Both the position numbers and the translations under genes were made by a program. Positions 1 to 35,158 of a stretch of 35,158 nucleotides of DNA are shown in pieces. The number at the start of each line of letters is the position of its first letter. Within the stretch, counting starts at the first letter, position 1. Source of the stretch: Eubacterium sp. (GTDB lineage: Bacteria; Bacillota; Clostridia; Acetivibrionales; DSM-1351). Under the pieces are notes generated by a model. The model was given only the letters and a program-made list of their open reading frames with translations, was not told the origin of the DNA and ran no database searches. Location of the stretch: assembly GCA_029266335.1 (NCBI GenBank), contig JAQSXC010000025.1:1-35158 (forward strand), written 5' to 3'.

Positions 1-84
1 AAGGATTGTAATAATTTATGCCATAACTGTTTTGATTGCAAAAATGCAGAGCTAAAAAAGGAATACTGCCAAGATATGATTTAG
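1..84 (+). CDS. 3' part of the Cys-rich micro-protein that spans the contig ends
   Basis: This is the last 27 residues plus stop (TAG at 82-84) of the 38-aa protein that is complete at 35027-35143. It contains Cys pairs of CxxC type. It lacks a start here only because the circle was opened inside the gene. Confidence 0.7.
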   Translation, partial: KDCNNLCHNCFDCKNAELKKEYCQDMI

Positions 85-99
85 TAGACAATATGAATA
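1..99. repeat. Terminal direct repeat, left copy (circular overlap)
   Basis: These 99 bases match 35060-35158 exactly. An exact end-to-end repeat of 99 bases is what an assembler with a 99-base k-mer leaves on a circular contig, so the simplest reading is a closed circle of about 35,059 bp rather than real terminal repeats. Confidence 0.95.
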
Positions 100-137
100 T
101 GATGTGCAGCTGAGAGCTGCCGGAAAGGATAATGATT

Positions 138-350
138 ATGAAAAATAGTTGCTTATGTGAGAGTTGCAAACAAGATATTTTGAAAAGGGTTATTGACATG
201 AATAAAAATCTTGATTTACAAAAAGAAAATGTTTCAGTAAGTGGTGGTCCCATAGTGGAGGTTCCATATATGTCTGAAAGCGGAAACATATTTTTCGTAG
301 GTGAATATGCTCAGAATAATTTTTGTTCTCAATGCGGTAGCAGGATTTAA
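138..350 (+). CDS. Small zinc-ribbon-like protein, 70 aa
   Basis: Unrecognised early phage protein. It has a Cys cluster at the N-terminus (C-x-C-x2-C in the first ten residues) and a second CxxC near the end (CSQCG), the spacing of a zinc ribbon that binds one metal ion. I chose ATG 138 over ATG 132 because the GGAAAGGA ribosome site at 122-129 lies 8 bases from 138 but only 2 from 132. It is one of several Cys-rich micro-proteins at the end of the early operon, just before the RinA-like gene. A nucleic-acid or protein-binding role is only inference. Confidence 0.6.
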   Translation: MKNSCLCESCKQDILKRVIDMNKNLDLQKENVSVSGGPIVEVPYMSESGNIFFVGEYAQNNFCSQCGSRI

Positions 351-424
351 GACGCCATTTAAGAAAAGTACGGCATAAAGGTATTTATTTTCTAAAACTA
401 GTGTGATATAGTTGAAGAACAAAA

Positions 425-451
425 CGTTCTATGACGGGAAAACATAGAACG
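425..451 (+). promoter_or_regulatory. 9-bp perfect inverted repeat before the RinA-like gene
   Basis: CGTTCTATG (425-433) and CATAGAACG (443-451) are perfect inverted copies around a 9-base loop. No T-run follows, so it is not an intrinsic terminator. It sits 23 bases before the start of the sigma-70-region-4-like regulator and could be an operator or an RNA hairpin in that gene's leader. Confidence 0.5.
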
Positions 452-474
452 AAACTAAAGAATAGGGGGTGCCT

Positions 475-918
475 ATGACTAAAGAGGAATTAAGAAAGAT
501 TAAAACCATTGGAATGGATATTAAGGATTATAGAAATAGGATTCAAGACTTATACAATGGTGATGCTGCTCCAGGTGATAAATATGTAAGTGATAAAGTA
601 ACCGGCAGTTCTACTTGTTTTCCATATAGCGCCAGATCATTCAGAATTGAAGGTTTTGAAAAGATGTCGGATGAATGTATTCAAAAGAGAAATGATTTGG
701 CTGAAAAGCTTAATAAAAAAATGGAACAGTTTATTTTACTACTTAACAAAGCATATGGGTATTTTGATACTATACCGGACAGAACTACAAGGCTGATATT
801 GATACATAAATTTATAGATAATATGTCAGAGGAACAAATTGCAGAAGAAATGGGCATAAGCCGCAGCACCGTTCAAAGAAAAATAAAATTTTGGAGAGAA
901 AAAGAAAAACACGAATAA
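475..918 (+). CDS. RinA/ArpU-like late transcription regulator, 147 aa
   Basis: Probable activator of the late (packaging and structural) operon. Residues ~1-95 are mostly charged helix. The C-terminal third (about residues 110-140) is a helix-turn-helix of the sigma-70 region 4 type, ending in MGISRSTVQRKIKFW. This architecture and place, last gene of the early region and just upstream of HNH/terminase, fit the RinA/ArpU/DUF1492 group known in Firmicute phages. ATG 475 is preferred to GTG 469 because the AGGGGG ribosome site (464-469) would overlap the latter. A terminator follows at 1000-1036. Target promoter is inferred, not shown. Confidence 0.75.
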   Translation: MTKEELRKIKTIGMDIKDYRNRIQDLYNGDAAPGDKYVSDKVTGSSTCFPYSARSFRIEGFEKMSDECIQKRNDLAEKLNKKMEQFILLLNKAYGYFDTIPDRTTRLILIHKFIDNMSEEQIAEEMGISRSTVQRKIKFWREKEKHE

Positions 919-999
919 AAATTATTGAAATGGTGCTGAATGAAGCTTTTGGAAGTGATAGAATTGTATTGTGAAAAGTATGTTTAATATTCAACAAAC

Positions 1000-1036
1000 G
1001 AAACGAGACAGGGACGGATACCTTGCCTCGTTTTTG
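1000..1036 (+). terminator. Intrinsic terminator after the RinA-like gene
   Basis: AAACGAG (1001-1007) pairs with CTCGTTT (1027-1033). After one A-C mismatch the stem continues with C-G, A-T, G-U and two G-C pairs, closed by a 7-base loop, and TTTTTGTTTT follows. It would end the early transcript right after the late regulator. Confidence 0.65.
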
Positions 1037-1061
1037 TTTTGTCCGAAAGGATGTGCTCAAG

Positions 1062-1175
1062 ATGGCTAGACCAAAGTATAAATTTAAGTGTGCAACATGC
1101 GTCTGGGGTACATTTAGAGAAGGCAAGTGGTTTTGTATGTTCCCTGAATGTGCAAGGAAAAGACTTAAAAAGTAG
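1062..1175 (+). CDS. Cys-rich micro-protein, 37 aa
   Basis: Short ORF with CATC near residue 10 and a CMFPEC motif near residue 27, plus a strongly basic C-terminus (RKRLKK). Four cysteines could hold one zinc. AAAGG (1046-1050) precedes the ATG. It ends at the ribosome site of the recombinase-like gene at 1191, suggesting co-translation. No family recognised. Size and composition resemble small zinc-binding proteins found between the RinA-like gene and terminase in related phages. Confidence 0.55.
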   Translation: MARPKYKFKCATCVWGTFREGKWFCMFPECARKRLKK

Positions 1176-1190
1176 AGAAGGTGATCCAGA

Positions 1191-1739
1191 ATGAACACAG
1201 TTGACCCGATAAGAGATCCAGAAAAGCTGAAGTTGATATGTACATATTTGAAGAAAAATAATATAAGGGATTTCATAATGGTTTATACGGGGTTTTATTC
1301 TGGTCTGCGAATATCAGACATTCTTAAGCTAAGGATATGTGATGTTAAAAACAAAGATATAATTCGCATCCGTGAACAAAAGACAAAAAAGGAAAAGAAA
1401 TTTGAAATTAATCCTGAATTAAAAAGAGAACTAAAGAAATACTGTGAAGGGAAAAACCTTAATGAATATCTCATACCGAGTAGGCAAGGGAAGAATAATC
1501 CATTAAGCCGGGTAAGAGCATACCAGATAATGAAAGAGGTCGGAAGTCTATTTGATATACCTGACCTTGGAACACATACACTTCGGAAAACATTTGGATA
1601 TCATAACTATAAACAGTTTAAAGATGCAGCTTTATTGATGACAATATTTAATCATTCAAGCCAAGCCATTACCTTAAGATACATTGGAATAGAACAGGAA
1701 GACATAAATAAAAACATGAAAAACTTCCGTTTATTTTGA
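1191..1739 (+). CDS. Catalytic-domain-only tyrosine recombinase, 182 aa
   Basis: DNA strand-exchange enzyme of the phage integrase (lambda Int/Xer) family. All catalytic residues are visible: Arg40 (GLRISD), the H-x-x-R box at 129-132 (HTLR), His155 (FNHSS) and nucleophile Tyr164 (LRYIG). The arm-binding and core-binding N-terminal domains of full integrases (300-400 aa) are absent. Start ATG has AGAAGGTGAT at 1175-1184. It lies beside the HNH/terminase genes, away from the lysogeny region, so it is unlikely to be the main integrase. It might resolve concatemers or multimers or act near cos. Family certain, role unknown. Confidence 0.85.
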   Translation: MNTVDPIRDPEKLKLICTYLKKNNIRDFIMVYTGFYSGLRISDILKLRICDVKNKDIIRIREQKTKKEKKFEINPELKRELKKYCEGKNLNEYLIPSRQGKNNPLSRVRAYQIMKEVGSLFDIPDLGTHTLRKTFGYHNYKQFKDAALLMTIFNHSSQAITLRYIGIEQEDINKNMKNFRLF

Positions 1740-1913
1740 TATGACATTAACATAATGAGATTGTGTAAAACTCATTATAAGTAGTTACTTGACTTGCATT
1801 AATATAAGGCTTTAGAAGGAATAAGCGAGTTTAACAGAATATAAGATATGTTAAAGTGAAAAAACTTTTTCTACTATAATGTATGTAATTTAAAGAATGG
1901 ATTGATATAATTT
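1740..1913. other. Intergenic region: late promoter and candidate cos region
   Basis: 174 bases without a gene between the recombinase-like and HNH genes. It holds an inverted repeat, ATAATGAG (1752-1759) with CTCATTAT (1771-1778), and a good -10 at 1875-1880. In HK97-type cos phages the cos site lies just before the HNH/small-terminase genes, so this is where I would look for it. No cos sequence can be proven from one genome. Confidence 0.4.
1851..1880 (+). promoter_or_regulatory. Candidate late-operon promoter
   Basis: Perfect -10 TATAAT (1875-1880) in a TACTATAAT context, about 34 bases before the HNH start. The best -35 is weak (TTAAAG, 1851-1856, spacer 18), which suits a promoter that needs an activator such as the RinA-like protein. 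The 18-mer around the -10 recurs with one change at 27043-27060. Confidence 0.45.
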
Positions 1914-2267
1914 ATGGCACAAAAGTTTTCTAAATGGTTTTATATTTCAAAGGCATGGTTAGAATGTAGGGCGGCTTATATTAAATCAGTGTTTGGGTTA
2001 TGTGAAATATGCGGAAAGCCAGGATACATTGTTCATCATAAGAATAAGCTTACGCCACAAAACATTAATGATCCGAGTGTAACTCTGAATTGGAGCAACC
2101 TTGAGTATGTTTGTCTTGATTGCCATAATAAAGATAAATTTGGCGAACATACTGGCAAAAAGAAAAGATATATATTTGATGGTGAAGGGAATGTACTCCC
2201 CCCATCAAGAAAAACAGGGGGTACATTTGGAGACCGAGTAGAGGAGGTCAAAAAAACCCTGCAATAA
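1914..2267 (+). CDS. HNH endonuclease, 117 aa
   Basis: Metal-dependent nuclease that works with terminase in DNA packaging in HK97-type phages. The core is visible at about residues 31-80: a CEICGK zinc knuckle, the catalytic VHHK, an asparagine-rich middle, then VCLDCHNKDK with the second Cys pair and the final His. It lies directly before the small terminase gene, the usual place. The ribosome site is weak; ATG 1914 is kept because the protein begins like its family and the promoter -10 lies 34 bases upstream. Confidence 0.85.
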   Translation: MAQKFSKWFYISKAWLECRAAYIKSVFGLCEICGKPGYIVHHKNKLTPQNINDPSVTLNWSNLEYVCLDCHNKDKFGEHTGKKKRYIFDGEGNVLPPSRKTGGTFGDRVEEVKKTLQ

Positions 2268-2295
2268 AAATTTGAATATAGGGGGTGATTTTTAG

Positions 2296-2634
2296 ATGGA
2301 ATTATTACAAGAAGTGGAAATTTACAAAGAGAAAGCCAAACTTAAAAAGATATTCAAGGACATGGAAAAAAATAAAAAGAATTTGGTTGACGGTCTTTTG
2401 AATGAAGCAGCCTTCCTGGTATGCTTACAAAATGAGTGTAGAAGAATTCTTCAAGAAGAAGGAGTGTTAACTGAGACCATTAATGCCACACAATCATTTT
2501 TGAAGGAACACCCTGCAGCCGGAACTCTTTTAAATAGTATTGCAAAATATAACGGTATAATCAAAACTCTACTTGACCATATTCCACCTGAAAAGAAAAA
2601 GGCGAGCAGGTTAGCTGCTTTGATGAAAGAATGA
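2296..2634 (+). CDS. Terminase small subunit, P27-like, 112 aa
   Basis: DNA-recognition subunit of the packaging motor. All-helical, charged protein of the size of the P27 family, with a C-terminal KKKASRLAALMKE tail typical of small terminases. Start has TAGGGGGTGAT 8-10 bases upstream. Its stop overlaps the large-terminase ATG by four bases (ATGA), so the two are translationally coupled. The identification leans on position between HNH and TerL as much as on sequence. Confidence 0.75.
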   Translation: MELLQEVEIYKEKAKLKKIFKDMEKNKKNLVDGLLNEAAFLVCLQNECRRILQEEGVLTETINATQSFLKEHPAAGTLLNSIAKYNGIIKTLLDHIPPEKKKASRLAALMKE

Positions 2635-4292
2635 CAATACCATATTCAAATTACATTCTGGAATATTGGAGCAAAATTGAAAATGGTGAAATTACAGTTG
2701 GCAAGTGGATAAAATTAATATATCAAATAATAGTAAGTGACCTTCAGAATAGCACTTACTTTTTTAATGCCAAAAAAGCAAATAAAGCTATAAAGTTTAT
2801 TGAGAATTTCTGCCATCACTGTGAAGGAAGAAATGATTTATTAAAACTAGAGCTTTGGCAAAAAGCCTGTGTCTCAATAATATTCGGTATTGTTGATAGT
2901 GACGATATCCGTATATTTAGAGAAGTATTCATCATAATGGCCCGAAAAAACGGGAAGACATTATTTGCTAGTGCAATTATTGCATATATGACATATCTTG
3001 ATGGAGAATATGGCGCGAAGATTTATTGTTTAGCTCCTAAACTTGAGCAGGCAAATATTGTTTATGATAACTTTTACCAGATGATACAGCAAGAAGATGA
3101 ACTTGGAGAATTAGCAAAGAAACGCAGGAGTGATATCTATATTACTGAAACTAATACCACTGTAAAACCAATTGCCTTTAATGCTAAAAAATCAGATGGC
3201 TTTAATCCTCATTTAGTTGTTAACGATGAAGTTCATGCTTGGGTCGGAGATCAGGGACTCAAACAATATGAAGTTATGAAGTCAGCTCTCGGTGCAAGAC
3301 GGCAGCCATTAATTTTAAGTATATCAACTGCCGGATACATTAATGATGGTATTTACGATGAATTAATGAAACGTTCCACTGCCTTCTTAAAAGGCAACAG
3401 CAAAGAGAAAAGATTACTTCCTTTGTTATATATGATTGATGATATAGATAAGTGGAATGATATCGAAGAGTTAAAAAAGAGCAATCCAAATTTAGGTGTT
3501 TCAGTACAGCCCGATTTTTTAATTGAAGAGGCTGCTATTGCTGAAATGTCTTTGAGCAAACGTGCTGAGTTTTTAACGAAGTACTGTAACATCAAACAAA
3601 ACAGCTCCATAGCTTGGCTTGATTATCCAGTGGTAGATCAGGCAAGCCAAAGACATTTTATTTTAGAACAGTTTAGAGGATGCTATGCAGTCGGCGGGAT
3701 TGATTTATCACAAACAACTGATTTAACAGCTGCAAGTATAGTAATCGAAAAGGACGGTAAGTTGTTTTTATTTACTCAGTTCTTTATGCCTAAAAACAGA
3801 CTCGAAACGGCGCAGGCAACTGATGGTGTACCTTACGAAATATTTGTTAAACAGGGATACTTACAGTTAAGTGGGGATAATCATGTTGACTACAAAGATG
3901 TATTTGATTGGTTTGTTATGCTGCTAAAGGAATACCAAATTCGATGTCTTAAGGTTGGATATGACCGGTATAGTGCTCAATATCTTATTGATGATTTGAA
4001 GAAATTTGGTTTCCATATGGATGATGTTTACCAGGGAGAGAACTTGACTCCTGTAATAAAAGAATTTGAAGGTGAAATTAAGGACGGTAGATTGGAAATT
4101 GGGCAAAACAACCTACTAAAGGCCCATTTCTTAAATGTTGCATTAAAGCATAACTCCGAGACTAGAAAGTTCAAACCAATAAAAATAGAAAGCAGATGCA
4201 GAATTGACGGGTTTGTTTCGGTAATTGATGCAATGACCGTAAGACAAAAATATTATAGCGAAATAGGGGTGATGCTTAAAAATGCCGCATAG
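2631..4292 (+). CDS. terL: Terminase large subunit (ATPase and nuclease)
   Basis: Packaging motor that pumps DNA into the prohead and cuts the concatemer. Walker A is ARKNGKT at about residues 104-110, Walker B VVNDE at 196-200. The RNase-H-like nuclease domain begins near 350 with GGIDLS (Asp358), then GYDRYS (Asp445) and a late Asp at ~532 in VIDAM: the three acidic metal ligands. Full family length (about 553 aa), so it looks intact. ATGA overlap with the small subunit. Yqas-type/HK97-group terminases have this layout. Confidence 0.95.
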   Translation: MTIPYSNYILEYWSKIENGEITVGKWIKLIYQIIVSDLQNSTYFFNAKKANKAIKFIENFCHHCEGRNDLLKLELWQKACVSIIFGIVDSDDIRIFREVFIIMARKNGKTLFASAIIAYMTYLDGEYGAKIYCLAPKLEQANIVYDNFYQMIQQEDELGELAKKRRSDIYITETNTTVKPIAFNAKKSDGFNPHLVVNDEVHAWVGDQGLKQYEVMKSALGARRQPLILSISTAGYINDGIYDELMKRSTAFLKGNSKEKRLLPLLYMIDDIDKWNDIEELKKSNPNLGVSVQPDFLIEEAAIAEMSLSKRAEFLTKYCNIKQNSSIAWLDYPVVDQASQRHFILEQFRGCYAVGGIDLSQTTDLTAASIVIEKDGKLFLFTQFFMPKNRLETAQATDGVPYEIFVKQGYLQLSGDNHVDYKDVFDWFVMLLKEYQIRCLKVGYDRYSAQYLIDDLKKFGFHMDDVYQGENLTPVIKEFEGEIKDGRLEIGQNNLLKAHFLNVALKHNSETRKFKPIKIESRCRIDGFVSVIDAMTVRQKYYSEIGVMLKNAA

Positions 4293-4309
4293 AGAGGAGG
4301 TGAAACTAT

Positions 4310-5521
4310 TTGATAGTAGTATCAAAGTTACTTGACAAGTTTAAAACCAGAATAATTCCCTTCGTATTTACCAATGGTAATTCCGTCCCTGGTAATCTAA
4401 GAGAGAATGAGTTAATTGGTTCAATAGCAAATGCAATAGCAACTAATGTTGGGAAACTTTCACCGCAGGTCATCAGAAAAGATTCAAAGGGGATGACCAT
4501 AAAAAATGATCCTCTTTCAAAGCTTCTGAATATAAGACCGTGTCTGGAAATGTCAACATATGATTTTTTATATAGAATAGCAAGCGACTTAGTGTACACA
4601 TCTAATGCGTTTGCTATTTTGTTTTATGATGAAAGCTTCCTTAATATAACCTCAATACAACCTGTAACGGTGACAAGGTATAACATCTTTGAAGATGCCC
4701 AAGGAAACATATTCTTTAAGTTTACCTGGGACTATGACAACAAGGAATATACAGTACCATATCAATCAGTAATTCATATCAAGGGACGTTATAACAAAAA
4801 GAGGTTTATGGGTACGCCGCCGGATTTGGATTTACAAAGTACTCTTGATCTTTTAGAAACAACATATCAAGGGATAAAAAACTCTGTTAAAAACTCTGCA
4901 ACGCTTAGAGGGTATCTGAAGTATAACAACTTTATAGATGATAAAACATTACAACAAAAAGTAAATGAATTTCAGACAGCATATATGTCTGCAAGCAATG
5001 AGGGTGGCATTGGTGGTCTTGACAATGCTATGGAGTTCAAAGAAATAACACAAAGACCTGCTACGATTCAAACACTACAAATGCAGTTCTTCAGAGAAAA
5101 CATTTACAGATATTACAACTTGAATGAAAAAATTCTTACTTCCACTGCAAATGCTGAAGAATGGAATGCCTTTTATGAGAATGTTATTGAACCAATTGCC
5201 ATACAACTCAGCCTTGAGTTCATGTTCAAGTGCCTAACCGAAAGAGAGAGGGGCTTCGGAAATAAAATCATTTTTACAGCCAACAGGCTTCAATATGCAA
5301 GTATTGATACCAGGTTAAAAATGATAGAGGCCTTATTTGACAGAGGGTTAATGACAATTAACGAAGGCAGAGACATTATGTATTTACCGCCAGTTGAGGA
5401 CGGAGATGTAAGAATGATCAGTTTAAACTACGTCAATGTTGATAATCAAGATATCTACCAAGTAGGGAAAGGGGGTGGAAGCAGTGCCAAATTTGTTAAA
5501 CAAAAAATATTGGGAGTTTAA
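4310..5521 (+). CDS. Portal protein, HK97 family, 403 aa
   Basis: Forms the dodecameric ring at the head vertex through which DNA passes. Typical features include the early NGNSVPGNLRENELI stretch, GTPPDLDLQSTLDLLE and the late LFDRGLMTINEGRDIMYLPPVE, characteristic of HK97 portals. It starts with TTG, preceded by a strong GAGAGGAGGTGA site (4292-4302) at normal spacing, and no in-frame ATG lies nearby. Its end overlaps the start of the protease gene by 38 bases. Confidence 0.92.
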   Translation: MIVVSKLLDKFKTRIIPFVFTNGNSVPGNLRENELIGSIANAIATNVGKLSPQVIRKDSKGMTIKNDPLSKLLNIRPCLEMSTYDFLYRIASDLVYTSNAFAILFYDESFLNITSIQPVTVTRYNIFEDAQGNIFFKFTWDYDNKEYTVPYQSVIHIKGRYNKKRFMGTPPDLDLQSTLDLLETTYQGIKNSVKNSATLRGYLKYNNFIDDKTLQQKVNEFQTAYMSASNEGGIGGLDNAMEFKEITQRPATIQTLQMQFFRENIYRYYNLNEKILTSTANAEEWNAFYENVIEPIAIQLSLEFMFKCLTERERGFGNKIIFTANRLQYASIDTRLKMIEALFDRGLMTINEGRDIMYLPPVEDGDVRMISLNYVNVDNQDIYQVGKGGGSSAKFVKQKILGV

Positions 5522-6194
5522 AAACCAAACCTCAACAGAAGCTGACCTATATCTTTATATAGAGATTGCTTGGTGGGGAGCTGGTTATGCTGCACATAGT
5601 GCTCAAAGTTTTAAAGCTGAATTGGACGCGCTTGGAGAAATCCAGATATTAAACATATACATAAACAGTCCGGGTGGTGATGTATTTGAAGCTCTTGCAA
5701 TTCACAATATGCTAAAGAGAAAAAAATACATAAAGAATGTATATGTAGATGGATTGGCAGCTAGTGCTGCAAGTGTAGTAGCTATGGCAGGAGATAAAAT
5801 TATCATGCCTTCAAATACTATGATGATGATCCATAATCCATGGACTTCAGGAGAAGGCTTTGCAAAAGATTTTAGAGATATAGCTGATCGGCTTGATAAA
5901 GCTGCAGAATCCGTGAGACAGACTTATCTTGAAAAAACAAACGGCAAAATTGAAGAAACAGAACTTATAAAGTTACTTGATGCTGAGTCTTGGCTCACAG
6001 CTCAAGAATGTTTTGATTATGGGTTATGTGATGAAGTAGCCACATCAAAACAGGTAGCAGCCAAATATACTGGCGAGTTGTTTGGCAGATATAAAAATAT
6101 ACCTGATAAATTAGTTCAAATGAAACAGGCTGATTCAGAGAAGTTAAATAAACTAAAAATAACCGTCATAGACGGACTATCGAAGGGAGAATAA
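5484..6194 (+). CDS. Head maturation protease, ClpP type, 236 aa
   Basis: Serine protease that trims capsid subunits during head maturation. ClpP-fold landmarks: NSPGGD oxyanion loop at ~61-66, nucleophile Ser94 in GLAASAAS, His117 in MIHNPW, and Asp166 before SWLTAQE. GTG 5484 is preferred to GTG 5475 since AAAGGGGGTGG (5468-5478) would overlap the earlier codon. It overlaps the portal end and is followed 3 bases later by the capsid gene. Phage proteins of this fold replace the HK97 gp4 protease in many Firmicute phages. Confidence 0.9.
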   Translation: MPNLLNKKYWEFKNQTSTEADLYLYIEIAWWGAGYAAHSAQSFKAELDALGEIQILNIYINSPGGDVFEALAIHNMLKRKKYIKNVYVDGLAASAASVVAMAGDKIIMPSNTMMMIHNPWTSGEGFAKDFRDIADRLDKAAESVRQTYLEKTNGKIEETELIKLLDAESWLTAQECFDYGLCDEVATSKQVAAKYTGELFGRYKNIPDKLVQMKQADSEKLNKLKITVIDGLSKGE

Positions 6195-6197
6195 AAC

Positions 6198-7355
6198 ATG
6201 AATATTAAGGAAATGAAAGCAAGATTGAAAGCAATTGCTGAAGAGGCAAAAACAGCAGAGGGAGAGAAACTTGATACCCTGATGAATGAAGCTCAGGATA
6301 TAAACACTAAAATTGAAGCAGCAGCAAATAGGGCTAAACTCTCAGCTATGGCAGATATGGTTAAAGATGATCCTGAATCTCAGGAAGCCGGAGAAAAAGG
6401 AGAAGGAAATTCATGGGTAGAAGCAAGAGCAAAAGCTCTTAAGGCTGGAAATAAGGCTACATATTCATTTAAGAACCTTGTTTCTTCGTCATCAACCGTG
6501 CTGCCTAAGCACACCGCTTCCGACATTAAGCCAACCTTCAACGAAGTATCTAGTCTAGTGGATAGAGTTAGGACAGTTCCATTGATTGGTGGAGAAAGCT
6601 ATGAAAGAGCATATGTTAAGAACTATGGTGAAGGTGGGTACACTGAGGAGGGAGCCGACTATAATCCAGCAGAACCTGTCTTTGGTTATGCTGCCATGGT
6701 AAAAACTAAAATTACTGCTTATGCAGAAGAAACAGAAGAAATTGTAAAACTTCCAAATGCGGACTATGACAGTACAATTGAAAATGGGACTACGGTGGCT
6801 ATGAAGAAATATATGTCAAGGCAGATACTTATTGGGAATGGTGGAGCTGGGAAGTTTAGAGGCATATTCTTCAACCCAACTGAATCTGCGGAACAGGTTA
6901 TTGATCCTGATACAGATATTGCTATTACCGCTATTGATGAAAATACACTTGACGAAATCATATACAGCTATGGCGGTGAAGAAGACGTTGAGGACACTGC
7001 GGTTCTTATACTCAATAAAAAGGATCTCAAAGCTTTTACAAAAGTAAGAGGAACAGACAAAAAGAAAGTTTATACCATAATTAACCACGGGAACACTGGC
7101 ACTATTGATGGTGTTCCTTACATTATCAATAGTGCTTGCAAAGCCCTATCAGACGCAACAACAACCGCTAACAGCTATTGCATGGCCTATGGCCCGCTGT
7201 CAAATTATGAACTTCCTATTTTTTCTGACATTGAAACTCAGAGAAGTACAGATTACAAGTTTAAGCAGGGGCAGATTGCATTTAAAGGCAGCATATTTGC
7301 AGGAGGAAATGTTGCAGCTTATAATGGATTCTTAAGGGTCAAAAAAGGAGCTTAA
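6198..7355 (+). CDS. Major capsid protein, HK97 family, 385 aa
   Basis: Builds the icosahedral shell. Residues 1 to ~95 are a charged helical/coiled-coil segment, the delta (scaffolding) domain expected to be removed by the ClpP-type protease next door. The mature HK97 fold follows from about SSSTVLPKHT. The alanine- and glycine-rich end (FAGGNVAAYNGFLRVKK) is typical. Order portal-protease-capsid is the classic HK97 set. The exact cleavage site cannot be read from sequence alone. Confidence 0.92.
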   Translation: MNIKEMKARLKAIAEEAKTAEGEKLDTLMNEAQDINTKIEAAANRAKLSAMADMVKDDPESQEAGEKGEGNSWVEARAKALKAGNKATYSFKNLVSSSSTVLPKHTASDIKPTFNEVSSLVDRVRTVPLIGGESYERAYVKNYGEGGYTEEGADYNPAEPVFGYAAMVKTKITAYAEETEEIVKLPNADYDSTIENGTTVAMKKYMSRQILIGNGGAGKFRGIFFNPTESAEQVIDPDTDIAITAIDENTLDEIIYSYGGEEDVEDTAVLILNKKDLKAFTKVRGTDKKKVYTIINHGNTGTIDGVPYIINSACKALSDATTTANSYCMAYGPLSNYELPIFSDIETQRSTDYKFKQGQIAFKGSIFAGGNVAAYNGFLRVKKGA

Positions 7356-7367
7356 GGAGTTGGTCAA

Positions 7368-7625
7368 ATGTTAGAAAAAGCTCGTAAAAGACTTAGAATA
7401 ACAACAACTTCTTTAGACTCAGACATTCAGCAGCTTATTGATGAAGCTTTGGACGATATAAAGCGTATTGGCATTGACACAAGTACCGTTACCCCTCTTA
7501 CTGAGGGGGCGGTACTTTGCTATGTCAAAGCTAATTTCGGTAATAATCCGGACAGAGATAAGCTTATGGAGAGCTATAACATGTATCTTACGAAATTAAA
7601 GGGGTTGAAAATAAGTGAAGGATGA
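7368..7625 (+). CDS. Head-tail connector (gp6-like adaptor), 85 aa
   Basis: Small helical protein that docks under the portal. The pattern of an early LRI.TTSLDSDIQQLIDEAL and a middle AVLCYVKANFG is that of gp6-like/Phage_connect proteins. AAGGAG lies about 8 bases before the ATG. Placed directly after the capsid gene and overlapping the next gene, as expected for this module. Confidence 0.8.
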   Translation: MLEKARKRLRITTTSLDSDIQQLIDEALDDIKRIGIDTSTVTPLTEGAVLCYVKANFGNNPDRDKLMESYNMYLTKLKGLKISEG

Positions 7626-7899
7626 TGTAATTAAGCTTTTTGATGATAAAGAGGATAACATAGGGAAAGAAGTTTTTGGCAATATTGAGAGTGTTTCTCA
7701 GACTGAGTACTTTCAAGCCTCACAAAGTGGCTTAAAACCCCAATATAAAATTGTCATTAGCGAGTATGATTACGAGAATGAAACAATTGCAAGATACAAT
7801 TCGCAAGTATTTGCGATTTATCGTACTTTCTTACGTAATGACGAACACATTGAACTATATTTGACTTTAAAGGCTGGTGTTCATCATGGCTCAGGTTAA
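7615..7899 (+). CDS. Head-closure/head-tail joining protein, 94 aa
   Basis: Beta-rich small protein of head-closure type, assigned by position (second gene after capsid) and size. GTG start at 7615 with AAAGGGGTTG upstream. It overlaps the connector by 11 bases and the next gene by 14 bases if that gene starts at 7886. Sequence similarity to a named family is not obvious to me. Confidence 0.6.
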   Translation: MKDDVIKLFDDKEDNIGKEVFGNIESVSQTEYFQASQSGLKPQYKIVISEYDYENETIARYNSQVFAIYRTFLRNDEHIELYLTLKAGVHHGSG

Positions 7900-8266
7900 T
7901 GATTTATCAAGTTTAATAATAACCGAGTTAATAAATTATTCAGAGGAAGTAACGGAAAAAGTCAAGCAAGCTGTTGATACTGTGTCACGGGAAGTAAATT
8001 CAGAAATAAAAAATAAGATACCGTTCAATCAGCACACTGGGAAATATGTTAAGGCGTTTCGAGTCAAAACAGTATATGAGAACAACAATGGAAAAAAGAG
8101 TGTTTGGCATGTTGTTAATGGTCAACATAGGCTTACGCACTTACTTGAACATGGTCACGCAAAACGTAACGGTGGAAGGGTAAAGGAATATCCTCATATT
8201 CGGTATGGAGAGGAGTTGGCAATTAAGAGAATGGAGGAATTGACAAGGGGGGCGATAGAAAGGTGA
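7886..8266 (+). CDS. HK97 gp10-like tail-completion protein, 126 aa
   Basis: Completes the neck or tail top. The stretch HLLEHGHAKRNGGRV followed by a proline-histidine turn is the hallmark of the HK97 gp10 family, preceded by a helical N-terminus. ATG 7886 is chosen; GTG 7877 is possible, adding three residues. GTGA overlap with the following gene. Confidence 0.85.
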   Translation: MAQVNDLSSLIITELINYSEEVTEKVKQAVDTVSREVNSEIKNKIPFNQHTGKYVKAFRVKTVYENNNGKKSVWHVVNGQHRLTHLLEHGHAKRNGGRVKEYPHIRYGEELAIKRMEELTRGAIER

Positions 8267-8601
8267 CGCAGTTAGAACTTGAAAATTCACTTAAAACTAC
8301 AGGGTTTCCTGTTACTTACAGACAGTTCAAGGTTGATAAGAAAAACCCTCCTCCAGAGCCGCCCTATATAGTGTATTTTAGATCTGATGATACTAACATA
8401 TCATCAGATGTGAAAGTTCATGGCAAATTCAGAAATTATCAAATTGAACTTTATTTTGTAAAAAAAGATTCTGAAATCGAACAGCAAATTGAAACGGTTT
8501 TGGAGAATATAGACACCGGCTATTTTACCTCTGAAACTTGGATTGAATCAGAGGAGTTATATCAGGTAGTCTATCAAATTAAGGTAATAGAAAGGAGCTA
8601 A
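8263..8601 (+). CDS. Tail terminator-like protein, 112 aa
   Basis: Likely caps the tail tube. A single alpha/beta domain, with PEPPYIVYF followed by beta strands and a charged helix, is the pattern of tail terminator/completion proteins at this place. GTG start overlaps the previous stop (GTGA), giving translational coupling. Assigned mainly by gene order before the major tail protein. Confidence 0.65.
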   Translation: MTQLELENSLKTTGFPVTYRQFKVDKKNPPPEPPYIVYFRSDDTNISSDVKVHGKFRNYQIELYFVKKDSEIEQQIETVLENIDTGYFTSETWIESEELYQVVYQIKVIERS

Positions 8602-8605
8602 AACA

Positions 8606-9151
8606 ATGTCTATAGATGGAAAAGAAAAAATAGTATTGGGTAGCGGAAATTTATACTGCATGGAGTTTACCGGAACCATTCCTGACAATGTAACAATTGA
8701 AACAGAGGCTAACCAACTTGGAGCAATACAGGGAGGGGCAAGTCTGGAGTACAAACCGACATATTATGAAGCCAAAGACGATATGGGAAAGGTATCAAAA
8801 GTCATTATAAGTGATGAAGAAGCAAAGCTTAAAAGTGGAATAATGACATGGTGCGGGAAAACACTTCAAAAACTCAGTAGCACAGCCAGGGTAAGTGAAG
8901 CAGCAGGTATAAGGACTGTGAAAATTGGCGGTGTAGGAAATGACAATGGGAAAAAGTATGTTCTGCACTTTGTCCATAAAGACCCCCAAGATGGTGATAT
9001 TCGGGTGACAATTGTTGGACAGAACCAGGCAGGATTTACTTTAGCGTTTGCTAAGAATAAGGAAACAGTAATTGATGCCGAATTCAAGGCACAGCCACAG
9101 GATGATGAAGGTACTTTGATAAAATTTACAGAAGAAATACCAACAGTATAA
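8606..9151 (+). CDS. Major tail (tube) protein, 181 aa
   Basis: Subunit of the tail tube. Beta-rich, with an early GSGNLYCMEFTG and a GGASLEYKPTYYEAKDD segment seen in siphophage tube proteins of the phi13 type. GAAAGGAGC precedes the ATG at good spacing. A partial terminator follows at 9156-9181, as often found after this highly made protein and before the chaperone genes. Confidence 0.85.
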   Translation: MSIDGKEKIVLGSGNLYCMEFTGTIPDNVTIETEANQLGAIQGGASLEYKPTYYEAKDDMGKVSKVIISDEEAKLKSGIMTWCGKTLQKLSSTARVSEAAGIRTVKIGGVGNDNGKKYVLHFVHKDPQDGDIRVTIVGQNQAGFTLAFAKNKETVIDAEFKAQPQDDEGTLIKFTEEIPTV

Positions 9152-9155
9152 TTAT

Positions 9156-9181
9156 GGGGGCAGAAATGCCCCTTCTATTTT
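9156..9181 (+). terminator. Attenuating terminator after the tail-tube gene
   Basis: GGGGCA (9157-9162), GAAA tetraloop, TGCCCC (9167-9172), then TTCTATTTT. A short, very stable hairpin with an interrupted T-run should stop part of the transcription, giving much tube protein and less of the downstream tail proteins. Confidence 0.65.
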
Positions 9182-9197
9182 AAGGAGTGAGAATAAT

Positions 9198-9494
9198 ATG
9201 TTTGATATAGATTCAATAAGTAAGCGATATTTTAAGATTAAAATCAACAATATTGAAATTGATGTTGAACCACCAAAGCTTAAGGTTTTAAAGAAAATAA
9301 CCTCATTAGCAAAAGCAAAAAACGAAGATGCTATTGAAGATTTGGTAGAAGCAGTAAAAATTATGCTTAATAAAAATAAATCTGGGTATCAAGTTCAAGA
9401 CGAACTTATTGATGAATTGGATTTTGACCAATTACTTGAAATATTAACTGCATATTTCAAATGGATAGGTGAGGTTAGAAACAGCCCAAACTAA
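9198..9494 (+). CDS. Tail assembly chaperone G, 98 aa
   Basis: Chaperone that coats the tape measure protein during tail assembly. Acidic, helical protein directly between tube and tape measure genes, the place of lambda gpG. It ends in ...AAC TAA with the slippery heptamer C CCA AAC at 9485-9491 in the right frame, so a share of ribosomes goes on in the -1 frame to make the G-T fusion. Confidence 0.85.
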   Translation: MFDIDSISKRYFKIKINNIEIDVEPPKLKVLKKITSLAKAKNEDAIEDLVEAVKIMLNKNKSGYQVQDELIDELDFDQLLEILTAYFKWIGEVRNSPN

Positions 9495-9529
9495 AAATCC
9501 CTCGCTGTCCTGATGATGCAGACGAGGGA
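9485..9529 (+). promoter_or_regulatory. -1 programmed frameshift signal
   Basis: Slippery CCCAAAC (9485-9491, read C CCA AAC) is directly followed by the zero-frame stop TAA. After a 6-base spacer a hairpin pairs TCCCTCG (9498-9504) with CGAGGGA (9523-9529), extended inside by CTG/CAG around one bulged A. Distance and strength match known stimulatory structures. Confidence 0.85.
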
Positions 9530-9763
9530 CATTATCAGTTGAATTATCTTGAAGAAAAGTTGGTATCAGAATATACCGGCTTTAATTTTGCCAAGGTTTA
9601 CGAACTTGATGTTTTTACTTATCACGTAATACTAAGGGATGCTGTTATTTATAAATACATGAAAACTGAAGAAGGGCAAAAGTATTTAGAAAGATGTTGG
9701 ATTTTAGAGCAAAAAGAGCCAGATAGAAAGAAATTAAGAGAAAAATTAAGGAAGGAGGGTTAA
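9491..9763 (+). CDS. T extension of the tail chaperone (made by -1 frameshift)
   Basis: Open in the -1 frame from the slippery site to TAA 9761-9763. It adds 90 residues (beginning L-K-I-P-R) to the 98 of G, for a 188-aa G-T fusion. The -1 frame is closed by TAG at 9476-9478, so slippage must happen between 9479 and 9494, exactly where the heptamer lies. A separate TTG start at 9539 is possible but has no convincing ribosome site. The T part binds tube subunits in lambda. Confidence 0.85.
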   Translation, partial: LKIPRCPDDADEGHYQLNYLEEKLVSEYTGFNFAKVYELDVFTYHVILRDAVIYKYMKTEEGQKYLERCWILEQKEPDRKKLREKLRKEG

Positions 9764-9764
9764 T

Positions 9765-11858
9765 ATGGCTAGTGGAAATATAAAAGGCATAACGATTGAA
9801 ATAGGTGGCGACACCGCCCCTCTCAACAAGGCTTTAGAAGGATCAAACAAAACCAGTAGGGACTTACAAAGCGAATTGAAGCAGGTTGAGAAACTATTGA
9901 AACTCGATCCAACTAATACAGAGTTGTTGGCGCAAAAGCAAAAGTTGCTTGCTGATTCTGTAGACAATACAAAAAATAAATTAAATACTCTAAAAGATGC
10001 TGAAAAACAGGTACAGCAGCAATTTAAAGAGGGTAAAATATCAGAAGAACAATACCGCGCTTTCCAGCGTGAAGTTGCATCCACTGAAATAAAGATGAAT
10101 AAGCTTGAAAACCAGGGGAAACAGACCAATGAAGCGTTATCGGATGAAAAGCCTTTGAATAACTTGAAAAATATTGGTATAGCAGCAGGCGCAGCTGTAG
10201 CAGCAGCGGGGGCGGCCTTTGCTGGAATGGCAAGTGCTGTAATGGAAAATGCTGATGAATTACAAAGGCAGTCCGATGTTACCGGATTATCGGCTGAACG
10301 CTTACAAGAGCTACAGTATGCAGGAAATAACCTTGGAGTCGAATTGGATACTGTAACAGGAGCACAGGCCAAGCTGACAAAATCTATGGCAGCAGCACAA
10401 GATGGAACCGGAGCACAAGCCGAAGCATTTAAAAAATTGCATATATCGGTAACAGACAGTAGCGGGCAATTGAAAAGTGCTGAGACAGTCATGTCCGAGG
10501 CATTTACAGCATTGAAAGGTGTGGGTAATGAAACGGAACGGGATGCCCTCGCCATGCAGATATTTGGAAAATCAGCAATGGAATTAAACCCTCTAATAAA
10601 AGCCGGGGGAGATGAATTAAATAGACTAGCACAAGAGGCTCGAGATAGCGGCGCAGTAATGTCAAATGAAGCTGTAGCTGGGCTTGACACTTTTGGTGAC
10701 ACTCTTGACAATATCAAAAACTCTATCATGGGCGCTTTTGGAGAAGCACTTGGACAGTTAATACCTAAAATTCAGGAATTAATAGCAAATATAGATATGG
10801 AAAAGGTTAAGGCTAGCATACAGTCGTTTGCAACGGCTCTTGTTAATATCCTGAGTTTTATAATGAATAACGGCAGTACGATAATAAGCATTGTTGCTGG
10901 TATAGCGGCAGGAATGGTAGCTTGGAATGTAGCCACAATGATTAATGGGGTTGTTACAGCGATAAAAGCCTTTAAAGCAGCCGACGAAGGTGCAGCGACA
11001 GCGCAATTGGCTCTAAATGCAGCACAGAACGCTAATCCGATAATGCTAATTGTCACATTAATTGCCGCCTTAGTAGCTGCCATAATAATTCTATGGAATA
11101 CAAATGAGGATTTTAGAAATGCTGTAACATTAGTATGGGAAGCCATTAAAGATATGGTTGGTAAAGCTATCGAAGCAATAACAAAAGTATTTTGGAAAGT
11201 AATAGACTTCATAAAGGACAATTGGCAATCGTTACTCCTCATGATTGTAAATCCTTTTGCCGGTGCATTCAAATTGCTATATGACAACTGTGAAGCATTT
11301 AGAAATTTTGTAAATGGTTTTGTTGAGGGGATAATAAAATTCTTCAAAGAAACTATACCCAATTTTATTAAAGAGGTAATTGACTGGTTTAAGGATATTC
11401 CTGACAAGATGGTCGATATTGGGAAGAACATAATAAAAGGGATATGGGAAGGTATAAAAAGTTCTGTAAAATGGATTAAAGATAAAATTACAGGGTTTGC
11501 AGGTGATATAGTAGGAGGGTTTAAAAATGCATTTGGAATACACTCTCCTTCAAAAGTATTAGCTGATGAGGTTGGAAAATACATGGCACAGGGTATTAGT
11601 GTAGGTTTTGAGAATGAAATGGATAAAGTATCAAGTAATATTGTGCAAGCAGCAAACTTTACAAGTGGTGTAAGAGCCACTAAACCCGATGTATCAACGC
11701 CGTTTAGCGCTGATGGTAATACAACGCTGGGTGACATGTATGTTTTCCAGCAAGGCAGTGTAGTTATTGATGCTAAGAATGTTCGAGAATTTAATGATGT
11801 TACTAACCTCATTAAAGAAACAAGGCCGGCAAGTAGAGTTAAGGTGGTGACGGGATAA
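9765..11858 (+). CDS. Tape measure protein, 697 aa
   Basis: Sets tail length and is ejected with DNA. Residues ~1-130 are coiled coil. Hydrophobic segments lie at about 136-160, 361-392 and 424-446, the usual membrane-active stretches, followed by repeated amphipathic helices. The FGIHSPSKV motif near 590, common to Firmicute tape measures, is present. At about 0.15 nm per residue the tail would be near 105 nm. AGGAGGG lies just before the ATG. Confidence 0.93.
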   Translation: MASGNIKGITIEIGGDTAPLNKALEGSNKTSRDLQSELKQVEKLLKLDPTNTELLAQKQKLLADSVDNTKNKLNTLKDAEKQVQQQFKEGKISEEQYRAFQREVASTEIKMNKLENQGKQTNEALSDEKPLNNLKNIGIAAGAAVAAAGAAFAGMASAVMENADELQRQSDVTGLSAERLQELQYAGNNLGVELDTVTGAQAKLTKSMAAAQDGTGAQAEAFKKLHISVTDSSGQLKSAETVMSEAFTALKGVGNETERDALAMQIFGKSAMELNPLIKAGGDELNRLAQEARDSGAVMSNEAVAGLDTFGDTLDNIKNSIMGAFGEALGQLIPKIQELIANIDMEKVKASIQSFATALVNILSFIMNNGSTIISIVAGIAAGMVAWNVATMINGVVTAIKAFKAADEGAATAQLALNAAQNANPIMLIVTLIAALVAAIIILWNTNEDFRNAVTLVWEAIKDMVGKAIEAITKVFWKVIDFIKDNWQSLLLMIVNPFAGAFKLLYDNCEAFRNFVNGFVEGIIKFFKETIPNFIKEVIDWFKDIPDKMVDIGKNIIKGIWEGIKSSVKWIKDKITGFAGDIVGGFKNAFGIHSPSKVLADEVGKYMAQGISVGFENEMDKVSSNIVQAANFTSGVRATKPDVSTPFSADGNTTLGDMYVFQQGSVVIDAKNVREFNDVTNLIKETRPASRVKVVTG

Positions 11859-13679
11859 ATGGCGCAGTATACAGTAGATTTACCTTGTATTTTAGATACA
11901 TATATTGACAGGAATAATCCTTCGGCAAATTTTGGTTCACTCCTGGAGTTGCAAGCTGGAGCATTGACGTTTGAAGGGTGGGCATCAAGTGGAGGACAAG
12001 GCCCAAATGGAGAGCATTATGATTTAAGGTATATAACAATGTTAAAATTTGATTATTCAGCCCTTCCTGCTAACAAAACTATAACATCCGCAAAATTAAG
12101 GCTGTATTCAAATAATCATGTAAGTAATACAAATCCTGATACGTATCCATTACTTCCTCTCGTTTTAAAACCGTTGTGGAGGAATTTTACTGAAAGTGAA
12201 ACTTATAGCAGTTATATGCTGGAGGGGGAATACCATGAATGGATAACCAAAAACGGAGTCAGAAGTACTATAGACCCTCCAGCAGGTCAATACATAGACT
12301 TAGAATTCATAGCTCTATTAAACAGTACTGATGTAAGAAACAAAGGTATAGCTGTAGGCTGGGAGGTAGCAGGAGAACTTATTTATAACTCACAAGGCCC
12401 AGTTTGGCAAATAAGTGCACGCAATAGTACAAAACCTCCATTAATAAGAGTTACTTATGAGGATACTTTGCCAGATAAACCCACGGTATCAAGCCCCGTA
12501 GGTATGTATCTTGATTCCACAAAAGCTATAAGATTTTCTTGGCAGTATAACAGCTCTGTTGGAGGTACACAAAAAAAGTTTGATCTGCTGTGGTCAACAA
12601 ACAGTACAACATGGAATACTGTTTCACAAACTACATCAAACAATTATTACGACATGGCTGCAAACACATTAACTCCTGGTAATGTTTATTGGAAAGTAAA
12701 AACCTACAACGCAAACGATGAAGCAAGTCCCGAAAGTGATATTGCAGTATTTTATGTTACTGGAGCTCCTATTGCTCCTAATATAATCAATGTGACTACT
12801 AATACTGCAAGACCTGTGATAACATGGGGCGCGGCATCACAACAGATATACCAGTTACAGATACTAAAAGACAATAATATTATTTACGACACAGGGAATG
12901 TTGCAAGTACAACGATTAAAACGCATAAAATCACTGATTTTCTGGCAGACAGTGGGTATACGGCAAGGATTAGAGTTAAAAATGAGTACGATTTATTCTC
13001 TGATTGGGCTTCATTCTTTTTTACTATATCTACAACAAAACCATATAAGCCGCAGGTGGGACTAAGTAGGAATAAGTACAGCATAACAGCTTTGAGTAAT
13101 ATTTTAAATAACAGTTACTTACTCTTATATAGATCAGAAATTAGCTCAAATGATTTCAAATGTGTTACTAAATCCTTAACAGATATATTAATTGATAATA
13201 CAATTGAGAGTAATAAACAGTACCAGTACTTTGTTCGGACTGTGAATAGTTTAGAGGCATATAATGATAGCGACATAAAAGTGACCTACAGCCCGAAAAT
13301 TGATAAATCAATATTTGCTCCAATATCATATTTAGGCAATATATTTGAGGTAAAGGTTAATCTAAATGATAGACCGGCTAAAAATATTACTATCAATACG
13401 CCGAACACATCAAATTATTTTAGTGGTCGTAAATATCCTGTCATTGAATATTCGGAACATTTCAGCAAAGGGGTTTCATTATCCTTTTTTATACAGGATG
13501 ATAAAGACTATCAACAATTGCTGGAAATTATATACCTTAAAGGAATTGTACTGTATAGGGACAGCAGGCGTAAACTATATGGAAATATATCCGGATTAAA
13601 TATAACCGATCATTATGCAGGGTATATAATCAGTTTGACTATCAGCCAGACTGATTATACTGAGGAACTGGAGGTTTAA
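11859..13679 (+). CDS. Distal tail/minor tail protein with DNRLRE-like and Fn3-like domains
   Basis: Tail-tip protein of 606 aa in the place of Dit. Residues 1 to ~200 resemble a DNRLRE domain, a beta-sandwich seen on secreted bacterial proteins (early T-Y-I-D-R-N-N-P-S-A-N-F-G pattern and later TMLKFDYSALP). Two Fn3-like beta domains follow (about 209-390). The C-terminal ~120 residues, with a HFSKGVSLSFFIQDD stretch, look like the tail-ring attachment part. The N-terminal domain may bind host surface sugar. Family calls are from pattern reading only. Confidence 0.7.
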   Translation: MAQYTVDLPCILDTYIDRNNPSANFGSLLELQAGALTFEGWASSGGQGPNGEHYDLRYITMLKFDYSALPANKTITSAKLRLYSNNHVSNTNPDTYPLLPLVLKPLWRNFTESETYSSYMLEGEYHEWITKNGVRSTIDPPAGQYIDLEFIALLNSTDVRNKGIAVGWEVAGELIYNSQGPVWQISARNSTKPPLIRVTYEDTLPDKPTVSSPVGMYLDSTKAIRFSWQYNSSVGGTQKKFDLLWSTNSTTWNTVSQTTSNNYYDMAANTLTPGNVYWKVKTYNANDEASPESDIAVFYVTGAPIAPNIINVTTNTARPVITWGAASQQIYQLQILKDNNIIYDTGNVASTTIKTHKITDFLADSGYTARIRVKNEYDLFSDWASFFFTISTTKPYKPQVGLSRNKYSITALSNILNNSYLLLYRSEISSNDFKCVTKSLTDILIDNTIESNKQYQYFVRTVNSLEAYNDSDIKVTYSPKIDKSIFAPISYLGNIFEVKVNLNDRPAKNITINTPNTSNYFSGRKYPVIEYSEHFSKGVSLSFFIQDDKDYQQLLEIIYLKGIVLYRDSRRKLYGNISGLNITDHYAGYIISLTISQTDYTEELEV

Positions 13680-13683
13680 AAAG

Positions 13684-14799
13684 ATGCTTGATTTAGCAAT
13701 AGAAGGATACAGTAGAGAATCGGTTATTAACCAATTGCACGCTCGAAACGGAGTAAGGGAGATAAATTTCAGGTATGACTTACTAAACAGATATGATCAA
13801 AAAATTGGAGAACTATCAGGAACATCTGGAAACTCAATAAGTTTTAATGGTTTGGTTGATATAAAAAGGACTGCAAACTTTACCTTTAAAGAAACAGAAT
13901 TACAAGACATAGACTGGCTGAATGATAGAGTTCAGCCAGTTTTTATTTTGAAAATGCCTGACGGGAACTATATTGAATGGCCCCTGGGTGTATTTTTACT
14001 ATCATCACCTACCCGAAAGGATAATGCTGGTATTTGGAGAGAAATAGAGGCCTATGATGCAAGCCTAATACTGACAGAGGATAAATTTGACAACAGGTAT
14101 AGGATACCAGCCGGAACAAGGTACACAGATGCAATTGCCAGTATAATAAACAATGCCGGAATAAGAAAGATTGATATACCTACCAAAGACAACGTAATTG
14201 TTACCGACAAAGAGTTTGAGATTGGTACAAGTAAATTAGAAGCAGTCAACCAATTGTTGGAGGAAATAAATTACACATCAATTTGGGTAGATGCTAATGG
14301 TTATTTTGTGAGCAAACCATATATATTACCCTCCAGTAAAACAATTGATTATGAATATAAGACTAATAACATAAGTGTTGTATATGAAGGGGCCGTAAAT
14401 GAGCTTGATTTATTCAATGTTCCAAATAAGTGGATTATAACAGCTTCGAACCCTGAAAAAACATCCCTTACCAGTATCTATGTAAATGACTCCGCAACCT
14501 CCAAACCCTCAACAGTTAATAGGGGCAGAACAATTGTTGATTACAGGCAGATAGACGATATAGCAGATCAGGCTACATTAGATGCATACACAAAAAGAAT
14601 AGCTTATAATGCCTCTAATGTTTACGAGAAGTTTCAGTTTGAAACGGCCCTAATGCCTCATCATAGTTATATGGATACATTATTTATTGAATATGAAAAT
14701 CTTGATATATCATCAAAGTTTACTGAAACAGAATGGGAAATGGATTTGCAAGCAGGTGGGAAAATGAGACACAATACAAGGAGAGTGGTTGTAATATGA
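13684..14799 (+). CDS. Tail-tip/baseplate hub protein (Gp37-like), 371 aa
   Basis: Probable hub (Tal-like) protein, of the group often named siphovirus ReqiPepy6 Gp37-like. It has an early FRYDLLNRYDQKIGEL, a GVFLLSSPTRKD strand and a C-terminal RHNTRRVVVI. GGAGG lies 8 bases before the ATG. Overlaps the next gene by ATGA. No peptidase motif is visible, so any cell-wall cutting would be done elsewhere. Confidence 0.7.
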   Translation: MLDLAIEGYSRESVINQLHARNGVREINFRYDLLNRYDQKIGELSGTSGNSISFNGLVDIKRTANFTFKETELQDIDWLNDRVQPVFILKMPDGNYIEWPLGVFLLSSPTRKDNAGIWREIEAYDASLILTEDKFDNRYRIPAGTRYTDAIASIINNAGIRKIDIPTKDNVIVTDKEFEIGTSKLEAVNQLLEEINYTSIWVDANGYFVSKPYILPSSKTIDYEYKTNNISVVYEGAVNELDLFNVPNKWIITASNPEKTSLTSIYVNDSATSKPSTVNRGRTIVDYRQIDDIADQATLDAYTKRIAYNASNVYEKFQFETALMPHHSYMDTLFIEYENLDISSKFTETEWEMDLQAGGKMRHNTRRVVVI

Positions 14800-15347
14800 G
14801 CGGAATACCAAGTGCAAGAGAATTCTTGGGATATGCATCAGCGGGAGAAGAGGCCTCTAGTTTTAAATTAGGTATGGTAACAGAGTTGTTTTCTAATGGT
14901 ACCGCAAAAATTAAATTTGATGGAGAGGATACGGCATCAGGAAAGCAATATGCGTATTTGGCAGGATACAAACCTGTTATAAATGATAGGGTTCTGTTGG
15001 CTGTAGTATCTGGTACATATATAATTTTAGATAAAATAAATTACAATGTATCACCCGGTGAAACTACAGGGCCAACAGCAGGAGAATTCACAACCTTACA
15101 TGCTACCGGAAATACAACACTGGACGGTAGTTTAAAAGTAGTCGGGAGCTTGGTTTTTTACAATGCTACACCCGTTGGAAAACAAAGTGTGACTGCCCCA
15201 TCAAGCATGGTGACCGGGGAAACAGCCGACAATACCTATGGAGAATTAGAGCAGCGGATGCTCAACCACCTAAAAGCAGACATGCAGGATATATACAATT
15301 CAGTAAATAGTATTGTAACAGCGTTAAAACAGTATAATTTAGGATAG
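14796..15347 (+). CDS. Baseplate protein with OB-like spike domain, 183 aa
   Basis: Residues 25-80 read as a small OB-fold (KLGMVTELFSNGTAKIKFDG then VINDRVLLAVVSGTYIILD), as in gpV/gp5-like baseplate hub and spike proteins. The second half is low-complexity with T- and G-rich strands and an end helix. ATG 14796 is chosen over the upstream GTG because it overlaps the previous stop (ATGA) and has AAGGAGAG ten bases upstream. Confidence 0.6.
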   Translation: MSGIPSAREFLGYASAGEEASSFKLGMVTELFSNGTAKIKFDGEDTASGKQYAYLAGYKPVINDRVLLAVVSGTYIILDKINYNVSPGETTGPTAGEFTTLHATGNTTLDGSLKVVGSLVFYNATPVGKQSVTAPSSMVTGETADNTYGELEQRMLNHLKADMQDIYNSVNSIVTALKQYNLG

Positions 15348-15357
15348 GGAGGACAGT

Positions 15358-16659
15358 ATGATAACAAAAACACATGATATAGTATTGCAATTAACCGAGC
15401 CTGACTACATTAAGTCAGGGATAAAGTTGGTAGCAAATGACTATTTAACGAATATTTTTAATATAAAGATTTATGAAAATGCAGCAGAGATAAGCTATCC
15501 TTCAATACACCACGCAACAGTAGTATTTGCAAAACCAGATAATACATATGTCGAAGGAGATTTAACTAAAACCTCAACTGGGTTTACATATACAGTCGGA
15601 ACGAATGCCATTGCCGCTTATGGTGAAGTTACTGCAAGTGTCCAGCTGTTTGGGAGTAATAACGAAAGACTTAGTACAGCAAGGTTCCAGTTTACTGTAC
15701 TAAGAGATTTAGCGGATAAAGATGCAGTCGAAAGCACATCCGAATTCCCTATATTGCAGCAATTAGTTGCAGATGTAGAAAATTTAAAAGCAAGTATAAT
15801 AAATTTGCAATTACCTGATAATTCAATCCCAAATTTAAAAATGGCTCCTGAAATGAAAAAAGGCATTGCCGGTGGAGTCGCCGCTTATGACACAGTTCAG
15901 TCGCATTTGTCGGATTTAGCGGCTCATGGGGATATTTTAAGAAATGCGGTTATAAATAATAATTTTCTTATAAATCAAAGAGCAGTATCTGGGACAGTCA
16001 CTTTATCTGCTGGGCAATATGGGCATGATAGATGGAAAGCAGGTTCAGCTGGATGTACATATACATTTACAACCGTAAACAATGTTACAACGCTTACAAT
16101 AACCTCTGGTTCATTGAAACAAATAATTGAAGGTAAGAACCTATACACAGGAACTTACACTCTTTCATGGACTGGAACTTCCCAAGGTAAAATAGGCACG
16201 GGTAGTTACGGAAATTCAGGAGTAACAGGAAGTGTGGGTGGAGGTATAGATTTATCAATTGAGTTTGGCATAGGAACACTGTCGAAAGTAGTACTAAACT
16301 TTGGAGGCAACCCTTTTCCATTTTTGCCGAAAAGTTATGCTGATGAATTGCAAACGTGTCAGAGGTATTATGAGATAATAGGTACTCATGATTGCTATAT
16401 CTATTGTGATAACTCTCCAAGAACGCTTATTTTTGACTTCAAAACGACAAAGAGAGTAATACCTACTTGCAAGGTTTATGATTTTGCAGGAAATGAAAAT
16501 AAAATTACTTATACTACTTCATCATATGTATTAGAAAATAATAAAACATTATATGGTGATGCAACAGGTACGTTAAGTGCTGTTGAAATTGCATTTGTAC
16601 CACCGATAGGGTATATAAATGCTAGATTCTCTAAATTAATTGCAGATGCAGAACTATAG
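15358..16659 (+). CDS. BppU-like baseplate / receptor-binding protein, 433 aa
   Basis: Residues 1 to ~125 fit the BppU N-terminal domain (ITKTHDIVLQL start, TASVQLFGSNNERLSTARF). A short helical linker follows (~125-185). The C-terminal part begins NNNFLINQRAVSG..YGHDRWKAG and later has CQRYYE, the pattern of phage tail-fibre receptor-binding ends. Likely the host-range determinant. Start has AGGGAGG 5-6 bases upstream. Confidence 0.8.
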   Translation: MITKTHDIVLQLTEPDYIKSGIKLVANDYLTNIFNIKIYENAAEISYPSIHHATVVFAKPDNTYVEGDLTKTSTGFTYTVGTNAIAAYGEVTASVQLFGSNNERLSTARFQFTVLRDLADKDAVESTSEFPILQQLVADVENLKASIINLQLPDNSIPNLKMAPEMKKGIAGGVAAYDTVQSHLSDLAAHGDILRNAVINNNFLINQRAVSGTVTLSAGQYGHDRWKAGSAGCTYTFTTVNNVTTLTITSGSLKQIIEGKNLYTGTYTLSWTGTSQGKIGTGSYGNSGVTGSVGGGIDLSIEFGIGTLSKVVLNFGGNPFPFLPKSYADELQTCQRYYEIIGTHDCYIYCDNSPRTLIFDFKTTKRVIPTCKVYDFAGNENKITYTTSSYVLENNKTLYGDATGTLSAVEIAFVPPIGYINARFSKLIADAEL

Positions 16660-16670
16660 GAGGGGAACGT

Positions 16671-17246
16671 ATGGCTAAACATTACATAAGGCTCGATTTA
16701 AACAATAACATTGTTAAAGGGTTTTCAGATGATTTTGAAGAACCCTCAGATACTGATATTTGCATTAACGAAAAAGGTGAGAGGCATTTTGAAATTAATG
16801 GGAAAATTAATCCTGTGCTTTTTGAAAACGGCATTTATAAATTTAAGTGGGAAGATGGACATGTAACACTTCAGGCTGTTTCAAAAACAATAGAACAGCA
16901 AAAAGCTGCTAAGATCGCAGAACTTGACCAGGAGTGTACTAAAAGCATTTTGAATGGATATTACTCTGATGCAGACGGAGAAATGAAGTTTTATGGCTTT
17001 AACTGGCAAGATCAAAGTAATATGAATGCATCAATGAACGGTATAAACGCTGGATTGAGAACAACAGTGTCCTGGAAGGAAAAAGGGGGCTTTCCGAAGG
17101 AGTATAGCGCAGAGCAATTTAAAAAGCTTTATGAGGATGGATTTGGTAATCATTTAGAGGGTAAATGGATACGTTTTCATCAGCTAAAAGCACAGATATT
17201 GTCTTGTGAGGATGATACCTGGAAGGATATTGTTTGGTCAGTATAG
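16671..17246 (+). CDS. DUF4376-like tail fibre-associated protein, 191 aa
   Basis: The C-terminal 110 residues, with FYGFNWQDQSNMNA, later GGFPKEYSAEQFKKLY and WIRFHQLK, match the DUF4376-type domain seen in tail-fibre assembly or baseplate proteins. The N-terminal 70 residues are beta-rich. Strong TAGGAGGGGAACGT precedes the ATG. Last structural gene before the lysis region, where fibre accessory genes usually lie. Confidence 0.7.
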   Translation: MAKHYIRLDLNNNIVKGFSDDFEEPSDTDICINEKGERHFEINGKINPVLFENGIYKFKWEDGHVTLQAVSKTIEQQKAAKIAELDQECTKSILNGYYSDADGEMKFYGFNWQDQSNMNASMNGINAGLRTTVSWKEKGGFPKEYSAEQFKKLYEDGFGNHLEGKWIRFHQLKAQILSCEDDTWKDIVWSV

Positions 17247-17275
17247 GATAATATCACGACTGTTTTAAAATCCCA

Positions 17276-17304
17276 TTGCTAAAATCATCTTCCGGGCATA
17301 TAAT
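17276..17304 (+). promoter_or_regulatory. SOS-type promoter before the 105-aa gene
   Basis: TTGCTA (17276-17281), 17-base spacer, TATAAT (17299-17304). Transcription should begin near 17311, inside a LexA-like box at 17310-17323, so LexA would block it. Confidence 0.7.
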
Positions 17305-17309
17305 AAAAA

Positions 17310-17323
17310 CAAACATATGTTCG
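17310..17323. promoter_or_regulatory. LexA (SOS) box 1
   Basis: CAAACATATGTTCG differs from the palindrome CGAACATATGTTCG at one base. It lies 5 bases after a -10 box. Same core and same placement as box 3 at 24403. Confidence 0.65.
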
Positions 17324-17334
17324 AGGTGATGAAG

Positions 17335-17652
17335 ATGCCTTTTGGATATGAAGCCAGAGAAATGGAAGAACGCAAGAAACAAGAGAAGTCATTTGGGGGT
17401 TATAAGAAACAATATGTTACTGTAGATACAACCATAACAGCAGATGGCAAGATGATACCGAAGAAAATACATTTTGATTCTTATCATTCGTATGAAATTG
17501 ATAAAGTTTTAGAAATGCGTAGGGCTGCCAGTTTAAAGGTTGGTGGGAACGGAATACGATATACTGTTCGTATTCTTAACAAACAAACTTATTTATATTT
17601 TGATGATGGCGAATTTAAGTGGTTTGTTGAAGCTAAAGAGGGTCAAAAATGA
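17335..17652 (+). CDS. Small SOS-controlled protein of unknown function, 105 aa
   Basis: No family recognised with certainty. Basic N-terminus, then a beta-rich domain containing VDTTITADGKMIPKKI, RRAASLKVGGNGIRYTVRI and YLYFDDGEFKWFVE, reading like a small barrel. I believe similar small proteins occur beside SOS-induced Y-family polymerases in Firmicutes, but that is recollection, not shown here. Start ATG 17335 follows GAGGTGA (17323-17329); ATG 17317 would lie inside the LexA box, too close to the transcript start. It has its own LexA-boxed promoter and two terminators behind it, so it is a separate SOS unit placed within the late genes. Confidence 0.6.
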   Translation: MPFGYEAREMEERKKQEKSFGGYKKQYVTVDTTITADGKMIPKKIHFDSYHSYEIDKVLEMRRAASLKVGGNGIRYTVRILNKQTYLYFDDGEFKWFVEAKEGQK

Positions 17653-17664
17653 CTCTCTTTTTTA
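17635..17664 (+). terminator. Terminator overlapping the end of the SOS gene
   Basis: AGAGGGTCA (17637-17645), AAAA loop, TGACTCTCT (17650-17658), one G-U pair, then a T-run. It includes the stop codon of the 105-aa gene. Confidence 0.75.
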
Positions 17665-17700
17665 TACAAAGGTACAATAAGATAAAAATATTACAATTTG

Positions 17701-17726
17701 AAGAGGGCGAAACAGCTCTCTTTTTA
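17701..17726 (+). terminator. Second tandem terminator, just before the endolysin
   Basis: AGAGGGC (17702-17708), GAAACA loop, GCTCTCT (17715-17721), then TTTTTATT. Similar in build to the hairpin at 17635. It lies only 36 bases before the endolysin start, leaving no room for a promoter between. Confidence 0.65.
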
Positions 17727-17761
17727 TTATATTCAAAAAATAAGAAGGTGAGTGATGAAAA

Positions 17762-18448
17762 ATGAAACAAGATGGAAAGTTCCTTTTAATGAACAGGGAA
17801 GAATTCCGGGTGTATATTGAAGGACTAATAGGGGCTAAAACGTTTAAAACTATACAGCAACACCATACTGCAAGTCCAGCATATAAAGACGTAAAAAACA
17901 ACCATTTTGCTCTTATGCGAAGCATGGAAAACTATCATGTCAATACACTCAAAATGAGTGAAATAGCACAGCATTTCAGTACATTCCCGGACGGAACAAT
18001 TTGTGTAGGCCGACCACTATCAAAAGATGGTGGAGGGTTCCTGAGTCCTGGAAACAGAGATTCAATCACAATTGAGAACGTCGGAAACTTCGATACTGAT
18101 ATTATGACAGAAGAACAAAGGCATAGTATTATATTGCTTAATGCCCTTCTGTGCAAAAAGTTTAACATCGTTCCTTCTACATCAACACTTATATACCATT
18201 GCTGGGTGCAAAATAAATCTTGCCCGGGAACGAAGTATTTCGGTGGAAACACTAAAGCAGCTGCAGAGAATAATTTTATTCCTCTGATTAAATTGGAAAT
18301 GGAAGAACCCTTGACCTATGAAGAGGCTCTAAAGATTGTTGTAGAAAAGATAGATTCAAATTATAAATATTGGCTAAAAAGAAAGGATATAGACCCGGCT
18401 TTTCAGGGTTTAATAATAAAAATAGCTAAAAGTTATGGAGGGAAATAG
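17762..18448 (+). CDS. Endolysin: N-acetylmuramoyl-L-alanine amidase (PGRP/amidase-2 fold), 228 aa
   Basis: Cuts the bond between muramic acid and the stem peptide to lyse the host. Zinc-site and catalytic residues are visible: His34/His35 (QQHHTASP), Glu105 in ITIENVG, His146 (LIYHCW) and Cys154 (SCPG). Residues ~180-228 form a short helical tail with no recognised wall-binding repeat. AAGAAGGTGAG precedes ATG 17762. No signal peptide, so release depends on the holin next door. Confidence 0.85.
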   Translation: MKQDGKFLLMNREEFRVYIEGLIGAKTFKTIQQHHTASPAYKDVKNNHFALMRSMENYHVNTLKMSEIAQHFSTFPDGTICVGRPLSKDGGGFLSPGNRDSITIENVGNFDTDIMTEEQRHSIILLNALLCKKFNIVPSTSTLIYHCWVQNKSCPGTKYFGGNTKAAAENNFIPLIKLEMEEPLTYEEALKIVVEKIDSNYKYWLKRKDIDPAFQGLIIKIAKSYGGK

Positions 18449-18449
18449 G

Positions 18450-18944
18450 ATGGAAAATGTTAATGCTTTTAAGGTAACACTAACTGCAATATTTGCAGGA
18501 GTGTCTGCAATGCTTGGGTGGTTTGGATGGCTAATAGTAGCATTCATAGCGTGTTTGGTAGCAGATTGGATATCTGGTTCAGCCGCTGCAGCAAAAAATG
18601 GGCAGTGGAGTTCTCAAAAGGGCAGGGAAGGGATTTGGCATAAAGCCGGTTGCATTGTAGTTGTCATTGTGGCTGCGGTATTAGACGGAGTCATTGGTTC
18701 AATAATAAATAATATTCCAAGTATATCTTTACCTTTTACCTATACTGTTTTACTATGTCCCATAATTGTTGTTTGGTATATATTAACCGAGTTAGGGAGC
18801 ATAGTAGAAAATGCTGCAAAAATGGGAGCTCCAATACCAGATTTTTTAAAATCTGCAATATCATTATTTAAAGGGACTGTTGATGCAGCAGGGAATAAGA
18901 TAACTGACAATACTCAACAACTCAAACCTCCTAATAATTTTTAA
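18450..18944 (+). CDS. Holin, phage_holin_4 type, 164 aa
   Basis: Membrane protein that opens the inner membrane to free the endolysin. Two hydrophobic segments lie near 10-45 (ending in VADWISGSAAAAKNG, a motif of this holin family) and two more near 70-120, with a polar C-terminus. ATG 18450 is preferred over ATG 18435 since GGAGGG at 18438-18443 serves it at proper distance. One base after the endolysin stop. Confidence 0.88.
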   Translation: MENVNAFKVTLTAIFAGVSAMLGWFGWLIVAFIACLVADWISGSAAAAKNGQWSSQKGREGIWHKAGCIVVVIVAAVLDGVIGSIINNIPSISLPFTYTVLLCPIIVVWYILTELGSIVENAAKMGAPIPDFLKSAISLFKGTVDAAGNKITDNTQQLKPPNNF

Positions 18945-18955
18945 TTTTACTTTAT

Positions 18956-18988
18956 AGCCCTCCTTTAAACGGGAGGGCTTATTTTTTT
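18956..18988 (+). terminator. Strong terminator ending the late operon
   Basis: AGCCCTCC (18956-18963) pairs with GGAGGGCT (18972-18979) around an 8-base loop, followed by TATTTTTTT. Placed right after the holin. Confidence 0.9.
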
Positions 18989-19121
18989 GTCCATAAAGTT
19001 ACAATAAATGATTATTTTTTACAAATATTCTTTACTTTAACAAAACTAGGTGTTACTATAAATAATAATTCATGGCTAAAGTATATTTACATCTCAGGCA
19101 TTAGTGATACAATTAAAGTAA

Positions 19122-19184
19122 TCACGAGTTCGTGAATTTTGTTCACGAGTTCGTGAAAATGTATATAATTCACGAGTTCGTGAA
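19122..19184. promoter_or_regulatory. Three-copy palindromic operator with promoter
   Basis: TCACGAGTTCGTGA occurs at 19122-19135, 19143-19156 and 19170-19183, two of them within a longer TTCACGAGTTCGTGAA (7-base arms, GT centre). Start-to-start spacing is 21 and 27 bases. A -10 TATAAT (19164-19169) abuts the third copy; a weak -35 TTGTTC (19139-19144) touches the second. This is the pattern of a repressor array, most likely for control of the gene at 19220. Confidence 0.8.
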
Positions 19185-19219
19185 TATAATTGTAAAAAAT
19201 AATTTATGAGGTGTAAGCC

Positions 19220-19849
19220 ATGAGTATATTAAATGATATTATGACAATTCAAGAAGCAGCAGCAGAATGGAACATTGACGATTCTACCTTAAGACATGCA
19301 ATTAAGAAGAACAAGTTTAAAACGGATGAGGTTCGGAAAAGTGCAAACACCTGGTTAGTATTAAATTCTGCAATGATTAGATTATATGGACCCAAAGTTA
19401 AGTTTATTAATTTGTTTACTACTGGGTACGAAGGTAAAACTATTGAAACTTTTATTAACACTTTAAAGGAAAACAAAGTTAATATTATTGTAGATGTAAG
19501 AGAAATTCCAATGAGTAGGAAAAAAGGGTTTTCGAAAACAAGTCTTTCCGAGATACTAAATGAAAATGGCATAAAGTACGCTCACTTTAAAGAATTAGGA
19601 AGTCCCAAAAATATAAGAGAAAAGCTTCACAGCGATCATAATTATGATGAATTTTTTAGTGGGTACCGTAAATATTTAGAAACTCAGGCTGAAACAATGG
19701 ATATTGTAAATACAGCTATTTTATCTAATAAAGATACTAATTTTTGTTTATTATGTTTTGAGAAGGACCCAAAAACGTGTCATAGAAGTGTTATTGCTGA
19801 CACAATATCAAAATCACTTGAGTTAGGGGTAAAAATAATAGATTTATAA
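19220..19849 (+). CDS. HTH-DUF488 fusion protein, 209 aa
   Basis: Residues 1 to ~55 are a small helix-turn-helix of the excisionase-like type (MTIQEAAAEWNIDDSTLR, then NTWLVLNSA). The rest is a DUF488 domain, with FTTGYEGKT, VDVREIPMSRKKGFSK and a late CLLCFEKDPKTCHRSVIAD. DUF488 has no settled biochemical role. AGGTG (19209-19213) serves the ATG. First gene of a two-gene cassette between the late terminator and the terminator at 20702, the usual place for accessory genes. The HTH could bind the three operators just upstream (autoregulation), an inference. The DUF488 call is fairly sure. Confidence 0.75.
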   Translation: MSILNDIMTIQEAAAEWNIDDSTLRHAIKKNKFKTDEVRKSANTWLVLNSAMIRLYGPKVKFINLFTTGYEGKTIETFINTLKENKVNIIVDVREIPMSRKKGFSKTSLSEILNENGIKYAHFKELGSPKNIREKLHSDHNYDEFFSGYRKYLETQAETMDIVNTAILSNKDTNFCLLCFEKDPKTCHRSVIADTISKSLELGVKIIDL

Positions 19850-19869
19850 TGGAATAAGGGGGACTGTCC

Positions 19870-20691
19870 GTGGATAATTGGCAAAAGAAAAATGTTCTTA
19901 TGGTTGTTAAAACTTATCCTACTCCGAGTACCAAATACCAAGAAACAGTTTGTACAGCTGGTATTACTGAGGATGGACAATGGATACGCCTATATCCCGT
20001 CAAATTTAGGAACCTTAACCCTGAACAAAAATTTGAAAAGTTTTGCTGGATAGAAATTGACACTATTAAAAATACAAGTGATTTTAGGCCAGAAAGCTTC
20101 AAGGCAAACGCGGACTCTCTTAAGATAATAAGAAAATTGGATTCAAAAGTCGATTTAGAGGAAAGAAAAAATTTTATGTTACCGCTAGTTTCACCTTCAA
20201 TGGAGTACATTAAAAGCGAATATGATATTAGCAAAAAATCTTTAGGCATTTTTAAACCCAAAATAGTAAAAGACATAAAAATAGTATCTGATTCTGAAGA
20301 ATGGACACAAGAACAAAAAAATAAAATGAATCAACTTTCGTTTTTAGATACCGAAACTAAGCCACTTGAAAAAATACCTTGGGAGTTTTCGTTTCAATTT
20401 GAATGTGACAATCCAGACTGTAAAGGTCATAAAATGAAAATTACAGATTGGGAATTCTGCCAAGCATTTCGAAATTTTAGACGTATTTATAAGAGTGATG
20501 AAGTGGCTCATGAAAAACTAAAGGAAAAATATTTAGGATTTTTTAATGATGAAAGAAGAGATTCTTATATTATTGTTGGTACTGTTCACCCACACCCCAC
20601 TTTTATAATAATTGGAATCTTTACATATTTAAAAGACATTAATAATAAAACTAATAAAAAAATTATAGATGGACAATTACCGCTATTTTAA
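19870..20691 (+). CDS. Partner of the DUF488 protein, possible dual-OB protein, 273 aa
   Basis: GTG start with AAGGGGGA six bases upstream, 20 bases after the DUF488 gene. The N-terminus has VLMVVKTYPTPSTKYQET then CTAGITEDGQWIRLYPV, reminiscent of dual OB-fold proteins noted in conflict systems. A zinc-like CDNPDCKGHKMKITDWEF segment lies near 180. It ends in DGQLPLF, a short hydrophobic tail resembling a beta-clamp-binding peptide (QLPLF). Cellular role unknown; with DUF488 it may form a defence or superinfection-exclusion pair. Family call is tentative. Confidence 0.6.
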   Translation: MDNWQKKNVLMVVKTYPTPSTKYQETVCTAGITEDGQWIRLYPVKFRNLNPEQKFEKFCWIEIDTIKNTSDFRPESFKANADSLKIIRKLDSKVDLEERKNFMLPLVSPSMEYIKSEYDISKKSLGIFKPKIVKDIKIVSDSEEWTQEQKNKMNQLSFLDTETKPLEKIPWEFSFQFECDNPDCKGHKMKITDWEFCQAFRNFRRIYKSDEVAHEKLKEKYLGFFNDERRDSYIIVGTVHPHPTFIIIGIFTYLKDINNKTNKKIIDGQLPLF

Positions 20692-20701
20692 CAACATCTT
20701 A

Positions 20702-20732
20702 ATAGACCTTATAAAAGGTCTATATTTTTTTT
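20702..20732 (+). terminator. Terminator of the DUF488 cassette
   Basis: ATAGACCTT (20702-20710), ATAA loop, AAGGTCTAT (20715-20723), then ATTTTTTTT. Perfect 9-bp stem. Confidence 0.9.
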
Positions 20733-20799
20733 GGACAAAAATAGCTCGCAATCTGCTTGTATCCCGACATAACTTTTTACTATAATTATACAAAATATA

Positions 20800-20828
20800 T
20801 TGATTTTGGAACATATGTTCGATATAAT
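20800..20828 (+). promoter_or_regulatory. SOS-type promoter of the tyrosine recombinase
   Basis: TTGATT (20800-20805), 17-base spacer, TATAAT (20823-20828). The spacer is filled by a LexA-like box (20808-20821), an ideal place for repression. Confidence 0.75.
20808..20821. promoter_or_regulatory. LexA (SOS) box 2
   Basis: GGAACATATGTTCG: core GAAC-ATAT-GTTC intact, one base from the full palindrome CGAACATATGTTCG. It lies between the -35 and -10 of the recombinase promoter. Confidence 0.8.
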
Positions 20829-20859
20829 ATATACAAAATAAAATATTTGGACATAGATA

Positions 20860-20900
20860 GGGAGTTGGTGCTATCCCGCGAAGAAAAGTCACCAACTCCC
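20860..20900 (+). promoter_or_regulatory. 11-bp perfect hairpin in the recombinase leader
   Basis: GGGAGTTGGTG (20860-20870) and CACCAACTCCC (20890-20900) pair perfectly around 19 bases. No T-run follows, so it is not a terminator. It lies in the ~137-base untranslated leader and may control translation or be a recombinase binding site. Confidence 0.6.
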
Positions 20901-20971
20901 AACACGTCCCACGAATGGAACAAGATAATTATATCATTGTCTTATTCCTTCGTGCAAGAGAGGGGTATAGT

Positions 20972-21964
20972 ATGTTAAAAGAAGATGTAATTATCCGAAT
21001 CCTGAGTAAGGCGATTGATTTCCTTACTCAGGAAACTGCCGTTCAGCTTAGAATCATAATAGAAGAAGAACTCTATAATTATGATCTGCAGCCGGCCGAG
21101 TTTTCTATCATTCCTTACGAAGGAATACCAGAAAAACTTATCTTATTTCTAACAACGAAAAAATTAGAAGGCCTTTCGCCCAGGACACTAAGAAGTTATA
21201 CTCTACACTTAAACAGATTTGCGCGGATCATGCAGAAACGAATTGAGGATATTAATGTAATTGATATCCGGAGGTATCTCGCTCAATATTCAAGTTTAGG
21301 GGTAAAGAATTCTACACTGGATACAGAAATGAGTATCCTCAGAAGCTTTTTTAACTGGCTCGAAGCTGAAGACTACATAATTAAAAGTCCTATGCGCAAA
21401 ATCAAACCTACTAAGAAACCAAAAAGAATCCGAAAAGCATTGTCAGGGGAAGAATTGGAAATGCTGCGCATGGCCTGCTGGACGAAAAGAGAAAAAGCCA
21501 TTCTAGAATTTTTTTATAGTACCGGGGCCCGCCTTGATGAGGTTTATAAGTTAAATAGACTAGACATAGACTGGAATAAGGGCATGGTCAATGTTATTGG
21601 TAAAGGCGATAAAGAAAGGCCAGTATTTCTCAATGCTAAAGCAAAGGTTCATCTCTGGAACTATATTGAGTCCAGAAAAGACAAAAGCGAAGCCCTATTT
21701 GTAGGCTCAAAATTACCTTTTAAACGATTAGGACACCGGGGATATCAAAGAACATTTAACAAACTTGGAGGGAGGGCAGGAATAACAAAATCAGTCCATC
21801 CACACTTAATGAGACATACCACAGCTACGACAGCGGTTAATGCAGGGGCAAGTATTCAAGCTGTACAAAAAATGTTGGGGCATACAGATCCGGCCACAAC
21901 ACAAATATATGCTGACCTCAATACTGAGGAAGTACAAATGAATCACAAAAAATACGTTTCATAA
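20972..21964 (+). CDS. XerC/D-like tyrosine recombinase, 330 aa
   Basis: Site-specific recombinase, full length. The N-terminal ~40 residues are an extra helical segment, then a SAM-like core-binding domain (~50-140, with LSPRTLRSYTLHLNRF). The catalytic domain has Arg187 (STGARLDE), Lys in GKGDKERP (~211-214), H278-L-M-R281, His304 (MLGHTD) and nucleophile Tyr313 (QIYAD). ATG 20972 has GAGGGG upstream and is preferred to ATG 20915, which has none. Driven by a LexA-boxed promoter through a structured leader, so its activity should rise on DNA damage. Roles to consider: excision, dimer resolution, or inversion. Confidence 0.88.
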   Translation: MLKEDVIIRILSKAIDFLTQETAVQLRIIIEEELYNYDLQPAEFSIIPYEGIPEKLILFLTTKKLEGLSPRTLRSYTLHLNRFARIMQKRIEDINVIDIRRYLAQYSSLGVKNSTLDTEMSILRSFFNWLEAEDYIIKSPMRKIKPTKKPKRIRKALSGEELEMLRMACWTKREKAILEFFYSTGARLDEVYKLNRLDIDWNKGMVNVIGKGDKERPVFLNAKAKVHLWNYIESRKDKSEALFVGSKLPFKRLGHRGYQRTFNKLGGRAGITKSVHPHLMRHTTATTAVNAGASIQAVQKMLGHTDPATTQIYADLNTEEVQMNHKKYVS

Positions 21965-21972
21965 ATAGGACA

Positions 21973-22009
21973 ACAAAAAAAGTGAAGATACTGCTTCACT
22001 TTTTTTTGT
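21973..22009. terminator. Bidirectional terminator between convergent genes
   Basis: GTGAAG (21982-21987), ATACTG loop, CTTCAC (21994-21999), flanked by an A-run before and a T-run after that extend the stem. Serves the recombinase on + and the membrane protein on -. Confidence 0.9.
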
Positions 22010-22027
22010 CGCTAATAGTACATGTAA

Positions 22028-22420
22028 TTATTTTTTACTATAGATTTCAGCAGTTTGGTTTGACTTATTGGTTAATTCAATATTAAAGATATCTTTATCA
22101 ACAAATCGGATATAAAATTTCCCTTTATCACTTTCTACAATATATACATTTTCAGACCAATAACCATTTATTACATTTCCAAAAGTTTTTTCATTATAAT
22201 CAATAAAAGATTGAGCTTTTGTTTGCCTGATTTCAAGAAGAGCTGCTTGCTCCTTTTCTTCTTTATTAGCTTGAATTTTTGAGGGTACAATTATTAAAGC
22301 AGCTATGATTGTAAAAATTATAATCGTTCCCAATATCAAAGCTATTGGTCCAGAAATATATTGTAAAATAATTAACTTATCATTATTTATTTCAAGGTTT
22401 GTTTTATTTTTCTTGGACAT
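22028..22420 (-). CDS. Single-pass membrane protein, 130 aa
   Basis: Polar basic start (~1-17), one long hydrophobic segment at about 18-46 (ISGPIALILGTIIIFTIIAA), then a charged helix and a small beta-rich domain of 65 residues. No family recognised. The minus-strand AGGAGGT lies just upstream of the start. It sits in the lysogeny region, so it could be made from the prophage as a surface or exclusion protein (inference). Separated from the XRE gene by a terminator, hence probably its own unit. Confidence 0.65.
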   Translation of the reverse strand: MSKKNKTNLEINNDKLIILQYISGPIALILGTIIIFTIIAALIIVPSKIQANKEEKEQAALLEIRQTKAQSFIDYNEKTFGNVINGYWSENVYIVESDKGKFYIRFVDKDIFNIELTNKSNQTAEIYSKK

Positions 22421-22442
22421 TGAGATACCTCCTAACTATAAA

Positions 22443-22466
22443 ATTATACCATTAACTTACAAAACA
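22443..22466 (-). promoter_or_regulatory. Candidate promoter of the membrane-protein gene
   Basis: On the minus strand a TATAAT (22443-22448 on +) lies 23 bases before the start codon, with TTGTTT at about 18 bases upstream of it overlapping the previous terminator's T-run. Only the -10 is strong. Confidence 0.4.
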
Positions 22467-22470
22467 AAAC

Positions 22471-22498
22471 AACTCCCCTAAAATTACACAGGGGAGTT
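22471..22498 (-). terminator. Terminator after the XRE regulator
   Basis: AACTCCCCT (22471-22479) and AGGGGAGTT (22490-22498) form a perfect 9-bp stem. On the minus strand it is followed by GTTTTGTTTTG. It begins at the XRE stop codon. Confidence 0.8.
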
Positions 22499-22707
22499 TA
22501 TTTTTTATCAGGAACATATTCAATTAAATCTGAAATTGTACAATTTAAAGCTTTGCATATCTTATCTAAATGACCAGGGATAATTCGCTGTATAGTACCG
22601 TAAGTATACTTATTTATTGTTCCAGGACGAATCCCAGTTTCAATACTCAACCAATTTTGAGATATATTTTTGTCTATTAGAATGTCCGATAGTTTATATT
22701 TTATCAT
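22498..22707 (-). CDS. Small XRE-family (Cro/CI) regulator, 69 aa
   Basis: Single helix-turn-helix domain: KLSDILIDKNISQNWLSIETGI, then a recognition helix around RPGTINKYTYG, then LDKICKALNCTISDLIEY, the typical XRE ending. No other domain. The minus-strand GAGGTGG lies upstream of the start. It is divergent from the Spo0A-like gene with about 145 bases between, so it may control both itself and that gene. A host-derived regulator such as a HipB/YozG-like protein is an alternative. Confidence 0.8.
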   Translation of the reverse strand: MIKYKLSDILIDKNISQNWLSIETGIRPGTINKYTYGTIQRIIPGHLDKICKALNCTISDLIEYVPDKK

Positions 22708-22852
22708 TATAAAGCCACCTCATAACTTAAAATTCTATCATGAGATTTCGATTTTTTTTGGAAAATGACGCGTGGAGTAGAACATGCTATTGAAATCCAT
22801 AAATAGATATTATAAGATATTATGTAAACATTGTTATTTAAGGGGGCTAGTC

Positions 22853-23611
22853 ATGGACAGAATTAAAGTAATCATTGCAGAAGACAATAGAGAAGCTTTA
22901 TATGTAATGGTAGAGCTAATTAACGGTCAACCAGATATGGAGGTTATAGGGGCTTTCATGGACGGGAAAACGGCATACAATGCAATATGTGAGTTAAAAC
23001 CAGACATTATAATACTAGACATAGTAATGCCCGAAATGGATGGAATAGAAGTATTAAACAAGCTGAAGCAAGATGGTAATGACTTTATGACAAAAATAGT
23101 AATATCAAGTGAGCGAATTGAGAAACAACGGAAATTTGCTCATGGTGGATTTGAAGATGTAACGTACTTTATGAAGCCCTTTAACTTCGATGTATTTATA
23201 GATCGAATTAAAATTGCACACGATAATAAAGAAATCCCTATTGCTACTATGAATGAAGAAAGAATGGACAAAATAGACATACCTATAGAAATTGATAAAA
23301 TGTTAAAAGAATTTAATATACAGCCTCCTGGTAGCAGATATATAAAAAAAGCTATGATGCTCTTAATTGCAGATGAGAATATAAGTGTAAAAAAATTATG
23401 CAATATAATAGCAGCAGATGAGGGGACAAGCTGGAATTTTGTTCATCGCAAAATCAGAAGTACGATAGAAACCATTTACAAACATTCAACTCCTGATAAA
23501 TTTAAAAAGGCATTCGGAAAATCTAATTTAGGCTTACTTAATATGGATTTAAATGTAAAAGAAATCCTATTATTTGTAAGATCAGAAATAGAAAAGAAAG
23601 AAAGTAAATAA
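22853..23611 (+). CDS. Spo0A-like response regulator, 252 aa
   Basis: Two-domain regulator resembling Spo0A, the master switch of sporulation. Receiver domain 1-~120: acidic pair Glu10-Asp11, phospho-acceptor Asp56 in IIILDIVMPEMDG (the same number as in B. subtilis Spo0A), and Lys108 in MKPF. The effector domain (~140-245) follows the Spo0A C-terminal fold with SRYIKKAMMLLIADEN, a helix-turn-helix near 190-212 (TSWNFVHRKIRSTIETIY), and the end helix. Residues of the recognition helix differ from Spo0A (TPSRVERAIRHAIE), so DNA preference may differ. AAGGGGG precedes ATG 22853. The phosphorelay site is intact, so host kinases or Spo0B might phosphorylate it. Confidence 0.85.
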   Translation: MDRIKVIIAEDNREALYVMVELINGQPDMEVIGAFMDGKTAYNAICELKPDIIILDIVMPEMDGIEVLNKLKQDGNDFMTKIVISSERIEKQRKFAHGGFEDVTYFMKPFNFDVFIDRIKIAHDNKEIPIATMNEERMDKIDIPIEIDKMLKEFNIQPPGSRYIKKAMMLLIADENISVKKLCNIIAADEGTSWNFVHRKIRSTIETIYKHSTPDKFKKAFGKSNLGLLNMDLNVKEILLFVRSEIEKKESK

Positions 23612-23619
23612 ACCACATT

Positions 23620-23875
23620 TCTGGGTAACCATTTCAAAAGTCTGTAATACTTGGTTCCACAGCATTCTGGGTGTGGGTAACCATACTAGATATGCCATTT
23701 TATGTAAAACCGCTGATACCAAGGGTTACGGGGTTTGTAAAGGTTACCCTGATATGTAATAAACATGAAAAAAATATTTTTTTACCACTATTTTTTTCTA
23801 TGTCTTACTTAAATATCTAAATTTGTGACAGAGTTTCGGTAATTACGAGGATTTTGTCTGGGTAACCATTTCAAA
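23620..23875. repeat. Four GGGTAACC elements
   Basis: The 19-base TCTGGGTAACCATTTCAAA occurs exactly at 23620-23638 and 23857-23875. TGGGTAACCAT recurs at 23674-23684, and the reverse GGTTACCC at 23742-23749. The core is a near-palindrome (GGTAACC). Possible protein-binding sites or iterons. Confidence 0.75.
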
Positions 23876-23935
23876 TATAGGATTATATGGGAGAGGTTTG
23901 ATCTATTTACAAACTTATAAAGCTGATATACAATT

Positions 23936-23988
23936 ACCTCATAGGTTGCTGTACGGCTGGAACATTAGAACAGAGCGACTTGTGAGGT
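23936..23988 (+). ncRNA. Candidate structured RNA with 15-bp helix
   Basis: Bases 23936-23950 pair with 23974-23988 without a gap: 12 Watson-Crick pairs and three G-U pairs. An inner CTG/CAG closes a smaller loop. The G-U pairs would be A-C mismatches on the other strand, so the structure belongs to plus-strand RNA. TTATTTTG follows, so a terminator is an alternative. Confidence 0.45.
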
Positions 23989-24287
23989 TATTTTGCGTGG
24001 ATTTCTTGTATTGATTGAAATATAAATAAAATTCTGTAAATACGAGAGTTATTGAGAAAAATGAAGATAACAGAAGTATAAAATATTATGTTAATTGAGA
24101 TTACAAGCGGGATATAAAGAGATTGCGACCTAAACTATAAAAATATTTAAAAAATGTGTTGACTTTGCTTTTTCTAATTCCCAAACTAAAAAAAGGAGGT
24201 GGTTATTTGAATTTTGAGACGCATTTTTAAACAATTGTGTCACAACTAATAATTTATGTAAAAAGACTAAAAGAGCCATTTTAAGTT

Positions 24288-24317
24288 TTGACTCTGAATG
24301 AGTATGGCAGGTATAAT
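24288..24317 (+). promoter_or_regulatory. Promoter upstream of the 63-aa gene
   Basis: TTGACT (24288-24293), 18-base spacer, TATAAT (24312-24317). Close to consensus. First of two tandem promoters. Confidence 0.65.
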
Positions 24318-24367
24318 ATGCGCAAGAGAAAGGACATGGTATAAAGTGGTCAAAAATTTCAAGATCA

Positions 24368-24396
24368 TTGTAAAGAAAATAGAACGAGTATATAAT
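24368..24396 (+). promoter_or_regulatory. SOS-type promoter upstream of the 63-aa gene
   Basis: TTGTAA (24368-24373), 17-base spacer, TATAAT (24391-24396). The LexA box begins 6 bases after the -10, over the transcription start, as at 17276. Confidence 0.7.
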
Positions 24397-24402
24397 AGGA
24401 TG

Positions 24403-24416
24403 AGAACATATGTTCG
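24403..24416. promoter_or_regulatory. LexA (SOS) box 3
   Basis: AGAACATATGTTCG: perfect GAAC-ATAT-GTTC core, one base from the full palindrome. Overlaps the predicted transcription start of the 24368 promoter. Confidence 0.8.
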
Positions 24417-24742
24417 AAATAGCGTTGAAAAAAATAAGATTGAATATAAATTCATATACCTTATAATGGTAATCAGAGGAGGGATGGAATTTGCTTGTAA
24501 TAAATAAAAAATAAAAGAGAGCCTATTCTTGATCTTTGGTCGGTGACAGAATAGAGATCCCTTAGTGCAAAACCCCAAAAGAGGTTAGCTGTATTAAATA
24601 ATATAATTATATTTTTCATGTATATACGTACAATATACAACATAATAGTAATATAAATTTTTATGCATGTAAAGCTAAATAATTATATTTTAATTAAGTG
24701 ATACCTCTAATGAATAAATTTATTCTTACAGAGGTGAATAAC

Positions 24743-24934
24743 ATGAAAGACAATGAGAACGAGGTATTTGAGTCGTTAATAGTACTCCTGGAAAAACAAC
24801 CAATAGATGTTGCTCTAATTGAAACTATAAGCAGAATTTATAATTCCCAAGACAATTTTATAATGGCTGCTTCATATGTTTATAACTATGGATTTATTGC
24901 AGGGAAGAGGCAAGAAAGACATAAAAGAAAATGA
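24743..24934 (+). CDS. Small SOS-linked protein, 63 aa
   Basis: No family recognised. Acidic N-terminus, leucine-rich helix (FESLIVLLEKQPIDVALIETI), aromatic middle and strongly basic end (GKRQERHKRK). ATG 24743 follows AGAGGTGA; ATG 24698 has no ribosome site. It is the only gene between the tandem promoters with LexA box 3 and the inverted repeat at 24934, so it is the likely product of that SOS unit, with a leader of about 340 bases. Because the CI-like repressor has no autocleavage domain, this could be an antirepressor. That is hypothesis only. Confidence 0.55.
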   Translation: MKDNENEVFESLIVLLEKQPIDVALIETISRIYNSQDNFIMAASYVYNYGFIAGKRQERHKRK

Positions 24935-24981
24935 TGTCCATATGAGTACATAACATGAAAGGTATGTACTCATATGGACAT
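24934..24981. repeat. 19-bp perfect inverted repeat: int terminator or attP
   Basis: ATGTCCATATGAGTACATA (24934-24952) is perfectly inverted at 24963-24981, with 10 bases between. It fits exactly between the stop codons of the 63-aa gene (+) and the serine integrase (-). On the minus strand CATTTTCTTTTATG follows, as for an intrinsic terminator. Its 48-bp span and place beside int also fit an attP of a large serine integrase. Confidence 0.8.
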
Positions 24982-24984
24982 ATT

Positions 24985-26502
24985 CTAAAACATGCTATAT
25001 AGCTCGATTGTAAAATTATCTTCCCTTGCGGTCTTCTCTTTGTTATATACAGCCTTTTCAATGACGCTTTTTAAGAGCATATTTTTTTGAGTTGTAGTAG
25101 CTTTATCGTAGAGGGTCAAAACATCTTGTATCGCATTGATTTCCATATCAACTGTTTGTTTATTATTCAAATTACTAATTTCTTTTTTCAAAATACTTAT
25201 ACTTTGATTAAGTGTTTCAATTCTGTCACCTAAAACTTTTAGTCTTTCTGTAAAAACCTCAACAGTATAAATACCTTTCTCAAGTAAATCATAAGCATTT
25301 TCTCTTTGCTTATTTACTTCGGTTAATTGTTGTTCGTAAGTGTTTATTTCTTCATACTTTTTGTCTTCAGCTTTATTATTGTTTTCAGGCTTATTTAGGC
25401 TTTCTGCTTTAAGTAATTGTAATTTTAATCTCAATTCGTTAAGGATTGTATTTTCAATATGAATAAATTTAGAACTTTTATTTCCGCATTTGTTCCTACA
25501 CATTAAATGTGGCTGAACTCCCGATTTTGAATATGTTCTATATGTTAGTTTTGATCCACAAACACCACATACAACAAGCCCGGATAATGGATTAACAAAT
25601 TCAAGGCTTGGATTAATTGGCGATTTCCGGTGTGTTTTCATAATATTCATCGCCGAATTATATAGTTCATCTGAAATTAATGCTTCATGCTTTCCTTCAA
25701 ACATAACCCATTCATCTACAGGTCTATTTTTTGCAGACTTCTTTTTAGTTGAAGTTCTATATCCATAACGTCTATTAGTTGCTATTTTGCCTGCATATAA
25801 TGGATTTTTTATTAATTCGGCGACTGCATGGCTTGACCATTGGTTACCAAGCGTGGTTTTAATCCCTATACCATTTAATCTATCAGCAATAATCTGGCTG
25901 CCAACATGTTCATATAGGTACCAATTATATATCGTCTTAACAATATTGGCTTCATTCTCATTAATGCTTAAAGTTCTCCCGTTTTTCAATTCCACTATTT
26001 CATAGCCAAATGGTCTTCTGGGACTATTATAATTTCCATCTTCAACAGATCGCTTAATTCCACGTTGCAGTCTCTTTTTTATCATTTTGTACTCTTTACG
26101 GCTCATGAAAGCTTCAAATTCACTGTATTCCTCGTCGAATTCGTCATCTAAGTCATAAGTCTTATTGGGAGTGATTATCTTGGTACCGGTTTTTTTAAAA
26201 GTTTTCAAGATTATCCCTTGTTCTTCCATGTCACCACGACCTAATCTTTGTTGATCCATGCAAAGAATTCCATAGTATAAACCTTGTTCAACTTCTTTAA
26301 GACAGTCTAGCATTTGTGGTCTGTATAAAAGGCTCTCTCCAGAAACAAGTTCTTCAAAAATCTTTACAACATTGAAATTATTCTCTTTAGCGAATTTTAA
26401 TAAATCTCTCCTATGGAAAGAAAGAGTTTCTCCTTTCCCTAATTCTTTTTCAAGTTTTTCGTCTTCTCTTGATTTTCTGAGATATATAGCAACATTTTTC
26501 AC
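24985..26502 (-). CDS. Large serine integrase, 505 aa
   Basis: Unidirectional site-specific recombinase that inserts the phage into the host chromosome. Resolvase domain ~1-150 with nucleophile Ser11 (YLRKSRED) and the RLGRGD arginine loop (86-91). Recombinase domain ~160-290. Zinc ribbon at ~312-339 with Cys312, 315, 335 and 339. Long coiled coil ~355-460 for synapsis control. Full family length. GTG start (26500-26502) with AGAGGGAGAT. It lies 14 bases behind the CI-like gene, so repressor and integrase are made from one leftward message. Confidence 0.93.
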   Translation of the reverse strand: MKNVAIYLRKSREDEKLEKELGKGETLSFHRRDLLKFAKENNFNVVKIFEELVSGESLLYRPQMLDCLKEVEQGLYYGILCMDQQRLGRGDMEEQGIILKTFKKTGTKIITPNKTYDLDDEFDEEYSEFEAFMSRKEYKMIKKRLQRGIKRSVEDGNYNSPRRPFGYEIVELKNGRTLSINENEANIVKTIYNWYLYEHVGSQIIADRLNGIGIKTTLGNQWSSHAVAELIKNPLYAGKIATNRRYGYRTSTKKKSAKNRPVDEWVMFEGKHEALISDELYNSAMNIMKTHRKSPINPSLEFVNPLSGLVVCGVCGSKLTYRTYSKSGVQPHLMCRNKCGNKSSKFIHIENTILNELRLKLQLLKAESLNKPENNNKAEDKKYEEINTYEQQLTEVNKQRENAYDLLEKGIYTVEVFTERLKVLGDRIETLNQSISILKKEISNLNNKQTVDMEINAIQDVLTLYDKATTTQKNMLLKSVIEKAVYNKEKTAREDNFTIELYSMF

Positions 26503-26516
26503 TTTTTATCTCCCTC

Positions 26517-26858
26517 TTAATTGTTACTAGACTTGGTATATACATTAATTGTATCTTCAAAGTGTTTTATTATTAATATTCGCTGGTCATCAGGCATTGT
26601 TGCAATAATTCTCGCAAATTTTAAGAATTTTTGTTCCAGTACATTTTTAGCTAAAAGCTTGTCATTACTATCAACTCCTAATAGATAGTCAGTAGTAACA
26701 TTAAAATATAGTGCTATTTTTTTTAATTTTTCACCTGAAGGAGATGAACTATCCCAAGTCCTCAACAATCCTTTACCAAAACCCAGTTCTCTTTCAACAG
26801 CAGTCATAGTTGTGCCTTTTTCAGTACATAAATCTTTCAGTCTACTTACTATTGTCAT
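26517..26858 (-). CDS. CI-like repressor (XRE HTH, no peptidase domain), 113 aa
   Basis: Probable lysogeny repressor. Residues 1-65 are an XRE helix-turn-helix with TTMTAVERELGFGKGLLRTW and the typical FNVTTDYLLG ending. Residues 66-113 form a helical tail for dimer contacts. The S24 (LexA-like) autocleavage domain of many CI proteins is absent. The start is residue Met of MTIVSRLKD; the ORF upstream of it would cross the early promoter. CGGAG lies 6-8 bases upstream. It faces away from the early promoter at 26913, whose spacer is a palindromic operator. Confidence 0.85.
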   Translation of the reverse strand: MTIVSRLKDLCTEKGTTMTAVERELGFGKGLLRTWDSSSPSGEKLKKIALYFNVTTDYLLGVDSNDKLLAKNVLEQKFLKFARIIATMPDDQRILIIKHFEDTINVYTKSSNN

Positions 26859-26912
26859 AACATACACTCCGATATAATAAAATAAATAGCAGAAAAAAAT
26901 AGTATATGCCAT

Positions 26913-26941
26913 TGACAAGACGAATATTCTCGTCTATAATA
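26913..26941 (+). promoter_or_regulatory. Early rightward promoter with operator in the spacer
   Basis: Perfect TTGACA (26913-26918), 17-base spacer, perfect TATAAT (26936-26941). The spacer holds AGACGA (26919-26924) and TCGTCT (26931-26936), inverted around ATATTC. A repressor bound here would lie on the RNA polymerase site. Expected start of the early lytic message. Confidence 0.9.
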
Positions 26942-27042
26942 AATTTAAGCTTAAATAAATTTACCCGGCAGACATATATTAAACGAAATGGACCAAACCC
27001 GTTCCCCAACGGTTTATTAATTTATGCCATTACGTACGAAAA

Positions 27043-27060
27043 TTTTCTACTACAATGTAT
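27043..27060 (+). promoter_or_regulatory. Second copy of the late-promoter-like 18-mer
   Basis: TTTTCTACTACAATGTAT differs at one base from 1867-1884, which holds the late -10. Here the -10 would be TACAAT, 64 bases before the Cro-like gene. No good -35 seen. May be a second early promoter or a shared regulator site. Confidence 0.35.
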
Positions 27061-27123
27061 ATTAACATTAATATATTCTGCTGTCAATATTAAGCTGAAA
27101 TTTTTATACATAAGGAGGTATTT

Positions 27124-27315
27124 ATGGCAGATTTTGAAAAGGAGGTAAGAAAGAAGCTAATTGATTTAGAAATGTCTATTCCTGAACTTTGTAAATCTAT
27201 TGGTATTTCAACCCCTTACCTATATGACGTCTTTAAAGGGAATAGAAAGGCAAAAGAACTGAAAGGAAAGGTATGTGCGTATTTAAATCTTCCGCCAAGC
27301 TTAATATCAAAATAG
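27124..27315 (+). CDS. Cro-like XRE regulator, 63 aa
   Basis: First gene of the early operon, divergent from the CI-like gene, the classic place of Cro. Single helix-turn-helix: FEKEVRKKLIDLEMSIPELC, then a GISTPYLYDVFKGNRKAKE recognition segment, the pattern of small Clostridial phage regulators. Perfect AAGGAGGT ribosome site. Likely binds the operator at 26919-26936 and weakens the CI message. Confidence 0.8.
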   Translation: MADFEKEVRKKLIDLEMSIPELCKSIGISTPYLYDVFKGNRKAKELKGKVCAYLNLPPSLISK

Positions 27316-27368
27316 TAAGGCATATAGTCCAAGCATTTCCTAATAAAAATAACATAAGGGGTGATTAT

Positions 27369-27542
27369 ATGCCAAATGTAATATTTATTAGACCAAAATT
27401 AACACGGGAAATGTTAAACGAAAGGTTACAAAATTTTAAGTTAGTAGCAGAAGATATTTTAAATTGTGAATGCAGAGTTTATTTCGAGAACGAAAGCGAT
27501 TTGGATATAATTAACGATTCTCAAGTTTTTAAAGACAAATGA
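27369..27542 (+). CDS. Hypothetical early protein, 57 aa
   Basis: No family recognised. Alpha/beta with an N-terminal strand (MPNVIFIRPKL), a helix with EMLNERLQNFKLVAEDIL and an acidic end. AAGGGGTGA serves ATG 27369; the upstream in-frame ATG (27273) lies inside the Cro-like gene without a ribosome site. Its stop overlaps the next ATG (ATGA). Confidence 0.55.
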   Translation: MPNVIFIRPKLTREMLNERLQNFKLVAEDILNCECRVYFENESDLDIINDSQVFKDK

Positions 27543-27643
27543 GAAGGATAATCTTTTTGACAACATTGTTATCATTTGGCGGACAAGCATTAGATGAAAG
27601 CATACATACTATTGCTCTAATGCGAAAGAATAAAGAATTTTAA
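27539..27643 (+). CDS. Coupled micro-ORF, 34 aa
   Basis: Starts in an ATGA overlap with the previous stop and runs 34 codons to TAA 27641. Short hydrophobic N-terminus (IIFLTTLLSF) and polar end (RKNKEF). Weak ribosome site, so expression would rely on coupling. May be a small membrane peptide or chance. Confidence 0.35.
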   Translation: MRRIIFLTTLLSFGGQALDESIHTIALMRKNKEF

Positions 27644-27668
27644 AAAATAAACAGAAAGGAGATTAATC

Positions 27669-27866
27669 ATGAAGGTACGGTTACACTCTGGGAAAATTGT
27701 TGAAGCAAAAAGGTTCAAGGACTTAACCCCTGAGGAAGTTTTAGAATCAACAAACCATCCAGATCTTTGGGATGGTGACGAAATATTTGTTTCAGCAGAA
27801 ATAGAAGAACACCCAAACCATTGGGCTTATGAACTAGATTCACAGGTTAAAATTATTGAGGAATAG
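27669..27866 (+). CDS. Hypothetical early protein, 65 aa
   Basis: Strong AGAAAGGAGATTAATC before the ATG. Acidic, with beta strands at the start (MKVRLHSGKIVEAKRF) and end and several Trp/His residues in the middle. No family recognised. Such small acidic early proteins often act on host enzymes, but nothing here shows that. Confidence 0.55.
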   Translation: MKVRLHSGKIVEAKRFKDLTPEEVLESTNHPDLWDGDEIFVSAEIEEHPNHWAYELDSQVKIIEE

Positions 27867-27920
27867 GTAGTAAATAAGGAATTCTAATGTGAAGAAAGAA
27901 GGGAGGTAGGGAATAAAACT

Positions 27921-28133
27921 ATGTTAGGTAACAAGATTGTTGTAACTGTAAGAGTAGAAAGCGCTGATTTAGCATTAGAAAAGAAAATGGCCGTACTTGT
28001 GGAAGAAGTCCAGCCGATTAAAAATACTGAAATATATATTCAAGTTCCTACGCTTGATTCAAAAAGTCTTGCATCTTTATTGGAGAAAAGCCTATTATAT
28101 CGGAGCAATGCAAAGATAAATCATTGCATTTGA
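27921..28133 (+). CDS. Hypothetical early protein, 70 aa
   Basis: Starts at ATG 27921, downstream of GGGAGGTAGGG at rather long distance. N-terminal strand (KIVVTVRVES), a helix, then a beta-alpha end. No family recognised. Its last 86 bases overlap the 3' end of the minus-strand gene at 28048-28422. Confidence 0.5.
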   Translation: MLGNKIVVTVRVESADLALEKKMAVLVEEVQPIKNTEIYIQVPTLDSKSLASLLEKSLLYRSNAKINHCI

Positions 28134-28422
28134 TAGTAGAGTTATTGCCATATTTAATAGTTGCATCTTTAACGACAATTATACTTCCATCTCCAACAAG
28201 ACTTACAGATTCACCATTATCCTCATAATTTGATATAAGATTGTCTTTTATTGTACCAATAGCTTCAGCAACAGAGGATATGTTTGGGTTAGCAACAGGG
28301 ATAAGTAGTTTTCCAGCTACTAGACCAAATGGTGTAAGTAAAATAACACCGTCTAATTCATTGGATGCTTCAATTAGAGTTGATAAGGCATGTAAATTTA
28401 AATACTTTGATGAAATGTTCAA
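28048..28422 (-). CDS. Antisense gene inside the early operon, 124 aa
   Basis: The only minus-strand gene among the early genes. TTG start at 28420-28422 with a near-perfect AAGGGAGGTGA five to six bases upstream, and an extended -10 further up. Helical N-terminus (SSKYLNLHALSTLIEASNELDG), then VILLTPFGLVAGKLL and a beta-rich remainder, ending in a short polar tail. No family recognised, but composition is that of a folded protein. Its message would be antisense to the early transcript, so it may serve the lysogenic state. Confidence 0.65.
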   Translation of the reverse strand: MNISSKYLNLHALSTLIEASNELDGVILLTPFGLVAGKLLIPVANPNISSVAEAIGTIKDNLISNYEDNGESVSLVGDGSIIVVKDATIKYGNNSTIKCNDLSLHCSDIIGFSPIKMQDFLNQA

Positions 28423-28447
28423 TTAAATCACCTCCCTTCTACGGGAA

Positions 28448-28456
28448 ATTATACCA
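28448..28456 (-). promoter_or_regulatory. Extended -10 promoter of the antisense gene
   Basis: On the minus strand TGGTATAAT: a perfect -10 with the TG motif of extended -10 promoters. No good -35. It lies about 25 bases before the TTG start. Confidence 0.5.
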
Positions 28457-28486
28457 CAAATTTTGACAGGAAAGGAGGAATTAATC

Positions 28487-28618
28487 ATGGCAAGCAATTT
28501 ACAAATATTTTTAAGCATTATATTTTTATTCACTATAATTTTTACTCTCGGGTGGGCAGCTTGCTACATATGGTACACAGAAGTAATACCCATAAAAAAG
28601 AAAAAGCACCTAAAATAA
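28487..28618 (+). CDS. Small single-pass membrane protein, 43 aa
   Basis: AAAGGAGGA ribosome site, then a protein with one hydrophobic segment (about residues 7-30, FLSIIFLFTIIFTLGWAA) and a lysine-rich end (KKKKHLK), so the C-terminus should stay inside. No family known to me. Translation signals are strong. Could be an early membrane protein that affects host or superinfection. Confidence 0.6.
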   Translation: MASNLQIFLSIIFLFTIIFTLGWAACYIWYTEVIPIKKKKHLK

Positions 28619-28681
28619 GGCGCTAAACAATTAAGTTACTTATATTCTACAGGTTTTATTACTGTAGGTCAAGGAGCAGTT

Positions 28682-29053
28682 ATGAATAAGAAGTTAGCTT
28701 CAGAATCAATAGGCAAAATTGTTGAAATATTCGCCGGTCATAATGGCAATTACATAGGTCAAATTGAAAAGATTCTTCCAGGTGCCTGTAATGTTGTAGT
28801 TGTAAAAATAATAGCCTGTATCAAGTACCCTGGGCAACGAGCAATATTCTATACTTTCAATAATTTTGAACGTTGGCCTTTTTATTTCGGATCTTTGGAG
28901 ACATGCCATACCGATTTTATAGAACTATATTACGGCGCTATTCCAGAGTATTACGAGCTAATGCCCAAGGTATTAGAAGAGACATTTCTGATTGAAACTG
29001 AAGCTGATCGAAGAATTTACGAAAGACACAAAGCACATTGGAAAGGCAGGTGA
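28682..29053 (+). CDS. Hypothetical early protein, 123 aa
   Basis: AAGGAGC before the ATG. Begins with a short beta domain (GKIVEIFAGHNGNYIGQIEKI) like a small barrel, aromatic-rich middle (FNNFERWPFYFG), and ends in a charged helix (ETEADRRIYERHKAHW). No family recognised. Located just before the replication gene, whose GTG start lies 5 bases after this stop. Confidence 0.6.
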   Translation: MNKKLASESIGKIVEIFAGHNGNYIGQIEKILPGACNVVVVKIIACIKYPGQRAIFYTFNNFERWPFYFGSLETCHTDFIELYYGAIPEYYELMPKVLEETFLIETEADRRIYERHKAHWKGR

Positions 29054-29057
29054 CATT

Positions 29058-30035
29058 GTGGCTCGTTCAAGAAACATAAAGCCAACATTTTTCACTAATG
29101 AATATTTAGCTGAACTTAGTCCGCTAGCACGATTACTTTTTATTGGTTTATGGTGCCAAGCTGATAGAGAAGGACGATTGCAAGATCGTCCTAAAAGATT
29201 AAAAATTGATATTCTCCCATATGACAACTGCGATGTTGACATACTGCTTGATGATTTACAAAAATCTCGGGGGGATTTCATTAAAAGATATGAAGTTGAG
29301 GGCAACAAATACATACAAATTATCAACTTTTCAAAGCACCAAAATCCGCATAAAAAAGAGGTTGCAAGCACTATACCAGAGTATAAACCCGACTCAGCAC
29401 TATACAAGCACCATGCTAGAACAGTACAAGAATCAAACAAGGATGTTGAAAATACAGAAGAAGAACACTACACGAATAGTGCTAGTACAGAAACAGAAAT
29501 AACCTTGCCCGATACAGGCACAGAGCAAGAACGAGAATTGCATACTACTAGCCACGCTGATTCCCTCTTATTGATTCCTGATTCCCTATTACCTATAAAC
29601 ACTATATCGTCAACTGACGTTGACACGATCGCTCACTATCCTTATGAAGAAATTGTAAAACTATTTAACTCCATATGTACAAGCCTGCCAAAGGTTAAAC
29701 AGTTGTCTGAAGGGCGGAAAAAGAAAATCAAGGCTAGATGGAATGATATTAAGGAACTAAATGGATTTAAGCAATTATTTGAAAAATCTCAATCAAGTTC
29801 ATTTCTTACAGGTGTCAGCACAAAGTGGAAAGCGACATTCGATTGGCTTATTGAGAATGACAGCAACTATGTAAAAGTTTTAGAAGGCAATTATGATAAT
29901 GATTCTCCCACTACACCAACTAGCCCACCTAAGTCAGAAAAATCAAACCGAGGCAACTTTGAACAAAGGGAGTATCAAAAAGAATACTATTCAGATTTTT
30001 TTAGCAATACAAAAGGGGGAATTAGTATTGAATAA
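29058..30035 (+). CDS. DnaD-like phage replication initiation protein, 325 aa
   Basis: Replisome organiser that should bind the phage origin and bring in host helicase. Residues 1 to ~105 form a winged-helix domain (PTFFTNEYLAELSPLARLLF, then DREGRLQDRPKRLK and NFSKHQNPHKKE). A T/E-rich linker runs ~115-200. The C-terminal ~100 residues (LFNSICTSLPKVKQLSEGRKKKI, FLTGVSTKWKATFDWLIEN) match the end domain of phage DnaD-like replication proteins. GTG 29058 follows GGCAGGTGA. No helicase-loader ATPase gene follows, so host loader is probably used. Confidence 0.8.
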   Translation: MARSRNIKPTFFTNEYLAELSPLARLLFIGLWCQADREGRLQDRPKRLKIDILPYDNCDVDILLDDLQKSRGDFIKRYEVEGNKYIQIINFSKHQNPHKKEVASTIPEYKPDSALYKHHARTVQESNKDVENTEEEHYTNSASTETEITLPDTGTEQERELHTTSHADSLLLIPDSLLPINTISSTDVDTIAHYPYEEIVKLFNSICTSLPKVKQLSEGRKKKIKARWNDIKELNGFKQLFEKSQSSSFLTGVSTKWKATFDWLIENDSNYVKVLEGNYDNDSPTTPTSPPKSEKSNRGNFEQREYQKEYYSDFFSNTKGGISIE

Positions 30036-30444
30036 AGTTGTTTTAATGGGGCGATTAACTAAGCACCCTGAACTAAGATATACAAGAGTAAATAATGCTG
30101 CGGTAGCATGTTTTCCAATTGCAGTAGATAGACGTGGTACTTCCAAAGATGGTAAGCCACAAGCAGATTTTTTTAATATTATTGCATGGAACAAAACAGC
30201 AGAGTTTTGCCAAAAGTACCTCACAAAGGGTATGAAGGTTGCTATTGTAGGCAGACTTCAAACAAGGAAATGGGAAGATAACGAGGGTAATATCCATTAC
30301 GTTACTGAGGTCGTTGCAGATGAAACATACTTTGCAGATAGCAAGAGAGAAACGTCAAGGGACTGCAAACCAAATGCTTATGAACAACAATATGACGGTG
30401 ATGGATTCTACCCAATGGCTGAAGATGATGAATTACCGTTTTAG
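30028..30444 (+). CDS. ssb: Single-stranded DNA-binding protein, 138 aa
   Basis: OB-fold protein that protects single-stranded DNA in replication. MNKVVLMGRLTKHPELRY start, the FFNIIAWNKTAEFCQKYLTKG core, and the acidic tail ending DDELPF, which in bacteria contacts repair and replication partners. TTG start at 30028 with AGGGGGA seven bases upstream; it overlaps the end of the replication gene by 8 bases. Confidence 0.95.
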   Translation: MNKVVLMGRLTKHPELRYTRVNNAAVACFPIAVDRRGTSKDGKPQADFFNIIAWNKTAEFCQKYLTKGMKVAIVGRLQTRKWEDNEGNIHYVTEVVADETYFADSKRETSRDCKPNAYEQQYDGDGFYPMAEDDELPF

Positions 30445-30455
30445 GAGGTATCAAA

Positions 30456-30740
30456 ATGAAGGTATATATAGCTGGCAAAATAACCGGAAATGAAGATTAT
30501 AGAGCAGAATTTGATCTTAGGCAAATGATTCTTGAATCAGAAGGGCATACAGTCTTAAATCCTGCCAGACTTCCTCTGGGACTTGAACATCATGAGTATA
30601 TGCATATTTGTAGAAGCATGATTGACGTTGCAGAAGCTGTATCATTTTTGCCTAACTGGAAAGAAAGTGTAGGAGCAAGAATGGAATATGACTACGCTGT
30701 TGAGGAAGAGAAACATATCTGGATGGATATTTGCGCATGA
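30456..30740 (+). CDS. DUF4406 protein (nucleoside deoxyribosyltransferase-like), 94 aa
   Basis: Starts MKVYIAGKITGNEDY, followed by a ..GHTVLNPARLP.. strand and MIDVAEAVSFLPNW, the DUF4406 pattern. The fold is related to nucleoside 2-deoxyribosyltransferases, so a role in nucleotide metabolism is possible but unproven. GGAGGT 7-8 bases upstream. Placed between SSB and the clamp-like gene. Confidence 0.85.
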   Translation: MKVYIAGKITGNEDYRAEFDLRQMILESEGHTVLNPARLPLGLEHHEYMHICRSMIDVAEAVSFLPNWKESVGARMEYDYAVEEEKHIWMDICA

Positions 30741-30771
30741 GATAGCACTAAGGGTGCAGAAAGGAAACCAT

Positions 30772-31317
30772 ATGAAAGCGATAATTGAAGTTAGGGAGTT
30801 AAAAAGTTTAATTAGAGCAACAAGAAAATTTATATCACAAGATGAGAACAGAGTTGTTCTTCAGTATATAAGGCTAGACTTCTTAAAGGGAAACAAGGTA
30901 AAAGCTGTTGCTTTAAATGGATTTATGTTGTCAGTAGAAAATGGAACAGTAATAAAATGTGATGAAAACTTCAGTGTGTATATAAAACCTTCACTGCCGC
31001 TAGGAGCAACGAATAATAAGGTTGCTGAAGTAGAGTTAAACGGAGATATCTGCTACATAAACATTGATGGTAATATTGTTGGTTTTAAGCAGCCTGACTG
31101 CAAACCATTTAATGAAAAAGATATTCTGGAAAAGCATGAAAAAATAGAAACGGTTTTCAAAATAGGAGTTGACAAGGATAAATTCAGTGAAGTACTTAAA
31201 AGCATCGAAAAAAGGTATGTAAATGATGCTGTAACTATTGAATTTAAGGGAGAAAATCAACCATTTATTTTAAGGACCGGAACTGGAATAAAATACTTGA
31301 TGCCTATGAGAATATGA
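30772..31317 (+). CDS. Possible sliding-clamp (DnaN) relative, 181 aa
   Basis: The N-terminal segment (ELKSLIRATRKFISQDENRV..) reads like the start of a beta-clamp domain, and the end (FILRTGTGIKYLMPMRI) is close to the DnaN C-terminus, which ends in YL-MP-R. Bacterial DnaN is about 370 aa with three domains, so this is half size. It could be a compact phage clamp or a clamp-competing protein. ATG 30772 has AGAAAGGAAA; the upstream ATG lies inside the previous gene. The call rests on end similarity and neighbouring SSB/replication genes. Confidence 0.5.
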   Translation: MKAIIEVRELKSLIRATRKFISQDENRVVLQYIRLDFLKGNKVKAVALNGFMLSVENGTVIKCDENFSVYIKPSLPLGATNNKVAEVELNGDICYINIDGNIVGFKQPDCKPFNEKDILEKHEKIETVFKIGVDKDKFSEVLKSIEKRYVNDAVTIEFKGENQPFILRTGTGIKYLMPMRI

Positions 31318-31347
31318 GTCGCAAAAGAAAAAGATAGCGACGCAACT

Positions 31348-31377
31348 AACGGAATGAAACGGAATAGAACGGAACAC
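31348..31377. repeat. Three tandem 10-bp repeats
   Basis: AACGGAATGA, AACGGAATAG, AACGGAACAC in a row, sharing AACGGAA. One DNA turn apart, so a protein would meet all three on one face. Between the clamp-like gene and an HTH gene. Confidence 0.6.
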
Positions 31378-31399
31378 AGAGGAAAGGAAGGGAAGTAAA

Positions 31400-31594
31400 A
31401 TGTCAAGAGAAATTGAACAGGCTGCATTTAATCAGCTAGAAGCGGCTCAGTACCTGGGAATATCGGATAAAACAGTCCGCAAAATGTTAAAAGATGGTGT
31501 TATTCGGTGTGTACAGTATGGGGGACGGACTTTTATAGCAAAAGCTGAGCTGGATAAATTTTTGGCGGGAGGTTCAAAGGATGAAGAATTATAG
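31400..31594 (+). CDS. Excisionase-type HTH protein, 64 aa
   Basis: MerR/excisionase-like DNA-binding fold: FNQLEAAQYLGISDKTVRK helix-turn-helix, then a wing (VQYGGRTFIAKAELDKFL). Proteins of this type serve as recombination directionality factors or as regulators, so it is a candidate excisionase for one of the recombinases, or a transcription regulator. AGGAAGGGAAG ribosome site. Overlaps the next gene by 14 bases. Confidence 0.75.
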   Translation: MSREIEQAAFNQLEAAQYLGISDKTVRKMLKDGVIRCVQYGGRTFIAKAELDKFLAGGSKDEEL

Positions 31595-31898
31595 CAAATG
31601 TGATGTATGTAGCACAGGTAAAGGATGGTTTGATTATCCGTGTGTGCTATGTACAAATAATCCTAAAAGCAATGACGAATTGCTGCAGGAGATCACTCCA
31701 TTGATAAAAACACAGGATTTATGCTCTAGCAATAGATATAAGTCATCTGGTAACACAGCACCTTGCGCTTACTGCAAAGGCGAAAAGCTTATTGATTTAA
31801 TAATTGGCGATACAATCGAGAAAGATGTAATAAAGGTTAATGAAAGCCAATTCAGATATTGCCCAGGATGCGGAAGAAAATTAGATTATGACTATTAA
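31581..31898 (+). CDS. Multi-CxxC zinc-ribbon protein, 105 aa
   Basis: Cysteine pairs at four places: CDVC near 7, CVLC near 21, CAYC near 62 and CPGCGRK near 94, enough for two zinc sites. The tail YCPGCGRKLDYDY is typical of small phage zinc ribbons. Start overlaps the end of the HTH gene, with GGAGG about 12 bases upstream. Function unknown, likely protein or nucleic-acid binding. Confidence 0.7.
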   Translation: MKNYSKCDVCSTGKGWFDYPCVLCTNNPKSNDELLQEITPLIKTQDLCSSNRYKSSGNTAPCAYCKGEKLIDLIIGDTIEKDVIKVNESQFRYCPGCGRKLDYDY

Positions 31899-31956
31899 AG
31901 ACAACATGACGTTACGACAGGAAAGCAAAAGATAGCGACGGAAAGAAGGTGGGATT

Positions 31957-32460
31957 TTGAATATAAACAGAGTGTGGGCTATGCCAAATAGCAACACTTT
32001 TGAGATTAAACCTATTAGAGAATTAATTAATAAATACATACGCAAAAACAGCATTGACCCTTTTGCAAATAAAAATAAGCTTGCAGAGGTTACCAATGAC
32101 ATAGACACGCAATACGATACTGATTACCATATGGATGCCCTGGATTTTTTAAAACTATTCGCAAATGAAACTATCTCTTTAATTCTTTACGATCCACCTT
32201 ATAGCCCGAGACAAATATCAGAATGCTACACCAAATTAGGGAAATCAGTTAATAAACAAACTACGTCAGCAAGCTATTGGGGCAAACACAAACAACAAAT
32301 TTCAAGGATTACTGAGTATAACGGAATATGTATAACCTGTGGTTGGAATAGTGGGGGCATTGGTAAAAAATACGGATTTGAGATCATAGAAATACTTATT
32401 GTAGCTCATGGTGGATGGCATAACGACACTATAGTTACAGTTGAAAGAAAAGTAAGTTAA
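31957..32460 (+). CDS. Adenine-methylase-like protein with DPPY motif, 167 aa
   Basis: Contains DPPYSPRQ near 80 (motif IV of N6-adenine methylases) and an IDPFANKN segment near 34 that could be a degenerate SAM-binding motif I. It is shorter than usual methylases (over 220 aa) and no target recognition domain is visible. TTG start 31957 with GAAGGTGGG; GTG 31972 is an alternative. Next to a cytosine-methylase-like gene, so both may modify phage DNA. Activity uncertain. Confidence 0.65.
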   Translation: MNINRVWAMPNSNTFEIKPIRELINKYIRKNSIDPFANKNKLAEVTNDIDTQYDTDYHMDALDFLKLFANETISLILYDPPYSPRQISECYTKLGKSVNKQTTSASYWGKHKQQISRITEYNGICITCGWNSGGIGKKYGFEIIEILIVAHGGWHNDTIVTVERKVS

Positions 32461-32492
32461 TTAAAAATATCGGAGTAATACTAGTTAATTAA

Positions 32493-32520
32493 GTGTGCGC
32501 ACACCTCCAGACGTGGAGGT
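32493..32520 (+). promoter_or_regulatory. Hairpin covering the ribosome site of the next gene
   Basis: ACCTCCA (32503-32509), GACG loop, TGGAGGT (32514-32520): the 3' arm is the ribosome site of the gene starting at 32528. The perfect palindrome GTGTGCGCACAC (32493-32504) overlaps its foot. Folding would hide the site. Confidence 0.7.
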
Positions 32521-32527
32521 CAAAAAG

Positions 32528-33100
32528 ATGAAAGTAGCAGTAATTTGTGAATTCTCAGGAACCGTAAGGGATGCATTTATTAGGCAGGGCCATGATGCTA
32601 TAAGCATAGACATATTGCCTACTGAAAAGCCGGGGCCACATGAACAAAGGGATGTTTTGAGTTTTCCGGCAGAATATTGGAAACAGTTTGATCTTGCCAT
32701 ATGTCACCCGCCTTGCACTTACCTTACAAATAGCGGTGTTAGATGGTTACATACTCAGCCTGGACGCTGGGATAAGATGCAGGAGGCAATTGAATTCTTT
32801 AAATTTTGTCTTAACCTTGATATTTTCCGGGTGGCTGTTGAAAACCCAATACAGCACAAATATGCAGTGGGGGGGATTGGAGTTAAATACTCTCAAATAA
32901 TACAACCTTGGCAGTTTGGACACGGTGAAACAAAAGCGACTTGCCTATGGTTAAAAAATCTTCCTGAATTACAGCCTACAAATATTGTTGATGACAGAGA
33001 ACCAAAAGTTCATCACATGGCACCGGGGCCGGACAGGTGGAAAGAAAGAAGTCGTACATATCAGGGCATAGCTGATGCAATGGCTCAACAGTGGGGATAG
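32528..33100 (+). CDS. Cytosine-C5-methylase-like protein, 190 aa
   Basis: Rossmann-type methylase core: motif I-like VICEFSGTVRDAF at the start, acidic IDIL after strand 2, the PPC motif with catalytic Cys (CHPPCTYL, near 62) and the ENP motif VI (AVENPIQHK). No target recognition domain, unlike m5C methylases of 300+ aa. Likely a phage DNA-modifying enzyme that protects against host restriction, or needs a partner. ATG 32528 is set by GTGGAGGT seven bases upstream, itself inside a hairpin. Confidence 0.75.
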   Translation: MKVAVICEFSGTVRDAFIRQGHDAISIDILPTEKPGPHEQRDVLSFPAEYWKQFDLAICHPPCTYLTNSGVRWLHTQPGRWDKMQEAIEFFKFCLNLDIFRVAVENPIQHKYAVGGIGVKYSQIIQPWQFGHGETKATCLWLKNLPELQPTNIVDDREPKVHHMAPGPDRWKERSRTYQGIADAMAQQWG

Positions 33101-33115
33101 GAAGAAGGTGAAAGT

Positions 33116-33361
33116 ATGAAGCTGATACCACAACTACAAAAACGGTTAGATAGATTTATTAAACAGTCCGAGAAAAACGACAAAGAATATGCCGACAGTA
33201 AGAAATCATTTGAAGCTTACTTTTCTGATAGGTTAGAAATTGACAAGAAGATTAACGGAGTGTTTGAACTTCAGAGAAAAAAAGTGAGAGAACAGGAATT
33301 CTCTGATAGGCAATTGGATATATGGTTTGATGAAAACAGTGACAGGGAAGAAGCCGGATAG
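33116..33361 (+). CDS. Hypothetical charged helical protein, 81 aa
   Basis: Almost entirely helical and highly charged (QLQKRLDRFIKQSEKNDKE, then RKKVREQEFSDRQLD), likely coiled coil. GAAGGTGA upstream. No family recognised. Confidence 0.55.
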   Translation: MKLIPQLQKRLDRFIKQSEKNDKEYADSKKSFEAYFSDRLEIDKKINGVFELQRKKVREQEFSDRQLDIWFDENSDREEAG

Positions 33362-33411
33362 TTACGTCGCTATTTAGCGGTTATCGGACGTAAAAGGAAG
33401 GGTGAGAATGA

Positions 33412-33582
33412 ATGAGTAAAATACATTGCTATGGGAAAATGGATTGGATATTAAAGTATCCAGAGGATGATGTACCGAAAGAATCAATTTGCAGTTGCCC
33501 ACTTGTGAACAGCTGCATGCGAATAACGCGGAACAATGCAGAAAAAGAGCAAAGGAGTGAGGGCGATGACGAGAGAGATTAA
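33412..33582 (+). CDS. Cys-rich small protein, 56 aa
   Basis: GGAAGGGTGAG ribosome site, then ATG 33412. Contains HCYGKM near the start and a CSCPLVNSC cluster near 30, a possible zinc site, and a strongly charged end. Overlaps the YopX-like gene by 17 bases. No family recognised. Confidence 0.5.
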   Translation: MSKIHCYGKMDWILKYPEDDVPKESICSCPLVNSCMRITRNNAEKEQRSEGDDERD

Positions 33583-33913
33583 ATTCAGAGTTTGGAGTAA
33601 ACAACATGGTATGTCACCAGATTGCAGCATCTTTGATATACAGATCATGGATGCCGAAGGGCTTACAGATATGAGCCAGGTTGAAATTCTGAAATACACC
33701 GGACTGAAGGACAAAAACGGCAGGGAGATTTACGAGGGGGATATTTACCATCAAGGGGATAAAGACATTAAGTATATAGTTGTGTGGCACGATACCGGAC
33801 TCATTGGAAAACAAATGAGAATCTCCAGTTATGCAGGTTTGCAGTACTGGAGAGACAGAATCGAAGTTATCGGCAACATATACGAGAATCCAGATTTGCT
33901 GAAAGGAGCGTGA
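33566..33913 (+). CDS. YopX-family protein, 115 aa
   Basis: Begins MTREIKFRVWSKQH and contains EILKYTGLKDKNGREIYEGDI and VIGNIYENPDLL, the signature of the YopX family widespread in Firmicute phages. Beta-rich, function unknown. ATG 33566 with AAAGGAGTGAGG; the upstream ATG lacks a site. Confidence 0.92.
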   Translation: MTREIKFRVWSKQHGMSPDCSIFDIQIMDAEGLTDMSQVEILKYTGLKDKNGREIYEGDIYHQGDKDIKYIVVWHDTGLIGKQMRISSYAGLQYWRDRIEVIGNIYENPDLLKGA

Positions 33914-33919
33914 TTAAGC

Positions 33920-34309
33920 GTGTTAAATGAATTAGCGAAAGAAGTACACCAAAACGCAGTTAAGCATGGATGGTGGGAAGAAGAACGGAGTTTCGGAGAA
34001 ATAATTGCACTCTGCCACAGCGAATTGTCTGAGGCATTGGAAGAGCATAGAAATGGTTATAAACCGATGGAAACATATTTTTCATGCAGCAAGAAAACCA
34101 AAGACTGTGACACTATTAAAAAACAGGCATATATGTGTCAAGGTTGCGAAAACCGAAAGCCAGAGGGGATATCAGTTGAACTTGCTGACTGCATAATCCG
34201 AATACTGGACTATTGCGGTAAAGAAGGAATTGATATTGATGAAGTTATTCGAATTAAGCATGAATACAACAAATCAAGGCCATACAGGCACGGGGGTAAG
34301 GTAATATGA
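33920..34309 (+). CDS. MazG-like protein with Cys insert, 129 aa
   Basis: All-alpha NTP pyrophosphatase fold: SELSEALEEHR (metal-binding ExxE) and VELADCIIRILDY (ExxD) helices, with a 4-Cys insert between them (CSKKTKDC, then CQGC). MazG-like enzymes hydrolyse NTPs, possibly (p)ppGpp. GTG start with AAGGAG upstream. ATGA overlap with the next gene. Confidence 0.8.
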   Translation: MLNELAKEVHQNAVKHGWWEEERSFGEIIALCHSELSEALEEHRNGYKPMETYFSCSKKTKDCDTIKKQAYMCQGCENRKPEGISVELADCIIRILDYCGKEGIDIDEVIRIKHEYNKSRPYRHGGKVI

Positions 34310-34473
34310 AGAAATTAAAAATAGTATTCAAAGATAAATCAAGGATTACATACACGATTAAGGATTGGGTGCCATGGGAACCGTACTTCGCAAACCATTC
34401 AAAGGCAGATATAGCAAGTGCCGTATTGCAGCAGTACCCAATTAAGAATCATGAACCGATTGTTTTAGTTTGA
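34306..34473 (+). CDS. Small coupled protein, 55 aa
   Basis: ATGA overlap with the MazG-like stop, GGGGGTAAGG upstream. KKLKIVFKDKSRITYTI start, Trp-rich middle (DWVPWEPYF) and IVLV end. Compact alpha/beta. No family recognised. Too short for many gene callers. Confidence 0.55.
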   Translation: MKKLKIVFKDKSRITYTIKDWVPWEPYFANHSKADIASAVLQQYPIKNHEPIVLV

Positions 34474-34489
34474 AAGGATGGTGTGAAGG

Positions 34490-34675
34490 ATGAAAGTATA
34501 TGAGGTAATGAATGAGCTGGCAAAAATGCCGGCAGGTGCAAAAGTAAGAATAAACATGGTTAAAAACTTGAAAGAATTACTACATACGGATGATGGTGAC
34601 AGATTAATTATATTTGAAGTTAAAGAAGTAAGAGACGAAGAAGATTATATTGAAATAGACGGTTGGAGAGATTAG
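34490..34675 (+). CDS. Hypothetical protein, 61 aa
   Basis: AAAGGATGGTG upstream of the ATG. Begins MKVYEVMNELAKMPAGAKV and ends in an acidic strand-rich part (DYIEIDGW). Resembles small phage proteins of unknown role. Part of the early operon. Confidence 0.6.
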   Translation: MKVYEVMNELAKMPAGAKVRINMVKNLKELLHTDDGDRLIIFEVKEVRDEEDYIEIDGWRD

Positions 34676-34729
34676 GACAGTAAATAAGTCTATTACGCAC
34701 CAACTGGGGTGCAGAAAGATAGGTTGAAA

Positions 34730-34992
34730 ATGGATGCCATCGATATAAAAGCAAAAGCGCAACTGTCGTGTACCACCTATGATGTACCACCTATGATACT
34801 ATGAGAGATTTTGTAATACAAACTTGTGATGAAATAGAAATCCTCAAAGCCGAAAAGGAAGTCTATAGAAAATATTGGCTTGAATTGTGCGATAAGATAT
34901 TAGCCGAAATTGACAAAGATGGTTGGTGTAGGCTCTCTATGACCAGAGAGGAAGCCTTGGAAATGAAAAAGATATTTGAGAATTTAAAATAG
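34730..34992 (+). pseudogene. Gene split by a 14-bp tandem duplication
   Basis: ORF from ATG 34730 (AGGTTG site) runs 24 codons to TGA 34802-34804. A second ORF of 63 aa runs from ATG 34801 to 34992 and has no ribosome site. Between them GTACCACCTATGAT is tandemly doubled (34770-34783, 34784-34797). With one copy the two ORFs join in frame into one 82-aa protein, mostly helical, with Cys and Trp residues. So this is a frameshifted gene, a switch, or an assembly fault. The ATGA overlap could still allow coupled translation of the second part. Confidence 0.65.
34770..34797. repeat. Exact 14-bp tandem duplication
   Basis: Two adjacent identical copies of GTACCACCTATGAT. Fourteen is not a multiple of three, so it shifts the reading frame of the surrounding gene. 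Confidence 0.95.
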
Positions 34993-35026
34993 TCTATTTG
35001 AATAGAAAACGACTGGAGGTATAGGA

Positions 35027-35143
35027 ATGAATAAATTTGAATGTGAAAATTGTAAGTGCAAGGATTGTAATAATTTATGCCATAACTGTTTTGATTGCAA
35101 AAATGCAGAGCTAAAAAAGGAATACTGCCAAGATATGATTTAG
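35027..35143 (+). CDS. Cys-rich micro-protein spanning the circle junction, 38 aa
   Basis: Eight cysteines in 38 residues (positions 6, 9, 11, 14, 18, 21, 24, 34), mostly in CxxC-like spacing. It could hold two metal ions or a cluster. ACTGGAGGT gives a good ribosome site. The gene is complete here; its last 84 bases reappear at the left end of the contig. No family recognised. Confidence 0.65.
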   Translation: MNKFECENCKCKDCNNLCHNCFDCKNAELKKEYCQDMI

Positions 35144-35158
35144 TAGACAATATGAATA
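35060..35158. repeat. Terminal direct repeat, right copy (circular overlap)
   Basis: Identical to bases 1-99. Marks the overlap by which the contig closes into a circle. Confidence 0.95.

Follow-up and report, generated by a model that had tools for sequence, protein, structure and literature searches.

Phage control of sporulation has precedents in sigma factors and in truncated spo0A genes (PMC10294663). The gut-virome survey that reports the latter (Schwartz et al. 2023), in the parts accessible to us, describes phage spo0A homologues as truncated and receiver-less, and presents an alignment of 29 virome sequences. Prophages also carry homologues of Rap, Spo0E and AbrB, which may adjust the initiation of sporulation and act upstream of or beside Spo0A (PMC10075063, accessible portions). 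Among bacteria, C. thermocellum has a chromosomal, full-length Spo0A paralogue besides its sporulation regulator (Clo1313_0637/Cthe_3087; 49% identical to B. subtilis Spo0A), for which a role in stress has been suggested by its authors (PMC4890492, PMC3804516, as excerpted). Spo0A of Clostridia was once thought to be phosphorylated directly by orphan histidine kinases, although components of a phosphorelay have since been identified in some of these bacteria (PMC11210211, likewise excerpted).

Here we describe a temperate phage that carries a Spo0A-family protein complete with a receiver. The window analysed (the whole 35,158-nucleotide contig, part of the 356-contig bin G000) has identical first and last 99 bases, and this exact terminal overlap indicates a circular phage genome of 35,059 bp. 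PHROG profiles match terminase, portal, protease, head, tape measure, endolysin and holin genes. Structural, packaging and lysis genes share one genome with repressor and recombinase genes, in agreement with the temperate phage of the original prediction. No Rfam family was matched at the gathering score between positions 19000 and 27500, and the window contains no tRNA gene. A search for an att repeat shared by the window and the ends of prophages in three same-genus genomes (G005, G006 and G008) gave matches of only 11-14 bases. Nine stretches of the genus that encode homologues of the serine recombinase (45-54% identity) had neither window-like phage structural genes around them nor an att site.

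Table 1. Features around the Spo0A-like gene (window coordinates)
Feature	Position	Strand	Remarks
Candidate defence pair PDC-M19A + PDC-M19B	19220..20691	+	two genes, same accessory region
XerC/D-type tyrosine recombinase	20972..21964	+	330 aa
N-terminally hydrophobic protein, 130 aa	22028..22420	-	no family above cut-off; membrane character read from sequence
XRE (HTH_26) regulator, 69 aa	22498..22707	-	70 bits against a cut-off of 22; divergent from Spo0A-like gene
Divergent intergenic region, 145 bp	22708..22852		promoter-like matches on either strand
Spo0A-like response regulator	22853..23611	+	252 aa; domain, alignment and model evidence
1.1-kb stretch without long ORF	23612..24736		four GGGTAACC sites
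Small ORF, 65 aa	24737..24934	+	downstream of 1.1-kb stretch
Large serine recombinase/integrase, 505 aa	24985..26502	-	family match
Phage repressor-like HTH protein	26517..26918	-	phrog_8, transcriptional regulator (26517-26873 scanned)
Small HTH protein, Cro-like by position	27124..27315	+	phrog_1468

A gene with this affiliation might have reached the contig through an assembly or binning error that joined host DNA to a phage. The contig does derive from a metagenome bin, and parts of 22028-26918 have 25-32% GC, compared with 36% in the late and early regions. Moreover, a copy in IMG/VR (UViG_3300042922_001431, corresponding to window positions 138-34675 by coordinates) agrees with the window at every one of the 20,756 bases compared (100%); it is probably the same assembly and hence provides no independent proof. 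However, the 99-bp circular overlap is exact, phage genes flank the region on both sides (recombinase, repressor and early genes), and a canonical spo0A is located elsewhere in the bin. Three chromosomal stretches of the bin have 33.5-37.8% GC and a fourth, prophage-like one has 41.6%; the AT-rich stretch is therefore unlike typical host DNA. We consider a misassembly, which had been named as a finding that would overturn the prediction, highly improbable.

The sequence AAGGGGG precedes the ATG of the Spo0A-like frame. Another in-frame ATG lies upstream at 22784, but similarity to Spo0A starts only from the 22853 start. The predicted protein consists of a receiver (residues ~1-122), a linker (123-141) and a Spo0A_C-type effector (142-252) with the recognition helix at ~194-211. 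Both domains exceed their Pfam cut-offs (Response_reg, 67.9 bits against 30.2, residues 6-119; Spo0A_C, 31.6 bits against 25, residues 151-223), and the protein is thus full-length, as had been proposed. The receiver has E10, D11, D56, S86 and K108. Asp56 and Lys108, the two residues singled out previously, fall in invariant alignment columns, and Asp11 and Ser86 are likewise retained from Spo0A. The top NCBIfam model is spore_0_A (108.9 bits, E = 2.5e-31; the runner-up scores 63 bits), and the same 108.9 bits fall short of the 200-bit cut-off of the equivalog TIGR02875. The chromosomal spoIVB-spo0A context is absent, and the surroundings are phage genes. Judged by sequence and context, the protein is a Spo0A-family regulator and not a Spo0A orthologue. 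Its receiver also sets it apart from the receiver-less definition of phage spo0A given in the accessible text of PMC10294663, with whose homologues it has in common a Spo0A_C DNA-binding domain carried on a phage of a spore-former.

In the full-length AlphaFold model, the receiver is confidently predicted (block means 92-98 for residues 1-70) and the effector is helical. The five top Foldseek matches to this model are all full-length DesR, LiaR or VraR, followed by the Spo0A receivers 1QMP and 5WQ0; the window receiver matches 1QMP, a phosphorylated Spo0A receiver, with a TM-score of 0.85-0.89 (normalized to the target). By sequence, the four top PDB chains are also Spo0A receivers, and the effector alone as a phmmer query against the PDB matched no Spo0A chain. 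With an effector-only model (mean pLDDT 75.6), places 1-7 of the PDB ranking go to the Spo0A effector structures 1LQ1 and 1FC3, with seven chains (TM 0.71-0.79; E 0.015-0.27, none below 0.001). Because the alignments given to AlphaFold held Spo0A rows, this model is biased towards the Spo0A fold. The Spo0A_C score and the modelled fold, set beside the negative phmmer search, point to a C-terminal domain of the Spo0A type, as originally proposed.

Although the architecture, the phospho-acceptor residues and both folds are those of Spo0A (TIGR02875; 1QMP, 1LQ1, 1FC3), the window protein differs in being phage-borne, in lacking a spoIVB neighbour, in its score below the equivalog cut-off and in several diverged parts. 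The receiver is 33% and the effector 19% identical to the canonical Spo0A of the host. When conserved columns are defined as those kept in at least 85% of 17 canonical-type Spo0As, the window protein agrees with 25 of the 43 receiver columns and with 20 of the 65 effector columns (by part, 4/19, 4/8, 7/18 and 5/20). The β4-α4/α4 part of the receiver keeps only 2 of 9, which suggests that activation may differ or fail. The C-terminal KPTNSEFIA motif is absent.

The recognition helix is altered among the residues that we take to contact the 0A box, E213, R214, R217 and H218. Counted from the sequence, the window protein has H, R, R and S at these four positions, with R214 and R217 retained; the Ser at the H218 position is less telling, because most paralogues have Asn there. 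B. subtilis and C. difficile share the contact residues, and contacts to the 0A box involve G2, C4 and G5 (PMC3485338, accessible portions). The position of E213, by contrast with the His of the window protein, is Glu in all 48 non-phage sequences compared (17/17 canonical-type Spo0As, 29/29 other paralogues of the order, and two paralogues of the bin, on contigs C8 and C117). The canonical-type rows include three IMG/VR contigs, three contigs of phage collections and one plasmid record, all taken as host DNA; among the 29 paralogue rows, from which one duplicate was removed, an aro context is confirmed for one (L013). The changed recognition helix noted at the outset is therefore evident in the alignment. 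Because the E213 position is unlike that of every non-phage sequence, the protein probably does not recognize 0A boxes.

This result bears on the possibility that the protein is directed at the host, where it would hold back or alter sporulation, keeping the cell vegetative or timing the entry of the prophage into the spore. It could do so by competing for kinases, by forming mixed dimers with host Spo0A or by occupying host promoters. Such a role would fit a receiver whose closest relative is Spo0A, an intact phospho-acceptor site, the presence of a canonical spo0A in the bin and the published cases of sporulation control by phages (PMC10294663; Rap, Spo0E and AbrB in PMC10075063; both as accessible). 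However, 0A boxes are probably not read, the β4-α4/α4 part has diverged, and identity to host Spo0A is only 33% and 19% in the two domains. We regard an effect on host sporulation as somewhat unlikely, and rank it second among the explanations considered.

Pattern scans of IMG/VR, based on two alignments and two single proteins, produced six contigs that encode both domains, including that of the window. Two of these carry diverged, full-length proteins, one in a circular phage and the other in a probable prophage region. The first (L180, UViG_3300031555_005360) encodes a protein of 249 aa with a Spo0A_C score of 68.1 bits. Its gene comes after a phage-type lysin gene and is preceded by a small ORF and then an opposite-strand XRE gene, and a recN homologue is found ~3.6 kb further along. 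No terminase was found in this contig with phrog_2; a head-protease homologue is present. The second (L237, UViG_2795385446_000001, phage G454) has a 249-aa frame with Response_reg and Spo0A_C scores of 86.9 and 80.6 bits and 40% identity to host Spo0A. Its terminal overlap of 95 bases and a ParA-like gene indicate a circular, plasmid-like phage. Here the Spo0A-like gene is directly beside a repressor-like gene, after which come further genes of the HTH, replisome organiser and DnaB types.

The recognition helix is altered in both proteins: L237 has R and K in place of E213 and R214, and L180 has I and N in place of R217 and H218, the last of which is a position where paralogues often have Asn. 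Thus, the E213 position is changed in 2 of 3 phage copies compared with 0 of 48 other sequences (Fisher p = 0.002, for sequences that are not independent). All three genes have an HTH regulator gene within two genes, of the XRE type in the window and L180 and repressor-like in L237. The XRE proteins of the window and L180 show only weak similarity (33%, E = 0.002), and no relationship is detectable between the membrane-protein neighbours in the window and L237; we therefore claim no conserved module. For each of the three phage proteins the best PHROG is phrog_37855, a full-length profile of 278 positions and unknown function (96 bits for the window, 122 for L180 and 227 for L237), and so such sequences may already be present in databases. 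Our literature search, with limited coverage of subscription papers, recognized no report of a full-length phage Spo0A. Relative to the receiver-less phage homologues described in the accessible parts of PMC10294663, the receiver-bearing proteins of the window, L180 and L237 appear to be a new form.

We propose, with a probability of roughly 0.4, that a temperate phage of a sporulating clostridium carries this Spo0A-family regulator as an accessory, phosphorylation-gated control over phage or accessory promoters. The evidence that suggests this role comprises the circular phage with its core genes, the retention of D11, D56, S86 and K108, the match of the receiver model to 1QMP, the altered helix in all three phage copies, the HTH neighbour, the lack of 0A-box cores around the window gene, the local cluster of GGGTAACC octamers and a 0A box ahead of the L237 gene. 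Evidence against it is the retention of only 2 of 9 conserved columns in the β4-α4/α4 part, a candidate site, GGGTAACC, that is not shared among the phages, promoter-like matches at a near-chance level, and the fact that the L237 box, which argues for control by host Spo0A in that phage, has no equivalent at the window gene; that the related phages tested lack the gene is compatible with cargo no less than with control. The established part of the proposal consists of the phage location, the domain architecture, the intact phospho-acceptor set, the changed helix and the lack of a close full-length homologue in the genomes searched.

The surroundings of the gene are compatible with this role, and also with cargo. 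Same-genus genomes, to judge from protein identity, carry prophage DNA that resembles that of the window: the tyrosine recombinase is 74-78% identical in G005, G006 and G008, and in G005 the endolysin and holin are 82% and 93% identical. In G005 and G006, this recombinase appears as the end of the late side, and in G008 it abuts the repressor. In the window, 4,552 bp (21965-26516; 25-32% GC by part, compared with 36% in the late and early regions) separate the two. This extra AT-rich DNA, together with the candidate defence pair nearby, marks an accessory region. Furthermore, no Spo0A_C domain was found in 20 related phage contigs (19 relatives by terminase, some of them fragments, and the prophage L232, which has a similar recombinase), and the gene itself thus looks accessory. 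Besides the window's own, at least 79 terminase-related loci exist in IMG/VR, from which the 19 were tested as whole contigs, 14 of them at least 30 kb long. The assertion that the gene is not in a cargo site is consequently not supported. The XRE gene and the 1.1-kb stretch without a long ORF, also pointed out previously, are both present. The argument that position favours a regulatory role survives in part: the stretch borders the immunity genes and the gene in L237/G454 adjoins a repressor-like gene, which makes the position compatible with control, but the window gene lies in an accessory stretch.

Several other elements were seen in this region. The Spo0A-like gene is flanked by recombinases of two classes, tyrosine (20972-21964) and large serine (24985-26502). 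The small ORF and the serine recombinase gene converge, and the perfect 19-base inverted repeat with a 10-base loop that lies between them (24934-24981) is a candidate terminator or recombination site. PDC-M19A is a DUF488 protein with an N-terminal HTH, and the pair to which it belongs sits between the lysis genes and the recombinase. Adjoining the recombinase of a related prophage (G005:C28:54408-56461; also in L232) is a regulator and kinase pair that by eye resembles AgrA/AgrC. It may be another signalling pair at the corresponding place, of either phage or host origin.

The bin has three further Spo0A-like genes. Contig C300 carries the canonical spo0A, which adjoins spoIVB; the SpoIVB peptidase domain there (L141:9007-10268) is split over two overlapping frames by a frameshift or an assembly error. 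On C117 (L140:691-5335), a Spo0A-like regulator directly follows a gene of 1,267 codons for a CheB-CheR-PAS-histidine kinase, and is 39% identical to the aro-locus paralogue L013. The third gene (C8, G000:C8:5087-5836, L139) is in an aro locus. In two families of the order (G000:C8:5087-5836 and G035, L199:8646-9449), genes for chorismate synthase and HU adjoin a second Spo0A paralogue, and a second Spo0A-like match was found in many genomes of the order. This second protein is possibly the second Spo0A of C. thermocellum, and we infer that the aro-locus paralogue corresponds to Clo1313_0637/Cthe_3087, whose host order is presumably the same as here; on the published identity (accessible text), the phage protein is far more diverged than that chromosomal protein (PMC4890492, PMC3804516).

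Among full-length matches listed at E = 1e-15 or better in 100 related genomes, none reaches 40% identity to the window protein, and the best is L013, at 37%. With stricter limits, a single match other than the protein itself remained among 58 genomes from the order, and a single one among 391 genomes sampled from the class (6 candidates scored per genome). A scan of the genome collection with close-relative patterns gave 30 loci, none of them a full-length close relative; one (L025) is a CheB with a receiver, and L026 has a frame as long as that of L025. In a phylogenetic tree, in which branches are very long overall, the window protein is on an extremely long branch. Its pairing with L013 is weak (support 78/87), and four AU tests of its origin reject no alternative placement (p = 0.45-0.64).

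These results are relevant to the notion that the gene is cargo and serves no function specific to the phage; a Spo0A paralogue captured from a chromosome would now regulate unrelated host genes or be drifting. The accessory position near a candidate defence pair, the second Spo0A in many genomes of the order, the lack of Spo0A_C in all 20 related contigs, the match to L013 and the long branch are all consistent with capture. On the other hand, the frame is open and the catalytic residues are kept, two further phage contigs have similar genes (in the circular one, adjoining a repressor-like gene), and the tree leaves the protein unplaced, with no alternative rejected by the four AU tests. Simple cargo appears to us unlikely, more so than an effect on host sporulation.

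Other candidates from phage and plasmid collections were set aside. The remaining three IMG/VR contigs (L177, L178 and L179) encode Spo0A proteins 46-56% identical to that of the host, at or near contig ends, and are probably host genes beside prophages. One of them (L177, UViG_3300002101_000014) has a serine integrase 46% identical to that of the window ~1.2 kb from spo0A, and the spo0A neighbourhood may be a hot spot for phage integration. In INPHARED, 28 records matched, 8 of them over 80% of the query, and nine (H1-H9) were examined; H71 and H73 are later full-length matches. In six of the nine the gene has as its neighbour a homologue of recN, of spoIVB or of a gene found near spo0A on C300 (glycogen synthase, as judged by eye), indicative of host DNA; the other three have no recognizable phage context. 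A 13.6-kb Sedimentibacter "plasmid" with spo0A (NZ_CP142397.1, L010) consists of a series of genes of chromosomal type (xseAB, arginine repressor, recN, spoIVB and spo0A), possibly an excised or misassembled circle. Separately, a 163-kb plasmid of Paenibacillus bovis (NZ_CP021170.1; L251, L252) encodes a Spo0E-family phosphatase as well as a full-length Spo0A in which the contact residues are retained.

If the protein is a phage regulator with its own sites, these might be visible nearby. The octamer GGGTAACC occurs four times within 245 bp downstream of the gene (23623+, 23675+, 23742- and 23860+; three direct and one inverted, spanning 23623-23867) and nowhere else in the window, where 0.43 copies are expected; 400 first-order simulations gave at most 2. 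Two copies are inside exact 19-base repeats, and in IMG/VR the exact 19-mer is found in this phage only. The cluster was spotted post hoc; when the 1.1-kb stretch was shuffled 300 times, 2 of the resulting sequences contained an 8-mer that occurred four or more times inside 260 bp. The unusual feature is the exact 8-base cluster alone; GGGTAACCA with one mismatch occurs 7 times in the whole window against 4.9 expected, which is no enrichment. The octamer was not found in the stretches read of the G005, G006 and G008 prophages, which lack the gene, and a single copy in one of the nine serine-recombinase stretches is ~7 kb from the recombinase. It is also absent from L180 and L237, and thus is no common feature of phage Spo0A-like loci. 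The repeats could be operators, recombination sites or sites of another protein.

Other signals are near chance. Promoter-like matches number 23 in the 2.6 kb scanned (16.0 expected, s.d. 3.9). The 0A-box core TGNCGAA occurs 14 times in the window (10.2 expected), with none between 17613 and 26140. In the 9.3 kb of L237 there are four cores against 2.0 expected, which is within chance, but one is a perfect 0A box (TGTCGAA, 2539-2545) ~30 bp before the Spo0A-like start, without a counterpart near the window gene. Its placement suggests that the host Spo0A may control the Spo0A-like gene of L237/G454.

Taken together, we rank a phosphorylation-gated phage regulator first, an effect on host sporulation second, cargo third and an artefact last. 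In the preferred reading, a host histidine kinase would phosphorylate Asp56. Orphan kinases were thought to serve this purpose in Clostridia, and phosphorelay components have been found in some (PMC11210211, as excerpted); the "phosphorelay" of the original prediction is therefore better worded more loosely. The phosphorylated protein would then dimerize and bind its own sites rather than host 0A boxes, candidate targets being the divergent promoter region between the XRE and Spo0A-like genes and the four GGGTAACC repeats. Control would thereby extend to phage promoters or to those of the accessory region, tying prophage behaviour to host sporulation or stress signalling. Like the prophage Rap, Spo0E and AbrB homologues, such a gene may adjust events at sporulation initiation, but those act upstream of or beside Spo0A whereas this protein is itself of the Spo0A family (PMC10075063, accessible portions).

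A broader and more doubtful idea is that clostridial phages have repeatedly captured full-length Spo0A and re-aimed its helix, yielding a phosphorylation-gated switch that reads the sporulation kinases and, alongside the repressors of the phage, decides whether to stay, leave or enter the spore. A receiver-less phage Spo0A, the sole form in the survey that we found, cannot listen to host signals. A complete copy, its phosphorylation site intact and its helix changed, would let a prophage sense the sporulation decision of its host and act through sites of its own. Anticipation of sporulation by a prophage would then be directly testable with one protein, host kinases and a 2-kb DNA region.
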